Position numbers and translations under genes: made by a program. From positions 1 through 52,530 of the forward strand of contig CAMZGD010000004.1 in NCBI GenBank assembly GCA_947306365.1: a stretch of 52,530 nt of DNA. The letters run 5' to 3'. Below are positions 1 to 52,530 of this stretch, in pieces. The first letter of the stretch is position 1. Each line of letters starts with the position of its first letter. The notes beneath the pieces are model-generated. The model made no database searches. It saw only the letters and a program-made list of their open reading frames with translations, and was not told the origin of the DNA. Origin of the DNA: an uncultured Bacteroidales bacterium. Lineage in GTDB: Bacteria > Bacteroidota > Bacteroidia > Bacteroidales > UBA932.

Positions 1-456
1 CCGCTGAAGTTCCGCTTCGACATGGCCTGCGCCGGACGGCTCGGGCTGGAACTGCAGCCCAAGCATTTCTCGCCGCAGGAACGGGCACTCGCCGAGCGCT
101 GCATCGCATCATACTACGGCTACCGCGACCTGGTCTTCACGGGAGACCTCTACCGGCTCGCGTCGCCCCTCGACGGCGACTACTATGCCCTGCTGTACGT
201 CGCGCCCGACAAGTCGCGCGCCGTCGTGTTTACCTACTGCCTCCGCTACCAGAACCGCAACGGCTCCCGGCATCCGTTCCGCCTCGACGGCCTCGACCCG
301 CAGCGCCGCTACAAGGTCACGGAACTCAACGTGGACCGTTCCTGCTGGTGGGGCGACGGCCAGACGTTCACCGGCGACTTCCTCGCCACCGGCGCGTTCA
401 ACCCCGACCTCCCGCAACAGTTCAGTTCCGCCGTCTTCTACCTCGAAGCTGAATGA
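1..456 (+). CDS. alpha-galactosidase (GH36), C-terminal end, partial
   Basis: The reading frame is open from the first base, so the gene begins upstream of the window; only the last ~151 residues are present. The stretch around the FDMACAGRLGLEL motif, the following SPQERALAERCIASYYGYRDLV region and the beta-rich tail resemble the C-terminal beta-sandwich of GH36 alpha-galactosidases, which remove terminal alpha-1,6-galactose from raffinose-type sugars or galactomannan side chains. The catalytic barrel lies outside the window, so the assignment rests on the tail alone. The stop codon overlaps the start of the next gene by an ATGA junction, which implies translational coupling. Confidence 0.7.
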   Translation, partial: PLKFRFDMACAGRLGLELQPKHFSPQERALAERCIASYYGYRDLVFTGDLYRLASPLDGDYYALLYVAPDKSRAVVFTYCLRYQNRNGSRHPFRLDGLDPQRRYKVTELNVDRSCWWGDGQTFTGDFLATGAFNPDLPQQFSSAVFYLEAE

Positions 457-1328
457 AAGATACTGCCCGTACGCTCATTCTCCTGCACCTGGCGGTCTTC
501 CTTGCAGGATGGACGGGCGTGTTCGGCCGGCTCATCCACCTGGGCGGAGTGCCGCTGGTCTGGTACCGCATCCAGGTCAGCGTTGTGTCGCTGGCCGTCG
601 TGCTGGCCGTGATGGGCCGGCTGCACAAGGTCCGCCTGCCGGCACTGCTGTCCATCGCGGGCTGCGGCATCCTCCTCGCCCTGCACTGGGTCTGCTTCTA
701 CGCCAGCATCCAGGCCTCGAACGTTTCCGTCGGCGTGGCCTGCATCGCCACGACCTGCTTCTTCACCGCGCTGTTCAACCCGCTCGTCAACCGCACGCGG
801 ATCGACTGGAAAGAGGTCCTCATCAGTTTCATCTCAATCGCCGGTGTGCTGCTGGTCTTCAGCCTCGACGTGCGCTACCGGACCGGCATCGCCCTGGGCC
901 TGCTTTCGGCAGCCATCTACTCCGTCTTCGCCATCCTCAACATCAACGTAGCGGAACGGACCGGCGAAGACAGCTCCACGATGCTGCTCTGGGAGCTCGT
1001 CGGCGGCGTGCTGTTCCTCTCCCTCTGTATCCCCTTCCACGCCCGGCTGTTCCCCGAAGCCGCCATCGTCCCGACCGGCCGCGACCTCGTGTCGCTGCTG
1101 CTGCTCGGCTCGGTCTTCACCATCATCCCCTTCCTGTTCCAGCTCCAGGCGCTGCGCAGGCTCTCCGCCTTCACCGTCAACCTCACCTACAACCTCGAGC
1201 CCGTCTACAGCATCGTCATCGCGGCCATCCTGTTCGACGAAATCCACGAAGTCGGTCCTTCCTTCTGGATCGGCCTCGCCCTCATCATCCTCTCCGTCCT
1301 CCTCCAGACAAGAAGGATCAGGCCGTAA
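453..1328 (+). CDS. EamA/DMT-family membrane transporter
   Basis: A 291-residue inner-membrane protein made almost wholly of hydrophobic segments, about ten helices in two related halves, which is the normal plan and length for the drug/metabolite transporter superfamily (two EamA domains). The second half contains a GLLSAAIYSVFAILN-like stretch and the PFLFQLQALRR region typical of the repeat. The substrate cannot be told from sequence. It starts at an ATGA overlap with the galactosidase gene and its 3' end overlaps the convergent Nudix gene by 11 bases. Confidence 0.85.
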   Translation: MKDTARTLILLHLAVFLAGWTGVFGRLIHLGGVPLVWYRIQVSVVSLAVVLAVMGRLHKVRLPALLSIAGCGILLALHWVCFYASIQASNVSVGVACIATTCFFTALFNPLVNRTRIDWKEVLISFISIAGVLLVFSLDVRYRTGIALGLLSAAIYSVFAILNINVAERTGEDSSTMLLWELVGGVLFLSLCIPFHARLFPEAAIVPTGRDLVSLLLLGSVFTIIPFLFQLQALRRLSAFTVNLTYNLEPVYSIVIAAILFDEIHEVGPSFWIGLALIILSVLLQTRRIRP

Positions 1329-1737
1329 CCGGAATGGAAGCCGACGGCCGCGAGAGTTCCCGGACGATCAGCGGCAGAAGGATCTCGTCGGCCGGAAGCC
1401 AGCGGACGGAATGGATTTCCTCCTTCGTCAGCCAGCGGGCGGCCTCGTGTTCGAGCAGATGGAGCGATCCGTTGCACAGCGACGACAGGTAGCAGTGCAT
1501 CGTCAGATGGAAAGCGGGATAATCCCACTCGACCGTATGCAGGAAACGGTCGATGCGGATCTCGGTATCGAGTTCCTCGCGGATCTCCCGCAGGAGCGCC
1601 GCTTCCGGCGTTTCGCCGGGCTCCATCTTCCCGCCCGGAAACTCCCACCAGTCCTTGAAATCCCCGTACCCGCGCTGGGTGGCAAAGATCGTGTCTCCCC
1701 TGCGGATAATGGCCGCGACTACTTCGATTCGTTTCAT
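1318..1737 (-). CDS. Nudix hydrolase, MutT-like (8-oxo-dGTP or related NTP diphosphatase)
   Basis: A 139-residue protein with a nearly complete Nudix box: GG at 35-36, Glu42, then REIREEL at 50-56 carrying the metal-binding glutamates; the glycine near the end of the motif is replaced by Asp57. The WWEFPGGK lead-in is typical of MutT-type pyrophosphatases that clean oxidised or non-canonical nucleotides from the pool. It is the last gene of the leftward set, 10 bases after the GH92 stop, and probably shares that transcript although the functions are unrelated. Exact substrate unknown. Confidence 0.85.
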   Translation of the reverse strand: MKRIEVVAAIIRRGDTIFATQRGYGDFKDWWEFPGGKMEPGETPEAALLREIREELDTEIRIDRFLHTVEWDYPAFHLTMHCYLSSLCNGSLHLLEHEAARWLTKEEIHSVRWLPADEILLPLIVRELSRPSASIPVTA

Positions 1738-1747
1738 CGGCTTCAGA

Positions 1748-4069
1748 CTACGGGTTGCTCAGGGAATAGGGTTTGTCGGCGCGCGCAAGGCCGCGGCGAC
1801 GGTTCGGCCGGTCGGACATCTCGAATTCGAGGGTGCAGCCGGCCGTCAGGTCGGCGTGGGTGATGTAGAGCTTCGAATACGGCTTACCGTTGAGCTTGAC
1901 GCTACGGACGTAGCGGTTGCGGTCGTTGACGCCCGGCGCCTTGACCTCGACGACGGCGCCGTTCTCGAGCGTGACCTTCATATAGGGCAGATACGGCGCG
2001 CCGAACACATACTGGTCGCAGCCCGGCGCCACGGGATAGAAGCCGAGCGCCGAAAAGACGAACCAGGCCGACATCTGGCCGCAGTCGTCGTTGCCGCCCA
2101 GGCCGCGGATGTCGTTGCGGTACATCTTCTCAAGGATCGTACGGATGCGGTCCTGCGCCTTCCAGGGCTGCGACGTCCACGCATACAGGTACGGGACGTG
2201 ATGGCTCGGCTCGTTCCCGTGGACGTAGCCGCCCACCAGGCAATCCGCCGTGATGTCCTCGTTGTCCGCGTAGTACCGTTCCGGAAGGTCCATCCCGAAG
2301 AGCGTGTCCAGCTTCTCCAGGAACGCCTTCTCCCCGCCCAGGCACTGCATCAGCCCGTAGGGGTCGTGGGGCACGTGGAACGAGAAATTCCAGGAATTGC
2401 CCTCGATGAATCCTTCGCCGTAGGTCTGGTACGGATCCAGGTCTTTCTTGAAGGAGCCGTCCTTGTAGCGGGGCGACGCGAAGCCGACGGCCGGATCGAA
2501 CGTATTGCGGTACGACAGCGCCCGGTCGCGGAATGCGGCCGCGATGTCTTCCCGCCCCGCCGCGACTGCCGCGTGCCAGATGCTCCAGTCGTCGAACGAA
2601 TACTCGAGCGTGTTGGAGGCCGCCGTGGCGTCGTTGTCGAAGGGCGCGTAGCCGTAGGTGATGTACTCCTGCAGCGACGGGAGATACGGGCAGCAGGCCG
2701 TCGCCGCCATCGCCGCGAAGGCCTCGTCCCGATCGATGTCCGCACCCTTGACGAGGGCATCGGCCAGCACGCTCACGGCGTGGTAGCCCGTCATGCACCA
2801 GCCCTCGTTGCCCATCAGGCTCCATACGGGCAGCATCCCCACCACGTTCTGGCGCCAGTGCGCCAGCATCGACTTCACCATATCGGTGTTCCGGCTGGTC
2901 TTCAGCAGGCCCAGCAGCGGATGCTCCGCCCGGTACGTATCCCAGACGGAGAACACCGTGTAGTTCGTAAATCCCTCTGCCTGATGGATTTCCCCGTCGA
3001 TGCCGCGGCAGCGGCCGTCCACGTCCATATACACCGAAGGATTGATCATCGTGTGGTAGAGCGCCGTGTAGAGGCTCGCCTTCTGGTCTTCCGTGCCCGT
3101 GCACTGCACCACGCCGAGCTCCCGTTCCCACGCCTGCGCCGTCTCGCGCCGGAGCTCGTCGAACGTCCGGCCGGCCGCTTCCGCCGCCAGGTTCTTCAGC
3201 GCACCCTCGGCCGACACGGCGGACAGCGCCACCTTCACCGTCAGCTCAGGACTTGCGTCGTCGAATTCGAAATACGCCACGACGTCACGGCCGGCGATGT
3301 CGGGGAAGTTGTGGTGAAGGTCGAACTTGCGCCAGAATCCCCGGTACGCGGGCGTTTTGCGGTCTTCGTATCCGTAGTTCACGACCGGCCGCGAGAAGGC
3401 CATCGCAAAATAGGTGTAATTGCCCCGCGACCAGCCGTCCGTGATGCGATAGCCGGTCAGGAGCGTATCGTTGACCACACGGATGCTCGACCAGAGGACT
3501 TTCCCCTCGTAATTGTAGATACCGTGGAGCAGGTCCACGACCAGCCGCTGCGCGCTTCCTTCCGGGAACGTGTACTGATGCACCCCGACCCGCTGCGTGG
3601 CGGTCAGCCGGGCGCGGACGCCGCTGTCGGCGAGCGTCACCTCGTAGTAACCGGGCTCCGCGTGCTCCGTCTCGTGACTGAACCGCTGCCGGTAGCCGCT
3701 GTCCGGATCCTCGCGCGTGCCGGGATTCAGCTGCAGCGGCCCGGTCTGCGGCATCACCAGGATGTCGCCCAGGTCGGAATGGCCCGTGCCGCTGAGATGC
3801 GTATGGCTGAAACCCACGATCGAGTTGTCCGTGTACTGGTAGCCGGCGCAATAATCATAGGCACGCGGCTGGTACTTCCCGCCGATGTTGTGCGGGACGG
3901 TGTCGGTGTCCGGGGAAAGCTGGACGGCGCCGAAGGGCGCGCACGCCCCGGGAAAGCAGTGCCCCATCCCCGTGGTCCCAATCATCGGATTCACATATTT
4001 CGAGACCTGAGCCCCGGCGAAGTGCAGCGTTCCCATGAGGCAGACCGTAACAAACAGGATCCTTTTCAT
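1748..4069 (-). CDS. GH92 alpha-mannosidase, secreted
   Basis: A 773-residue protein of the usual GH92 length. Residues 1-20 form a signal peptide ending in AGAQ. Family hallmarks are visible: the N-terminal NPMIGTTGMGHCFPG block, GFSHTHLSGTG, the FSVWDTYR block, GNEPSHHVPYLY and GGNDDCGQMSAW near the C-terminal barrel. GH92 enzymes are calcium-dependent inverting exo-alpha-mannosidases acting on N-glycan or yeast mannan linkages in gut Bacteroidota, normally in the periplasm or at the surface. Its start overlaps the carbonic anhydrase stop (ATGA). No SusC/SusD pair lies nearby, so it is not in a full polysaccharide utilisation locus here. Linkage preference is not readable. Confidence 0.92.
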   Translation of the reverse strand: MKRILFVTVCLMGTLHFAGAQVSKYVNPMIGTTGMGHCFPGACAPFGAVQLSPDTDTVPHNIGGKYQPRAYDYCAGYQYTDNSIVGFSHTHLSGTGHSDLGDILVMPQTGPLQLNPGTREDPDSGYRQRFSHETEHAEPGYYEVTLADSGVRARLTATQRVGVHQYTFPEGSAQRLVVDLLHGIYNYEGKVLWSSIRVVNDTLLTGYRITDGWSRGNYTYFAMAFSRPVVNYGYEDRKTPAYRGFWRKFDLHHNFPDIAGRDVVAYFEFDDASPELTVKVALSAVSAEGALKNLAAEAAGRTFDELRRETAQAWERELGVVQCTGTEDQKASLYTALYHTMINPSVYMDVDGRCRGIDGEIHQAEGFTNYTVFSVWDTYRAEHPLLGLLKTSRNTDMVKSMLAHWRQNVVGMLPVWSLMGNEGWCMTGYHAVSVLADALVKGADIDRDEAFAAMAATACCPYLPSLQEYITYGYAPFDNDATAASNTLEYSFDDWSIWHAAVAAGREDIAAAFRDRALSYRNTFDPAVGFASPRYKDGSFKKDLDPYQTYGEGFIEGNSWNFSFHVPHDPYGLMQCLGGEKAFLEKLDTLFGMDLPERYYADNEDITADCLVGGYVHGNEPSHHVPYLYAWTSQPWKAQDRIRTILEKMYRNDIRGLGGNDDCGQMSAWFVFSALGFYPVAPGCDQYVFGAPYLPYMKVTLENGAVVEVKAPGVNDRNRYVRSVKLNGKPYSKLYITHADLTAGCTLEFEMSDRPNRRRGLARADKPYSLSNP

Positions 4070-4608
4070 ACGCAGGGCACTTCCGTCAGTCCGCCGGTCA
4101 CGGAATCGATGATGAAGCCGCGCACCACCACATCCTTCGGTACGAGCGGATGGTTCACGATGGCCGCCACGGTCCTGCGGACGGAGGCTTCCGTGTCGTG
4201 AAAGCCTTCGAGCCAGTCCGCAACGCCCCTGGCCTCCCAGTCCTTCAGCGTCTCCTCCGGGATGCCGTGTTCCAGCATATGCGGCTTGAAGTGCGCATAA
4301 CTCATATGGCAGGCACCGCAGGCGGAATGGTGCACCACCATCACTTCCTTTACGCCGAGTTCATAGATGCCCACCAGCAGCGAACGGATGGCCGAATCGG
4401 TTTCCGACAGGACAAGCCCGCCGGCATTCCGGATGATCTTGGCATCGCCGTTCCGCAGACCCAATGCCTTGGGCAGCAGTTCGGTCAGCCGTGTATCCAT
4501 GCAGGTCAGCACGGCCAGTTTCTTTGCCGGATATTTGTCGGTAATGAAAGGTTCGTAGGCTTTTTCCGCTACGAACCGTTTGTTGAATTGAAGGATTTCG
4601 TCGATCAT
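4066..4608 (-). CDS. beta-class carbonic anhydrase
   Basis: A 180-residue cytoplasmic enzyme interconverting CO2 and bicarbonate. The zinc ligands are seen as Cys36, His94 and Cys97 (motifs TCMDTRL and HHSACGAC), with the Asp38-Arg40 dyad used by beta enzymes. Length and motif spacing fit the short bacterial beta-CA type. It sits 4 bases after the M28 peptidase stop and overlaps the GH92 start, so the three genes form a tight leftward operon. Supply of bicarbonate for carboxylation would be a normal role in a gut anaerobe; the link with a peptidase and a mannosidase is unexplained. Confidence 0.92.
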   Translation of the reverse strand: MIDEILQFNKRFVAEKAYEPFITDKYPAKKLAVLTCMDTRLTELLPKALGLRNGDAKIIRNAGGLVLSETDSAIRSLLVGIYELGVKEVMVVHHSACGACHMSYAHFKPHMLEHGIPEETLKDWEARGVADWLEGFHDTEASVRRTVAAIVNHPLVPKDVVVRGFIIDSVTGGLTEVPCV

Positions 4609-4612
4609 GGTT

Positions 4613-5893
4613 CTACTGGCAGTCTGCTTCGATAAAGCCCGTGACCAGCCTGAAAACGGGCACGTAGCTGTCGAAACGGACCGTTTTCATGTTGTCGTTC
4701 GGCGTATGATAGTACGGGAAGGCGCTGCCTTCCTGGTTTTCCAGGAAGATGCAGGGAACGCCGCGCACGGCGAACGGATAGTGGTCGCTGTTGGCGGCCA
4801 GTTCGCCCCGGTTCAGTGACGCGAAGAGCCGCTGTTCCCGGTTCACCTGTTCGAAGACCGGGTATTTGGCCATGCCGGCCTCGCTCACCTCACAATACTG
4901 GACCGGATTGTCGTCACCGATCATGTCGAGGTTGAAGAGGTACCGGACCTGCTCCAGCGGCACGACCGGATGCTCGGCGAACCAGGTGGATCCGCGCAGG
5001 TTGGCATCCTCCCCCGAAAAGGCGATGAAATACATGTCATATTCGGGCTGATGCTGCGCATAATGCTTCGCCAGCGTGATGATGGCCGCCGTGCCGGAGG
5101 CATTGTCGTTGGCGCCCGGATAATAGACCTTCTTCCCGAGATTGCCCAGGTGGTCGTAATGCGCCGTGAAGACATAGCAGCCGTCGTGCCGGCGGCCTTC
5201 CACCTTGGCGATCACGTTTTCCGTCCCATAGCCTTTCAGGAACCGGTTGTCCACGTCCACCGTCACCGACTTGACGCCGGCGATAGCTTCGGGCGTCACC
5301 CAGATGATCGGCTTGTCCACCACCTTCTCGCCGTAAGCCTTGTAGAACTTGATGGGCGAGGTCCATTCATAGAGCAGGCCGGCATTCGTGCAGCCGTCCT
5401 TCTTCTGCAGCCGGGCGAACGCCGCACGGTGCCTGTAGGTGAACCAGAATTCGCAGCAGACGAGGCAGTTCGCGTTTTCAGGCCGGGCCAGGTCGGCGAA
5501 CATTTTCTCTTCATCGAAGTTCAGGGTATCGACGTGATAGACGGGAAACGTCCCGTGCACGCCGGGGGAATACTCGCGCATCGAGAAGTCGATGCCCGGC
5601 ACCAGTTTCCGCCCGTCGGCCCACATCGCCATCTCCCCGTCGAAAGTGTTGATGTCCAGCGTAAAGGGCTGGAGCGTCACTTCGTCCACGCCCGACTTTT
5701 CGAACTGCCGGGCGATGTATTTCCCAGCCTTGCGGACACCGTCGCGGGCGTAGCCGCGCCCCTGGTAACGGGCGCTGCTGAGCTGTTTCACCATCTTTTT
5801 GTAACGCGGCAGGTCCTGCGCATCGGCGGTCCCGAAGCAGAATGCCAGGACCAGCAGGACGGCTGTCAAACGGAATAATCTGTTCTGTTTCAT
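4613..5893 (-). CDS. M28-family zinc peptidase, exported
   Basis: A 426-residue protein with an N-terminal signal peptide (about 1-25, ending ADAQ). The co-catalytic zinc site of M28 aminopeptidases can be read: His245 in AHYDHLG, Asp263 in GANDNASG, catalytic Glu295 and adjacent Asp296 (usually Glu) in SGEDA, Asp323 in NLDMIG, and His371 in NSDHYPF. It probably removes N-terminal residues from peptides in the periplasm. It is the first gene of the operon continuing into carbonic anhydrase and GH92. Its promoter faces that of the pseudouridine kinase gene in a 46-base divergent gap. Confidence 0.9.
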   Translation of the reverse strand: MKQNRLFRLTAVLLVLAFCFGTADAQDLPRYKKMVKQLSSARYQGRGYARDGVRKAGKYIARQFEKSGVDEVTLQPFTLDINTFDGEMAMWADGRKLVPGIDFSMREYSPGVHGTFPVYHVDTLNFDEEKMFADLARPENANCLVCCEFWFTYRHRAAFARLQKKDGCTNAGLLYEWTSPIKFYKAYGEKVVDKPIIWVTPEAIAGVKSVTVDVDNRFLKGYGTENVIAKVEGRRHDGCYVFTAHYDHLGNLGKKVYYPGANDNASGTAAIITLAKHYAQHQPEYDMYFIAFSGEDANLRGSTWFAEHPVVPLEQVRYLFNLDMIGDDNPVQYCEVSEAGMAKYPVFEQVNREQRLFASLNRGELAANSDHYPFAVRGVPCIFLENQEGSAFPYYHTPNDNMKTVRFDSYVPVFRLVTGFIEADCQ

Positions 5894-5897
5894 TTTA

Positions 5898-5934
5898 CAA
5901 AGTTACCAAAATCGTGGTTTCTTTCCTAACTTTG
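5898..5934. promoter_or_regulatory. divergent -7 elements for M28 peptidase and psuK
   Basis: The 46-base gap contains TAACTTTG on the plus strand (5927-5934) and TAACTTTG on the minus strand (5898-5905), both exact matches to the Bacteroidota -7 form TAnnTTTG. Each ends only 4-5 bases before a start codon, so both transcripts would begin almost at the ATG. Good -33 boxes are not obvious. Confidence 0.6.
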
Positions 5935-5939
5935 TCCAC

Positions 5940-6790
5940 ATGAAAGTTTGTGTCATCGGCGGAGCCAACGTGGACATTACGGCCACATCGCGGGAGCGTT
6001 TCATCGCCCGGGATTCCAATCCCGGAACGGTAAGGCTTTCCTTCGGTGGTGTCGGGCGCAATATTGCGCATAATCTGGCCCTGCTGGGAGATGAAGTGTG
6101 TTTCGTTACCCGTTTCGGCGGAGACGCTTTCGCGCAAATGCTGCAGGTCTCCTGCCGGGAAATCGGGATGGATCTTTCGCTCTGCGAGGCGTGCGCGGCG
6201 CTCCCCAGTGCCTGCTTTGCAAGTTTTAACGACTGCTGCGGCGAGATGCTCGGAGGCGTGGCCGACATGGTCGTGACAGAAAGCATCTCCAAGGAATGGC
6301 TGGCCGCACGCCTGGCGCAGATCAATGCGGCGGATTCCGTCGTGGCCGACACGAACCTCCTGCCCAAAACGCTGGCCTGGATCATCGACAATGTGACAGC
6401 GCCCCTCTACGTGGATGCCGTTTCCGGCCCCAAAGCGGGACGACTTCGCAAAGCGCTGGAAATCAGCACGAATAAACGTTTATACGCGTTTAAATGCAAT
6501 GTTTTGGAATTGGATTCGCTGGCTTCCGTGACCGGTTTCACGCGACGCTTCGTTACGCGGGGCGCCGAAGGGCTGGAAGTAACGGATTCCACCGGCCGGA
6601 CAACTTTGTACCCGGCGCTGCCGTGTAAGGTCCGCAACACCACCGGCGGCGGCGACGCGCTCCTTGCCGGTGTTGTCCACGCAGGTATCGGCGCAAGCGT
6701 GGAGGAAGCGGCTCGCATCGGATTGCTTTGCGCACGCTGTGCCGTTGAATCGGACGAGGCCGTCAATGAAGAATTGAAAAACCTGGAATT

Positions 6791-6794
<4 letters not shown>
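5940..6794 (+). CDS. psuK: PfkB-family kinase, probable pseudouridine kinase
   Basis: A 284-residue ribokinase-fold protein. The N-terminal GGVGRNIAHNLALLG block (36-50) binds the sugar, and the NTTGGGD motif (233-239) places the catalytic base at Asp239 and the anion hole before it. PfkB kinases act on many sugars and nucleosides; pseudouridine is inferred because the next gene, overlapping by ATGA, is pseudouridine-5'-phosphate glycosidase. Together they would convert pseudouridine from RNA turnover to uracil and ribose 5-phosphate. Promoter TAACTTTG ends five bases before the ATG, so the message is nearly leaderless. Confidence 0.85.
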
Positions 6795-7702
<908 letters not shown>

Positions 7703-7823
7703 CTTTTCAACTTGTCTTTGCACCAAGCTGAGTGAGTGGGATGCTGGCTGTCTGGTATAATGCTTTGACGATGATGGTCATCTGAGTGTGGCACCTATCT
7801 CTCTACTAACCAATCATTTAAGC

Positions 7824-7857
7824 ATAATCGGTTGCTCATTCATACGCAACCGATTAT
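7824..7857. repeat. hairpin repeat, copy 1 (RAYT-flanking)
   Basis: Perfect 12-bp inverted repeat ATAATCGGTTGC / GCAACCGATTAT with a 10-base loop, 41 bases beyond the 3' end of the RAYT gene. Ten stem bases (AATCGGTTGC) are the same as in the hairpin on the other side of that gene. It has no clear T-tract on the plus strand, so it is not a standard terminator for psuG. Confidence 0.8.
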
Positions 7858-7898
7858 CTTCATTCACCTGATTATCAAACTCTTAAGCGCCACACTAT

Positions 7899-8822
7899 TT
7901 ATGAGAGAGAGATCTGCAAAAATTTAGAAATCTGTCGAGGCATTGCACCTGTCTCCGCTGACAAAATCCAGGCAATTCGGCGTTTCTCCAAATCCGGCAA
8001 GGCCAATACTTCCTGCATTTGTTTGTAATGAGTCATCTTCTTTATTACCGAAGCCATCTTTATGAAAATGGTGTCTGATCCCGGCGTGATTTCTTCTTTA
8101 ATCTGATACTCACTTCCCGTGTTCGAATGTACGGCAATAAGAAGTGCCTCGAAATCTTTATAATAAGAAGTAAGCTCCTGATAATCAACGCAATTATAAC
8201 AAACAACAATTAAATCGGTCAACTGACGGATTTCACGAGTCGACAGGCCTTTGATGATCCTGTCAATGATATCGTACCCCAAAGGGGTATCAGTTTCCCG
8301 GAGCTTTCGCACTTCGATGACAGCGTGACGCATCTTCCGACGCGCAGATCGTAATTTGAGCGGTTCGGAAAATGGATGGGAATTGTGTGCATAATCCAGA
8401 AAATTCCATTGAAACTCCTCTGCTTTTCCACACATTTTTTTCTCGACAGGATTGTTATATAGATAAGCAATGGCGGTTCTTGCTTTTTTCTCATCCACTT
8501 TTGGCGCACTCCCGAATCGATGCCGGAAGTAGTCCCCTTTTCTCTGATATCGAGTGTTCCGCTTTCGAGAAAAACGGCAAGTATAGTCACGGACAAATGC
8601 AGACAGCTCAGTTCTTGAAGGAGCTTTTACAAGCAGATGGATATGATCAAGCATTAAGCAGATTCCCAGTACTTTAATATTGTACTTTCTGGCTGTGGTA
8701 CAAATCAGCGTGAATAAAACGAGGAAATCCCGCTTATCATAAAAAATTAAATAACCATCAATTGTCCGTTGATAGATATGGTGGAGAGCACCCACCTTGA
8801 AAATCCGTTGTCTTCCCTTCAT
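7899..8822 (-). CDS. REP-associated tyrosine transposase (RAYT), Y1/HUH family
   Basis: A 307-residue protein with an N-terminal Y1 transposase fold: the HUH pair is His60-Ile-His62 in MLDHIHLLV and the likely nucleophile is Tyr120 in AYLYNNPV, followed by a basic C-terminal extension. RAYTs are single-copy domesticated relatives of IS200/IS605 transposases that act on REP hairpins. I placed the start at 8822 because the in-frame ATG at 8849 lies inside the promoter -7 element. The gene is flanked on both sides by hairpins with a shared stem, as expected for RAYT substrates. It is clearly more A+T rich than psuG and clpC on either side. Confidence 0.85.
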   Translation of the reverse strand: MKGRQRIFKVGALHHIYQRTIDGYLIFYDKRDFLVLFTLICTTARKYNIKVLGICLMLDHIHLLVKAPSRTELSAFVRDYTCRFSRKRNTRYQRKGDYFRHRFGSAPKVDEKKARTAIAYLYNNPVEKKMCGKAEEFQWNFLDYAHNSHPFSEPLKLRSARRKMRHAVIEVRKLRETDTPLGYDIIDRIIKGLSTREIRQLTDLIVVCYNCVDYQELTSYYKDFEALLIAVHSNTGSEYQIKEEITPGSDTIFIKMASVIKKMTHYKQMQEVLALPDLEKRRIAWILSAETGAMPRQISKFLQISLS

Positions 8823-8846
8823 AGCGCTTTCACAATACGGTTTATG

Positions 8847-8877
8847 CAAAGATACAACACGATGGATCGTTTTGCAA
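8847..8877 (-). promoter_or_regulatory. promoter of the RAYT gene
   Basis: On the minus strand TTG (8875-8877), exactly 20 bases, then TATCTTTG (8847-8854). This is a full match to the Bacteroidota -33/-7 promoter and gives a start of transcription near 8843, some 20 bases before the chosen ATG. Confidence 0.8.
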
Positions 8878-8927
8878 ATAGATTATCCATGTGGCAGACA
8901 ACTCGCTGATTACTAGTTAGAAACAAA

Positions 8928-8959
8928 AAATCGGTTGCGTAAAATTGCGCAACCGATTT
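8928..8959. repeat. hairpin repeat, copy 2 (RAYT-flanking; also clpC end)
   Basis: Perfect 12-bp inverted repeat AAATCGGTTGCG / CGCAACCGATTT with an 8-base loop. It shares ten stem bases with the hairpin at 7824-7857. On the minus strand it lies 22 bases after the clpC stop and is followed by a run of T, so it may also end clpC transcription. Confidence 0.8.
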
Positions 8960-8981
8960 CAAATAAACTATTGATAAACAA

Positions 8982-11456
<2,475 letters not shown>

Positions 11457-11570
11457 CGCAAAACGGTTTTGGACGGCAAGATAGCAAAAAAGCGCGTAAA
11501 TAAATAATTTGTTATCTTCTTCAATTATTCGTATTTTTACACGATATTTTGGATAGAAACCGTAGAGAAA

Positions 11571-14099
<2,529 letters not shown>

Positions 14100-14111
14100 A
14101 CTCAAACGAAC

Positions 14112-15431
14112 ATGAAAAGAATCCTTATCGCACTGTCGCTGATCCTCTCCGTGACGATGGTCAGTGCTCAGCCCAAGAACGCAGCGGATGCCCTCAAGGC
14201 CATCAACAAGGCCGAAAACGCTGCCGCAGACGCCAAGAAGGCAGCCAAGCCGGCGACCTGGATCGCCCTGGCCAAGGCCTATATCGAGGCGTATGAGCAG
14301 CCTGGCAAGAACATCCTGCCGGGTACGGCGCAGCAGGAAGTCAAACTCTTCCTCAAAGACCAGCAGGTTCTCGGCACTTCCGAGAAGAAGGGCCCCGAAG
14401 GCGCCTACACCGTCGAATCCTATGCTGACAAGGACCTGTACTACAACGACAACGGCATCCTCGACTTCTTCATCGTCACCAAACCGGTAGCGGACAACCT
14501 CCTGGACAAGGCGACCGAAGCGCTCGAGAAAGCCCAGTCCGTCGACCCGAAAGGCTCCAAGACGAAGGACATCGTCGCGATGATGGACGACATCCACGAC
14601 AAGCTCGCCGGCGACGCCCTCAACGAATACCTGACCGGCAACTTCGAGAAGGCCGCAGGCCTCTTCAAGAAGGCTACCGAAGCCGCGCAGAACCCGATCC
14701 TCGGCAAGATCGACTCGGCCAACACCTACTATACGGCCCTCGTCTCCAACCTGGCCGGCAACAAGGACCAGGCGCTGGAATACTACAAGAAGTGCCTCGA
14801 CATGGGCATCTACCAGAACGGCTTCGCCTTCTCCAACCTCGCCGAGGTCTATCGCGGCCTGGGTGACAAGGACGCCTGCAAGGCCGTCCTCGAAGAAGGC
14901 TTCGTGAAGTTCCCCGAGAACAGCAACATCCTGATCGGCCTGATCAACCACTACATCGAGAACCAGGAAGACACCGGCAAGCTGTTCGAACTGCTCCACT
15001 CCGCACAGGCCCTCGACCCGAACAACGCCAGCCTCTACTATGTGGAAGCCAACGTGTTCAAGCAGCTCGGCGACACCGAGAATGCGGCCAAGCTCTATGA
15101 GAAATCCACGGAGATCGATCCGAACTACGTGTACGGACCGCTCGGCCTCGGCGCGATGTACTACGACAAGGCCATCGAAATCCAGACCAAGTCCAGCGAC
15201 CCGACGATCACTGACGCCGAGTACAACGCCCTCGTCAATGAATTCGACGAGGCCCTCGAAAAGGCCATCGCCCCGTTCGAGAAAGCCTTCGCGCTGACCG
15301 ACGACGCCGAACTCAAGGGCGCCATCGCCGAATACCTCAGGAACATCTACTTCCGTCTCCGCGACAAGAACCCCGAATACGAGGAGCTCTCGAAGAAGTA
15401 CGACGCCATCGTCAAGGGCGAGAACCAGTAA
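14112..15431 (+). CDS. periplasmic tetratricopeptide-repeat protein
   Basis: A 439-residue protein with a signal peptide (1-20, ending SAQ) and several TPR units, for example around ALEYYKKCLDMG, AFSNLAEVYRGLGD and NAAKLYEKSTEIDPN. TPR arrays are protein-protein scaffolds; the partner is unknown. It follows gyrA closely and probably shares its transcript, which ends at the strong hairpin at 15481-15516. Codon use is very GC-rich with almost uniform third-position C/G, as in a highly expressed gene. Confidence 0.8.
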   Translation: MKRILIALSLILSVTMVSAQPKNAADALKAINKAENAAADAKKAAKPATWIALAKAYIEAYEQPGKNILPGTAQQEVKLFLKDQQVLGTSEKKGPEGAYTVESYADKDLYYNDNGILDFFIVTKPVADNLLDKATEALEKAQSVDPKGSKTKDIVAMMDDIHDKLAGDALNEYLTGNFEKAAGLFKKATEAAQNPILGKIDSANTYYTALVSNLAGNKDQALEYYKKCLDMGIYQNGFAFSNLAEVYRGLGDKDACKAVLEEGFVKFPENSNILIGLINHYIENQEDTGKLFELLHSAQALDPNNASLYYVEANVFKQLGDTENAAKLYEKSTEIDPNYVYGPLGLGAMYYDKAIEIQTKSSDPTITDAEYNALVNEFDEALEKAIAPFEKAFALTDDAELKGAIAEYLRNIYFRLRDKNPEYEELSKKYDAIVKGENQ

Positions 15432-16220
15432 TCAGAAAGTAAACACTTCCGACGCGCAGCTGCGCGGAAGACAATGAAGCGACGCTCGGGAGCCCACGCT
15501 CTCGAGCGTCTTTTTTGCGCACTGGAAGGCCGCTTCCGGCGTGTTGTTGTTGGCACTCAGGTGGCAGAGATACACGTCGCGCAGGCCCTCGTGCCGGCAG
15601 CGCACCAGCAGCGAGGCCGTCTGCTCGTTGGACAGGTGCCCGTGCTGCATCAGGATGCGGCGCTTGAGCTCGGGCGGATAGGATCCCGTCATCAGCATGT
15701 CCACGTCGTAGTTCGACTCCACCACCAGGTGGTCGGCCAGCGCGGCGTAGCGGACCGCCTCGTCGGTCACCTCCCCCAGGTCGGTCATCACGGTGAAGCG
15801 CTCGCCGTCGAACGTGAAATGATAGCCAACGGTCTGCGTGGCGTCGTGCGGCACCACGAACGGCGTGATGCGCAGGCTGTCGCCCACGACCGTCTCCTCC
15901 CCTTCCGTCAGGTAGCGGATGCAGCCCTTGAGCTTTCCCGCCGTGCAGAAATGGTTGCGGAGCGCCGCCTCGAGCGTCCGGGTCAGGTAGACAGGCTTCC
16001 GGTAGCGTTCGGTGAAGGTGCCGAGGCTCTTGATGTGGTCGAAGTGGTCGTGCGTCACGAAGACGGCGTCGACCGCATCGAGCGACAGGCCGTTTTCGGC
16101 CAGCCGCTTCTTGAGGGTGCGGGCGCCGATGCCCAGGTCGATGAGGAAGGCGGTCCGGCCGTTGCCGAAATAGTAGCAGTTGCCGTTGCTTCCGCTCGAC
16201 AGGCTCAGGAACTGCACCAT
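15432..16220 (-). CDS. metallo-beta-lactamase-fold hydrolase, YycJ/WalJ type
   Basis: A 262-residue cytoplasmic protein. The zinc motif is THDHFDH, and the SSGSNGNCYY start is the signature of the YycJ/WalJ group, proposed exonuclease-like hydrolases linked to cell-wall and DNA maintenance. Its stop directly abuts the TPR stop, convergent and without a spacer. The last part of its coding sequence contains the terminator hairpin used by the opposite strand, and the C-terminal ~20 residues encoded there are unlike the family core. It lies four bases after the mtnA stop. Confidence 0.85.
   Translation of the reverse strand: MVQFLSLSSGSNGNCYYFGNGRTAFLIDLGIGARTLKKRLAENGLSLDAVDAVFVTHDHFDHIKSLGTFTERYRKPVYLTRTLEAALRNHFCTAGKLKGCIRYLTEGEETVVGDSLRITPFVVPHDATQTVGYHFTFDGERFTVMTDLGEVTDEAVRYAALADHLVVESNYDVDMLMTGSYPPELKRRILMQHGHLSNEQTASLLVRCRHEGLRDVYLCHLSANNNTPEAAFQCAKKTLESVGSRASLHCLPRSCASEVFTF
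15481..15516 (+). terminator. rho-independent terminator of gyrA-TPR
   Basis: 13-bp stem (15481-15493 with 15498-15510, one mismatch), CCAC loop, then six T. It is a textbook terminator on the plus strand, but it sits inside the 3' coding part of the convergent hydrolase gene. Confidence 0.85.
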
Positions 16221-16224
16221 CTCC

Positions 16225-17304
16225 CTACGACTCTTTCTTGAGGTTCTTGATGTCCCGGGGCTTGATGACCCCTTTCTCCGTGACGATGCCCGTGATCAGC
16301 GCCGCCGGCGTGACGTCGAAGGCCGGGTTGTAGACCTTGACGCCCTTGGGCGCCATCGGCTTGCTGTAGTACATGTCGGTGACCTCGAAGGCCGGGCGCT
16401 CCTCGATCACGATCTCGTCGCCGCTCTTGCAGGAGAGGTCGATCGTGCTCGTGGGGGCGAACACGTACATCGGCACCTTGTAGTACTTGGCGAGGATCGC
16501 CACCCCGCAGGTTCCGATCTTGTTGGCCACGTCGCCGTTGGCAGCCACGCGGTCGCAGCCGACGAACACGAAGTCGATCTTCCCCTGCGCCATCAGCGTC
16601 GCCGCCATGTTGTCGCAGACCAGCGTCACGTCGATGCCGGACTTGGTAAGCTCGTAGGCGGTCAGGCGGGCACCCTGGAGCAGCGGCCGCGTCTCGTCGC
16701 AATAGACGCGGGGCAGGAAGCCCTGCTGCTGGGCCAGGTAGATCGGGCCGAGCGCCGTTCCGAACTTCGACACGGCCAGATGGCCGGCGTTGCAGTGCGT
16801 GAGGATGCCGCAGCCTGGATGGAGCAGCGAGAAACCGAACTCGCTGATGGCCTCGCACATCTTCACGTCTTCCGCCTTGATGGCGCGCGCCTCCGCCGTG
16901 AGCGCATTGCGCATCACTTCGATGGCGTGTTTCTCCTCCGCCGTGTCCAGCCCCTGTTTCGTGGCATAGAAACAGCGTTCCATCCGGTCGAGCGCCCACA
17001 TCAGGTTGACGGCGGTCGGCCGGGAAATGTAGAGATAATGCTTCACGCGCAGGAATTCCTTCTCGAGCGCCTGGAGCGAACGGGTGCGGAACCGGTTGAC
17101 GCACATCGCCAGGCCGAAGGCCGCCGCGATGCCGATGGCCGGCGCGCCGCGCACCTTGAGCCGGGTGATCGCATAGAAGATCTGTTCCGCCGTATCCAGG
17201 TGGAGGAACTTCTCCTGGTTGGGCAGCTGCGTCTGGTCGAGGATCACGACCTCCCGCCCGTTGGGGCTGAGTTCGACGGAATCGTAGGGAAAGATGCTTT
17301 TCAC
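16225..17304 (-). CDS. mtnA: S-methyl-5-thioribose-1-phosphate isomerase
   Basis: Recognised by the eIF2B-like fold motifs: RGAPAIGIAAAFGLA, the catalytic cysteine in THCNAG and the catalytic aspartate in VGCDRVAANGD followed by NKIGTCG. It converts 5-methylthioribose 1-phosphate to the ribulose form in methionine salvage. I prefer the GTG at 17304, two bases after the upstream stop and matching the family N-terminus (KSIF, then VVILDQTQLP). An in-frame ATG at 17343 would overlap the upstream gene by 37 bases and add 13 atypical residues. It is the third step in a leftward deaminase-phosphorylase-isomerase set. Confidence 0.92.
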   Translation of the reverse strand: MKSIFPYDSVELSPNGREVVILDQTQLPNQEKFLHLDTAEQIFYAITRLKVRGAPAIGIAAAFGLAMCVNRFRTRSLQALEKEFLRVKHYLYISRPTAVNLMWALDRMERCFYATKQGLDTAEEKHAIEVMRNALTAEARAIKAEDVKMCEAISEFGFSLLHPGCGILTHCNAGHLAVSKFGTALGPIYLAQQQGFLPRVYCDETRPLLQGARLTAYELTKSGIDVTLVCDNMAATLMAQGKIDFVFVGCDRVAANGDVANKIGTCGVAILAKYYKVPMYVFAPTSTIDLSCKSGDEIVIEERPAFEVTDMYYSKPMAPKGVKVYNPAFDVTPAALITGIVTEKGVIKPRDIKNLKKES

Positions 17305-17306
17305 GG

Positions 17307-18134
17307 TCAGAGGCTTTCTATCAGTTTCCGGAAGATCGTGCACATCCGGTCGGCGGCGGCATCGGCCGCACGGACCACGTCGTCGCCGTCGTTGAGCACC
17401 GTACTGGCGTTGTCGATGTTGGATACGTTGGTGATGACCGACATCCCGAACACCGGAATGCCGCAGTGGCGCGCCACCAGCACCTCGGGCACGGTGGACA
17501 TGCCCACGGCGTCAGCGCCGATGCAGCGGTAGAAGCGCACTTCGGCCGGCGTCTCGTAGGACGGGCCCGTATTGCCCAGATAGACGCCCTTCCGCACGGG
17601 GATCTTCGCTTTCTTCGCGATTTTCTCGGCCCGGGCGATCAGGTCCAGGTCGTAGGCCGCCGTCATATCGGGGAACCGGTCGCCGAACTCGGCAAAGTTG
17701 GGGCCGATGAGCGGGTTGGGCAGCAGGTTGATGTGGTCTCGGATGATCATCAGGTCGCCCACCTGGAACGACGGGTTCAGGCCGCCGGCCGCATTGGAGA
17801 CCAGCAGCGTCTTGATGCCCAGCGCCGCCATCACGCGGATCGGCAGCGTCACCTGCTCCATCGCATAGCCTTCATAGTAGTGGAAGCGGCCCTGCATCGC
17901 GCAGACATATTTGCCGGCGAGGCGGCCGAAGATGAAATTCCCCTTGTGGCCGATCGCGGTCGATTTCACGAAATGGGGAATCCGCGCAAACGGAATCACG
18001 GCCTCGGCCTCGATGGCGTCGCCCAGCTTGCCCAGGCCGCTGCCCAGCACGATGCCGGCTTCCGGGGTCCTGCCGCCGATGCTTTCGCTGATGAAAGCCG
18101 CCGCTTCTCGGATCTTTTTGACTCTACTGTCCAT
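17307..18134 (-). CDS. trimeric purine nucleoside phosphorylase (6-oxopurine type)
   Basis: A 275-residue phosphorylase with the family blocks GSGLG (31-35), NAAGGLN (114-120), GPSYETPAE (190-198, Glu194) and GMSTVPE (211-217). In this fold one residue after the last strand separates 6-oxopurine enzymes (Asn) from MTA/adenosine phosphorylases (Asp). Here it is Asn236 in SVITN, so inosine, guanosine or methylthioinosine is expected rather than MTA. That fits its place between an MTA/SAH deaminase and mtnA: the deaminase would make methylthioinosine, and this enzyme would release hypoxanthine and methylthioribose 1-phosphate. General purine salvage remains possible. Confidence 0.88.
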
Positions 18135-18135
18135 A

Positions 18136-19395
18136 TCATTGCTCTTTATTGATTCTACGGGCGGTCTCCTCGGCCTTTTCGAGGATCTCGCGTTCGCCGG
18201 GCACCCGGCGTCCCTCCATCACCACGCGACCGTCCACGATCACCGTGTCGAAGCAGGAACTGTTGGCCGAGAGGATCAGGTTGCCGATGAAATTGGCGCT
18301 CGGCACGAAGGCCTCGGAGCACGTATCCACCAGCACCAGGTCGGCCAGCGCGCCTTCGGCGACCCGGCCGGCGTCGATGCCCAGCGCCCGGGCGGCGTTC
18401 ACCGTGGCGACGTCCATCAGCTCGTCGAGCGGCATCGCGGACGGATCTTCCCGCCAGGCTTTCTGCAGCAGCGCCATCGTCTTCATGCTCTCGCGGATGT
18501 CGAGGTTGTTCGACGAGGCGGCGCCGTCCGTCCCGATGCAGACGTTCGCGCCCGCATCGCGCAGCTCGTTGTATTTGAACCGGTAGCCCGATGCGAGCTT
18601 CAGGTTCGAGTTGATGTTGTGGACGACCGTCGTCCCGGTGCCGCCGAGCAGTTCGACATCGTGGTCGTCGAGCCACAGGCCGTGCGCCAGCACCGTCTGC
18701 GGCCCGAGCAGGCCCAGCCGGTTGAAATGCTGTGCGGGCGTGAGGCTCATCTGGATGACGTCTTCCTGCGTCTCCGACAGCGTCTCGGCCAGATGCGCCG
18801 TGAACACCAGGTCGTGGTCGCGGGCGAACATCCCGGCCCGCAGCATCGTCGCCTCCGACGTCGTGTAGTCGGCGTGGACCGCGACGCAGAACTGCAGCCG
18901 CGAGGGCCACTGCCGGGACTGCGCATAGACCGCTTCACATTCCGCATACTGCTTCTCCGCCTTGTCGTGGTCGAAGTTGTCCAGGAAATTGTAGGAGATG
19001 AAGGCGCGGATGCCCATCTCCTCCGCGGCGCGGGCGATCGCCGGCGTCATCCAGTACATGTCGAGGAAGCAGGTGGTGCCGGTCTTGAGCATCTCGAGGA
19101 TGGCCAGTTTCGCGCCCCAGTAGACGGCGTCTTCGTCGAGACGCGCCTCCACGGCCCACACCCGGTCGAGCCAGGCCTTCAGCGGCACGTCTTCGTAGCA
19201 GCTGCGCAGCAGCGTCATCGCCGAATGGGTGTGCATGTTGACCAGGCCCGGGATCACGGCTTTTCCGGTGCCGTCAATCACCCGGTCGGCCGTCGCGCCC
19301 TCCGTGCGCCCGATGCGGGCGATGCGGTTGCCTTCGACGAAGATGTCCGTCGTCCGCCCGTCGAGCTGTACGTTCCTGATGAGCAGTGTACCCAT
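18136..19395 (-). CDS. mtaD: amidohydrolase, 5-methylthioadenosine/S-adenosylhomocysteine deaminase type
   Basis: About 419 residues of the cytosine-deaminase-like amidohydrolase family. Metal and catalytic residues are seen in [21 protein letters not shown] and [11 protein letters not shown]. The pattern fits MTA/SAH deaminases, which turn the 6-amino purine into the inosine form. The open frame extends upstream to 19605, but family homology starts at [10 protein letters not shown], so I used the ATG at 19395; the upstream part overlaps the divergent small gene and has no family features. One base separates its stop from the phosphorylase start, which argues for one pathway unit with the next two genes. 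Confidence 0.88.
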
Positions 19396-19455
19396 TGCCG
19401 CTGGCTTTAATTGAGCAATTTTAACAAAAAATCTGCAATTTTCCAAGAAACGGGG

Positions 19456-19463
19456 TATCTTTG
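19456..19463 (+). promoter_or_regulatory. -7 element for the small membrane protein/NlpC operon
   Basis: TATCTTTG, an exact TAnnTTTG match, 17 bases before the ATG at 19481. The -33 position reads CTG rather than TTG, so the promoter may be moderate. Confidence 0.6.
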
Positions 19464-19480
19464 CAGGAAACGGCAGTACG

Positions 19481-19636
19481 ATGTTCCAACGAATCAAAAC
19501 CTGGTATGCAGCCCAGACCGACACGACCAAGGCCCTCCTCTGGATCGGCCTCGTCGCCCTCATCGGCATCCTCCTCCGCTGGGACGCCGTAATCGCCGGC
19601 ATCAAGCACGGATTCCACTTCTATTCGGGGAAATGA
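19481..19636 (+). CDS. small single-pass membrane protein, 51 residues
   Basis: A short gene with a good promoter 17 bases upstream. The product has a basic, amphipathic N-terminus (MFQRIKTWYAAQ), one hydrophobic segment at about residues 18-32 (KALLWIGLVALIGILL), then a conserved-looking RWDAVIAGI stretch and an aromatic tail. Its stop codon overlaps the ATG of the NlpC/P60 gene (ATGA), strongly supporting real translation and coupling. I do not recognise a named family. A role next to a cell-wall hydrolase in the envelope is possible but not shown. Confidence 0.65.
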   Translation: MFQRIKTWYAAQTDTTKALLWIGLVALIGILLRWDAVIAGIKHGFHFYSGK

Positions 19637-20787
19637 CGATGAGACGACGCCTGCTGCTCCTTGCCCTTGCACTCCCGGCCTTCATCGGAACGCCGGCCGC
19701 GGCGAACGCGCTGCCGGCGGCCCTCGACACGAGTGAAGTTGAGCTCACGGCCCACGAACTCGCCGACAAGATCGTCGACTACGCCTCCACCTTCCTCGGC
19801 ACCCCCTACCGCTACGGCGCCAACGGCCCGAAACGCTTCGACTGCACCGGCTACACCCGCTACGTGTTCCATCACTTCGGCTTCTTCAACCTGAGCCGCT
19901 CGGCGAAAGACCAGGCCCGCGACGGCCGCGAAGTGGACATCTCCGACTTCCGCAACCTGCAGAAAGGAGACATCCTGCTGCTGGGAAGCCGCCGCAATCC
20001 CAAGGTAGTCGGCCACGTGGGTATTTTCACGGGTCTGGACACCGCACGCAACGACCCGAAATTCATCCACGCGTCCAACCACGGCGTCCGCAACAGCAGC
20101 ATCTATACCGAAAGCTACTACGCCAACCGCCTGCTGGGCGCCCGCCGCATCCTGCCCGATTTCGAAGACTACGACGTGGTCTTCGACAGCACGGCCGTCT
20201 ATGCCTTCGAGCCGGAAATCGGCGCCCGCATCGCGCCGGACAGCCTGGTGCTGGCCAGCGGCGACCGCCGTATCGTCCTGTTCGAGAACGGGAAATGGGC
20301 CCTCGTGGCCGAAGACGGAACGCTGGTCATCCCCAAAGCCGGCGGCCGCATCATCCTCACCGGCGACGGCAACTGGGCCCCGGTGCGCGAAGCGAAGGTC
20401 ACCATCCCGACCTCCGCCCTCAAGCCCGATCCGCGCGACCTCGCCCCGGACGACGAGCCCGCGAAGGGCAAGGCCGGCAGTGGAACGGAGGGAACTACCG
20501 ATAGCGGATCGGCGGGAGCCGGCGGAACGGCGGGGACCACTGGTGGCGGAACGGCGGGGGCCGGCGGGTCCGGTGCTGTCGCCGCAGGTGGCGATACGAC
20601 CGCAACCGATCAGGCACAGCCATCGGCCGCCGCCCAGCCCGAGCAAGTCTATCACACCGTCAAGAAAGGCGACACCCTCTACAAGATCGCCCGCGACCAT
20701 CACACCACCGTCGCCAAACTCTGCCAGCTCAACGGCATCACCTCCTCCACCATCCTCAAAATCGGCCGGAAACTGCGGGTGAAGTAG
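19633..20787 (+). CDS. NlpC/P60 cell-wall endopeptidase with C-terminal LysM
   Basis: A 384-residue exported protein. Residues 1-25 are a signal peptide. The NlpC/P60 papain-like domain (about 40-165) has Cys71 in RFDCTGYTRYVF and His128 in VGHVGIF, with His146 or His150 as the third polar residue. A middle segment is followed by a long Gly/Ala/Thr linker with GTAG- and GGTAG-like repeats (about 285-325), then a LysM motif at the end (TVKKGDTLYKIA to IGRKLRVK) for peptidoglycan binding. It likely cuts peptide stems of peptidoglycan. Starts at 19633 and 19639 are both possible; 19633 gives the ATGA overlap. Confidence 0.88.
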   Translation: MTMRRRLLLLALALPAFIGTPAAANALPAALDTSEVELTAHELADKIVDYASTFLGTPYRYGANGPKRFDCTGYTRYVFHHFGFFNLSRSAKDQARDGREVDISDFRNLQKGDILLLGSRRNPKVVGHVGIFTGLDTARNDPKFIHASNHGVRNSSIYTESYYANRLLGARRILPDFEDYDVVFDSTAVYAFEPEIGARIAPDSLVLASGDRRIVLFENGKWALVAEDGTLVIPKAGGRIILTGDGNWAPVREAKVTIPTSALKPDPRDLAPDDEPAKGKAGSGTEGTTDSGSAGAGGTAGTTGGGTAGAGGSGAVAAGGDTTATDQAQPSAAAQPEQVYHTVKKGDTLYKIARDHHTTVAKLCQLNGITSSTILKIGRKLRVK

Positions 20788-20846
20788 CCGCACCCTGTGC
20801 ATATCCCCCACTCTTTGAGTATGAGAGCGTCATCAACGCGCTCGCC

Positions 20847-20925
20847 GGCCACGGATTGGGCCGAAAGCGTGGCCCAGCGGGGGCATATACTGGAGTGGGC
20901 CACCGTTTGCTGCCAATCCGTGGCC
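20847..20925. repeat. nested inverted repeat between convergent genes
   Basis: Outer perfect 13-bp arms GGCCACGGATTGG (20847-20859) and CCAATCCGTGGCC (20913-20925). Inside them are a second perfect 8-bp pair GTGGCCCA (20869-20876) and TGGGCCAC (20896-20903), separated by a symmetric 9/9 internal loop and a 19-base apical loop. There is no T-tract, so it is not a plain terminator. The 212-base gap between the NlpC stop and the glycohydrolase stop has no convincing gene. Confidence 0.8.
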
Positions 20926-20999
20926 CACGACCGAATATCCTCTCCGTCGATCAGCGTCTCATCGGAACAATTCATCGAGATGCGGCTGGAGCCAGCTCC

Positions 21000-21899
21000 C
21001 TAAACCGGAACGGCCGCAGTCGTGCCGTAGGCCGTTTCTTTCCGCATTGCGTCGAGAATCTGATAGAAGACCTCCGGAAGATTGCGGGTTACGCGCTGCG
21101 CAATCGCTTCGGGCACGCCGCCGTAGAATGCCTCTGCGATGCCACCGGTGATGCACGCCAGCGTATCGCTGTCGCCGCCCAGGGAGACGGCCTTACGGAT
21201 GGCGTCTTCGAAATCCGTTGAATCCAGAAAGGCGATGATGGCTTGCGGGACCGTGCCCTGGCAGCTGGAATCCCAGTGATAGATGGGATGCCAATACTCC
21301 CAGGTTTTGTGAAGATCATAGCCGTAAGTCTTTTCGATGTAATCACGGATTTCTTCCTTTGTTTTGCCCGTCCTGGCAAGGAAGATGGCGGCGGCCGTCG
21401 CCTGCGCGCCCTTGATGCCTTCCGGATGGTTGTGCGTGACGGCCGCCGAGATGCCGGCGACGCGCTCCGTCTCCTCGAGCGTATCGAAGAACCATCCGAC
21501 CGCACTCACGCGCATGGCCGATCCGTTGCCCCAGGAATTGTAGGGACGACGTCCTGTTTTGGACTCGTATGGAGAAACCGTATCCGGCCAGTTGCCCTCC
21601 GGGGCGAACAGCCACTGATAGAACATCCCGCCATAATCGCCCATCGGACAGGGAAACTCTTCCCCAAACTTCACCACCGCATCCTCGAGCCCCTGATAAC
21701 TGAGATCTTTGTCATTGAGAAGCCACCAGGCCACAGCCATCGTCATGATGCTGTCATCGGTATAATTACTCCATTCGTCGAACAGAGGGAAATCGTAATC
21801 TTTTGTGTTGTTGAACTCATAGGTCGAGCCTATGGTGTCTCCTGCCAATGCGCCTGTCATATTCGGTTGTTTTTTCGATGGTGAATCAAAGATAGTCAT
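21000..21899 (-). CDS. ADP-ribosylglycohydrolase (DraG/ARH type)
   Basis: A 299-residue all-helical hydrolase. The two metal-site motifs are present: TDDS at 47-50 and GGDSDTLA at 241-248 (Asp243, Asp245, Thr246). Such enzymes remove ADP-ribose from protein side chains, nucleic acids or small molecules. The gene starts four bases after the stop of the von Willebrand/macro-like gene, so the two are in one operon divergent from an NrtR-type regulator. This context suggests reversal or processing of ADP-ribosylation, or ADP-ribose recycling for NAD. The natural substrate is unknown. Confidence 0.9.
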   Translation of the reverse strand: MTIFDSPSKKQPNMTGALAGDTIGSTYEFNNTKDYDFPLFDEWSNYTDDSIMTMAVAWWLLNDKDLSYQGLEDAVVKFGEEFPCPMGDYGGMFYQWLFAPEGNWPDTVSPYESKTGRRPYNSWGNGSAMRVSAVGWFFDTLEETERVAGISAAVTHNHPEGIKGAQATAAAIFLARTGKTKEEIRDYIEKTYGYDLHKTWEYWHPIYHWDSSCQGTVPQAIIAFLDSTDFEDAIRKAVSLGGDSDTLACITGGIAEAFYGGVPEAIAQRVTRNLPEVFYQILDAMRKETAYGTTAAVPV

Positions 21900-21902
21900 T
21901 TT

Positions 21903-22964
21903 TTACCGGTTGTACCTATAGTTGAGAATCTTCCAGAACGAGGCCGGAAGGTAGATATTGGGAAGGCCGGAAGCGAAGGCAAACAGCGGTGCGATCTGCT
22001 CATCGGTATAGCCGGCGATGCCGCAGCCGATACGGGTGACCAGAAAGGTCAGCTCCGGATGCCGGTCGGCGAACCGGATGAAATCTTCGACATAGCGACC
22101 GATCTCCGGGAGCGGAAGGTTCATCGTAGGGATGGCATAGCTCTGTCCCTGCAGGCCCCTGCCCTGTCCGTATACCGCACCGAAACGTTCCCGTGCCAGA
22201 CGGGCGGCGCCCCCGTCGTGATGACCGGCCTCGTTGCTGCCGAAGACAAAGACCTGCCCCTCCTGCAGGGCCGTGATCCGGTCGGGCGTCACGCGCACCT
22301 GCGATTGCTTCTGGGCGTAGAAATCTTCTTCGAAGTCGACGTCCTCCCCCGCCTTGTGCCGGCGGACCTTCTTATAGTATTCCCGATGGCTGGAGCGCAT
22401 CTTGTCCCACATCATCTGCGTGCCCTCCATCGAGGCTTCAAAGTCCATCGTGCTGCGGATGCCCAGTCCCCGTGCCGTCCTTTCGGAATCCTGATTGGCA
22501 CCGATGTAGGTAAACACCCATCCTTTCGCCTTGAGGCCGTCCACCAGTTCCCGGATCATCCCGGCCGTGTAATGGCGGGATGCGTTTTCATAGCCGTCGG
22601 TCACCACCGTAACCAGGACGTGGTCGCCCTCCCGGACCTGTTTCTGCAAGGCCGTGACGGACTTGCCCATCGCGTCGTAAAGCGGCGTCATCCCTTCCGG
22701 ATGGTACTGCTCGGGTTTGATGTCCCCTACATTCTCGATCTTCTCATTGTCGATGATCAGCCGTACGTCCGGCCGGCTGCGAGGTCCCTGGTCGAAGGTG
22801 ACGAAGCTGAGCATCTGGTGATCGTCCGGGTTCTCCTGCTGTGCCTGACGAATGGTCTGGATAGTCTCGTTGACCCCGGTGAGTGCCTGGAAACGGATAT
22901 CATCCATGGAACCGCTCTCGTCCAGGATGATGAGGTTGTAGATGTAGTTGACCGACTCTTTCAT
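21903..22964 (-). CDS. von Willebrand A domain fused to macro-like domain
   Basis: A 353-residue protein of two parts. Residues 5-180 form a vWA domain with an intact metal-ion site: Asp15-x-Ser17-x-Ser19 (DESGS), Thr93 and Asp123 (VTDG). Residues 235-353 begin QVFVFGSNEAGHHDGGAA and continue with GQGRGLQGQSYAIPT and RIGCGIAGY, a compact macro-like fold known from phage and bacterial proteins and linked in genome context to ADP-ribose metabolism. There is no signal peptide, so it is cytoplasmic. The vWA part would bind a partner through its metal; the second part may bind or cut an ADP-ribose or NAD derivative (inference). It leads the operon with the glycohydrolase. Confidence 0.75.
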   Translation of the reverse strand: MKESVNYIYNLIILDESGSMDDIRFQALTGVNETIQTIRQAQQENPDDHQMLSFVTFDQGPRSRPDVRLIIDNEKIENVGDIKPEQYHPEGMTPLYDAMGKSVTALQKQVREGDHVLVTVVTDGYENASRHYTAGMIRELVDGLKAKGWVFTYIGANQDSERTARGLGIRSTMDFEASMEGTQMMWDKMRSSHREYYKKVRRHKAGEDVDFEEDFYAQKQSQVRVTPDRITALQEGQVFVFGSNEAGHHDGGAARLARERFGAVYGQGRGLQGQSYAIPTMNLPLPEIGRYVEDFIRFADRHPELTFLVTRIGCGIAGYTDEQIAPLFAFASGLPNIYLPASFWKILNYRYNR

Positions 22965-22990
22965 GGCTTTGCTTTTTGTTGCTGGTTGTT

Positions 22991-23007
22991 TGTGTAATTT
23001 TTACGCA
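22991..23007. promoter_or_regulatory. palindromic operator, copy 1
   Basis: TGTGTAATTTTTACGCA, one base different from a perfect 7-3-7 palindrome. It overlaps the G of the -7 element and the expected start of transcription of the leftward vWA/macro-like operon. Fifteen of its first 17 aligned positions plus spacer are the same as copy 2. Confidence 0.75.
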
Positions 23008-23036
23008 AAGATAAAGCCTTTCTCCCACATTTCCAA
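23006..23036 (-). promoter_or_regulatory. promoter of the vWA/macro-like operon
   Basis: On the minus strand TTG (23034-23036), 20 bases, TATCTTTG (23006-23013), a full Bacteroidota promoter. Operator copy 1 sits on its start site and copy 2 lies just upstream of its -33 box. Confidence 0.8.
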
Positions 23037-23042
23037 ATTTTA

Positions 23043-23059
23043 TGTGTAATTTTTACACA
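23043..23059. promoter_or_regulatory. palindromic operator, copy 2
   Basis: TGTGTAATTTTTACACA, perfect 7-bp arms around TTT. It starts 52 bases (about five helical turns) from copy 1, so both face the same side of the DNA. It ends seven bases before the -33 box of the nrtR-like gene. Confidence 0.8.
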
Positions 23060-23065
23060 ATTTTC

Positions 23066-23096
23066 TTGCAACTGCTGCGGATTCGCATTACCTTTG
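23066..23096 (+). promoter_or_regulatory. promoter of the nrtR-like gene
   Basis: TTG (23066-23068), 20 bases, TACCTTTG (23089-23096). Transcription would start near 23100, giving a leader of about 16 bases before the ATG at 23116. Confidence 0.8.
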
Positions 23097-23115
23097 CGCA
23101 AAACAAGGAAAAACG

Positions 23116-23841
23116 ATGGCAAAGAAAGGTCAATACACCTACGAGTATCCGCATCCGGCGGTCACGGCCGACTGCGTGGTTTTCGGATACGACGGCAAAG
23201 AGCTGAAGGTCCTTCTTATCAGGCGTGGACAGGAAAAGGAAGCCAGCGCCACCGCCTATGTCGGCGAATGGGCGCTTCCCGGCGGCTTCCTCGAGGTGGA
23301 TAAAGACAAGACAATCGCCCATACCGCCGCCCGGGAGCTGAAGGAAGAAACCGGCCTCAAACTCTCCGTCAAGGACTTCAGGGAAGTCGGCACCTTCAGT
23401 GACATCAACCGCGACCCGCGTGAGCGCGTGATTACCGTCGCACACTATGCCCTGGTCAAGCTCGCCGAAGTCGCGGCGGACACCGACGCCGAAAAAGCCG
23501 AATGGTTCAGCTGGACCGACATCCCCCACCTGGCCTTCGACCACGACAAGATCCTCCGCGTGGCCTTCTCCCGCCTCAAGCAGAACATTCACTTCGAGCC
23601 GGTCGGCTTCGAGCTCCTCCCGGAAGTCTTCACCCTCCCCCAGCTGCAGCATCTCTACGAATCGATCCTCGAGGTCAAATTCGACCGCCGCAACTTCGCC
23701 AACAAGATGAAGCACTATGAGATCCTGACCGAAGTGGCGGACGAAACCCCGCGCCACGGCACACGAACCCCCGTCAAGTACCGCTTCGACAAGGAGAACT
23801 ACGACCGGCTCAAAAGCAACGGGTTCCAGTTGGAGTTCTGA
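23116..23841 (+). CDS. NrtR-type Nudix-domain transcriptional regulator
   Basis: A 241-residue protein. Residues 10-150 are a Nudix domain, but the box is altered: from GG (56-57) to RELKEETG (73-80) there are two extra residues and the first catalytic glutamate of the box is missing, while Glu77 and Glu78 remain. Residues 165-241 match the winged-helix C-terminus of NrtR (FTLPQLQHLYESIL, then DRRNFANKM). In characterised NrtR the Nudix part senses ADP-ribose and releases DNA. The divergent operon carries ADP-ribose-linked enzymes and both promoters hold the same palindrome, so autoregulation and control of that operon are likely. It could be an arabinose-type Nudix regulator, but the neighbours argue against that. 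Confidence 0.85.
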   Translation: MAKKGQYTYEYPHPAVTADCVVFGYDGKELKVLLIRRGQEKEASATAYVGEWALPGGFLEVDKDKTIAHTAARELKEETGLKLSVKDFREVGTFSDINRDPRERVITVAHYALVKLAEVAADTDAEKAEWFSWTDIPHLAFDHDKILRVAFSRLKQNIHFEPVGFELLPEVFTLPQLQHLYESILEVKFDRRNFANKMKHYEILTEVADETPRHGTRTPVKYRFDKENYDRLKSNGFQLEF

Positions 23842-24014
23842 ATGACGCAGCTTGATTATGGCGGCCTTGCTATATTTTTGCTTTTTTGTCGGCCCTGTCT
23901 GATATTTCATCATTATCTTTGACGCTCCCGCCCATTACACCAACCCTCCGCGTTGGTAACTATAAAATTGTATATTATTTTCATTATTGTATAAAAAATT
24001 ATAGTACCTTTGTG
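23842..24014. promoter_or_regulatory. AT-rich spacer with -7 element for the 48-residue gene
   Basis: No gene. TACCTTTG at 24005-24012 lies two bases before the ATG of the next gene. A 7-bp inverted pair ACTATAA (23959-23965) / TTATAGT (23999-24005) touches this element and could be an operator. A second TAnnTTTG-type TATCTTTG occurs at 23914-23921 without a good -33 box. This is the left edge of the accessory region. Confidence 0.5.
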
Positions 24015-24161
24015 ATGGGAACGACAATCACGGCAAAACTGACAACGGACGAGATGGATCTGATTATCGCGATCAGAAATGTCCAAAAGAGCAAGCATAA
24101 TCCGTCGATAGAGCTCAGGCGATATGCTAAAGAATTGTTTGACATACTATTAAACGACTGA
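24015..24161 (+). CDS. small hypothetical protein, 48 residues
   Basis: The product begins MGTTITAKLTTDEMDLII and ends in a basic-acidic helical stretch (SIELRRYAKELFDILLND). I do not recognise it. The start is chosen at 24015 because the open frame upstream crosses the promoter. The TAnnTTTG element ends two bases before the ATG, so the message would be leaderless. It lies eight bases before the DUF5053 gene and likely forms an operon with it. Confidence 0.5.
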   Translation: MGTTITAKLTTDEMDLIIAIRNVQKSKHNPSIELRRYAKELFDILLND

Positions 24162-24169
24162 GAAATATT

Positions 24170-24451
24170 ATGAAAGCTGCCTCGAACCGAACTCAAAAGG
24201 CATCCATCATCCCCCTTATGGATGACATTTACGACTTGATTACCTGGGGAGATTTTGCCAGAAAGTTTTTCCCCGACCACTCCGTGTCCTGGTTCTATAA
24301 CAAAATGAGAGGTGTTGATGGAAATGGTGGCTTGGGTGCCTTTACAGATGAAGAAAAGAAGCAACTCGCAGAAAGCCTGATCCGACTCTCCGACAACATT
24401 CGCTCCGCCGCCGACCGGATAACCGCTTCTCTGCCGGCAGTAAGGGCATAG
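24170..24451 (+). CDS. DUF5053-like small protein
   Basis: A 93-residue protein with the pattern MDDIYDLITWGDFARKFF, SWFYNKMRGVDGNGG and FTDEEKKQLAESLIRLSDNIR. This resembles DUF5053, a small family of unknown function common in accessory regions of Bacteroidales, often beside DNA-binding or toxin-antitoxin genes. The WGDFARKFF/SWFYNK part looks like a helix-turn-helix, so DNA binding is possible (inference). It is preceded by a 48-residue gene in the same direction. Confidence 0.65.
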   Translation: MKAASNRTQKASIIPLMDDIYDLITWGDFARKFFPDHSVSWFYNKMRGVDGNGGLGAFTDEEKKQLAESLIRLSDNIRSAADRITASLPAVRA

Positions 24452-24703
24452 AAATACAACGATATTTCATATCCACCCAGGTCGAACGAAGAATCATAAG
24501 TCCACGACACCACGCATTGCTATTGTCGACTGATCCTTTTTGGATCTCCTCGCCAAACCCATTTCGGGCCGGCAAAAAAGCAATTTCTTCAAAGAAAATA
24601 AAAACTTCTTACTGCATGCTTTCACAGACCCAGGGCGTCGTCGGCGATGCGGGCGCGGGCCACGAAGTCCTGGCGTAAGAAAGAAGACTTCCCGCCTGAT
24701 GTA
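24452..24703. other. gene-free stretch with a possible core-gene tail
   Basis: No complete gene. A short GC-rich patch at 24623-24680, on the minus strand, reads RQDFVARARIADDALGL then stop, in codon use like the core genome and unlike the flanking AT-rich DNA. It may be the 3' remnant of a gene destroyed when accessory DNA arrived. I cannot name the gene. Confidence 0.35.
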
Positions 24704-25470
24704 CTAATTAAGGGTGTTGATCAGACTGACGGTCAGCTTGAGCATTGTGTCCATCTCATCCATCCGGCTTTCGGCAATCATCAGCGTAAGGGCGACAAGT
24801 GCGTTGTCGGCGATGCGCTTACGACCGTCTTCCCCGTATAGCACACCATTCTTGTCCATAAACCAAAGGAAGAGGGTTGCTGCGATACGCTTGTTGCCGT
24901 CGCTGAAACTATGGTTCTTGGTGACCAGATAGAGCAGCATGGCGGCCTTTTCTTCAATAGATGGATACAACTCCTGCCCGTCCCAGGTTTGAAGGTATAG
25001 TCACGGACTACATCAAAGATTGAGCGGACCTGATCGGCTTCTTGCTCTTTCATCCCAACATAGTTCATCGTCCGTCCCATCACCGACACCAGTTGCTTCA
25101 GTTCTTCAAACTTTTGCCGGGCCAGGTCGTTCTTGACGGCATAGCCGTGGATAAGGTAGTCTTTGAGCACAGACGAGGCCCAACGTCTGAAATGGACACC
25201 ACGCCGTGAATGCACCCTATATCCGACAGAGATAATCACATCCAAGCTATAAACCGATGTGGGTTTGTACTTTGAAGTATTATGCAAAAAACGCATATTA
25301 CTCTCCTTATCGACCTCACCTTCCTTAAAAGCATTACTGATATGTCGCGCAATCGTGGACTGATTCTTTTCAAAAAGGACCGTCATCTGATCTTGCGTCA
25401 GCCACACAGTCTCATTCTCCAGTTTGACATCCAGTTGAGTCTGACCGTCTTCGGTCTGATAGAGGATCAC
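24704..25470 (-). pseudogene. RhuM-Fic/DOC family gene, broken by internal deletion
   Basis: The 5' part (from the GTG at 25470, with AGGAGG just upstream) encodes the RhuM-type N-terminus: LENETVWLTQDQM, then STIARHISNAF, YSLDVIISVGYRVHS and FRRWASSVLKDYLIHG, up to RSIFDVVRDYTF. Near 24985-24993 the frame is lost. The 3' part, in another frame, carries YPSIEEKAAMLLYLVTKN followed by the Fic motif HSFSDGNKRIA, to a stop at 24704. In intact relatives a linker of several dozen residues separates these blocks, so the junction is an out-of-frame deletion rather than a single slipped base. A Fic AMPylation toxin is therefore probably inactive here, unless the 88-residue tail from 24970 is made alone. 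Confidence 0.8.
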
Positions 25471-25594
25471 TTCGCCTCCTGGTCGGGATCGCCATCCGAA
25501 TAGTCGAACCGCAATTTCTGACCAGAAAGGTGACGTTCAGCCGCGTGATACAAACAGTACGAGGAGTTTGTCGCCCAGCCGGGACTTGCCGAAC

Positions 25595-25616
25595 GATAAT
25601 TATCAACAAATTTGTT
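25595..25616. promoter_or_regulatory. two abutting palindromes, candidate XRE operator
   Basis: GATAATTATC (25595-25604) and AACAAATTTGTT (25605-25616) are perfect palindromes lying side by side. The second covers the -33 box of the XRE promoter, the expected place for autorepression by an antitoxin-type regulator. Confidence 0.55.
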
Positions 25617-25642
25617 TATTATTTTTGTATTGATTATTTTTG
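25612..25642 (+). promoter_or_regulatory. promoter of the XRE gene
   Basis: TTG (25612-25614), 20 bases, TATTTTTG (25635-25642). The ATG at 25649 follows six bases later, so the message is nearly leaderless. Confidence 0.75.
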
Positions 25643-25648
25643 CGGGAG

Positions 25649-26218
25649 ATGATCGAGCAAGGACAATATGATGTGCAGGCTGCCGGGGAAATAATCCGGG
25701 AACGATTGGCCAGTATGCGGATGAGCCAGGTGGAGCTGGCCAGCCGCTGCGGCGAACACGTCCAGGTCATTTCTGCCATCCTGAACGGACAGCGGGATAT
25801 TCCTATTCCCCTCTCCGTGAAGCTCGACTGCGCCCTGGAGCTGGATCCGGGAACGGTTGCGGTTGCGCAGGCGAGGTATTTGGTATCGAAGGAGATGCAG
25901 CGCCAGAAGGTCCAGGATATGCAGAGCCGGAAAATAGCCGTCCTGGAGAAGATCAAGGCAGCGGGCGGCTTATGGTCATATCAAGGCATTCCGGAGCATC
26001 TGGACGATGACGAGATCATCGAGGCCGCTCTGGTTCATCTGGAGCTGGAAGACTTGCCGATGCTGCTCAAGATCTGGAGCAAATCGCATCTTAAGAGGGT
26101 GTGGAAGGAGCGCCTCGTCAGCCAGGGGAGGAGAATGAATATACTGAATTTTATCTTGGCCGTTAAACTGTTCGGGGTCAGACATCCCGACCAATACTTG
26201 ATTCGCTATGCCCACTGA
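25649..26218 (+). CDS. XRE-family antitoxin-like regulator with DUF6922-like C-terminus
   Basis: A 189-residue protein. Residues 10-65 form an XRE/HigA-type helix-turn-helix (MRMSQVELASRCGEHVQVISAILNG in outline). A charged linker leads to a C-terminal part (about 105-189) with IPEHLDDDEIIEAALVHLELEDLP and LNFILAVKLFGVRHPDQYL, resembling DUF6922. In Bacteroidota this arrangement usually precedes an AbiEii nucleotidyltransferase toxin. Here the next gene is a truncated AbiEii, so this is probably an orphan antitoxin. Start: the ATG at 25649, since the in-frame TTG nine bases earlier is within the -7 element. Confidence 0.75.
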   Translation: MIEQGQYDVQAAGEIIRERLASMRMSQVELASRCGEHVQVISAILNGQRDIPIPLSVKLDCALELDPGTVAVAQARYLVSKEMQRQKVQDMQSRKIAVLEKIKAAGGLWSYQGIPEHLDDDEIIEAALVHLELEDLPMLLKIWSKSHLKRVWKERLVSQGRRMNILNFILAVKLFGVRHPDQYLIRYAH

Positions 26219-26546
26219 AAACAGCTTGTCGGAAATAACGGGACTTACGCCCGCCACGCAGGAATTGCTGGGGATGAAGGTCTACGCCATCTGCATGCGA
26301 ACGGTGTTCAGGGACTATTATGACATTTATTTCCTCCTGAAAGCCGGATGCAACCTGACCGAAGCCGTGAGCTACGCCAGCTATCTTTCCCGCCACACCA
26401 TCCGCTCCAAGTCAATGTACACGAAACTCCTCTCGCCTCAACTATTCCGCAAGGATGAAGACTTCCAACGGATGTCTCCTGCCGAAGACATATCACCTGA
26501 GGAAATCCGGGACTACATCAAGGCCGTGATGGAAAACGAGCATTGA
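26208..26546 (+). pseudogene. AbiEii/AbiGii-type toxin, N-terminally truncated
   Basis: A 112-residue remnant. The block ELLGMKVYAICMRT followed by FRDYYDIYFLL is the conserved end of the nucleotidyltransferase domain of AbiEii/DUF1814 toxins, and the rest is the helical C-terminus. The N-terminal half with the GS/DxD nucleotidyltransferase motif is absent; what precedes it is only ten residues overlapping the antitoxin stop. The toxin should be inactive. Intact AbiEii proteins block growth by modifying tRNA or a related target after phage infection. Confidence 0.75.
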
Positions 26547-26635
26547 CGGTGACCTTTCCTTCATTATCCGCATCCGCATCATCGACCAGATGCTCGCCAA
26601 CCCGCTGGGAAGTTATTCTACTATCATTGAATAGC

Positions 26636-26856
26636 TGAATGGCGTTGTGCGCCACCAGCGGAAACCCCTCGATCATCGGCGCCACCTTCTCCCAAACATA
26701 CGGGAACACCGGCGCCCCATCCGTATCGCATGGGCCCAGCCCGTGTACCCGCTGGCAGAATCACTGATAGTATTCCGGCTCGGGATGGATCAAGCAGCAC
26801 ACGCTGCTGGGCTGCTCATTCGCCGTCTCAAAATCTATCGCCGCGAAGTCCGTCAT
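26636..26856 (-). pseudogene. 3'-5' exonuclease (DnaQ/RNase T type), decayed
   Basis: Reading leftward from an ATG at 26856: MTDFAAIDFETAN is the DnaQ ExoI motif with the DxE pair, then QPSSVC joins straight to LIHPEPEYY (a gap of roughly 15-20 residues relative to intact family members), an in-frame TGA follows at 26761-26763, and the frame resumes with VHGLGPCDTDGAPVFPYVW and EGFPLVAHNA (ExoII region), after which homology stops. So there is an internal deletion, a stop codon and a missing C-terminus. The gene is dead. Confidence 0.75.
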
Positions 26857-26916
26857 TTCGTTGCCGCAAATTCCTGCAAGGCGGATTCCTTCTCTTTCTG
26901 CCAAAATGGCTAACCA

Positions 26917-27243
26917 TCACATATCATCCATCGAGAGACTTGAGAGCACTATCCTGTTTTTTCTGGCTTGTTTTTCCTTGGAAGAGAAGTAAGCCGTTTT
27001 CTCTTCAAGAAAGCCCTTGTTGAACTTGTCCGGATTGCGCTTCACCTCTATCACATCGAGTACATTATCCTTCAGGTGCAAGGCGACAATATCCAGTTCT
27101 GCCTGCTGATAATGCCCATCCTTGTCGATATAGCCTTTAGGGTCCCACCATCCTCCGATATCGCGGTATTTCATACTCTCCACGAGTTTCAGCTTGAATA
27201 TGAAAAACGGATGAAGAGCATTAGCGCCCCAAACAGTATTCAA
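26917..27243 (-). pseudogene. ATPase tail (DUF234/nuclease-like C-terminus), fragment
   Basis: A 108-residue frame whose middle, AELDIVALHLKDNVLDVIEVKRN, is the PD-(D/E)XK-like block found at the C-terminus of archaeal-type AAA ATPases (DUF234). The ATPase part with Walker motifs is not present upstream. I read it as a 3' remnant, although a short independent protein cannot be ruled out. Confidence 0.6.
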
Positions 27244-27259
27244 TATTAAATAGATACCG

Positions 27260-27290
27260 TTGGATTATTGTAACCAATTGTTTATTTTTG
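27260..27290 (+). promoter_or_regulatory. promoter of the nuclease-wHTH-PIN gene
   Basis: TTG (27260-27262), exactly 20 bases, TATTTTTG (27283-27290). This leaves a leader of about 60 bases before the ATG at 27353. Confidence 0.75.
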
Positions 27291-27352
27291 ACTTCAGAAG
27301 TATTTACTCTTTCATTTTAAACTGCAGTATTGATTAAACCTATTAAAACAAA

Positions 27353-29647
27353 ATGAGCAGTAAAAGTGATTTTCTCAAAACGGCTATTTTATCATTGTCT
27401 CCAGAGCGTTTCAGTGAAGCAGTCGCTATTTTTGAACGGTCATATTTAGCGAATGAAGTTGTATCAGTTGATGGCCATGATGATGGAGGGTGCGATATAA
27501 AGATTTACAAGAATCGAAGGGAGCAGAAACGATGCGTTCAAGTCACTGTTAATAAGAACGTAAAGAATAAGCTATATGTCGACTTGGTTAAAGCTGACCG
27601 GTTAATCACGGAGTATGGCTATTCTTCAACATTTGATTTCTTTTGCTCTGTTTCCCTATCAGATGACAAGATTAATGAGTATAAAGCTTATGCGAACAAT
27701 AAGTATTGCATCGAATTAAATATCTATGATGGTAACCGATTATCGCAGCTTGATTGTCATCCACTTGAAGAATACTTGTATTCTCTCGTAAAGCCGGACA
27801 CTCTTTCTTTTTCTCTGGACAAAGCGACAAAGTTGTTATATCAGATGTTAGCTTCAGGAAAGAATACTTCTGGAATTAAGCAGAGTATTCTTAACTCCAT
27901 TATTGTGTCAATCCTTTTTGAACGTGGTGCATTATCTGTAAGTGAGCTAAAGAGTGAGTTATTTGCGCGCGCAAATATAAATGTGCCCAATATCCTTGAT
28001 TCTATTCAAGGTCTTAATGAAGACGGTAGAGTTACCTATGATCGAAACTCCGGTATAATGTGTTTAACTAATTTTGAGAGAGAGTGTGTTAAGGACATTA
28101 TCGCAACTTCAACGATAATCGAGGAAGATTTCTTATCTAGTTTTAGTGAGATTTTTAATCGATATGGTGTTCAAGATCAGCAGGTTATAAGGCTTGTATT
28201 AGAGGATATAAAGTGTCTTTATACAAGTATTTACAATTCTGATATTGATGGCCTTTCAGGATTTAGTCAGAAAGATGTAATAGAGGAATTTAAGATTAAT
28301 CTCCAAAAAAGGATACCTGTTGCTTCATCTATTGAAGACCTTTATGATGAAATTAAAGTCTTATGCGAGAACAATTCGTATCTGAATAGGATAATTGCGA
28401 GTGAGTCTTTCCTAAGCCTATATAAGTCAAATAAACTTGAGCAGTATTTGAATCATAAGAGGAAAGTTATTTTTCTTGATACTCCTGCAATTGTATATTT
28501 GCTTCTTTCGAAGTTCTCAGACAGGGTTATTAAAGAGTGGGGCGATCCTGACTATAATTCGATGTGTTGCCTAATGAGTCTATGTAATCAGAATTCTGAT
28601 CGTTTGGAATTATGTGTTTATAGAGAGTATTTATATGAGGTATCTTGGGAGATTCGAAAAGCTCTCCAACTTTCATGGCTGGACGCATGTTCTTTTACAG
28701 AATCACTCGGAGAGACATCAAACAATTTTTACAATTTCTACCATTATATGAGGGAGAAGGAGCTATTTGAAGTAGGCGAAGAGATTGACTCTCTCGAAGA
28801 CTTAATCTATGCAATGGGTATTGATAATACTGATGTTAACAGTACTTATTTTATGCAGGATACGGTAAAAGATCTTGATTCGATTCTACAAGATTATGGG
28901 ATTACGGTTGTTGATAGAGAAAGATTTGATTGCTTTACTGAGTGCAAAATCTTCTATGAGAAACAGCTGTTACTTCATGGGAGAAACAAGACATCTAATG
29001 CAATCTCAAATGATGTGAGTCAAGTGCTTTATCTCCTAACAGATAACGCTAATGAAAATGAAGAAGACCTGTTTCTTTCTACATGGGACACATCGTTATT
29101 TGATTTGCGAGATGGACTAATAAAGATGGATGATAAAGGACTTTTCTCTTTTTTTCATATTTGTAATCCGGCGAGATTAAGTAATAGAATTGCTCTAGAG
29201 TTGTTTAACATTGATCAGTCAGCTATTACTAACGATGTCTTTTTATATGCTGATAAGGAATATGATATATCAAAAAAGATTAAAAGTTTACGAGACCTCA
29301 TAGCTCCAATTTTGGGTAGGAAAGGGAATGCTAATAGTAAACTGATTCGCAATTTAAACTCTATTAAGAAAGAGCAGATACAGTCTTCCGAGAAAGAACA
29401 GAATCAAGAGAAGAAAAGCATCCATCCTGTAGAAGATGTACTGCTTTTAATGATGAAGTCTACGGACACAAGTAACAAGGAGTATCTTCAGAAATTTATT
29501 GCTTTCGCAAATAATGAGTCAAACAACGATTATATCATTAAGGTAGTTGAAGAAGGGGTCGTGGCATTAACACATAATGTGTCATATGATCTAAGGAGTT
29601 TCTATTCTGCAGTTGAGTCTGGGGTTATTCCTGAGTCTTTTTCTTAG
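27353..29647 (+). CDS. predicted nuclease-winged helix-PIN-like protein
   Basis: A 764-residue AT-rich gene with its own promoter. I see three parts. Residues 15-135 resemble a restriction-endonuclease-like fold (Mrr-type): GHDDGGCDIK (Asp48) followed by CVQVTVNK (Gln63, Thr65), with Glu22 in the first helix. Residues 175-250 look like a winged helix. Residues 370-620 look PIN-like: Asp376 in VIFLDTPAIVYLL, Glu424/Glu429, Asp554 in NDVSQVLYLL and Asp579 in STWDTSLFDLRD give the four acidic positions of a PIN ribonuclease. The C-terminal ~130 residues are charged and helical. The family is not known to me; a role in phage defence is inferred from the domains and the location. Alignment of the acidic residues is by eye. 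Confidence 0.6.
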   Translation: MSSKSDFLKTAILSLSPERFSEAVAIFERSYLANEVVSVDGHDDGGCDIKIYKNRREQKRCVQVTVNKNVKNKLYVDLVKADRLITEYGYSSTFDFFCSVSLSDDKINEYKAYANNKYCIELNIYDGNRLSQLDCHPLEEYLYSLVKPDTLSFSLDKATKLLYQMLASGKNTSGIKQSILNSIIVSILFERGALSVSELKSELFARANINVPNILDSIQGLNEDGRVTYDRNSGIMCLTNFERECVKDIIATSTIIEEDFLSSFSEIFNRYGVQDQQVIRLVLEDIKCLYTSIYNSDIDGLSGFSQKDVIEEFKINLQKRIPVASSIEDLYDEIKVLCENNSYLNRIIASESFLSLYKSNKLEQYLNHKRKVIFLDTPAIVYLLLSKFSDRVIKEWGDPDYNSMCCLMSLCNQNSDRLELCVYREYLYEVSWEIRKALQLSWLDACSFTESLGETSNNFYNFYHYMREKELFEVGEEIDSLEDLIYAMGIDNTDVNSTYFMQDTVKDLDSILQDYGITVVDRERFDCFTECKIFYEKQLLLHGRNKTSNAISNDVSQVLYLLTDNANENEEDLFLSTWDTSLFDLRDGLIKMDDKGLFSFFHICNPARLSNRIALELFNIDQSAITNDVFLYADKEYDISKKIKSLRDLIAPILGRKGNANSKLIRNLNSIKKEQIQSSEKEQNQEKKSIHPVEDVLLLMMKSTDTSNKEYLQKFIAFANNESNNDYIIKVVEEGVVALTHNVSYDLRSFYSAVESGVIPESFS

Positions 29648-29665
29648 TGTTTCGTCAAAAAAGGA

Positions 29666-29920
29666 TTAGTTCTTTTGATGAAATTTTAATAGCCTTTTGA
29701 GTGTCTCTGGGTGCATAAGGCAGTTATTGTTATTCACTCCTATGGTGGATAATCCTTCGGAGACTGATTTTTGGGAGGTCCCAACTGTGTAACTTTCGAG
29801 AGGTTTATTCATGTGATAATAGATATAAAAAAAATAACCATTTCGTATGACTTTCGCAGAAGTTACTTTTTGTTTGCATATAGTACCGTCTTTCCTTGAA
29901 AATAGTTTACCTTTGCCCAT
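29666..29920 (-). CDS. small hypothetical protein, 84 residues
   Basis: A convergent small frame starting MGKGKLFSRKDGTICKQK, basic at the N-terminus, with an aromatic middle (GYFFYIYYH) and no recognised family. It fills the gap between the nuclease-PIN gene and the OLD gene. No promoter is evident to its right. A TACCTTTG on the plus strand at 29908-29915 overlaps its first codons, so the stretch could instead be a leader for the OLD gene. Coding status is uncertain. Confidence 0.4.
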   Translation of the reverse strand: MGKGKLFSRKDGTICKQKVTSAKVIRNGYFFYIYYHMNKPLESYTVGTSQKSVSEGLSTIGVNNNNCLMHPETLKRLLKFHQKN

Positions 29921-30079
29921 CGTTCATGGGTCTCCCTCCGGCATCCGGCCGTAGGTCAATCCCTGAACATTTGATGCTTCTAAATTGTTATAAAAACGGC
30001 GGGGACAACCTTGGCGATTCTTGCGAGAACCAACCAAAATAATAATGTAGTTCAAACCAAATTAGTCGGATATTAATCT

Positions 30080-31453
30080 ATGATTAAGTCAATATCTTGC
30101 AAAGGATTTCGGTCATTTGCTACAATGCAAACTCTAGAGTTGGCAGTTCCCACAGGAGAAAGAGGTAGTGGTCTTACTGTTCTTATTGGTCCCAATGGTG
30201 GCGGAAAGTCAACATTAGTAGAGTGCTTTCAAAAGATCTCCATTAAAAACGAGAATGTCTCTTTTACTTCAGGAAAACGAAATCATCAGGCAGGAGATAA
30301 TGTCTCAATAGTAGTGCGGTTCGACGACACAGTCGCAACACTATCAACCGTAGAAGGTGGAGGAAGCGAGGCGGTTTGGTCGGACAGGAATAGGCCTAGA
30401 GTGTATTTTTTGCCGGCGCGAAGGGTCTTCAATCCATATTTTGGGAGAAACATTTGGAATAGAGACACCTTTATTGATAATCCAGAAATCACTCAGTTTA
30501 GAGCGAGTGTAAGCGATAATTTTTCGCATAGATTGTTTGATATTAGCAAAAACAGCAGAGGTTTCAATTCGCTATTCTGGAGAATTCTAGGCAAAGAATT
30601 ACATTGGACAATAGATCAAGAAGATTCGGGGAGTTATTTCGTTAAGGTAATTAAAGACGGCGGCGTGATTCATAATTCGGATGGTCTTGGTGAAGGAATA
30701 ATCAGTTTGATGTTCATTGCGGATGCTATATATAACTCGAATCCTAATGAAATAATCGTGATTGATGAACCCGAGTTAAGCTTGCATCCTCAATTGCAAC
30801 TACGATTATTGGATGCGTTGATGGACATTACAACCACTACCCAGGTGGTAATCTCAACTCATTCTCCAACAATGGTCTCTATGGAGTCAATAGTAAATGG
30901 CGGGGTAATTGCAAGAATTCACGAGGAAGTAAATGCTTCAGTAATAGACTCAATAGATGACAGATGCCGAAAACTGTTCAAATCCACATTCAAGAACATT
31001 AATAATCCTCACATTTTTGGTAATGATGCACGATCGTGTTTCTTTACTGAAGATGGGTTAATTATTACTGAAGGACAGGAAGATGTCGTATTATATCCTC
31101 AAATTGCCCAACAAGTTGGAGTTGAATCGAGCATCCCTTTTTTTGGATATGGAGCTGGTGGAGCAAACCGTATTACCGACATAGCATATATTCTTCATCT
31201 CCTCGGATTTAAAAAGGTTGGAGCGATTTATGATGGAGATAAGAGAGATGATTATGAGTTATTCTGCAGGGACTATGAACGATATGGGTATAAAGCCTGG
31301 ATTATTCCTGCTGATGATGTCCGAGATAAGCCGGAACGAGCAGCCATGCAAGGTAAATTAGGCTTGGTTGATGAGAAAGGATCCATCAAGGAAGAATACT
31401 CGGAAGATATGACTAAGATGTTTGAAGATATTAATGCTTTTCTTCACCGTTAA
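30080..31453 (+). CDS. OLD-family ATPase-TOPRIM nuclease
   Basis: A 457-residue protein. The ABC/SMC-type ATPase has Walker A GPNGGGKST (37-45), a signature-like DGLGEGIISL (201-210), Walker B IIVIDEPELSLHP (225-237) and the H-loop STHSP (259-263). It is followed by a TOPRIM domain with Glu331 in TEGQEDVVLY and the acidic Asp385-Gly-Asp387 in AIYDGDK. This is the plan of OLD-family nucleases, including the stand-alone phage-exclusion type. No UvrD-like helicase gene follows, so it is not a Gabija pair. It is shorter than many OLD proteins. No clear promoter is seen in the 160-base upstream spacer. Confidence 0.85.
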   Translation: MIKSISCKGFRSFATMQTLELAVPTGERGSGLTVLIGPNGGGKSTLVECFQKISIKNENVSFTSGKRNHQAGDNVSIVVRFDDTVATLSTVEGGGSEAVWSDRNRPRVYFLPARRVFNPYFGRNIWNRDTFIDNPEITQFRASVSDNFSHRLFDISKNSRGFNSLFWRILGKELHWTIDQEDSGSYFVKVIKDGGVIHNSDGLGEGIISLMFIADAIYNSNPNEIIVIDEPELSLHPQLQLRLLDALMDITTTTQVVISTHSPTMVSMESIVNGGVIARIHEEVNASVIDSIDDRCRKLFKSTFKNINNPHIFGNDARSCFFTEDGLIITEGQEDVVLYPQIAQQVGVESSIPFFGYGAGGANRITDIAYILHLLGFKKVGAIYDGDKRDDYELFCRDYERYGYKAWIIPADDVRDKPERAAMQGKLGLVDEKGSIKEEYSEDMTKMFEDINAFLHR

Positions 31454-31545
31454 TTCAGTTCTACAAACAAACTATCATTTGAAATCCTCAGAAACTAGAA
31501 TTTGTTTGTCTAATCAAACATGAAAGATAGTTAAACTTTTAATAA

Positions 31546-31896
31546 TCAATCAATAACAATATCTTTAACGGTACACTTGTCTTCTTCGGCTATAAAATGG
31601 CTCTTGTAACAACGGACATATAAGTCTTCAAAAATTAGCATAGCCCCATCGCCCAAGGAAGTTGCTACCGAATCTTTGGTGTGAACAAAAAAAGTCGAAA
31701 AGTTGTTCTGATAAGTCTCGAGCTCAAAAAATTCAAAAACAGTTCCATAGTCAAAGGGACTTGGAGAAGTGCGGAAATCTCTCCGCATAATTCTTTTTAA
31801 GTCTCTCTCCGAGTTAATTGGGACAATCATCTTAGTTCCTTTTATCTCTTCTTGTAAACGCAACAGCGCCGAGTCGTTGATTTGACCTGTATTCAT
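31546..31896 (-). CDS. hypothetical protein, 116 residues
   Basis: Last member of the leftward run, 175 bases after the preceding gene. The product is acidic, with no signal peptide or membrane segment. It has a mixed alpha/beta look (MIVPINSERDLKRIMRR, then VFEFFELETYQNN and FEDLYVRCYKSHF). I do not recognise a family. The 175-base gap to 32072 contains no evident gene or terminator. Confidence 0.5.
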   Translation of the reverse strand: MNTGQINDSALLRLQEEIKGTKMIVPINSERDLKRIMRRDFRTSPSPFDYGTVFEFFELETYQNNFSTFFVHTKDSVATSLGDGAMLIFEDLYVRCYKSHFIAEEDKCTVKDIVID

Positions 31897-32071
31897 ATAC
31901 CTTCCCTGTTTAGTTTTTCGAGTTTGGTCATTGAGTTGGATTATGATGTTCTATCCTGATATACTATAGCGTTTTTATACATACTCGTTAGTTTGCGTCT
32001 CTAACCGAAGTCCAGATGCAAGTCCGAAGCGTAGCATATTCTCATCCCGAAATCGTTATAGCGTCATTGGA

Positions 32072-32512
32072 TTAGCCTCGTAAAGTATGGATGCTCTTAT
32101 GGGTTGTGATACTTTCCCTCTTGACCTGATCTGGATTTAAGTGAGGAACTCGCGGGCCGGGCTTGGGAGAAATGATTCGCTGAGCAGTCTTGGACTGTTT
32201 CATCTCATATTTCCGCTGTCTCTTGCTCGTGCCTTTGGTTTTCGAGACAGCATAATCCGTCAAGGTCATCTTATTCTTTGGCTTCTTGTTCTTTGGCTTC
32301 AACCCGTTCTTGGCCTCGACTCTGACCGGCGGCAGCTTGTTCCACATCCCGTGGTCTTCAAGCCACTTCTGGGCGAACTGCTGGCGTATAGCGTTGAAAT
32401 CCTGTTCACCATATTTGGCAATCAGCATATCGCGCGACTTGTCGAGCGAAGGGATGTCGCGGTACTGGGCGAGCAACTTTTTGGTTTCCTGTAATATTTT
32501 TTCAAACAGCAT
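32072..32512 (-). CDS. hypothetical basic protein, 146 residues
   Basis: The N-terminal half is helical (MLFEKILQETKKLLAQY, then IPSLDKSRDMLIAKYGEQDFNAIRQQFAQ). The C-terminal half is strongly basic and low in complexity (GLKPKNKKPKNKM, SKTKGTSKRQRKY), suggesting nucleic-acid or ribosome contact. Family not recognised. It starts nine bases after the stop of the deoxyribosyltransferase-like gene and is probably cotranscribed with it. Confidence 0.55.
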   Translation of the reverse strand: MLFEKILQETKKLLAQYRDIPSLDKSRDMLIAKYGEQDFNAIRQQFAQKWLEDHGMWNKLPPVRVEAKNGLKPKNKKPKNKMTLTDYAVSKTKGTSKRQRKYEMKQSKTAQRIISPKPGPRVPHLNPDQVKRESITTHKSIHTLRG

Positions 32513-32521
32513 ACGATACTA

Positions 32522-32842
32522 TTAATTGTGGAAATCCTCCAGGTAAATAACGTCTTTCCCGTGCTGCCGGGCATATTCAATTTCCGACCGCGTGCTCTCG
32601 CCGATATACCCGCCTAAATTGATGACGTAGATGGAATCAGCCATGTCGATCTTCCGTTTGTGCATGTCGTCGAGCATTTCCTTCGCCCCCTGTGTCCACA
32701 CTTCATCATCGCCAGAGTGGCCGAAAAGCCCGACGCTGATGACGATGTTACCGGCAAGCGTAAGGCGCTTCTGCGCTTCCAGGAACTGCTCCTTGAAACG
32801 AGTGCTGCCGCAGAGGGTGATGACAGGGTATTTGCCGACCAT
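32522..32842 (-). CDS. nucleoside 2-deoxyribosyltransferase-like protein
   Basis: A 106-residue protein with the pattern TLCGSTRFKEQFLEAQKRLTLAGNIV, then HKRKIDMADSIYVIN and GGYIGESTRSEIEYARQHGKDVIYLE. This is the Rossmann-like fold of nucleoside 2-deoxyribosyltransferase and DUF4406-type proteins, which cleave or transfer N-glycosidic bonds of (deoxy)nucleosides or sense nucleotides. It starts one base after the McrC stop, so it is very likely translated from the same message. Several defence systems use enzymes of this fold or of related NAD/nucleotide chemistry; whether this one is an effector is inference. Confidence 0.7.
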   Translation of the reverse strand: MVGKYPVITLCGSTRFKEQFLEAQKRLTLAGNIVISVGLFGHSGDDEVWTQGAKEMLDDMHKRKIDMADSIYVINLGGYIGESTRSEIEYARQHGKDVIYLEDFHN

Positions 32843-32843
32843 A

Positions 32844-33893
32844 CTATTGCGTTATTAATGAGCCGATTTCTTTCAATTGGATTTCCAATGCAGAGAATTC
32901 GCAGTTGAGGTCCAGGGTGCGGACCAGGATGCGGTTCTTGCCGAATGTGGCGTCGAGGTCCGGGACGACAGATTCCTGGGTGCGAGCATAGAGGAGCATC
33001 CCAGAGACGAGGCCGGTGTTGTCTTTGTCCAGGTTCTTTACGTAAGTAAAGATTTGATAGAGGTTACCGGAGTGGATGGTCTGCTTATCAAACTGTCCCT
33101 GCATCATGTGACCATAATATTTGGTGTCGATAATGAGCGTTCGAGGGCCGTTGTGGAGAGTGATGTCGGTCTTCATCGACGGAAGGAATTCGATAGAAGG
33201 TGAATGCTCAACATCATAATTCCAAGATATTTGATCAGGATGTGCGGAAAGATTTGGGTAATGATACTTGTAGAACTCTAATACAAATTTCTCAAACAAG
33301 GTACTCATGTGTTCATCAGAGAAAGATGCCATCCGATAACCTCCAGATTCTGTTGTTAACAACATCCCATCGAGGACGAAGTAGCAGATGTTCAACAGCA
33401 TCTTATAGGTCTGATTGCTCCTTTGGAATCGAAGAGTGCTCCATTTAATCGTGAAGGGATTGAGTTCATCAACGCCACTCAAGAATGGCATGATACTCTT
33501 GATTTGATGCTTTCTGGACGATTTTACTGTTTTCTCGCGCATCAGGATGGAAGCTGTTGTCTTGATGATCTGATTGAAGAGATTGTTCTCCGACAGCTCA
33601 TCATACTCACAGGCTAGTAGCCTTTTCTGTCGAATCTGGTTTCTTATGGTACCATTGATGTCCAGTTTCCCCCTTAAGGTGGGAATTGTGTCATTCCTCA
33701 GAATGTATTCTCTGTGAAGGCCTTGCTTTAACTGTTGGGACACACCTTTGTAGAGAATCTCTGCGAACATATCCTGTATGTTCTCAAAATCCTCCTTTTC
33801 AACGTCTTCATAGCTATTCTTCCTAAGCTCTTGGAAAGCATAGGTAAGCATGTAATAGACGTTCTTAATCGGTATGCCCTTATCGCTAGTCAT
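32844..33893 (-). CDS. mcrC: McrC, nuclease subunit of McrBC-type restriction
   Basis: About 349 residues beginning MTSDKGIPIKNVYYMLTYAF, the typical McrC N-terminus. The C-terminal PD-(D/E)XK site is intact: Asp243 in MKTDITL and the Asp256-Thr-Lys258 of LIIDTKYY. I start it at 33893, an eight-base overlap with the McrB end (ATGACTAG), rather than the in-frame upstream codon at 33920. McrC docks on the McrB ring and cuts DNA carrying modified bases. Followed one base later by the deoxyribosyltransferase-like gene. Confidence 0.9.
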   Translation of the reverse strand: MTSDKGIPIKNVYYMLTYAFQELRKNSYEDVEKEDFENIQDMFAEILYKGVSQQLKQGLHREYILRNDTIPTLRGKLDINGTIRNQIRQKRLLACEYDELSENNLFNQIIKTTASILMREKTVKSSRKHQIKSIMPFLSGVDELNPFTIKWSTLRFQRSNQTYKMLLNICYFVLDGMLLTTESGGYRMASFSDEHMSTLFEKFVLEFYKYHYPNLSAHPDQISWNYDVEHSPSIEFLPSMKTDITLHNGPRTLIIDTKYYGHMMQGQFDKQTIHSGNLYQIFTYVKNLDKDNTGLVSGMLLYARTQESVVPDLDATFGKNRILVRTLDLNCEFSALEIQLKEIGSLITQ

Positions 33894-36339
33894 CGAAAAC
33901 CTTACTGAGTTCGGCTTCACATTTCTTTACCTCGTCACGATTATCGAACCAGTATTCCTTGAGCATAGGGATAATGTCATAATCAATGACTTGATGGAGC
34001 CATGCATCTGAGACTTTATTTTGGCCGCAGAAGTAGCTATGGCCAATTACAAAACCAGGCCCCAAAGAACCCTCTTCGCGAATCTTGTCATTCAGTTCCT
34101 GAACCTTGGCAATCAACCTGTCAAGATGAACACTGGCCAGAGAGTTTTGGTACTTCTTGAATCCATCGGACTTGAAGCCAGGCTTCATTTCATAGAAGCT
34201 GAAACGGCGTCGAAGCGCAAAGTCTATCATCGCCAGAGATCGGTCTGCCGTATTCATCATACCGATAAGGTAAATATTGGCTGGAACGAAAAACTTCTCC
34301 TCACTATATGCCAACGAGATCTGAGTACCACGATAATCCTTCTCGATGAGCATTAACAACTCACCGAAAATCTTTGACAAATTTCCACGATTAATCTCAT
34401 CAATGATAAAGAAATAGTCCTTTTCCGGATTATTGGCTGCTGCGATGCAGAATTTATAAAATATTCCGCGCTGCAGTTTGAACGTCTCCTCAGAAGGCTT
34501 ATATCCCAGAACAAAGTCCTCATATGAATAACTCTGATGGAACTGCACGAAGCCTATCCTTGAGTCGTCCTTTTCTTTCATCATTGTGTAGGCCAGTCTT
34601 TTTGCCGCGAAGGTCTTACCTACGCCAGGAGCACCTTGGAGGATAACATTCTTTTTAGATTCTAAGAGCGTTTTGAGGTTCTGCAAATCACTCTCGGACA
34701 TGAAAACATCTTCCAGGAATTCTTTGTCGGTGTAAGGAATAAGTTCCTTCTTCGTGTCACTATTATCATTAGATTCCCTAACCAAATCCATGATAAAGGT
34801 ATATTCATCTTTGGTTAGCTTGAATAAACTGCCATTGTGATTCGCAAAGAACTCCATATCCTTTAACTCCTGAGCGTCCTTTAATGTACTCAGAGGGATC
34901 GGAGAAGTTAGTGTTTCTGTTTTCTCAAATGCGATGCTTTTACCATCGCTTCCGCGAGTAATAATTGCCAAAGCGACAATTTCCTTTGTTGGATGTGCTT
35001 CATAACAAATCACTTTATCACCAGCTTTCGCATCTGTGAAGTTCCTGAAAATGTGTCGTTTATTATTATTGGCGTTGTATAGACTATACTCTTGCTCCTC
35101 ACCTACGGGCCATTCTGTCATCGACCAAATAGCAGGGCTTGCAACCAGCCAGAAATACTGACAATCCTCTTCGGGGGCTTTCCCCGTGGTGACCAGAAGG
35201 TCAAGCCTCTTCAAATAATCGTCATACTGTGTTATTTCTGTAATCGTCTTAATATCTGTCATTTGTTCAAGTTGCCACTCACCTTGCTCAGTCCATCTTA
35301 CCTTACGGCAATTGTTGAAGTATTCACGTGACTCATCATAGTAATAATCCGACTCGACAACACCACGACCAAGAATAGTTGAGCGTCCACGACGTACATA
35401 CACGATGTCTCCTATCTCCATACCATCAAAGAAGTTCCAAGTGGTCAGACTATCATTACGAGGATTATCTTTATTGTAGAGTCCCCTCATCTCAGACCAC
35501 ATAGCTTCTCGGCTTTCGTATTGAGAAAGATCTCCCAAATCATCCCAACCAATCATCATTATTCCCGACTTCAAGCACTCCTCCCATTCACACGCATCTT
35601 TGCCAGGAGCATACATCCAAACCTTATGATTTGTCTTGGGCACAGGTGCGGGAGATTCCGGCTTATAGTACCTACCCACAAAGTGATCGAAATCAACAAC
35701 TAAGCAATTCAAAGACTCATCCTTATAACAATCTGACGATAGGACGGCATTAAGCATTGGTCGCACTTCAGGATCTTTTTGAAGGGCATCACGAATAATG
35801 TCGAAAAGCTCAACAGCCAGTTTAAACGCAGATGCATTTGCTCCCTTCTTTACCACATAGGACGAACCAACAGTCCGAGTGGTCACTCTCACCTCAGAAT
35901 ATTTATAGATATAATACTTCTCTGGATAACGGAACCATAAGTACGTACTGATAGAATTAATATCCTGGTAGTGATTCTTGTCTGGCCAATACTTGCTTTT
36001 GATCTTATCTGAAGACGCAATGAAACTAACGATTCTATCCTCAAGAGGCAAATCTTCATTGAAAAGGTTACGGAACATATCCCTAACTTCCTCTGGCTCC
36101 TTCGCACACATTTCTTCCACCATGCCCTTGGGAAAATGATTGGCTGAGAGAAGTAGGTTAACGTGCAATGAAGTCGCTTCCCTGAACATAGCGCCAAAAT
36201 CAGGAGCATCTATATCCCAGACATCTTGGAATTTCTTTAAGGCTTTCCACTTATAGATTTCATTTCCAATATGTGTAGGAAACTCTTTTTTGTAAGCAGT
36301 GATGACCGCCTGAAGCTTAGCCTTATCTATTGTTATCAT
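33886..36339 (-). CDS. mcrB: McrB-type GTPase with two EVE-like reader domains
   Basis: An 817-residue protein. Residues 1-230 are a helical domain of unknown fold. Residues about 238-360 (HKVWMYAPGKDACEW, MMIGWDDLGD) and 394-480 (QYFWLVASPAIW, GDKVICYEA) look like two EVE/PUA-like modules, the pockets that read modified bases. Residues 545-817 are the AAA+ motor: Walker A GAPGVGKT (569-576), the FHQSYSYEDFVLGYKP loop, Walker B FFIIDEINRG (643-652) and the MNTADRS signature (695-701) used by McrB for GTP. It translocates GTP-dependently with McrC. It starts 16 bases after the Res stop. The duplicated reader is unusual and could widen the set of recognised modifications. Confidence 0.88.
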   Translation of the reverse strand: MITIDKAKLQAVITAYKKEFPTHIGNEIYKWKALKKFQDVWDIDAPDFGAMFREATSLHVNLLLSANHFPKGMVEEMCAKEPEEVRDMFRNLFNEDLPLEDRIVSFIASSDKIKSKYWPDKNHYQDINSISTYLWFRYPEKYYIYKYSEVRVTTRTVGSSYVVKKGANASAFKLAVELFDIIRDALQKDPEVRPMLNAVLSSDCYKDESLNCLVVDFDHFVGRYYKPESPAPVPKTNHKVWMYAPGKDACEWEECLKSGIMMIGWDDLGDLSQYESREAMWSEMRGLYNKDNPRNDSLTTWNFFDGMEIGDIVYVRRGRSTILGRGVVESDYYYDESREYFNNCRKVRWTEQGEWQLEQMTDIKTITEITQYDDYLKRLDLLVTTGKAPEEDCQYFWLVASPAIWSMTEWPVGEEQEYSLYNANNNKRHIFRNFTDAKAGDKVICYEAHPTKEIVALAIITRGSDGKSIAFEKTETLTSPIPLSTLKDAQELKDMEFFANHNGSLFKLTKDEYTFIMDLVRESNDNSDTKKELIPYTDKEFLEDVFMSESDLQNLKTLLESKKNVILQGAPGVGKTFAAKRLAYTMMKEKDDSRIGFVQFHQSYSYEDFVLGYKPSEETFKLQRGIFYKFCIAAANNPEKDYFFIIDEINRGNLSKIFGELLMLIEKDYRGTQISLAYSEEKFFVPANIYLIGMMNTADRSLAMIDFALRRRFSFYEMKPGFKSDGFKKYQNSLASVHLDRLIAKVQELNDKIREEGSLGPGFVIGHSYFCGQNKVSDAWLHQVIDYDIIPMLKEYWFDNRDEVKKCEAELSKVFDD

Positions 36340-36355
36340 TTTGATAATGTGTTTG

Positions 36356-39300
36356 TTAATCCATTGATTTCATAATGTCCAGCAGCGTCTGGTAGCTGTC
36401 CACCTTGTGGTAGCGGACCTTGGAGGTGGAGACGTCGTTGAACAGTTTCTCGGCGCAGTCGATCTTAGCCTTCTCGATTGGCTTGAGGTTCATTGAATCC
36501 ATAGAGCCCTTGGTCTCAGCGATGAAGAAAATGTGCTTAACGGTGCCCTTGTTGAAGGCGATAGCCCAGTCTGGAGAGTAGCTGCCAACCGGTGTAGGGA
36601 TATGGAAGCTCCGAGGCAGTTTTGCGTACACGCAGACTTCATTTGCTTCGTCCAGGGCTTTAGCAAACTTCTTCTCTACACTCTCTTCTGCGTATCCGTC
36701 GGTGAAGACATAGTCCTGGATGCTCTTCGAGCTCTGGTATGCCTTGCTGACAGGCTGCGTGGACTTTTCCTTAGTGAAGATGGTGCTATCGTATACCTGG
36801 TCAATCTTGTCGTACTGGATGTGCTCCACGATCATTGTTGCCTTTTGCTCTTTGATGATGCGGGACACGTTCTTGATGAACTCTTCCGGGTTGTTGCGGA
36901 AAAGCTGCAGCTTTGTAGGCCTTATGGTCCGGAGGATCTCTGCCACAGTCTTACGCGTAAGCGTGGTCTTGCGGGCGATGTCTCCCACCAGGTCGTAACG
37001 GACGGAAGATGTGCTGACGGTGGACAGAGAACGTGTCGTGGTTTGCGTGTTGCCGTAGGTGTCCACTTCTTCCTGTTCACCCTTCGTCATCACGTATTTG
37101 AGCTCAGTGACGACCAGCTCAGCATTGATGGCGTTCACAGCCTTCTCGATGAGCTCTTTGCTGCTGTAGTGTACGGTATAGACGTACTGGTGGTTAATTT
37201 CGTTCCAGAGGGCCTGGAATTCCTTCTTGTAGAAGTTGTCGTTGAGTTTGTTCTCGAAGGAAGCCGATGCGTTGGCATCTTCCACCATATTCTCCAGCTC
37301 AACGGATTCGTCAAACAAGGAGCGGATAAGTTTGTGCACCTCGTCTGCAATGGGAGCAATTCCCGGGAACAGCGGCATTAGCTTGCATGCTTCACTATCC
37401 TTCTTGTACTGATCGGTGATCTGTAGGTTGTTGTCCACATAGCCATAGCCCATCAGATAGCCGGTGATCATCGTGGCATCCTGCTCATTGATGGTGTAAG
37501 GCTGGCAATCTTTTTGGACAATCTTGCCGGTGAAGTACTCTACCGTAGCCTTATTAGGGCGCTCTCGGAGTGCCTCACGGGTCTCGTTCTGGAGGCCTTT
37601 CACGAAGTCAGAATAGGACTCGTTGGCGATGACGGTGAGGGCGTTCACTTCCTGTACGGCTTCTTCGCCCAGCTCTTCCATATCCATGCGGTTTCCGTTC
37701 TGGTCCACGCAGATACGGAGACCACGGCCGACTTCCTGACGCTTGGCTATGGCCGAAGAGGCGTGGCGGAGTGTACAGATCTGGAAGACATTCGGATTAT
37801 CCCATCCCTCACGGAGAGCCGAGTGGGAGAAGATAAAGCGTGTGGGTTCATCGAAACTCAGGAGACGTTCCTTATTCTTGAGAATAAGATCATATGCTGA
37901 GATATCGTCTGAGATATCGCTTCGGCGACCGGTCTCACTATTGATAGCGTGTCCGGTGCGTTTGTCGATGGAGAAATATCCGTTGTGGACCTGGTCAGGA
38001 GTGAAACGGCGTAGGTATTTCTGGTAATCATCCTCAAATAATGACAAGCGCTCTTCCAGTGCGGAAGCGTACTCTTCCTCGAATATCTTCCAAAACGGCC
38101 CATGGACTTCCTGGCCATTCTCGTCATATGACTTGTAGTGAGCCACTTCGTCGATGAAGAATAGAGACAGGGTCTTTATACCCTTCTTATATAGTTCACG
38201 TTCTTTATCTAAATGAGAGGCGATTGTCTCTCGTATTTGAACGCGTTGCATAGCCTCTAACGAGCTATCACCATAAACTTCGCCCTTACGAATGGTCTCT
38301 CCATTAAGGAAAACCACACGATTGCTAAGTGGGTCTATTTCGGATATGGTGTAACCATCGTACTGAGCAAGCCCTTGAGACTCATCAAAGAGAGAGTCAC
38401 CGAAACCGAGTTTATGCCTCTCTCGACGGATACCTGTCTTGCCCTGTACCTCCAACTCGATGCGGGCCACCGGCGGCTGGGTCTTGGAGAGAAGAATGTC
38501 GTCCAGATACAGGTAAGAGCTTGTGCCCTTGAGGTTCTTTACTTCGAAGCCTTTCACCTGGATCTTCTTAACCAGCTTCTGCTTGTAGGCATCCAGGGCA
38601 TCGAGAGCATAGATGCAGTTGTGAGAGGTCTTATGGGTGGCGGAATAGTAGAGGACGAAAAGTGGCTTGAAGCGCTGCAGGGCCGACTGGGTGGCCACGC
38701 CTTCCATCTTCTGGGGCTCATCCATAATGACGATGGGCCGGTTGGCCGCAATCACGTCGATGGGCTTTCGTGAGCCGAAGTCATCGCGCTCCGTGTAAAT
38801 GATACGGCTGGCGCCACGAGTGGCACCCTCCTTCATGTCAGTAGCGAAAGCCTGCGTGTTGATGATCATCACATTAATGCCGGCATCAGATGAGAAAGAG
38901 TCCAGCTGCTGCAGGTTGGATGAATTGTATATGAAGAAACGGGCTTTTTTGCCGTAATATTCCATGAAGTGGTCCTCCAAAATCGTGAAGGACTTGTGGA
39001 CGCCCTCGCGGATAGCGATGGATGGAACCACAACGATGAACTTAGACCATCCATAACGCTTGTTGAGCTCGAACATCGTCTTGATGTAGACGTATGTCTT
39101 ACCCGTTCCGGTTTCCATCTCGATGTCAAGGCCCAGACGGCCGAGGTTGTGAGAAAGGTGTTTTGACTCCGGAATGCTCCAGAGGCGCTGCATGCCGCGT
39201 ACGTTATCGAGAAGCTGCTGGTCGGTCAGTTCGATGTCCGCGTTCCGGTAGCCGGCGTAGTCCGCCTCCGTAAGGAGCAGCCCTGCAACACCCTTCCCCA

Positions 39301-39409
39301 GGTCACGCCGGTACTGGAAACCATCCCTGGACGGCTGTCCAGAGAAGATATCCACGGTACTCTCTACAGCATCGGTTTGATATTGCTGTATTTTATACTT
39401 AAAGATCAT
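36356..39409 (-). CDS. res: type III restriction enzyme, Res subunit
   Basis: A 1017-residue SF2 helicase-nuclease. Walker A ETGTGKT (99-105), motif II DEPQ (230-233), YYSATHK (motif III) and the motif V/VI region with REGWDNPNVFQ and RQEVGRGLR are present. The C-terminal endonuclease has Asp947 in SPDWAI and Glu965-Thr-Lys967 in IAETKG, so it should be active. I start it at the ATG at 39409; a TTG-initiated extension to 39439 runs through a tandem repeat. It lies two genes downstream of its Mod partner rather than next to it. The gene is less A+T rich than the PHP-ATPase gene. Confidence 0.92.
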   Translation of the reverse strand: MIFKYKIQQYQTDAVESTVDIFSGQPSRDGFQYRRDLGKGVAGLLLTEADYAGYRNADIELTDQQLLDNVRGMQRLWSIPESKHLSHNLGRLGLDIEMETGTGKTYVYIKTMFELNKRYGWSKFIVVVPSIAIREGVHKSFTILEDHFMEYYGKKARFFIYNSSNLQQLDSFSSDAGINVMIINTQAFATDMKEGATRGASRIIYTERDDFGSRKPIDVIAANRPIVIMDEPQKMEGVATQSALQRFKPLFVLYYSATHKTSHNCIYALDALDAYKQKLVKKIQVKGFEVKNLKGTSSYLYLDDILLSKTQPPVARIELEVQGKTGIRRERHKLGFGDSLFDESQGLAQYDGYTISEIDPLSNRVVFLNGETIRKGEVYGDSSLEAMQRVQIRETIASHLDKERELYKKGIKTLSLFFIDEVAHYKSYDENGQEVHGPFWKIFEEEYASALEERLSLFEDDYQKYLRRFTPDQVHNGYFSIDKRTGHAINSETGRRSDISDDISAYDLILKNKERLLSFDEPTRFIFSHSALREGWDNPNVFQICTLRHASSAIAKRQEVGRGLRICVDQNGNRMDMEELGEEAVQEVNALTVIANESYSDFVKGLQNETREALRERPNKATVEYFTGKIVQKDCQPYTINEQDATMITGYLMGYGYVDNNLQITDQYKKDSEACKLMPLFPGIAPIADEVHKLIRSLFDESVELENMVEDANASASFENKLNDNFYKKEFQALWNEINHQYVYTVHYSSKELIEKAVNAINAELVVTELKYVMTKGEQEEVDTYGNTQTTTRSLSTVSTSSVRYDLVGDIARKTTLTRKTVAEILRTIRPTKLQLFRNNPEEFIKNVSRIIKEQKATMIVEHIQYDKIDQVYDSTIFTKEKSTQPVSKAYQSSKSIQDYVFTDGYAEESVEKKFAKALDEANEVCVYAKLPRSFHIPTPVGSYSPDWAIAFNKGTVKHIFFIAETKGSMDSMNLKPIEKAKIDCAEKLFNDVSTSKVRYHKVDSYQTLLDIMKSMD

Positions 39410-39529
39410 CTCGCGTAATCTCACGTAATCTCGCGTCAATCATTTTTGATTTAAGCCCATCCGTAAAAGCCTTTACTCCAGAGACTTACTATATAAGCCC
39501 GCGTTAATTCTCGCGTAATTCTCGCGTAG
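39410..39529. repeat. short tandem repeats bracketing the res upstream spacer
   Basis: The 120-base spacer has TCTCGCGTAA-type repeats at both ends. Near the Res start (39409-39436) there are three units with a 10-base period (TCTCGCGTAA, TCTCACGTAA, TCTCGCGTCA). Next to the stop of the ATPase gene (39501-39529) there are three with an 11-base period (CGCGTTAATTC, TCGCGTAATTC, TCGCGTAGTT). Possible roles are operator half-sites or slippage that changes spacing before res. Confidence 0.65.
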
Positions 39530-41290
39530 TTACTTGGCAAGATGCCAACGTCTGCTGTCATCAGTAACTATATAGCCTTTCTTCCTAAGGTACGCTAATA
39601 GATTACCTACCTTGTAAAACTTCTGTTTCTGGGTCAAGGTTCCAGGAAGCTTATCTACAAGAAGTTTATGTATGTCTTCTCTTGAGGCTGTCCCAAATTT
39701 GCGAAGGAACTCCAAAACAAGCTTTCTATAATAGTCATCATCAAATCCTTTATTTTTGATATAACTGGCTTTTTCTCTTGCGCTAACCTGCTTGCTACTA
39801 TGCAAAATGTATAACAGTCCAGATGCTTTGCCCGTAGTCTCAATAAAGCCAAGTTCAAGAAGTTCTTCCAAAGCATGTTTAAGGGTATATCTACTGATAT
39901 TTGGCGTACTCTCCAACTGAGACAAAGAGGTTTTTCCATTGTTGAGAATTGTATTGAGTACCAGTAGTGCGTCCATATCCACATCTTTCCCTTTCATTTT
40001 CTTGTACTCTGCAGAAAGTTCGAGTAATCTCTCAGAAATAATCTCTGCTTCAACGATAAAAGTGAGGGAATGCTGTGTTTCTTCCGGAACAGGAATTTTT
40101 TTTCCTTTTGACAGCAACTCTGTGAAAATCTTATTGAAGCCGCTTCCGGCTTTTTCCGTGTAGCCGATTTCTCGGAATACGTCCATGATATTGGGATTCC
40201 GGGCATTGCTCTGACGTAGATAATTGGTCTCGTCAATGCCGTTAGGAAACGGCCCCGGGCTCTCAATCTCTATATGGTTTGGATACTTCCGGATTTGAAT
40301 AATCTGCGGGCGCGAATAATCTCGGTGCGCAACGGCATTCATCAAAAGTTCGCGCAGAACCACCTCGGGATAATCTTCCACGTATTCGCGGAAGAGTCCG
40401 AAATGGAATTCTTTCTGTTGGATTTCAGCCTTTAACTGAGCATAGCATGCGTCAACTGATTCGATGATATTACCGCTATATTCGAAATGCCTATAAGTAC
40501 CATCCTCAAAGTACCTGTTATAGCTGATTGAAGCATAAGGCAATTCCTTCAATGCCATATTATTACCCACAAAGAGGAGACCGGCCGTCGTAGGTAATGT
40601 ACGGCCATCTACTTCCTTTTGGAGCCCAAGAGAACTAAGCGATTCCTGCACCGGCTGCTTGAGAAAAGGGCTATCAGGGCGGACAGAACCTATCATCTTC
40701 AGGAGTCTCTCGATACGCCCATTGTCTTGCCAGCCAGAAATAGGGTTTCCGAATGAGTCATGCTCTTTTGGCGAAAGAGTCACAGTCCAAACTTTTTGGT
40801 CATAAATAATCAAGTTCTTCTCAGACATGATAGTAGCCATCTCATACGGCTCGATGCTCCGGTTGCCGTTGTTGGATCGAATCAGGAACTCTCCTTTTGA
40901 AGTGCGATGCATCTGGGGAGAGAATGGGACCTCCAAAACCAACAATTGTGTTCCGTTGACGGTAATAGTATGAGGTATGAGTGTTATCGCGGGAGATGTT
41001 CTGTCCTGAATCTGCTTGACCAATTCGAAAACTTTACTGTTGTCGTACTCGAAGTTCTGATTGATGCTTTTTGTAGAATCCTGGATTCCTACAAACAAGA
41101 AACCTCCTTTGTAGTTGGCAAACGCAACGACATCACGGGCCAAATCGTCATAACTAGAAGAAAAGCTCTTGATGGATTTCCCAAACAACTGCTTATCCTC
41201 CAGCTGCTCTTTGAAATCCATAATATCACATTCTCCCCTCTCCAGAAGGTCGTAAAACCATTGCACACTGAGTTTTGTCAACTTTTTCAT
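39530..41290 (-). CDS. AlbA_2-domain protein with GHKL-type ATPase fold and winged helices
   Basis: A 586-residue protein. Residues 20-150 form an AlbA_2/Schlafen-like domain (DFKEQLEDK, then DLARDVVAFANYKGGFLFVGI). Residues 300-400 carry the HATPase_c_4 N-box RELLMNAVAHRDYS (313-326) and a GSGFNKI motif. The C-terminal 150 residues hold winged-helix segments (SLSQLESTPNISRYTLKHALEELLELGF). Such proteins are often annotated as ATP-dependent helicase or transcription regulators and recur in defence islands. It is placed between the PHP-ATPase and res genes, 98 bases after the former, so it belongs to the run. Its job here is unknown; control of the operon or a Schlafen-like effector are both possible. 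Confidence 0.8.
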   Translation of the reverse strand: MKKLTKLSVQWFYDLLERGECDIMDFKEQLEDKQLFGKSIKSFSSSYDDLARDVVAFANYKGGFLFVGIQDSTKSINQNFEYDNSKVFELVKQIQDRTSPAITLIPHTITVNGTQLLVLEVPFSPQMHRTSKGEFLIRSNNGNRSIEPYEMATIMSEKNLIIYDQKVWTVTLSPKEHDSFGNPISGWQDNGRIERLLKMIGSVRPDSPFLKQPVQESLSSLGLQKEVDGRTLPTTAGLLFVGNNMALKELPYASISYNRYFEDGTYRHFEYSGNIIESVDACYAQLKAEIQQKEFHFGLFREYVEDYPEVVLRELLMNAVAHRDYSRPQIIQIRKYPNHIEIESPGPFPNGIDETNYLRQSNARNPNIMDVFREIGYTEKAGSGFNKIFTELLSKGKKIPVPEETQHSLTFIVEAEIISERLLELSAEYKKMKGKDVDMDALLVLNTILNNGKTSLSQLESTPNISRYTLKHALEELLELGFIETTGKASGLLYILHSSKQVSAREKASYIKNKGFDDDYYRKLVLEFLRKFGTASREDIHKLLVDKLPGTLTQKQKFYKVGNLLAYLRKKGYIVTDDSRRWHLAK

Positions 41291-41388
41291 ACGTCACATA
41301 TCTTTATATCTTGCAAGTTACAAAATCCTTCGGATAGTTCCTTGTTATTTGTCTATATAAAAACAGCACAAATAAAATTAGCTTAGGA

Positions 41389-43947
41389 TTAAGACAATCG
41401 ATACTTTCGCTCTCTATCTTCAAAAGCGGTTTTGCCTCCCTCTAAAATACGACAGACTTCTGCATTTATGAGGGGATCTTCCAATGAACCAGATATATAA
41501 CTTAATTTTCCCTCTGTGTTATGTGCTATGATAACTTGTTCCGAGTCAGCATTCACGACAAGATTCGCATTATGAGATACAATAATTATCTGGCGGTATA
41601 ATTTAATCGTCTTGAATATTGGAATAAGCTCATTTGTAATAAAATCATTATCCAGATCATCTTCTGGTTGATCATAGATAATGGTTTCACTAAACATTTT
41701 TGCCGCTATTTGAAGTCGTAAATAAATAGTTCCTTGCTGGCCAAAAGATAATTTGGTTATTGGCTTTTTATCCAAAGTCACCTTTACGCCAATACTAATA
41801 AAATCTGTGTATCTCAAATAAAATAAAGAAAGGACTTGTTTCCTTAAATCTTCTTTTTCCAATGAGAACACATTATTATTAGATGTCTGACAAACAAAAT
41901 CGAGGAAATCCTCTTTTGTATTAATATTTAGCAGACCATGCAACTTATCTAAGCTATAGCTTCTTCCATCCAGCTTATCCAATAGCAGATTGTACATTTT
42001 GTTAACATCTATTGTGATCTCCGATTCAACATCTAAACCTTTATGCAATACAATACCAAGTAATTCCTTCTTCTCAGAGTCTATTGTTTCAGAGTCACCC
42101 TTGAACTCAAGCCATTTTGAGTTTATAATAGATATGTAATCTTCTATACTTTTGCGAATAGCGTGACCAAGTTCTTTAAAAGACTCTGTCGATAATTTAA
42201 TGTAGTTTTGTTCTTCCTGTTCAAGTAGCTCTTTTTGTTTGCCCAGTTCAATAACTTTTGCTTGATATATTGAAACATTTGACAATAAAGTAGATAAATC
42301 GCCCTTGTAACCATCAAACGCTTGTTTCGTTCCTTCTATTTCTTTTTCTGTTTTATGATAAGCATCCATCAGCCGAGGAAGCAACGTGTTGTTTAAATAA
42401 TCCTGAGTTAGTTGGATATTTATCAATGGTATTGAGATTCCGGTTTTATTAAATAGCTCATTCCATTTTTGTAATACGCTGTTTGCATCTACGGCAAATG
42501 CTGCATTTTTTTCATATTGTTGTTTAACTCTATTCTGCCAGTCCTTTATTGTATGTAATTTTTCTACTTTCTTCTTATAATCTTCAAGCTTCTTCTTATT
42601 TTGTTCAGATGTGATATTTTGAATAAAATCCGTGTATCGCTTGATTTCTTTTTGAATACTGTCTTTTCTCTCCTGTACTGTTTTACCGTCAGCGGTCAAT
42701 ATTTTAACCACACGATAATACTCATTTACAGCAGATTCCGCAAGGCTCTGATAATCCAAAGACATACTGTACACATCTGTCACACCTATTGTTTCTAAAA
42801 CATTCTGAGACAGCTTATCTTTCTTTTCAACCAGCTCTTTAATCTGACTCTGCGCTATGTACATGAAAGGAGCATTGGGCTCTTCAGACACTTTAAACTC
42901 TTTTGTACGCTCTGAGATCGATGCCTTCCGACCAATAGTGATGTCTGAATCAAGATTATACTTCCCGGGATTGTTTTCTCGATTAAAAGCTGAAGCCAGA
43001 TAGTTTATCAACTGGCTTTTACCAGTTCCTCTGCCTCCAATAATAGATACCAAACTGCTATTCAAGGGCAATTTAGTTGGAGTAAAAAATATGTCATCAT
43101 CTTCAGAAAACACCTGGGTTTCCTTCGGAATATTGATGAAAGTGAATGGACATTTTTCTTTTTCATATTCCGGGTTGTCTTCTTGTATCTTGACTCTACT
43201 CTCTGGCTCGTATATTATTTGTTTCAAACCCTCAAATGTTGGATCTGCTTTTATCCATGTAAACAAATTAGAATTATGATCATTGGGATACCGATTAGGA
43301 TTATGATTATCGGACCCCATTATCATTGGTTTAATCCCAACTCTTGGAAATCTAAATGTCTTATACTCATTAATATCTTCCAGTTTCCCTATCTCCAATA
43401 TGTTAACTGTTTGTGCATACTCGTCTTTTGTCGCAATTTTAACAGGCAAAACATTAGAAATTTGTTCGTCAATCCCATTCTTTTTATTCCCAGCATGTAT
43501 TGTTAGAATACCGTGATGTGATTTTGAAAAAAGCAGAATATCATTAAAATCCCATCTAATCGTCTCATTGCTCTCTTGGTCAATAGCTTTGCTCCTCTTG
43601 AATGAGTTAAAGTCTTCCGTTAAATTGTCTAAATCAATACGATTGTCAAAAATGATTATTGGATGAATATTAGAACCTCCTTTATCCGTACGCAATTCGA
43701 CACCTGGGAATAAAGTAAGATCATAAGATTTGGAAGATGCAAGAGCTCTTAAATCACGGATTCTTTTTTTATCAATAACAAAATGATCAGTGATGGCAAC
43801 GACAGCAATATCGTTGCTCTTCAATGATTCTATTAGCTTTTCATTGGCATCCTCCGCATTATATTTATAATCATAAGAACTTGCGGTATGCAAATGTAAA
43901 TCCCACTTGCGCCATTCTGAGCCACGAGGATATTTATTTGTAGCCAT
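41389..43947 (-). CDS. PHP phosphoesterase-SMC-like ATPase (TrlF-like)
   Basis: An 852-residue protein. The N-terminal PHP phosphoesterase is complete: His18-x-His20 (DLHLHTASS), Asp54-His55 (ITDHF), Glu84 (PGVEL), His151 (IHAGNKK), Asp213-x-His215 (GSDNH). Then comes a P-loop GGRGTGKS (304-311), a long central coiled coil (about 410-620), a signature-like SFGQQGT and Walker B with TIIYDQPEDDLDN, and an IIVSHNANL H-loop. The DQPEDDLDN form is shared with RloC/PrrC-like anticodon-nuclease ATPases. A nuclease or phosphoesterase controlled by a DNA-sensing ATPase is likely. It lies between mod and the AlbA_2 gene and is clearly more A+T rich than mod and res, suggesting later insertion. Confidence 0.85.
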   Translation of the reverse strand: MATNKYPRGSEWRKWDLHLHTASSYDYKYNAEDANEKLIESLKSNDIAVVAITDHFVIDKKRIRDLRALASSKSYDLTLFPGVELRTDKGGSNIHPIIIFDNRIDLDNLTEDFNSFKRSKAIDQESNETIRWDFNDILLFSKSHHGILTIHAGNKKNGIDEQISNVLPVKIATKDEYAQTVNILEIGKLEDINEYKTFRFPRVGIKPMIMGSDNHNPNRYPNDHNSNLFTWIKADPTFEGLKQIIYEPESRVKIQEDNPEYEKEKCPFTFINIPKETQVFSEDDDIFFTPTKLPLNSSLVSIIGGRGTGKSQLINYLASAFNRENNPGKYNLDSDITIGRKASISERTKEFKVSEEPNAPFMYIAQSQIKELVEKKDKLSQNVLETIGVTDVYSMSLDYQSLAESAVNEYYRVVKILTADGKTVQERKDSIQKEIKRYTDFIQNITSEQNKKKLEDYKKKVEKLHTIKDWQNRVKQQYEKNAAFAVDANSVLQKWNELFNKTGISIPLINIQLTQDYLNNTLLPRLMDAYHKTEKEIEGTKQAFDGYKGDLSTLLSNVSIYQAKVIELGKQKELLEQEEQNYIKLSTESFKELGHAIRKSIEDYISIINSKWLEFKGDSETIDSEKKELLGIVLHKGLDVESEITIDVNKMYNLLLDKLDGRSYSLDKLHGLLNINTKEDFLDFVCQTSNNNVFSLEKEDLRKQVLSLFYLRYTDFISIGVKVTLDKKPITKLSFGQQGTIYLRLQIAAKMFSETIIYDQPEDDLDNDFITNELIPIFKTIKLYRQIIIVSHNANLVVNADSEQVIIAHNTEGKLSYISGSLEDPLINAEVCRILEGGKTAFEDRERKYRLS

Positions 43948-43959
43948 TGTTGTAATCGA

Positions 43960-45894
43960 TTAAAGGATTCTACGGATGGTATCTTTGGAGTATGCTTGGA
44001 ATATCTGCTCGAAGTTGTCGGCCACGTTATCCGAGGACAGAGACTTATCACGCATGATGAAGTAGTAAGGTTTCCGCTTAGCCACAGCTGTGATGACCTC
44101 TTCATTCACATCCTCATCGAAACATGCAATGAGATAACCGTTATTCACGGAGAAAACTTCCTTGCCGGCAATCTTCTCGGTCTGAATCTTGGCTGACAGC
44201 GGCAGGTTGCACTCCAACATAACCTGGAACAGCAGATCCTCACCCGTACGATCTGGCTTGACATTGTCCTCAAAGAGCGTTGCGTCGGAAGAATCTTCAG
44301 GCTTGTAGTACACGTCCTCCATATTGCTAGAGTCTAGCTTCAGTACTCGGAAACCAATATCGAGTTTGGGCTTTTCTTCATCATCTTGAGTGAACAGGCC
44401 ACCTTCAGACGCTTTGTCTTTACTGTAAGAAGATTCAATCAATGCCCCAGCTCGACGAATGCGCTCTTTACCTATTTCACAGATATTTCGATAGCCGGCT
44501 TTATAAGCTTCTGTAGAAGAATCTGTTTCTTCAGGAAGTTGAACCATAATATACTTTCTACATCCACCATCTTCAGCGTTCAACTGCATAACTGCATGTG
44601 CTGTTGTAGCAGAGCCCGAAAAGAAATCCAGAATAATCGAATCCTTGTTTGATGCTATTCTCAACGCCTTTAATAAAACACTAACAGGCTTAGGGAAATC
44701 AAATACTTTTTTAGAGTCAAATAAGCTTCTGATATCTCGAGTTGCTTTTTTATTCCCTTCAATGTCATCCCATAGATTTCCAGGAGCTTTTGTGCGGTTT
44801 TCGAGATAATACTTTTGGTACACTGTCCATTTTACCCCATTAGCTGTTTCCGCCTTCTTCCAATAAATCAAATGGTTGCGTTTTAATTCCTCGACAGTTT
44901 CAGGCGAGCAAATCCACCTACTCTCATAGCCTGTCGGACCGTACGGATAAACCATAGTACCATCGGGAGCCTCTATTGGGAAAAACATTGTGGGCCGATC
45001 CTCTCTCCTATCCTCCCCACCTGTGCGACGTAGTGGTCTAATAAGGTAGCGTCCATATTCATCGTTCTGATCATATATTTTTGCGTCCTCCTCGCTCATT
45101 GGTAACCCATTAATAGTTGCATCAGGAGATGATTTTGCATAAATCAACATATAATCGACCTCATTGACCAAACCATCAAAACCACCACCTGTGGGCGTCC
45201 CTGTGCTACGGGTGATTAGCTGAAGAAAATTACTTGCGCCAAATACTTCGTCGCATATTTTCTTTAGATTGAACAATTCATGATCATCAATAGCGACAAA
45301 ACATATACCGTCTTGTGACAAAAGGTCTCTCGCTATCTTCAAACGAGGATAAATCATATTCAGCCAATCTGTGTGAAAGCGTCCATTGCTTTCTGCATTT
45401 AAGACTAGGCGATTCCCCTCCGAATCAGTTTGACCAGAAATGCTCGAATAAGCGGTTGATGTTTGACTGAAATCATCCTCATAAACAAAGTCATTACCAG
45501 TATTATAAGGAGGATCTATGTATATCATTTTCACCTTGCCTAAGTAATCTTCACGGAGCAATTTTAGGACTTCAAGGTTGTCTCCCTCAATATAGAGATT
45601 TTGAGTATTATCAAAATCTAAACTATCTTTTCTACAAGGACGAAGAGTCATGGTACTAGGTGTATTCGCAATACGGATTGCCTTTTTCTTATCTGGCCAA
45701 GTGAACTGATAACGTTCCTGGTTGCCTTCTACAATGTCTTTAGAAAGCTCTTGACGCAGGATATCAAAATCTATCATAGAGTGGATTTGGCCATCTGCTC
45801 CAATCTGTTCTGTCAAGCAATTCGGGAATAGTTGGCTAATCTTTTCAATGTTATTATCCGTATAGTCAATAGTCCTCATTTTTAGCTTTTCCAT
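43960..45894 (-). CDS. mod: type III DNA methyltransferase, Mod subunit
   Basis: A 644-residue N6-adenine methyltransferase of the beta class: motif IV DPPY (127-130) precedes motif I DFFSGSAT (423-430), with the target-recognition region between. This order and the length are those of type III Mod. Mod also guides Res to the site. No run of short repeats that would make it phase variable is visible within the coding sequence. A second ATG five codons in is possible. It follows the small wHTH-membrane gene by 18 bases and precedes the PHP-ATPase gene by 12. Confidence 0.92.
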   Translation of the reverse strand: MEKLKMRTIDYTDNNIEKISQLFPNCLTEQIGADGQIHSMIDFDILRQELSKDIVEGNQERYQFTWPDKKKAIRIANTPSTMTLRPCRKDSLDFDNTQNLYIEGDNLEVLKLLREDYLGKVKMIYIDPPYNTGNDFVYEDDFSQTSTAYSSISGQTDSEGNRLVLNAESNGRFHTDWLNMIYPRLKIARDLLSQDGICFVAIDDHELFNLKKICDEVFGASNFLQLITRSTGTPTGGGFDGLVNEVDYMLIYAKSSPDATINGLPMSEEDAKIYDQNDEYGRYLIRPLRRTGGEDRREDRPTMFFPIEAPDGTMVYPYGPTGYESRWICSPETVEELKRNHLIYWKKAETANGVKWTVYQKYYLENRTKAPGNLWDDIEGNKKATRDIRSLFDSKKVFDFPKPVSVLLKALRIASNKDSIILDFFSGSATTAHAVMQLNAEDGGCRKYIMVQLPEETDSSTEAYKAGYRNICEIGKERIRRAGALIESSYSKDKASEGGLFTQDDEEKPKLDIGFRVLKLDSSNMEDVYYKPEDSSDATLFEDNVKPDRTGEDLLFQVMLECNLPLSAKIQTEKIAGKEVFSVNNGYLIACFDEDVNEEVITAVAKRKPYYFIMRDKSLSSDNVADNFEQIFQAYSKDTIRRIL

Positions 45895-45912
45895 ATCTTG
45901 TTCATTTTATTA

Positions 45913-46227
45913 TCAACCAAAAAGTATTGTAGCAGCTCCAATTGCAATAGCGACAAGAATACCTATCAGCCATTTCCAATCTACCTTCTTAGACTCATTC
46001 TTAAGAGACGGGTTAGCAGTAATATACGCCCGGCCGAAATCGGTTAAGCGAGAAGCATGCAACTCACATCTGTTATTCCCTTTAGTCTTAACAGCGTGTA
46101 CAAGGCCCTGGACCTCAAGTAGATTAAACTCATCATAATCTTCATCAGGGACTTGGCTAGGATATTCGTCTTTATAAAGAGCCTGCAAAATCTGCTTTCC
46201 TCTCTTCGATAATTCAATTCTCTCCAT
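45913..46227 (-). CDS. small winged-helix-like protein with C-terminal membrane anchor
   Basis: A 104-residue protein. Residues 1-70 look like a compact winged helix (ELSKRGKQILQALYKDE, then LEVQGLVHAVKTKG and RLTDFGRAYI). Residues about 83-103 form one strongly hydrophobic helix ending in ILFG at the very C-terminus, so the protein is probably tail-anchored in the inner membrane with the domain in the cytoplasm. Its start overlaps the DUF4391 stop by 14 bases. Tail-anchored DNA-binding-like proteins in defence operons could act as regulators or place the complex at the membrane (inference). Confidence 0.65.
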   Translation of the reverse strand: MERIELSKRGKQILQALYKDEYPSQVPDEDYDEFNLLEVQGLVHAVKTKGNNRCELHASRLTDFGRAYITANPSLKNESKKVDWKWLIGILVAIAIGAATILFG

Positions 46228-46822
46228 ACTGCCTTTTCAATTCTTGTAATTCCTCAAACATCTCCAGCCGCCTCCTTGTCTGCTTCTCCGCCCTGGACTT
46301 AGCCTCCAGATCCTCTATCCGCTTAAGCAGCTTAGCCCGAGCTTCATCATAGTGAATCTGCTCCTCTAGGGTATTTCCTTCCTCAACCTCAACATCTCCC
46401 ACCATCTTTACCAGATTCTCCCAAACCGCATCGATATCCAATCCGGACAGCACCACCTCTGGCTCCAGCCCCCATGGACTTGTCATCAGTTTTGTATGGA
46501 AGATGGCCAGCTGGGTCTTAGCCTCATAACGCAGGACGAAAAGGATACTCTGCGGAATCAACTTGCTGAGCAACTGTATGCTCCGCGGGTCGTAGTCCTG
46601 ATTCTTCAGGATTACCTCCACTACGTAGATAGACTCTCGCGTTTCACCAGCCGGCAGAGCCGGAATAGTCCTAGGCGAAATCACATTCACAATGGCCATC
46701 CGCGAGATATCCTCATCGAAACGGTCCTTCTGAGAGGAACGGAGGTCAAACTTCGCGAAGATACGGGTCTTCGGAAGGGGTTGTGAAAGTTCAGTAGATT
46801 TCGGCAGTCCAAGCATAGGCAA
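46214..46822 (-). CDS. DUF4391-family protein
   Basis: A 202-residue protein of the DUF4391 type: MLGLPKSTELSQPLPKTRIF at the start, IYVVEVILKNQDYDPRSIQLLSKLIPQSILF in the middle, and a C-terminal coiled coil rich in Glu, Lys and Arg. This family is found beside SNF2-type helicases and methyltransferases in defence islands; the function is unknown. A RecQ-mediated or nuclease-like core has not been shown. Starts four bases after the helicase stop and overlaps the next gene, so it is tightly coupled to both. Confidence 0.75.
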   Translation of the reverse strand: MPMLGLPKSTELSQPLPKTRIFAKFDLRSSQKDRFDEDISRMAIVNVISPRTIPALPAGETRESIYVVEVILKNQDYDPRSIQLLSKLIPQSILFVLRYEAKTQLAIFHTKLMTSPWGLEPEVVLSGLDIDAVWENLVKMVGDVEVEEGNTLEEQIHYDEARAKLLKRIEDLEAKSRAEKQTRRRLEMFEELQELKRQYGEN

Positions 46823-46826
46823 CGAG

Positions 46827-49800
46827 CTATTTGATTACAAGGAAACAGATTAGCTCAAAGTCATCGAGACCAGTGATTTCTTTCGTAAACAAGGATCCTT
46901 GTACTCCTTCCAGGAAAGAATCCAGGTCGCTCTCCTCCTTCACGTTTATTATGCTGCTGATGGCATCGCCCAGCAGTTTGGAATACTGCGTCATCTTGAG
47001 CCCGTCCTTCGTCTCTTTGTTGAAAGCATGGCAAAGGGCGGTCTGCGGTGCATTCTTGCCCTTGCACAGGCTGCGGAATTTATCCAGCAGCTCTTTCGGC
47101 GCAAGATGGTTGATAACCACGGAGCCATCGCCCCGGACATATATGAGATAGAACGGATGGAGCCGGTTCTTCTTGTCTATATTGACGCCTCTGTTGCGAT
47201 TCTTGAGGACATATATCACGCCAGGCTCCGTGTATTCGTTGTGGCCAACGACAGCGTGCAGGCCGAACGGTGTGTGCTCCACATCCTCGTGCGTCTTCAT
47301 GTACTCCAGCAGATCCAGGCGGAACTCGTTGAGGCCAAGGTCCATGATGGATACGCCATTGTTCATTTCCTCGATGTCCACGACTTCCTCCTGCAGCTTC
47401 TTCAGCTGGGCCTTGCGGTACTCCAGGTCGCCTTTCTCTTCCGGAGAGATAGGGTTGTCGTCGCCAGTGGAGGTAAGAGCGGAGACCTTCATTCGAGCCT
47501 CAACGCGGCCCTTCAGATCGATATATTCGTCGAGGGTCATATCCGGCCAGTAGTTTACCAGCTGGATGACGTCGTTCTTGGAGCCGATACGGTCGATACG
47601 GCCGAAGCGCTGGATGATTCGCACCGGATTCCAGTGGATATCGTAGTTGATGAGGTAGTCGCAGTCCTGCAGGTTCTGGCCTTCGGAAATACAGTCAGTG
47701 GCGATTAGGACCTCAATCTCTTCGTTGATATTGGGATAGACGGAGGCTTTCTCTTTGGAGACCGGCGAGAAGAGTGTCAGGACTTTGTTAAAGTCCAACT
47801 TCTCGCGGAGCTTGAGCGTGCTGCGAGCCTCCACGTCACCGGTGACAAGGGCCGTATCCATCCCGTATTTCTCCTTGATGGGCCTCGCCAGGTTATCGTA
47901 AAGATAGACAGCCGTATCGGAGAATGCAGTGAAGATGATGACTTTCTTGTTGTCACCATTGATGGGATGGGTGAACTTGTTCCGAAGGTCTTCGACGAGC
48001 TGCTGCAGCTTGCTGTCGTGCTCAGGCGTGATGTCGTCCAGCATCAGTTTGGTGAGGGCTAGCTCTTCCTGGTCCCGTACCAGATATTGACGCCAGGCGG
48101 TGTAGTCCATGTCCTCAAGGGCGATCCGGTTTTTCTTGGTGCCAATGAAGGCGTCGTTGTCGGAGTCCTCGATGTCAAAGTCGTAGCCCTGGGCTTCTTC
48201 CACGTCAATGAAGGACTCGTGGTTGTCTATCCTCTCGATGGTGGAGGTAATCAGATCTAACACCCGCTGCAGAGTGAGTCGGAAGGAATTGACGGAACTC
48301 TCCAGTCGCTTGAGCATGAGGATGCACATCAAGCGGCGGATACCCATTTCTCGGCCAACCAGGGTAAGTCCGGCGCCGTGAGTTTCGGGATTGAGCTGGT
48401 ATTTTTCTGCCTTGCTGGCCAGAATGAACTCGGACGGTGTGTAGATGGCTAGGTTGAGTTTCTGGAGCTGGTTGAAAATCTCGTTGTAGTTGATGGCCGT
48501 AGGAAGGTCGGTAAGAGATGGCCGACGGGATATCGGCGGAAGCCGTGTTGGGAACTTACCTACGGCGGCGGTGTCGTAGTAGGCCTCTATATGCTTACGA
48601 CTGCGGGCAATGGTCACAGAATCCAGGACCTCAAAGAAGTCGAAACTGAGCATACCAAGCAGGCGGTCCGTTGTGCGCTCTTCGCTCGGGAGTTTTGCCC
48701 AGACGTTGTATGATTTTTGGGCCTGGCGGAAGATGTCATCGATGGAAGACTCTGTGTTGAGGAGATTATCCATGCGGCGGAAATCACCTTCATAAGCCAG
48801 CTGGAGCTGGTTCTTGAGGTCATTGAAGCGGTTGTTGACCGGCGTTGCGGAGAGCATCAGGACTTTGGTCTTGACGCCAGCGCGGATGACCTTATTCATC
48901 AAGCGGAGGTAGCGGTTCTCGCGGGGGTCTTCATCGTCATCTCCCCAGGTGAGCTTGCCACCGTTGCGGAAGTTGTGGGACTCGTCGATGACCACGAGAT
49001 CGAAGTTGCCCCAGTTGATCTTGTCGAGTGCTATGCCGTTGGAGAGGCCTCCGTTGCGGGAAAGGTCAGAGTGGAAGAGGACTGTGTACGAGAGACGATC
49101 TGCCGCAATGGGGTTGGTAATGTAATTGTTGCGGTAGGTCATCCAGTTGTCGCAGAGCTTCTTGGGGCAAAGGACCAGGACGGACTTGTTACGGGTCTCG
49201 TAGTATTTGATGACAGACAGGGCGGTGAAGGTCTTACCCAGACCGACGCTGTCGGCCAGGATGCAGCCGTTGTATTTCTCGAGTTTGGAAATGATGGCAA
49301 GGGCTGCGTCTTTCTGGAAGTCGTAGAGTTTGTTCCAGATCTTGCTGTCCTTGAAGCCGATGGCCTCGTTGGGAAGGATGTCTTCTGATATGTCCTCCAG
49401 GAATTCGTTGAAGATGTTGTAGAGGGTGACGAAATAGATGAACTCCGGGGAATTCTCGCGGTAGATGTTAGAGATGTGGTCGATGATTTCCTCGGTGACA
49501 TCGGCGAAGTCCTTCTCGTTGTTCCAAAGCTCGTTGAAGACGCGGAGGTATTGCTTTGCGTTTTCCCCATCGACTTTGTTGACGAAGTTCATCATATTGT
49601 TGCCGCGTTCACAACCCAGGTCGGTGGTGGTGAAGCCGTTGACTGGAGTGTATGTGAAGCAGCTGTCGCTCTTGACGTTAATGAAACCCTGCAGGATGTT
49701 GTTGGTGGTGTTGGACTTGAAGCGGACTTTCTGGCGTATCCATTCGGCACATTCAATGGCGATTGCTTTCTGGGTGAGCTGGTTGCGGAGACGGACTTCG

Positions 49801-50087
49801 AACTGGGAACCGTAGAGGGTGCGCTCGCGATCGATGCGGGGGATGTAGAACTCCCGGCGCTGTTTGGATTCGCGTTCCTTCAGGAAGGAAGGGGCCGTGA
49901 AGATAAAGCGGAGCTCGTCCAGGCCTTCCAGTTGTTCTCTGAGCTCATTGAATGCGTATATGGAGAAACAGGCAGAGGCTATGCTAACCTTGCTGCCTTG
50001 TCTTAGTGTCACTCGTAAATCATCGACAACTTTGTAATTGATGTTGTCGAAGAAACTACGAGTCGCTTCTTTCTTTAATACGTCCAT
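46827..50087 (-). CDS. SNF2-type helicase with degenerate PLD-like N-terminus
   Basis: A 1086-residue protein that opens the leftward run. Residues 15-165 match the PLD-like domain seen at the N-terminus of these helicases, but the HxK motif expected near ILQGFINV (131-138) is lost, so it cannot be an active phospholipase D-type nuclease. The SF2 motor follows: motif I DSVGLGKT (279-286), motif II DESH (368-371), LSATPVNN, and the helicase C domain with ATDCISEGQNLQ and QRFGRIDRIGS. It is likely a DNA translocase for the system. Promoter evidence is a TAAATTTG 27 bases before the start. Third-position GC is higher than in the PHP-ATPase gene. Confidence 0.88.
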   Translation of the reverse strand: MDVLKKEATRSFFDNINYKVVDDLRVTLRQGSKVSIASACFSIYAFNELREQLEGLDELRFIFTAPSFLKERESKQRREFYIPRIDRERTLYGSQFEVRLRNQLTQKAIAIECAEWIRQKVRFKSNTTNNILQGFINVKSDSCFTYTPVNGFTTTDLGCERGNNMMNFVNKVDGENAKQYLRVFNELWNNEKDFADVTEEIIDHISNIYRENSPEFIYFVTLYNIFNEFLEDISEDILPNEAIGFKDSKIWNKLYDFQKDAALAIISKLEKYNGCILADSVGLGKTFTALSVIKYYETRNKSVLVLCPKKLCDNWMTYRNNYITNPIAADRLSYTVLFHSDLSRNGGLSNGIALDKINWGNFDLVVIDESHNFRNGGKLTWGDDDEDPRENRYLRLMNKVIRAGVKTKVLMLSATPVNNRFNDLKNQLQLAYEGDFRRMDNLLNTESSIDDIFRQAQKSYNVWAKLPSEERTTDRLLGMLSFDFFEVLDSVTIARSRKHIEAYYDTAAVGKFPTRLPPISRRPSLTDLPTAINYNEIFNQLQKLNLAIYTPSEFILASKAEKYQLNPETHGAGLTLVGREMGIRRLMCILMLKRLESSVNSFRLTLQRVLDLITSTIERIDNHESFIDVEEAQGYDFDIEDSDNDAFIGTKKNRIALEDMDYTAWRQYLVRDQEELALTKLMLDDITPEHDSKLQQLVEDLRNKFTHPINGDNKKVIIFTAFSDTAVYLYDNLARPIKEKYGMDTALVTGDVEARSTLKLREKLDFNKVLTLFSPVSKEKASVYPNINEEIEVLIATDCISEGQNLQDCDYLINYDIHWNPVRIIQRFGRIDRIGSKNDVIQLVNYWPDMTLDEYIDLKGRVEARMKVSALTSTGDDNPISPEEKGDLEYRKAQLKKLQEEVVDIEEMNNGVSIMDLGLNEFRLDLLEYMKTHEDVEHTPFGLHAVVGHNEYTEPGVIYVLKNRNRGVNIDKKNRLHPFYLIYVRGDGSVVINHLAPKELLDKFRSLCKGKNAPQTALCHAFNKETKDGLKMTQYSKLLGDAISSIINVKEESDLDSFLEGVQGSLFTKEITGLDDFELICFLVIK

Positions 50088-50114
50088 CTTGATTTAGGAA
50101 ATGCTCCAAATGAA

Positions 50115-50122
50115 CAAATTTA
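50115..50122 (-). promoter_or_regulatory. -7 element of the defence run
   Basis: TAAATTTG on the minus strand, ending 27 bases before the helicase ATG. The -33 region is T-rich without a clean TTG at the usual spacing. Confidence 0.55.
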
Positions 50123-50162
50123 CAAAAAAGCTAGCGAAAAACTATATAATCAAAGAAAATAC

Positions 50163-50194
50163 AAAAAAACACCCCGACCCCAAAGGGGTCGAGG
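50163..50194 (-). terminator. rho-independent terminator insulating the defence run
   Basis: On the minus strand a 10-bp G/C stem with one mismatch and a 3-base loop (50172-50194) is followed by TG and seven T. It would stop transcripts arriving from the M48 side just before the helicase promoter. Confidence 0.8.
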
Positions 50195-50325
50195 CGCAGA
50201 AGAATTGCCTTGTCGGAGCCGGGCATAACGTTTTAACACCAGAACTTCGACAATTCCCCTCCACAGGCAGCGCCACGATCGCCCTCCTACATTCGGGACT
50301 CGGCAGCCAAATACATGTCGGTTGC

Positions 50326-50386
50326 TAGGGAAGAAAGTAAGGAGAAAAGTAGGGAGAAAAGTAGGGAGAAAAACTAGGGAGAAAAC
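50326..50386. repeat. 12-bp purine-rich tandem repeat, five units
   Basis: Five head-to-tail copies of TAGGGAGAAAAG with small variations; one copy is 13 bases. All purines except the first base of each unit and a C in the last two copies. Confidence 0.8.
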
Positions 50387-50500
50387 GAAACAGATCTCCG
50401 AGATTCCACCGCAAACTACTAAAGCAATATAATTCCTACCAATGGCGGCCGATGAGTAGTCTTGAAAGCCGAACGCCGGTGTGAAAAGGCGCAATGAGAC

Positions 50501-50698
50501 GTGGCGTAACAGTGGACGCGACGATTTGTGAGCGGCAGGATAAAGGCGGACAAGCGGACGCCCCGTCTCGTGACGGCGTGTGTTTGACGACCGTTAGACT
50601 CGCGTCAGCGAGGCTAAAAGGGAGGAGTTAGCCGTCAAGGGGCGGACGCGCAGTTTGCCCCTGGCGCGAACCATGAGGCGCATCCACTGTCACGCCAC
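50501..50698. repeat. 198-base element with 20-bp imperfect terminal inverted repeats
   Basis: GTGGCGTAACAGTGGACGCG at 50501-50520 matches the reverse complement of 50679-50698 at 18 of 20 positions. The interior is GC-rich and full of short hairpins. No target-site duplication is visible. It could be a MITE-like element or a structured RNA. Confidence 0.55.
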
Positions 50699-50731
50699 GC
50701 CAGAGCGCATTTCTCCCACCCCCTAATGGAA

Positions 50732-50764
50732 AAACCGGAAGAAAACCGGAAGAAAACCGGAAGA
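50732..50764. repeat. 11-bp tandem repeat, three perfect units
   Basis: AAACCGGAAGA three times without variation, purine-rich on the plus strand, about 200 bases before the M48 stop. Confidence 0.85.
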
Positions 50765-50962
50765 AATCAGCTGGAAACACAAAGCGGGAGATCAAATGAC
50801 CTCCCGCTATACGATGCCCCAAGACTACGTGGCGGAATTACTTCTAGAGCGAGGGCCTCGCGGGCGGGGACTTTTGCGCGACTCGATTACCCATCCGTAC
50901 TACGTTTTATCGTCTCACCGCAAAGATAAGGACTTTCTCGAGAATCGCAAACGATTTAATGA

Positions 50963-52195
50963 TCAATCTCCTTGCAGCGCCTTCACCCGCTCGTAGAGCG
51001 TGGGATGGGAGTATTCGGTGAAGACCACCAGGGGATGCGGTGTGAGGTTGGCCAGGGACTTGGCGCTCATCTTCTTCAGGGCCGAGGCCTCGGCCGGACC
51101 GCAGCCGTGGGCCGCGGCGAACGCGTCGGCCTGGCGCTCGTGCCGGCGGGAAATGACGTTGGTGACGATGTCGAGCAGCAGGTTGAGCGGCGTGTAGATG
51201 AGCGAGAAGACCGCCAGATTGACGTGGAACGACGGCGCCGCGCAGCCCGCGGCGGCCGCCAGGTCACCGCTTCCGATGAACAAGCTGAACAGCCAGAACA
51301 TCAGCAGATTGGTCGCAAACCCCTCCAACGAGGAAAGGATGATGTGATGCCGCTTGTAGTGCCCGATCTCGTGGGCGAGGACCCCCACGATCTCGTCGGT
51401 GGAGAGCTGCTCCATCAGCGTATCGTAGAGCACCACCCGCTTGCGACGGCCGAAACCCGTGAAGTAGGCGTTCGACTTGCTGCTGCGCTTCGACGAATCG
51501 ATGACGAAGATGTTGTCGAGCCGGAAGCCGACACGGGCCGCGAACGCCTCGATGGCCGTGCGCAACTCCCCTTCCGGCAACGGCGTCTGCTTGTTGAAGA
51601 GCGGCACGATGAGCAGCGAATAGAAATACTGCATGAACAGCGAGAACAGCGTGACCACACCCCAGGCGATGAGCCAGAACCAGCGCGGCGTCAGCGTGTA
51701 GATCCAGACACAGGCCGCCAGGACGGCGCCCAGGATCAGGACGTTCACCAGCAGGCCCTTGACCGCATCGGCCGCAAAGAGCTTCGGCGTGCTCCGGTTG
51801 AAACCGAACCGCTGCTCGATGACGAACGTGCGGTAAATGTCGAACGGCAGCGAAATGACCCACGAGATCAGGTAGAAGATGCCCCAGAACACGAGCGCCT
51901 GGACCACCGGCGAACCGCTGACCGAACGGGCCGCCGCATCGAAGACCGCGAAGCCCCCGAAAGCGAAAATGCCAAGCGTGACCAGCAGGCTCACCAGACT
52001 GGAGACCAGCGAGAACTTGCGGTTGGTCATCGCGTAGGCCTGCTGCTTCCGGTAACGGTCCGCGTCGTAGAGATCCTTCAGCAAGTCGGGAACCGGCTGC
52101 CGGGACGCCTTGATGTTGAGCAGGGTGAGACAGACCGACCAGCAGAATTCGGCCAGCACGATGGCGATGACCAGCCAGTAGAGCACCGTCGCCAT
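50963..52195 (-). CDS. M48-family integral membrane metallopeptidase (Ste24-like)
   Basis: A 410-residue multi-pass membrane protease. The zinc motif LAHEIGHYKRHH is in the expected place after a run of N-terminal transmembrane helices, and the VVLYDTL and FTEYSHPTLYERVKAL blocks fit the CAAX-protease-1/Ste24 type. The third zinc ligand is the glutamate in RRHERQADAFA. In bacteria it is thought to take part in membrane protein quality control. It starts three bases after the thioesterase stop, so the two are cotranscribed. GC-rich codon use marks return to core sequence. Confidence 0.93.
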   Translation of the reverse strand: MATVLYWLVIAIVLAEFCWSVCLTLLNIKASRQPVPDLLKDLYDADRYRKQQAYAMTNRKFSLVSSLVSLLVTLGIFAFGGFAVFDAAARSVSGSPVVQALVFWGIFYLISWVISLPFDIYRTFVIEQRFGFNRSTPKLFAADAVKGLLVNVLILGAVLAACVWIYTLTPRWFWLIAWGVVTLFSLFMQYFYSLLIVPLFNKQTPLPEGELRTAIEAFAARVGFRLDNIFVIDSSKRSSKSNAYFTGFGRRKRVVLYDTLMEQLSTDEIVGVLAHEIGHYKRHHIILSSLEGFATNLLMFWLFSLFIGSGDLAAAAGCAAPSFHVNLAVFSLIYTPLNLLLDIVTNVISRRHERQADAFAAAHGCGPAEASALKKMSAKSLANLTPHPLVVFTEYSHPTLYERVKALQGD

Positions 52196-52198
52196 GGC

Positions 52199-52530
52199 CT
52201 ATTCCGCAGGAAGCTGGTCCTTGAACTGGGGATAGCGCTCCGCGATCCGGACCGCCCGGCCCTCCTTGTCGAGGAAGCAGTGGAGCGACCAGCCTTCGAA
52301 GACATCCTGCCCGCCGCAGCGCATCCGGTAGCCGATCTTCAGCTTGAGCAGCGACATCTCCAGGATGAAGACCTCGACCTCGATCACGTCGTCGAACGTC
52401 GTCGAATGGAGATAGCGGCCCTCCACGGCCATCACCGGCGAGACGATACCGTCGGCCTCGATGCGCGCGAAACTGGCGCCGATGGCGTCGAGATACGCCA
52501 CACGCGCCTCTTCCATGATGCGGATGTAGT
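52199..52530 (-). CDS. 4HBT/YbgC-type acyl-CoA thioesterase, 5' end outside the window
   Basis: The open frame continues past the window edge (YIRIMEEARVAYLDAIG precedes and includes the first internal Met), so the true start is beyond 52530. The EEARVAYLDAIG helix, HSTTFDDVIEVEV strand and WSLHCFLDKEGRAVRI strand are hot-dog-fold features of the YbgC/4HBT group, which hydrolyse acyl-CoA or acyl-ACP thioesters. The catalytic Asp in the GHVNN-like motif would lie just outside the window. Upstream partner of the M48 gene. Confidence 0.8.
   Translation of the reverse strand, partial: YIRIMEEARVAYLDAIGASFARIEADGIVSPVMAVEGRYLHSTTFDDVIEVEVFILEMSLLKLKIGYRMRCGGQDVFEGWSLHCFLDKEGRAVRIAERYPQFKDQLPAE

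Follow-up and report, generated by a model that had tools for sequence, protein, structure and literature searches.

A candidate ADP-ribose-responsive NrtR-family switch with paired putative operators at a predicted ADP-ribose-erasing operon of an uncultured Bacteroidales bacterium

The locus described here lies in a 52,530-nucleotide stretch of DNA from an uncultured Bacteroidales bacterium of gut type, the whole of which is called the window. It is composed of a regulator gene, nrtR, transcribed rightward, and of a divergent leftward operon in which the vWA-A1S gene comes first and the ARG gene second, with 3 bp separating the two (Table 1). The gap between the divergent genes spans 151 bp (22965-23115) and holds two palindromes together with promoter-like boxes in both directions.

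Table 1. Positions of the genes, candidate operators and promoter-like boxes in the window
Feature	Position	Strand	Remarks
nrtR, NrtR-family regulator, 241 aa	23116-23841	+	Nudix domain 15-147, NrtR winged helix 164-224
vWA-A1S protein, 353 aa	21903-22964	-	vWA domain fused to A1S_2505 domain
ARG, ADP-ribosylglycohydrolase (ARG/DraG-like), 299 aa	21000-21899	-	PF03747 125.7 bits
Promoter-proximal candidate operator TGTGTAATTTTTACGCA	22991-23007		7-3-7 palindrome with one change; same layout in relatives
Promoter-distal candidate operator TGTGTAATTTTTACACA	23043-23059		perfect 7-3-7 palindrome; adjoins the -33-like boxes of both promoters
Leftward promoter-like boxes	23006-23037	-	-33 TTTG 23037-23034, 20-bp spacer, -7 TATCTTTG 23013-23006
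Rightward promoter-like boxes	23066-23096	+	TTG 23066-23068, 20-bp spacer, -7 TACCTTTG 23089-23096

The preliminary description of this DNA had called the regulator NrtR-type, and the domain profiles agree: an N-terminal Nudix domain is followed by a C-terminal NrtR winged helix, with scores of 63.1 bits for PF00293, 66.2 bits for PF21906 and 40.7 bits for PF19368. Compared by sequence with solved structures, the protein is closest to BtAraR (5bs6, E 3.2e-38), 3gz5 being matched at E 1.6e-21, and its score against the NAD-metabolism NrtR equivalog NF050029 is 132.2 bits, below the cut-off of 400. The ADP-ribosylglycohydrolase identity of the second operon product was borne out by the profile search as well, and the protein carries YTDDS, SWGNGSAMR and GGDSDT, TDD, GNG and GGDxDT being motifs of this family. 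As for the vWA-A1S protein, it scores 28.6 bits with PF00092 and 145.9 bits with NF049995 (cut-off 45), and its vWA domain carries a DxSGS motif, which we take to be of the MIDAS type. A Pfam profile search of this protein returned no macro match. Its earlier label of "macro-like" nevertheless finds support, with moderate scores, in a fold search: the best Foldseek matches of the A1S_2505 domain model (pLDDT 93.1) are macro domains, with TM up to 0.69 and a best E of 4e-3, none reaching E 1e-3 or below. They include the Streptomyces coelicolor macrodomain protein 5e3b, presumably SCO6735, and TARG1 4j5s, at about 15-17% identity, so that a macro fold is predicted for this domain. In PHROG, A1S_2505 is phrog_2072, of unknown function. 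A search of a plasmid collection contributed little.

Within the gap, the starts of the two palindromes are 52 bp apart. The last two bases of the leftward -7-like box are common to the proximal palindrome, while the distal one lies 5 bp from the leftward -33-like TTTG and ends 6 bp before the rightward TTG. Both the matching pair and this placement had been noticed beforehand, and both stand. Being upstream of the regulator's own gene as well as of the putative target operon, the palindromes are placed as NrtR-family operators would be. A search of the window allowing up to three mismatches gave 3 matches, two of which are the same place on both strands, against a mean of 0.09 in shuffles. 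Besides, no place in the window genome (2.14 Mb, 86.9% complete) other than the two gap palindromes comes within one mismatch of TGTGTAANNNTTACACA. At two mismatches, 3 places were found versus 3 for a reversed-pattern control, so that looser matches carry no meaning.

The same sites recur in relatives, for which 82 stretches were collected, including one duplicate (L057 = L042). Scanning 118 upstream regions with at most 3 mismatches in 14 positions yielded 78 sites, versus 3.95 in dinucleotide shuffles; of the 36 pairs whose sites lie no more than 120 bp from each other, 20 are spaced 52 or 53 bp (19 of 35 without L057). Pairs 52-53 bp apart are present in 19 separate Bacteroidales stretches, and four of these stretches hold a vWA-A1S operon but no NrtR gene. 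When the best pair per stretch is considered, an operator pair accompanies NrtR with erasing genes in 16 of 23 stretches and NrtR with nicotinamide-salvage genes in 12 of 15, whereas two-base-block shuffles lead one to expect 0.48 pairs in 106 regions. Among the eraser-linked stretches, the sole pair of L145 is 113 bp apart, five others show 50, 55 or 56 bp, and seven have no pair (L128, L061, L134, L046, L138, L160 and L157). The three salvage-linked stretches without a pair are L129, with only 45 bp of upstream DNA, and L132 and L133, with about 160 bp and a single site each. Eraser stretches devoid of NrtR have no pair in 14 of 18 cases, including the ARG loci L149-L154 (0/6). In addition, no 52-53 bp pair was found at further A1S loci (L164-L195, 1.5-kb flanks), although L194 (the linked G267 locus) shows a pair of weak sites at a distance of 109 bp, and a single site is present at each of L169, L174 and L177. 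In 17 chosen genomes, the genome-wide search returned 23 places, versus 9 for the reversed pattern, with 14 at the studied NrtR or eraser loci and 9 elsewhere. In genome G004, nothing comes within one mismatch apart from one place at nrtR and another that precedes a vWA-A1S/ARG operon located on a different contig.

The relation of the sites to the promoter was judged on 14 chosen promoters. In 13 of them, the -7-like box ends in two bases common to the proximal site, the exception being L044, where this site starts one base past the box. The distal site is followed by TTTG in 10 of the 14 and by just TTG in L115 and L116, with no clear TTTG in L059 and L124. Since the distance between the sites matches the length of the promoter that they enclose as well, helical phase was rejected as the sole cause of the 52 bp, phase and promoter geometry being inseparable here.

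Gene linkage points in the same direction, in that, of the 55 A1S places in 295 Bacteroidales genomes, 11 have a listed NrtR-type gene no more than 5 kb away, with a chance of about 0.4% per place as derived from an assumed gene density; the other 44 are not close to such a gene. The domain is also found in various fusions, namely vWA-A1S (in the window and others), ARG-A1S (L045, L118) and Nudix-A1S (L145). The expectation that both the palindrome and the gene pairing are conserved in relatives holds in part: the paired operators do recur with the pairing, but ARG is not a constant member, as the same-genus locus L042 encodes NrtR and vWA-A1S without ARG, and a search for ARG gave matches in 10 of 59 family genomes but in no other genome among the three of the same genus. 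In the regulator tree, 22 of the 23 eraser-linked regulators fall in one 36-row branch (support 87/91), and the eraser label needs 11 changes, versus 18.9 in shuffles. These 11 changes do not bear out a single clade of eraser-linked regulators.

The residues of the regulator bear on its ligand. In SoNrtR, ADP-ribose is contacted by Arg98, a position that holds Gly in AraR (PMC4666351, section 14) and aligns with Arg102 of the window protein. Four of the SoNrtR contacts named there, which also include Tyr10 and Phe15, were compared: Arg41 and Arg98 are kept as Arg37 and Arg102, and Asn43 and Lys76 are replaced by Gln39 and Glu78. The RDPR motif, which includes the ADP-ribose-contacting Arg, was found in all 23 eraser-linked and all 15 salvage-linked regulators (38/38). 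This conserved contact, together with the existence of a related group on NAD-salvage genes, makes ADP-ribose a plausible inducer of the window operon. As regards the Nudix box of the window protein, its first Glu is a Lys and a two-residue insertion is present, while RELKEETGL is kept. The full Nudix signature, present for instance in the relatives L044 and L114, occurs in 13/23 eraser-linked, 11/15 salvage-linked and 12/25 other regulators, these residue counts relying on the full signature and RDPx only, as a looser core pattern caught an earlier Arg in some rows. Since the REx2EE metal-binding core is kept and the signature is complete in those 13 relatives, the regulator might both sense and hydrolyse ADP-ribose and thereby act as a self-resetting pulse switch for the eraser operon, which we regard as unlikely. 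The NrtR and AraR proteins of the literature cited here are inactive or have impaired boxes (PMC6800001, PMC4666351); MsNrtR has a less well conserved Nudix box and showed no detectable hydrolase activity (PMC6800001).

Taken together, these data suggest, with a probability of roughly 0.7, that the window encodes an ADP-ribose-releasable NrtR-family repressor, dimers of which sit on either side of the promoter of an operon for ADP-ribose removal. Each palindrome would take one dimer and, 52 bp being about five helical turns, both dimers would sit on one face of the DNA, possibly in a cooperative way, so as to bracket the -33/-7 promoter and keep the operon shut. Of the two products, the vWA-macro fusion would probably hold ADP-ribosylated targets, and may hydrolyse them too, next to the putative ADP-ribosylglycohydrolase. 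Binding of ADP-ribose or a close derivative to the Nudix domain would then release the repressor, and the operon would be expressed while ADP-ribosylation, be it the work of a phage, a rival or the cell's own enzymes, is being undone.

The preliminary description had considered such a closed feedback loop as not usually described for NrtR. In fact, an article of 2022 had already put it forward (PMC9503650, section 3.8) for operons that combine ARG with a Nudix-HTH repressor, a vWA protein and, optionally, a macro domain, the predicted inducer being, as here, the ADP-ribose released by the operon's own enzyme. The window locus resembles these ARG-centred conflict systems, defined by an ARG gene with a Nudix or WYL repressor and devoid of a coupled ADP-ribosyltransferase or sirtuin, through its ARG, its Nudix-HTH one-component regulator and its vWA and macro-like domains. 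It differs from them by the fusion of vWA to the macro-fold A1S_2505, by the ARG-less L042 and by the lack of a recognised phosphatase among the operon's two proteins and the regulator in the profile search, such an enzyme being coupled in slightly more than 55% of the cases in print. The examples of section 3.8 come from actinobacteria, planctomycetes and diverse proteobacteria, with no operators described in that section, and the string "bacteroid" is absent from the main text of the article. As the same source predicts that such systems counter viral ADP-ribosylation, the locus could be their Bacteroidales form, an anti-phage counter-measure stripping phage-placed ADP-ribose from host molecules with the released ADP-ribose as alarm. 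This somewhat doubtful possibility is compatible with the repressor switch, to which it would add a purpose. In its favor, the parts equal those of the published prediction, no ADP-ribosyltransferase or sirtuin gene was recognised among the neighbouring ORFs scanned beside the operon, and DarT was found in 0/8 genomes searched. Moreover, every part of the locus has a PHROG phage family, A1S relatives occur in 459 of 50,697 phage records, and PADLOC matches a PDC-S23/S05 gene, presumably RhuM-like, and a short AbiEii-like piece 3' of nrtR. Nevertheless, PADLOC gave no match for ARG or the vWA-A1S protein, the phosphatase is missing from what was recognised in the operon, and the window genome has its own sirtuin gene on another contig, which implies endogenous sources of ADP-ribose.

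A further reading is a house-keeping role in NAD/ADP-ribose homeostasis, in which a classical NAD-metabolism NrtR would control an operon that only recycles ADP-ribose from the cell's own enzymes. Like SoNrtR and the MsNrtR of PMC6800001, the window regulator combines a Nudix domain, an NrtR winged helix, palindromic operators shared with its own gene and the conserved Arg contact, and the salvage-linked NrtR group, whose neighbours are NAPRTase and PncA-like genes, carries the same sites, in most cases 53 bp apart. Unlike those regulators, it would target eraser genes rather than NAD synthesis. PF04095 (NAPRTase), which exceeds the cut-off in 2/8 genomes (G061 and G257), is absent from the search results of both the 86.9%-complete window genome and a 98%-complete congener, and a NAD-salvage regulon in the window genome was therefore rejected; no further operator within one mismatch is present there either. 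A purely house-keeping role is held to be tentative at best. A pentose or other sugar as ligand, as for an AraR/XylR-like regulator, appears very improbable, even though the closest solved structure is that of BtAraR (BT0354), an arabinose-responsive NrtR-family repressor of the same phylum with half-sites of the same kind and tandem operators 3 or 42 nt apart (PMC4666351), whose Arg34, Arg86 and His131 align with Arg37, Arg99 and His143. Its arabinose pocket relies on Gly89 and Phe36, its Nudix box is impaired and its targets are sugar-utilisation genes; in the window regulator, the two pocket residues are Arg102 and Gln39, the former being Arg in 23/23 eraser-linked regulators, and this Gly/Arg difference led to the rejection of an AraR-type ligand. 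Inspection by eye revealed no sugar genes, ara genes included, beside the regulator, and the rows with an AraR-like changed box (L156, L158, L159 and L162) belong to another branch of the tree, without a named AraR. Finally, palindromes arising by chance near unrelated genes are hardly credible. Such palindromes are indeed common in the window, with 6 perfect 7-3-7 cases of any letters and 103 having at most one mismatch, so that what counts is the recurrence of identical letters; pairs with the same letters and a regular spacing are found in several families, at homologous operons as well as at unlinked ones, and shuffle counts and pair spacing refute chance as far as sequence allows.

As the loop was already in print for ARG operons, the window switch falls within a predicted kind, of which it is a version. 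What is added here are the candidate operators that bracket the promoter, the vWA-macro fusion, the existence of versions that lack ARG, and a Nudix box that is intact in many of the regulators. No test of the ADP-ribose-induced eraser operon prediction was seen in the openly licensed literature, and this prediction now gains a concrete, testable regulator-operator pair, including a natural case in which the operon lies apart from its regulator. In addition, one operator design connects the NAD-salvage and ADP-ribose-eraser branches of a single regulator family, and a predicted macro fold, based on moderate scores, is assigned to A1S_2505, a domain that hundreds of phages carry.

The regulator encoded at the locus carries Nudix and NrtR winged-helix domains (Pfam) and is, among solved structures, closest in sequence to BtAraR, with SoNrtR (3gz5) matching too; at 132.2 bits, it scores below the cut-off of 400 of the NCBI NrtR equivalog. 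The first leftward protein fuses a vWA domain (PF00092; Foldseek vWA matches) to an A1S_2505 domain (A1S), whose model (pLDDT 93.1) has macro domains as top Foldseek matches, including an S. coelicolor macrodomain, PARP14 macro 1 and TARG1, with TM-scores of at most 0.69 and a best E-value of 4e-3. In the last leftward protein, an ADP-ribosylglycohydrolase (ARG), the TDD, GNG and GGDxDT motifs are present. Domains, motifs and predicted macro fold agree with the NrtR, vWA/macro-like and ADP-ribosylglycohydrolase identities assigned in the preliminary description. With just 3 bp between them, the genes for the two leftward proteins likely form an operon.

Two near-identical palindromes, whose starts are 52 bp apart, were located in the divergent gap as first described, and are the sole places matching TGTGTAANNNTTACACA at ≤1 mismatch in the window genome (86.9% complete). 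In the leftward reading, 5 bp separate the distal palindrome from a -33-like TTTG, and a 20-bp spacer then leads to TATCTTTG, the final TG of which forms the first bases of the proximal palindrome; TTTG/TAnnTTTG boxes are the promoter type of Bacteroidetes. Comparable promoter-like boxes precede nrtR with the distal site only, which is thereby common to both directions and lies 6 bp from the rightward -33-like TTG. The overlap and these distances match the earlier placement of one palindrome on the leftward -7 and the other near both -33 boxes.

Palindromes of the window locus
Feature	Sequence	Position	Location
Proximal palindrome	TGTGTAATTTTTACGCA	22991-23007	151-bp gap between divergent genes
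Distal palindrome	TGTGTAATTTTTACACA	23043-23059	same 151-bp gap

The comparison set consisted of the window and 81 stretches fetched by homology, none picked by motif, annotated with purpose-built models; L057, which is the same locus as L042, was left out of the tree and the per-stretch pair counts and kept in the annotation and site counts. Upstream of the genes of this set, 78 sites were found versus 3.95 in shuffles, the spacing being 52 or 53 bp in 20 of 36 close pairs (19 of 35 after removal of the duplicate). In 23 stretches, hereafter eraser-linked, NrtR has vWA, A1S or ARG genes as neighbours (by our own labelling, two having been assigned manually on the basis of Pfam). Taking the best pair per stretch, pairs occur in 16 of these 23, in 12 of the 15 salvage-linked stretches, where NrtR adjoins nicotinamide-salvage genes (exactly 53 bp in 10 of the 12), in 4/18 eraser loci whose stretch contains no NrtR and in 5/25 stretches with other NrtR; the control for these counts expects 0.48 pairs in 106 regions. 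As to the salvage-linked misses, the upstream DNA of L129 is just 45 bp; that of L132 and of L133 spans about 160 bp, with a lone site in either case. Because 7 of the 23 eraser-linked stretches lack a pair, either other operator designs exist or these genes escape such control.

Among 14 promoters selected by hand, the last two bases of the -7-like box are part of the proximal site in 13 (exception L044), and the distal site is followed by TTTG in 10, by TTG in two (L115, L116) and by no clear box in two (L059, L124). Across 17 chosen genomes, 23 places were found at ≤1 mismatch versus 9 with the reversed pattern. Of the 23, 14 belong to the studied loci, and the 9 elsewhere equal the control level. 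In one genome (G004), operon (L048) and nrtR (L047) lie on separate contigs and contain the sole places at ≤1 mismatch, which would make it a natural in-trans test of the predicted operators. A same-genus genome, G034, holds a second nrtR (L043:4188-4913; 84% identical); its weak operators are spaced by 53 bp, and its stretch lacks eraser genes.

Fusion types differ between loci, namely vWA-A1S, ARG-A1S (L045, L118) and Nudix-A1S (L145), and this variation among vWA, A1S, ARG and Nudix suggests that the fused domains act on one substrate. At L145:3946-4851, Nudix is fused straight to the A1S macro-like domain, Pfam giving no NrtR winged-helix match; at L059:4875-6044, the vWA-A1S gene is broken into two ORFs; and at L128:4483-8991, genes for NrtR, a radical SAM protein, ARG and a Macro-domain protein follow one another, interspersed with two ORFs, and there is no paired operator of the window type. 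In 295 Bacteroidales genomes, at least 11 of 55 A1S places have a listed NrtR-type gene within 5 kb; since 44 have none among the NrtR matches listed, A1S occurs outside NrtR pairing as well. ARG is the least constant component, being found in 10 of 59 family genomes; the search of three further genomes of the same genus found none. Palindromes and gene pairing thus recur together in relatives, a condition set in the preliminary description.

The same predicted operators are found in a separate NrtR group adjoining NAPRTase (PF04095, L117) and PncA-like genes. In the regulator tree, 22 of the 23 eraser-linked regulators fall in a single 36-row branch (87/91), which contains 0/15 salvage-linked ones. 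As a search found no NAPRTase in the window genome, at its 86.9% completeness, or in its 98%-complete congener, the regulator in this genus may have eraser targets only. In L122, L123, L126 and L136, NrtR and PncA-like genes precede two further genes, one vWA-like and the other a conserved neighbour (PP2C in L122), three of the four also having a kinase-like gene (protein kinase match in L123); we read this arrangement as a coupling of nicotinamide salvage with a TerY-P-like triad.

Regarding the ligand, the SoNrtR contacts to ADP-ribose named in PMC4666351 include Arg41, Asn43, Lys76 and Arg98. By sequence alignment, assuming a three-residue tag offset that we inferred, these four map to Arg37, Gln39, Glu78 and Arg102 of the window regulator, the Lys76 position being a Nudix-box Glu. 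At the Arg98 position, which is Gly in AraR, Arg is found in 23/23 eraser-linked, 15/15 salvage-linked and 16/25 other regulators, with Gly in three others. A complete Nudix signature occurs in 13/23 eraser-linked and 11/15 salvage-linked regulators; in the window's own clade, the first Nudix-box Glu is replaced by Lys, with a two-residue insertion, and RELKEETGL is retained.

The promoter anatomy fits a model in which two repressor dimers would sit on one DNA face, flanking the promoter. According to PMC4666351, tandem operators, 3 or 42 nt apart, are known for AraR, and BtAraR binds, in gel shifts, half-sites of the same kind as those of the palindromes here. The loop with ADP-ribose as inducer, put forward in the preliminary description as not usually described, turns out to be a rediscovery, because PMC9503650, in section 3.8, already proposes that ARG-freed ADP-ribose lifts repression in ARG operons that include a Nudix repressor and a vWA protein. 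What is added here is the predicted operators and the Bacteroidales form, a combination for which no published source was found in the open-licence literature.

The ADP-ribosylation that the system would counter may stem from phage, from rivals or from the cell itself. A sirtuin was found in 8/8 genomes searched and DarT, the one transferase family sought, in 0/8. Beyond nrtR, window positions 24704-26546 contain a gene matching PADLOC PDC-S23/S05 (RhuM-like), an overlapping ORF and another gene that on visual inspection look Fic-like and XRE-like, respectively, and a short AbiEii-like fragment; together these resemble a small defence or toxin-antitoxin patch that is partly disrupted. Finally, relatives of the A1S_2505 domain occur in 459 of 50,697 phage records, one of them annotated N4 gp14-like, and their family, phrog_2072, is listed with function unknown; the predicted macro fold, if right, would provide a lead for these phage genes.
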